6,165 nt of DNA, taken from Thermoplasmata archaeon. GTDB lineage: Archaea > Thermoplasmatota > Thermoplasmata > Thermoplasmatales > Thermoplasmataceae. The stretch is from NCBI GenBank assembly GCA_021850745.1, contig JAJZKX010000120.1, positions 1 to 6,165 on the forward strand. The letters run 5' to 3'. The position numbers and the translations under genes are program-made. The notes under the pieces were generated by a model. That model made no database searches. It saw only the letters and a list, made by a program, of their open reading frames with translations, and was not told the origin of the DNA. Shown here piece after piece: positions 1 to 6,165 of this stretch (position 1 is its first letter; every line of letters begins with the position of its first letter).

Positions 1-1859
1 CTGATTTCAGGCAGGGCACCCTTTACAGATCATATGAAATATTTGGAGCCCACATGATAAGATACCCGCAATGCACCGGCATCAGGTTTGTCGTTTGGGC
101 ACCAAATGCTGTTGCGGTCTCTGTAATTGGAAACTTCAACCACTGGATCCCCGGGTTTCATCCGATGATAAATGTTAATGATTCTGGAATATGGGAACTC
201 TTTATACCGGATATTCAAGATGAAACTTACAAATTTGCAATTAGAACCGGAGTTGGAACAATTATAAAAAAAACGGATCCCTATGCATTTTACGCCGAGC
301 TGAGGCCAGACACCGCTTCACGCTCATTCCTGCCAAAACATGAATGGCACGATAAGGGATGGATGGAAAAACGCACTTTCACGGATCATCAAAAGAAAAA
401 TATGTCAATCTATGAAATGCATCCCGGCTCATGGATGAGGAGAAAAGGCGGTGCATTCCTCAACTACAGGGATATTGCAGAACCTTTGTGCAGTTATGTG
501 AAGGATATGGGATTCACACATGTTGAACTGCTTCCAGTAATGGAACACCCCCTTGACGAATCATGGGGATACCAGGTTGTGAATTATTTTGCCCCAACAT
601 CAAGATTCGGCAATCCAGATGATTTCAGGTATCTTGTAGACTGCCTCCACTATGCAGGGATAGGAGTCATACTCGACTGGGTTCCCGCCCATTTTCCGCA
701 GGATCAGCACGGCCTCTCACTCTTCGACGGCACGCCCTTATTCGAGTATGGCGATCCAAGGAAAGGCCTTCATCCGGACTGGGGAACAAAGATATTTGAT
801 TACAGCAAGGGAGAGGTCATTAGTTTTCTCATATCAAACTGCATCTACTGGCTGGAACAATTCCACGCAGATGGCATTAGGATTGATGCGGTTTCATCTA
901 TGCTTTACCTTGATTATTCAAGAGGTCCCGGAAACTGGGTTCCGAACGTGAATGGGGGAAGGGAAAACCTGGAGGCAATAGAATTATTTAAACGTCTGAA
1001 CGACACCGTGCATAAGAGGTTCCCCGGAGCCATAATGATTGCCGAGGAATCCACGGCATGGCCCGGTGTTACCACAGATATATCATCAGGCGGGCTTGGA
1101 TTTGATTACAAGTGGAATATGGGATGGATGCATGACACTCTTGAATTCTTTTCATCTGATCCCATTAACAGGAAACACAATATGAACCGGTTAACATTCA
1201 GCCTGTGGTATGCATTTTCCGAGAGGTTTATCCTCCCGTTTTCCCATGATGAGGTTGTCCACGGGAAGGGATCGCTGCTTGGCAAGATGCCTGGAGACAT
1301 GGAATCAAGGAATTCCAATCTGAGGCTCTTGATATCATACATGTTTTCATTTCCGGGGAAGAAACTTCTCTTCATGGGTGCCGAATTGGGAAGAATGACA
1401 GAGTGGGATTTCAACTCCTCACTGATCAAAATGGCAAGGATTCCTCATGAAACGCCTCTCCAATACCTCATAAAATCGTTGAACGGCATCTATTCAACAT
1501 TCCGCCTTGGTGAAACTGACTTCTCCCAAAAGGCATTCCAGTGGATAGATTTCAACGACACCGCCAATACGGTCATATCATTTATCAGGAGAAATGATGA
1601 TGCGGAATCGATGCTGGTTTTTGTATTCAATTTCACGCCTGTCCCAAGAGAAGGATACAGGATAGGCATCCCGGAGAAAGGCAGGTATCGATCTGTATTC
1701 AATTCGGATTCGCAAGCCTTTGGAGGAAAGGGTTATCCGGAGAGGAAAGTGGCTGTTTCAGGGGAAACTGAGATGCATGGTTTCCCATGGTCACTTGAAC
1801 TGGATCTTCCGCCACTGTCATGCTTAATTTATATGAAAGAAAAGGAGGAGATGAAATGA
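1..1859 (+). CDS. glgB: 1,4-alpha-glucan branching enzyme GlgB (GH13), 5'-partial
   Basis: Transfers segments of alpha-1,4-glucan to form alpha-1,6 branches in cytosolic glycogen-like polymer. The reading frame is open to the left edge (first full codon at 3), and the residues before the ATG at 54 (DFRQGTLYRSYEIFGAH) match the start of the GlgB family, so 54 is internal and the true start lies outside the window. In order: a CBM48-type beta-sandwich at about 80-345 (FVVWAPNA, GNFNHW), the GH13 barrel from about 400 (YEMHPGSW), region I LDWVPAHF near 684, nucleophile Asp in RIDAVSSM (885-887), acid/base Glu in AEESTAWPG (1044-1046), third Asp in SHDEVVHGK (1248-1250), then a C-terminal beta domain (NFTPVPRE near 1635). 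About 618 residues are visible. The region after the third Asp is somewhat divergent (FMGAELGR rather than the usual FMGGEFGQ). The gene overlaps glgE by 4 bases. GH13 GlgB is the bacterial type; many archaea use GH57 branching enzymes instead. Confidence 0.95.
   Translation, partial: DFRQGTLYRSYEIFGAHMIRYPQCTGIRFVVWAPNAVAVSVIGNFNHWIPGFHPMINVNDSGIWELFIPDIQDETYKFAIRTGVGTIIKKTDPYAFYAELRPDTASRSFLPKHEWHDKGWMEKRTFTDHQKKNMSIYEMHPGSWMRRKGGAFLNYRDIAEPLCSYVKDMGFTHVELLPVMEHPLDESWGYQVVNYFAPTSRFGNPDDFRYLVDCLHYAGIGVILDWVPAHFPQDQHGLSLFDGTPLFEYGDPRKGLHPDWGTKIFDYSKGEVISFLISNCIYWLEQFHADGIRIDAVSSMLYLDYSRGPGNWVPNVNGGRENLEAIELFKRLNDTVHKRFPGAIMIAEESTAWPGVTTDISSGGLGFDYKWNMGWMHDTLEFFSSDPINRKHNMNRLTFSLWYAFSERFILPFSHDEVVHGKGSLLGKMPGDMESRNSNLRLLISYMFSFPGKKLLFMGAELGRMTEWDFNSSLIKMARIPHETPLQYLIKSLNGIYSTFRLGETDFSQKAFQWIDFNDTANTVISFIRRNDDAESMLVFVFNFTPVPREGYRIGIPEKGRYRSVFNSDSQAFGGKGYPERKVAVSGETEMHGFPWSLELDLPPLSCLIYMKEKEEMK
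1844..1848 (+). promoter_or_regulatory. Ribosome binding site of glgE
   Basis: GGAGG, set in the run AAAGGAGGAGATGA, lies 7 bases before the ATG at 1856 and inside the last codons of glgB. It decides the glgE start in favour of 1856 over the in-frame ATG at 1820. The ATG at 1851 is in the glgB frame and reads only Met-Lys-stop, so it is not a start. Confidence 0.8.
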
Positions 1860-3787
1860 GGAAAGACGATTTTTCAGGGGAAATAATAATCGACAGGATC
1901 TGGCCAAGCGTGGATCACGGTGCAATTCCCGCAAGGGGGCAGCACAATTTCCAGCAGGAAATCAGGTGCAGGATATTTTCCCATGGAACCGACATGATAC
2001 GCGGCCAGCTGAACTACCTTGAACCGGGTTCCGGGAGGTGGAAGAAGATCCAGATGAAGCGGGGAGAAAACGATTTTTACAGTGTCTTCATTAAATTAGG
2101 CTATGAGGGGACGTACCGGTTCTACATTGAGGCATGGTTTGACGATATCGCCACATGGTTCAGGAACCTGGAAAAGTGGAAAGATTCCGGTGAGGACATC
2201 TCACAGGATATTGAGGCAGGCATTGCCCTTTTCAAAGAGATAAGAAAGAATGCCACAGAGCGTGATGCAGGGAAGATAGATGCCGTTATGGCCGAATTGA
2301 AGGAAAAAAGGGACTTTCAGAAGAACCAAATGGATGCAATCGGCAATCTCATATTGAAATATCAGGACAGGCGTTCAAGAATCAGGAGTGAAAAATACGA
2401 GATCAATTCCCTCGGCCGGAAAGCGTATTTTGGCTCATGGTACGAAATGTTTCCCCGTTCCCAATCATCCGTTCCTGGAAAAACTGGGGCATTCAGGGAC
2501 TGCATAAAGCGGCTTCCTGACATAAAGGAAATGGGATTCGACGTGATCTATTTCCCGCCGATTCATCCAATAGGCAAGACAAACAGGAGGGGAAAAAACG
2601 GGGCGATGCCAGCTTCACAGGGAGACACAGGCAGCCCATGGGCCATCGGCAACATCCATGGAGGGCACAAGGCAATCAATCCTGATCTTGGAACCATGGA
2701 AGATTTCAGGAAACTTGTCAGCGCAGCATCAAAAGAGGGCATCTCCATTGCGCTTGACATTGCGCTTCAATGCTCTCCTGATCATCCATATGTCAGGGAA
2801 CATCCGGAATGGTTCTACCGGAGGCCGGATGGGTCGATCAGGTACGCGGAGAATCCTCCCAAGAAATACTTTGACATATATCCGCTGAATTTCCGGTGTG
2901 AAAACTGGAAGGAGCTGTGGGACGAAATCATGGGCATCTTTGAATTCTGGATAGGCGCAGGAATAAGGATCTTCAGGGTGGATAACCCACACACAAAGCC
3001 GCTCAACTTCTGGAAATGGCTCATCAGCAGCATAAATTCAAGATATCCGGATGTGGTATTCCTCAGTGAGGCTTTCACGAAGCCATCTGTCATGTATCAG
3101 TTGTCTAAATTTGGATTCCAGCAGTCCTATACTTATTTCACATGGAAGAACTATGACTATGAGATCAGGGATTATTTCACAGAACTCAACAGCCCACAGG
3201 TCAGTGCATTCTTCCAGCCAATGCTTTTCACCAACACGCCTGATATCCTGCCCTTCACCCTGCAGAACGGTGGAAGGGCTGCGTTCATATTGCGTGCAGT
3301 TCTTGCAGCAACACTTTCCCCCTTATGGGGAATCTACAGCGGATTCGAGCTATGTGAAAACACGGCAATACCGGGCACGGAGGAGTACCTTGATTCCGAA
3401 AAATTCCAGCTGAGGCAGAGAGACTGGAGAGGTCCCGGGAATATCAGGGAGATCATTTGGAAACTCAACGGGATAAGGGAAAAGGTGTTGAATTTCCAGA
3501 AGCATGGCAACGTGAAATTCATCAACACCGGCAACCATAATATCCTTGCATATGTCCGAACTCTCAGGGATTCCGCATCGATCCTGATAATCGTGAACAT
3601 AAACCCATTCGAGATCCATTCATCAAGCGTTTCAACGCCAGAAGACTGGCTTGATGATGACAGGAAGGAATTTCCCGTAAGAGATCTGGTGACAGGAGAA
3701 TCGATGGTATGGAGCAAAGGCAATAACATGGTAAAGCTTGTACCAGAATACAGATGTGCAATGATACTGTCAAAGGTGGATAAGTGA
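1856..3787 (+). CDS. glgE: Alpha-1,4-glucan:maltose-1-phosphate maltosyltransferase GlgE (GH13_3)
   Basis: Transfers maltosyl units from alpha-maltose-1-phosphate to the non-reducing end of alpha-1,4-glucan, releasing phosphate; cytosolic, and a homodimer in characterised members. The product has 643 residues, slightly shorter than the roughly 660-700 of actinobacterial enzymes. Start ATG 1856 is chosen because GGAGG lies 7 bases upstream and it forms an ATGA overlap with the glgB stop; an in-frame ATG at 1820 would add 12 residues but sits before that site. Visible in order: N-terminal beta domain (RIWPSVDHG, about 14-22), helical stretch about 125-180, barrel from FGSWYEMFPRS (about 192), GSPWAIG (259-265), region I LDIALQCSPDH with D301, AENPPKKYFDIYPLNF, nucleophile D376 in FRVDNPHTKP, acid/base E405 in LSEAFTKP, D463 in NTPDIL, and a C-terminal beta domain from about 560. 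The spacing of the three acidic residues (29, 58) is close to that of Streptomyces GlgE. GlgE motifs such as AENPPKKY and DNPHTKP separate it from ordinary amylases. Confidence 0.97.
   Translation: MRKDDFSGEIIIDRIWPSVDHGAIPARGQHNFQQEIRCRIFSHGTDMIRGQLNYLEPGSGRWKKIQMKRGENDFYSVFIKLGYEGTYRFYIEAWFDDIATWFRNLEKWKDSGEDISQDIEAGIALFKEIRKNATERDAGKIDAVMAELKEKRDFQKNQMDAIGNLILKYQDRRSRIRSEKYEINSLGRKAYFGSWYEMFPRSQSSVPGKTGAFRDCIKRLPDIKEMGFDVIYFPPIHPIGKTNRRGKNGAMPASQGDTGSPWAIGNIHGGHKAINPDLGTMEDFRKLVSAASKEGISIALDIALQCSPDHPYVREHPEWFYRRPDGSIRYAENPPKKYFDIYPLNFRCENWKELWDEIMGIFEFWIGAGIRIFRVDNPHTKPLNFWKWLISSINSRYPDVVFLSEAFTKPSVMYQLSKFGFQQSYTYFTWKNYDYEIRDYFTELNSPQVSAFFQPMLFTNTPDILPFTLQNGGRAAFILRAVLAATLSPLWGIYSGFELCENTAIPGTEEYLDSEKFQLRQRDWRGPGNIREIIWKLNGIREKVLNFQKHGNVKFINTGNHNILAYVRTLRDSASILIIVNINPFEIHSSSVSTPEDWLDDDRKEFPVRDLVTGESMVWSKGNNMVKLVPEYRCAMILSKVDK
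3774..3778 (+). promoter_or_regulatory. Ribosome binding site of treS
   Basis: AGGTG, complementary to the CACCU of the 16S rRNA 3' end, lies 5 bases before the GTG start at 3784 and inside the glgE tail. It supports GTG as the true treS start, since there is no ATG nearby in the frame. The motif is weaker than the GGAGG of its neighbours, so treS may depend more on re-initiation by ribosomes finishing glgE. Confidence 0.65.
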
Positions 3788-5436
3788 TTAGCGAAGAAGA
3801 AAAGCTGTGGTACCGGGATGCGGCATTTTATGAGGTTCCCGTGAGAAGTTTCTTTGATTCGAACAGAGATGGCATCGGCGACTTCAGGGGATTGACCACG
3901 AAGCTGGATTATATAAAGAGCATAGGGATGGACTGCATATGGCTTCTCCCGTTCTATAGATCACCGCTGAAGGACGATGGCTATGACATAAGTGATTATT
4001 ATTCGATTCTTCCCGAATATGGCACCATTGAGGATTTTGAGAAGTTAGTGGAGGAGGCGCATAACCGTGGAATAAAGGTCATTGCCGATCTCGTCATAAA
4101 TCACGTGTCGGATCAGCACAAATGGTTCGTGGAAGCCAGATCCGGAAAAAACAGCGCAAAAAGGGATTGGTTTGTATGGTCTGATACCCCGGACAAGTTC
4201 AGGGAAGCCAGAATAATATTCGTTGACACAGAAACATCGAACTGGGCATGGGACCAGATTTCAGGGCAATATTACTTCCACAGATTCTACAGCCACCAGC
4301 CGGATCTCAACTATGACAACCCGGAGGTCAGGGAAGAGATGAAGCGCGTAATCAGGTTCTGGCTTGATAAGGGGTTGGACGGTTTCAGGTGCGATGCAGT
4401 GCCATACCTGTTCAAGAGGGAGGGGACAAACTGCGAGAACCTTCCGGAAACCCACAGGTATTTCAAGGAGATCCGGGCGATGATAGACAGGGAATACCCA
4501 GGACGCATCCTGCTGGCTGAGGCCAACCAGTGGCCCAAGAGTGCCAAGGAATATTTTGGGAACCAGGACGAATTTCACATGAATTTTAATTTCCCGCTGA
4601 TGCCAAGAATATTCATTTCACTTGCGAAGGAGGACTCATTCCCGATTGAAAACATAATCAAGGAGACCCTTCCCATACCGGAAAAATGTGACTGGGGAGT
4701 ATTCCTGAGAAACCATGATGAACTGACACTGGAGATGGTCACAGACGAGGAACGGGACCTGATGTTCAACGAATACGCAAAGGTACCGAAGATGAGGCTC
4801 AACATGGGAATCCGCAGAAGGCTGGCACCGCTTGTCGACAACGACCGGTATATCCTGGAACTGCTCCATGCCCTGATAATGAGCGTTCCGGGTTCGCCAA
4901 TATTCTACTACGGTGACGAAATCAATATGGGAGACAACATCTACCTTGGGGACAGGAATGGCGTCAGAACGCCAATGCAATGGAGCTTCGACAGGAATTC
5001 CGGATTTTCCATGGCAGATTCCGACCAGCTCTTTTCACCAATAATTACCAATCCAAATTACCACTATGAGAGCAATAATGTGGAATCGATGTCACGGCTC
5101 AACACATCCTTCCTTAACTGGTTCAGGAGGATGATTGTTGTGAGAAAGCAGAATTCGAAGGTTCTCGGCAGGGGGACGATCAGGTTCATCGCCAATGACC
5201 AGAAGCAGATCCTGGCTTTCATAAGGGAATATGGCGAAGAGAAGATACTCTGCGTTTACAACCTTTCAAGGAATCCTTCATATGTCGAATTGCACATTCC
5301 GGAATACAATGGATGGCACCTTAGGGAAGCGATCAGTTCCGTAAGGTTTCCCGACATCGGGAAACTTCCCTATTTCTTCACTCTCCCTAGGCATTCATTT
5401 TTCTGGCTGATAATGGAGGCTCCCAATGGAAACTGA
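3784..5436 (+). CDS. treS: Trehalose synthase / maltose alpha-D-glucosyltransferase TreS (GH13_16)
   Basis: Reversibly isomerises maltose and trehalose by an intramolecular double displacement; in GlgE-pathway organisms it supplies maltose from trehalose for phosphorylation. The product has 550 residues with a GTG start that overlaps the glgE stop (GTGA) and follows an AGGTG motif by 5 bases. Motifs: WYRDAAFYEVPVRSFFDSN at the N-terminus, DGYDISDYY, region I ADLVINHVSDQH (D102, H107), WSDTPDK, the TreS-typical ETSNW and RFYSHQPDLN, nucleophile D204 in FRCDAVPYL, REGTNCENLPETH, acid/base E246 in LAEANQWP, D312 in LRNHDELTLEMVTDEERD, YYGDEINMGDNIYLGDRNGVRTPMQW split across about 379-401, and a C-terminal beta domain. 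It is a stand-alone enzyme: it stops after the beta domain, and the maltokinase follows as a separate gene instead of a fused C-terminal domain. A TreS from the thermoacidophilic archaeon Picrophilus torridus has been characterised, as I recall, so an archaeal TreS would not be unprecedented. Confidence 0.97.
   Translation: MISEEEKLWYRDAAFYEVPVRSFFDSNRDGIGDFRGLTTKLDYIKSIGMDCIWLLPFYRSPLKDDGYDISDYYSILPEYGTIEDFEKLVEEAHNRGIKVIADLVINHVSDQHKWFVEARSGKNSAKRDWFVWSDTPDKFREARIIFVDTETSNWAWDQISGQYYFHRFYSHQPDLNYDNPEVREEMKRVIRFWLDKGLDGFRCDAVPYLFKREGTNCENLPETHRYFKEIRAMIDREYPGRILLAEANQWPKSAKEYFGNQDEFHMNFNFPLMPRIFISLAKEDSFPIENIIKETLPIPEKCDWGVFLRNHDELTLEMVTDEERDLMFNEYAKVPKMRLNMGIRRRLAPLVDNDRYILELLHALIMSVPGSPIFYYGDEINMGDNIYLGDRNGVRTPMQWSFDRNSGFSMADSDQLFSPIITNPNYHYESNNVESMSRLNTSFLNWFRRMIVVRKQNSKVLGRGTIRFIANDQKQILAFIREYGEEKILCVYNLSRNPSYVELHIPEYNGWHLREAISSVRFPDIGKLPYFFTLPRHSFFWLIMEAPNGN
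5344..5367 (+). repeat. Inverted repeat / potential RNA hairpin within the end of treS
   Basis: GTTTCCCGA (5346-5354) and TCGGGAAAC (5357-5365) are exact reverse complements separated by CA. With a realistic 4-base loop (ACAT) this gives 8 Watson-Crick pairs, extended outward by a G-U pair (5345/5366) and an A-U pair (5344/5367). It lies inside treS codons, roughly 60 bases before the mak start, and has no U-tract after it, so it is not a classical terminator. It may be chance or an mRNA structure; function is unknown. Confidence 0.5.
5415..5419 (+). promoter_or_regulatory. Ribosome binding site of mak
   Basis: GGAGG lies 6 bases before the ATG at 5426 and inside the treS tail. It fixes the mak start although that start falls 11 bases before the treS stop codon. 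Confidence 0.8.
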
Positions 5437-6165
5437 TGGCGGAAAGATCGACCTTCTGGATGAAGAGAACAATCAGTTCGTGACAGGGATCATAGAGTCA
5501 ATCAAGGCAAAGCGATGGTACCCATTCAAGTCAGAGAGCGACCTGCAATTCACCGTTCTGGATTCCATCCCTGCGGTGGCGGAAAGGAATAAGCCCTTCA
5601 TGCTGCTGCTCAAGCCCAACAGGATTGGCGATCTGATCCTGTCTGCAGCACCGGTCATCACATGGGATGATGGTTCACAGGAAAGGGAAATCATCAGGAT
5701 AACTGATTCAATAGAAACAGGGAGTTTCCTTCAATTTATTGAGGATATAGTGAAAAACAGGAATGCTGAGGGAAGACATGGTAAACTGGGTCTTGAAGGT
5801 GAATTTATTGCGGAATTCGTCAGTCATTCCAACGTCAGCACTTCCCTGACTCCACTGAATATTGAGCAGTCAAACAGTTCATTTGTAATTGGTGATCAGC
5901 TCATCTGCAAGTTCATGAGGAGGGTGGAACCTGGGGAGAATCCTGACATAACGATTCCGCACAAACTTTACATGGAGACGCAGTTCAGGAATACGCCGAG
6001 GCCAATAGGGCAGCTCGTTTACCGTGATAGGCAGCCTTTCACGCTCATGTCGATCCATTCATTTATCAGGAATCAGGGAGATTACTGGAAGCACTTCACA
6101 GGAGAAGCTGCGTCAATGGCTGAAAGAGAAAAACCAGGAAGTGCAGCAGGCGGGAAAGAATATAA
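5426..6165 (+). CDS. mak: Maltokinase Mak (Pep2-like), N-terminal part, 3'-partial
   Basis: Phosphorylates maltose at C1 with ATP to give maltose-1-phosphate, the donor for GlgE. The open frame begins at ATG 5426, 11 bases before the treS stop, with GGAGG 6 bases upstream, and runs without a stop to the right edge, giving 246 complete residues. Visible: an N-terminal cap subdomain with the KRWYPFKS segment (29-36; compare RWF..K in the family) and a beta-rich region to about residue 140, then the diagnostic EQSNSSFVIGDQLICKFMRR (147-166) followed by VEPGENPDI (167-175). In family members this is the start of the kinase N-lobe, with the likely ATP-contacting lysine K162. The catalytic loop and metal-binding residues of the aminoglycoside-phosphotransferase-like fold lie beyond the window, so completeness and activity cannot be judged. 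It is separate from TreS, not fused. Arginine codons are 13 AGG/AGA of 15, like the neighbours, so it shares their origin or has ameliorated with them. Confidence 0.93.
   Translation, partial: METDGGKIDLLDEENNQFVTGIIESIKAKRWYPFKSESDLQFTVLDSIPAVAERNKPFMLLLKPNRIGDLILSAAPVITWDDGSQEREIIRITDSIETGSFLQFIEDIVKNRNAEGRHGKLGLEGEFIAEFVSHSNVSTSLTPLNIEQSNSSFVIGDQLICKFMRRVEPGENPDITIPHKLYMETQFRNTPRPIGQLVYRDRQPFTLMSIHSFIRNQGDYWKHFTGEAASMAEREKPGSAAGGKEY

Follow-up and report, generated by a model that had tools for sequence, protein, structure and literature searches.

The window, meaning the whole 6,165-nucleotide stretch of DNA analysed here, carries four contiguous plus-strand open reading frames in the predicted order glgB-glgE-treS-mak:

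Positions 3..1859, plus strand: glgB, 1,4-alpha-glucan branching enzyme, 5'-truncated, 618 aa (NF003811, GlgB structures, L001 homologue).
Positions 1844..1848, plus strand: GGAGG Shine-Dalgarno-like site of glgE (from the sequence; the ATG at 1856 lies 7 bases downstream).
Positions 1856..3787, plus strand: glgE, predicted alpha-1,4-glucan:maltose-1-phosphate maltosyltransferase, 643 aa (PF11896, PF21702, PDB GlgE structures, length of P0001, donor-site residues).
Positions 3774..3778, plus strand: AGGTG Shine-Dalgarno-like site of treS (from the sequence; the GTG at 3784 lies 5 bases downstream).
Positions 3784..5436, plus strand: treS, trehalose synthase / maltose alpha-D-glucosyltransferase, 550 aa, GTG start (TIGR02456, TreS structures).
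Positions 5415..5419, plus strand: GGAGG Shine-Dalgarno-like site of mak (from the sequence; the ATG at 5426 lies 6 bases downstream).
Positions 5426..6163, plus strand: mak (pep2), maltokinase, N-terminal 246 aa only, running off the window (TIGR02457 below cut-off; G221 homologue).

Consecutive genes overlap by 4 bases at glgB/glgE (ATGA), by 4 bases at glgE/treS (GTGA) and by 11 bases at treS/mak, and a GGAGG or AGGTG sequence, as foreseen, precedes each of the three starts within the window at a distance of 5-7 bases. Overlapping gene ends with Shine-Dalgarno-like sites are the layout of a co-translated operon. An alternative glgE start at position 1820 in the list of open reading frames was rated less likely than the ATG at 1856, which is preferred because GGAGG lies 7 bases upstream, because it overlaps the glgB stop codon and because the resulting product equals in length the 98% identical GlgE P0001. 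The operon had been described as complete; all four genes are linked, but the two outer ones are partial within the window. The glgB gene begins approximately 108 codons in, lacking the corresponding N-terminal residues by reference to its full-length homologue in L001 (1309-3489, 726 aa, 91% identical), and mak is cut at residue 246 of approximately 482.

The glgB product matches the equivalog-type branching-enzyme model NF003811 with 879 bits (cut-off 741), and its PF02922, PF00128 and PF02806 domains, all over cut-off, include the CBM48 and C-terminal domains; against solved GlgB structures it scores E = 2e-200. TreS gives a full-length match to the equivalog TIGR02456 (902 bits, cut-off 678.35, residues 9-544) and E = 2e-232 against solved TreS structures. 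GlgE contains its family-specific N/S and C domains (PF11896, 114.2 bits, cut-off 25; PF21702, 44.2 bits, cut-off 27) and matches solved GlgE structures in the PDB with E = 1e-158; an NCBIfam scan of the protein returned no GlgE match over cut-off, only weak GH13 relatives.

The donor site of the window GlgE is identical to that of Streptomyces (Sco) GlgE at 11 of 12 positions, the Sco positions having been counted by hand on an alignment with solved GlgE and the columns then tabulated. Residues Q305, N333, K336, Y338, D340 and R374 correspond to Sco Q324, N352, K355 (which we take to be a donor contact), Y357, D359 and R392; the nucleophile D376, N377 and the acid/base E405 to Sco D394, N395 and E423; and D463 and K516 to Sco D480 and K534. 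At the twelfth position Sco Y535 is replaced by F517, so that the donor-contacting Lys-Tyr pair of insert 2 has its lysine (K516) but not its tyrosine; phenylalanine occupies this column in 9 of the best 120 of 8000 scored homologue candidates. Among the same best 120, the nucleophile, acid/base and phosphate-contact columns (D376, E405, N333, Y338, N377) are invariant. Ten of the eleven matching residues are named as donor contacts in the relevant part of PMC4663749, its mycobacterial numbers being converted to Sco through a constant offset; the corresponding part of PMC9501709 names five. The glgE product is a predicted GlgE, which would transfer maltosyl from maltose 1-phosphate.

The maltokinase half-protein reaches 73.8 bits (E = 1e-20) against TIGR02457, below the cut-off of 375. 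The full-length Mak of G221 (482 aa) likewise stays under that cut-off at 213 bits, and in the PDB it matches maltokinases best (E = 3.5e-29). The window protein is 49% identical to it over residues 7-231; the listed frame aligns with relatives to approximately residue 231, with a variable region beyond, and an alternative frame across the last ~60 bases of mak is also open, so that a frameshift late in the gene is conceivable. The motifs HGDxHxGQ and IDFEGEP, presumably the catalytic motifs of Mak/Pep2, are present in the homologues of G168, G221, G240, G003 and G184, and HGDLHLGQ occupies residues 342-349 of the G221 protein, counted on the alignment. This catalytic motif falls outside the window because mak is interrupted so early, and the earlier statement that every gene shows diagnostic motifs does not hold for mak.

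The closest relative of the window GlgE is P0001, whose NCBI name is already 'MAG: alpha-1,4-glucan--maltose-1-phosphate maltosyltransferase [Thermoplasmataceae archaeon]', whose cluster includes a 188-kb contig and whose source is probably the same species or a sister species. Next comes L001 (92% identical GlgE), from the genome G001, Thermoplasmata MAG TL1-4.bin52; its contig is short (5.7 kb) and of low coverage (1.2x), and L001 alone is therefore weak evidence of placement. A quick tree (78 rows, SH-aLRT only) unites the window, P0001 and L001 in a starred clade adjoining G168, G221 and G222, which are assigned to the same family as G001; in G168 the operon lies on a contig of 556 kb. The proposed placement in the Thermoplasmata leans more on this tree than on L001. 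It accords with the Thermoplasmata-type archaeon of the original prediction, as does codon use: AGG and AGA make up 107 of the 136 arginine codons and ATA 62 of the 162 isoleucine codons, figures that come from window codons only and prove nothing alone. Ribosomal or other marker genes are absent from the window's own contig.

A bacterial contig, or a recent bacterial import of the operon within an archaeal-looking bin, is extremely improbable and close to refuted. GlgE pathways have been studied best in bacteria, alphaproteobacterial GlgE proteins are 40-43% identical to that of the window, and 210 plasmid records, mostly of Rhizobium, match it; yet the two nearest relatives (98% and 92% identical) are archaeal by record name, the starred clade lies beside same-family genomes, one of them with its operon on the 556-kb contig, and G001 carries otsA-otsB near archaeal-type rpS13 and rpS4 genes (on a contig other than that of the operon). 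Archaeal GlgE need not form a single clade: some class members (L020, L034 and L031/L033/L036/L037/L041) side with bacterial rows in the same tree, which is midpoint-rooted.

The four window proteins were searched by tblastn against 27 loci. Nineteen of these, from 18 Thermoplasmata genomes, show the order glgB-glgE-treS-mak on one strand; G222 has two copies of the operon, 93% identical across 5.4 kb. Contig ends truncate five others (L001, its duplicate L094, L005, L092 and L095). In L011, titled Marsarchaeota, the end of glgB is followed by glgE, treS and then directly by mak, which the half-protein query from the window missed and the full-length Mak of G221 and G003 recovered. The bacterial loci are arranged as glgE-treS-mak-glgB (L006) and glgE-mak-glgB, with no treS match (L007). 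In 11 of the 21 archaeal loci showing mak, another GH13 gene lies downstream of mak in the same orientation, and three of the ten loci lacking it end soon after mak; hmmscan named this gene GlgX in both loci scanned (L079 and L087). L087 has treZ and treY downstream in convergent orientation. TreY over cut-off was found in none of the four nearest genomes (G001, G168, G221 and G222).

Across the class of G001, PF11896 matches occur in 31 of 200 genomes, 30 of them over cut-off, and 28 were counted as GlgE, leaving out G032, G140 and G108, whose matches score 23-27 bits and lie in long frames (818-1188 aa). Within the family of G001 (77 genomes), 45 genomes match the window GlgE and 41 contain GlgE (40 strong matches, one of them fragmented, plus one truncated at a contig end); G215, G231, G233 and G139 were dropped as weak GH13 paralogues (E = 2e-6 to 1e-3). 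The co-occurrence survey suggested with the original prediction finds glgE and mak travelling together in this family, with mak in 38 of the 41 GlgE-positive and 0 of the 36 GlgE-negative genomes (Fisher p = 8e-19, kinship ignored). In two of the three genomes without a mak match, G001 and G005, the operon contig ends inside treS, and in the third, G238, glgE is in pieces. TreY over cut-off is likewise found with glgE (20/41 GlgE-positive versus 1/36 other genomes). An OtsA-family gene is present in 70 of the 77 genomes (36 of the 41 with GlgE) and is not specific to GlgE genomes, because 34 of the 36 others carry one. Single-genome absences are weak evidence throughout, because completeness is not given for the 77 genomes.

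In G001 the otsA-type gene matches PF00982 over cut-off (350 bits); its exact product is uncertain because the NCBIfam OtsA score of 403 bits lies below the cut-off of 565. It overlaps otsB (TIGR00685, 77.5, cut-off 68), and approximately 0.8 kb further on lie rpS13 and rpS4, each scoring over its cut-off. The otsA of G168 is divided between two overlapping frames. Trehalose is probably made by such an OtsA-OtsB pair encoded elsewhere in the genome. OtsA consumes nucleotide-glucose, so glycogen synthase would be bypassed but NDP-glucose probably still spent. The proposed formation of glucan without glycogen synthase is supported for the nearest four genomes.

GT3 synthase (PF05693) was found in none of the 77 family genomes by a search that matches 2 of 14 control genomes, and glycogen phosphorylase (PF00343) in none of the 77 by one that matches 12 of the 14. 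PF08323 is over cut-off in 26 of the 77, exactly the 26 genomes with one GT4 orthologue group. This coincidence, and the score of the G240 copy (143 bits against TIGR02149, cut-off 302), led us to reject these matches as classical GlgA; three further PF08323 matches below cut-off (G211, G212 and G215) overlap the OtsA-family gene. The GT4 candidate of G240 sits between GH57 and GH133-type genes. Its orthologues show no anti-correlation with GlgE (12/41 GlgE-positive versus 14/36 other genomes; Fisher p = 0.47, kinship ignored). For a GT4-GH133-GH57 cluster in P. torridus, the part of PMC11046441 concerned raises GlgM-like activity as a possibility on which no decision can be reached; such a cluster, found also in G240, is a second possible glucan route in the archaeal family. 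Unlike P. torridus, the nearest four genomes (G001, G168, G221 and G222) contain no GT4 candidate orthologue (E = 1e-100 or better), and they show neither a PF08323 match nor GT3 synthase. More distant GT4 matches are present in G001, G168 and G221 (best E = 2e-12 to 2e-7), so that GlgE is to be understood as the sole elongation enzyme recognised there.

The window very probably holds the GlgE-pathway operon of a Thermoplasmata archaeon that is uncultured and probably of the Thermoplasmataceae kind. As judged from the gene products, TreS would convert trehalose, probably supplied by OtsA-OtsB, to maltose; Mak would phosphorylate maltose with ATP to maltose 1-phosphate; GlgE would extend alpha-1,4-glucan chains at their ends with maltosyl units from this donor; and GlgB would add alpha-1,6 branches. 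The glucan would probably be trimmed by a GlgX encoded right after mak, following the pattern of near relatives. The data themselves show what the genes are, their order and overlaps, the lineage, the conserved residues of the active site and the co-occurrence with mak and treY among relatives. We infer the enzyme activities, the flux direction and the storage role, the direction in particular because the TreS reaction is reversible.

That reversibility, the lack of a glycogen phosphorylase among the 77 family genomes and the GlgX-like gene after mak (11 of 21 loci) would suit a module running mainly backwards, in which GlgE acts as a phosphorylase releasing maltose 1-phosphate, TreS makes trehalose and glucan is mobilised; GlgE does reverse at high phosphate, according to the relevant section of PMC9501709. 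Such a reading is nevertheless improbable: Mak produces the donor at the expense of ATP, which fits poorly with net glucan breakdown, glgB, a synthesis gene, shares the operon with glgE, and TreY, which leads from glucan to trehalose, is present in 20 of the 41 GlgE-positive genomes. It is a rather unlikely, speculative reading that in this clade GlgE is the sole alpha-glucan lengthener and, as no glycogen phosphorylase was found in the family, perhaps also a phosphorolytic shortener.

We consider it very unlikely that the glucan is exported or capsular, as in one mycobacterial branch, and not stored inside the cell. In mycobacteria the pathway likely contributes to exposed capsular glucan (PMC4306142, in part), and Thermoplasmatales are described as lacking an S-layer in the pertinent part of PMC12448462; the four genes scanned beside the operon in L078/L079 (a methyltransferase, a flavin reductase, a Glu/Leu/Phe/Val-type dehydrogenase and a TauE-type sulfite exporter family protein) offer no pointer to glucan export, a weak point against it.

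The four enzyme families of the window are those of the TreS-Pep2/Mak-GlgE-GlgB pathway of Mycobacterium and Streptomyces. The primary survey is said to be that of Chandra et al. (2011). The window differs in being archaeal, in having treS and mak as individual genes that share an operon with glgB and glgE, and in coming from an archaeal family in which no glycogen phosphorylase was found among 77 genomes. Among archaea, the TreS of P. torridus has reportedly been studied as an enzyme, and Picrophilus, Acidiplasma and Cuniculiplasma presumably belong to the same order as the source of the window, itself an uncultured species distinct from Picrophilus torridus, Acidiplasma cupricumulans and Cuniculiplasma divulgatum. 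According to the part of PMC6355812 compared, all four enzymes were already known from P. torridus; the paper adds A. cupricumulans BH2 and an archaeon of the Thermoplasmatales. The compared part of PMC11046441 reports GlgE and TreS in P. torridus, A. cupricumulans and C. divulgatum, with GlgE in place of glycogen synthase, gives Mak accessions for P. torridus and A. cupricumulans, cites TreS as found in P. torridus, and in one sentence lists Methanoculleus bourgensis as also using GlgE in place of glycogen synthase. The otsAB surroundings and the family-wide count come from the present survey and are absent from the compared parts of both papers. Little experimental work on the pathway in archaea had been expected, and a search of the open-access literature, most subscription journals lying outside it, turned up no archaeal GlgE characterised biochemically. 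A lineage in which the genes are common and already characterised had been named as grounds for refuting the prediction, and this applies in part: common they are (41 of 77 family genomes), and the pathway is already published as a genome prediction for the three species.

The window operon is a true GlgE-pathway operon and an ordinary addition to the documented archaeal set, adding a clear example of a pathway predicted in archaea. Its main interest lies in the frame around it, namely one recognised elongation enzyme, a near-universal OtsA and no phosphorylase. A cultured member with GlgE is available in Oxyplasma meridianum (by protein name; an isolate), which together with the survey makes it a direct question whether an acidophilic archaeon stores glucan solely via trehalose.

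The GlgE sequences of Thermoplasmata do not all fall together in a quick, midpoint-rooted tree of 78 rows, in which those from loci L020, L034, L031, L033, L036, L037 and L041 of this class sit with the bacterial sequences. This placement hints that GlgE in Thermoplasmata may have more than one origin. In the same tree, the GlgE of L011, a 9.6-kb contig of a ‘Marsarchaeota’ metagenome-assembled genome (MAG) that carries the end of glgB followed by glgE, treS and mak, clusters with the Thermoprotei GlgE P0086 (SH-aLRT support 99). The L011 operon reflects either misbinning of the contig or a separate lineage having the pathway.

At the donor site of the GlgE encoded in the window, alignment columns place F517 (positions 3404–3406) at the tyrosine position corresponding to Y535 of the Streptomyces enzyme. 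Phenylalanine occupies this column in 9 of 120 homologues, the best of 8,000 scored candidates, with tyrosine in the other 111.

Genome G222 contains two copies of the operon, located on separate contigs (L080 and L081) and 93% identical across 5,364 bases; either two strains or species share one bin, or the operon has been duplicated.

Other glucan enzymes were surveyed in the 77 genomes of the family of G001, the nearest MAG. Across all 77, profile searches gave no match to glycogen phosphorylase (PF00343) or to GT3 glycogen synthase (PF05693). At locus L141 of genome G240 (611–4694), GH57 and GH133-type genes flank a GT4 (GlgA/GlgM-like) gene, an orthologue of which is present in 26 family genomes, 12 GlgE-positive and 14 GlgE-negative.

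Upstream of glgB in G001, the operon contig L001 has a 289-residue open frame on the minus strand (1–869), for which searches of Pfam and NCBIfam gave no match at E 0.001. In genome G168, the OtsA-family gene (C3, 518241–519549) is broken across two overlapping frames, the product of either a frameshift or an assembly error. A late frameshift may also be present in the window’s mak, because the final ~60 bases (6100–6165) differ between relatives and a second frame is likewise open over them.
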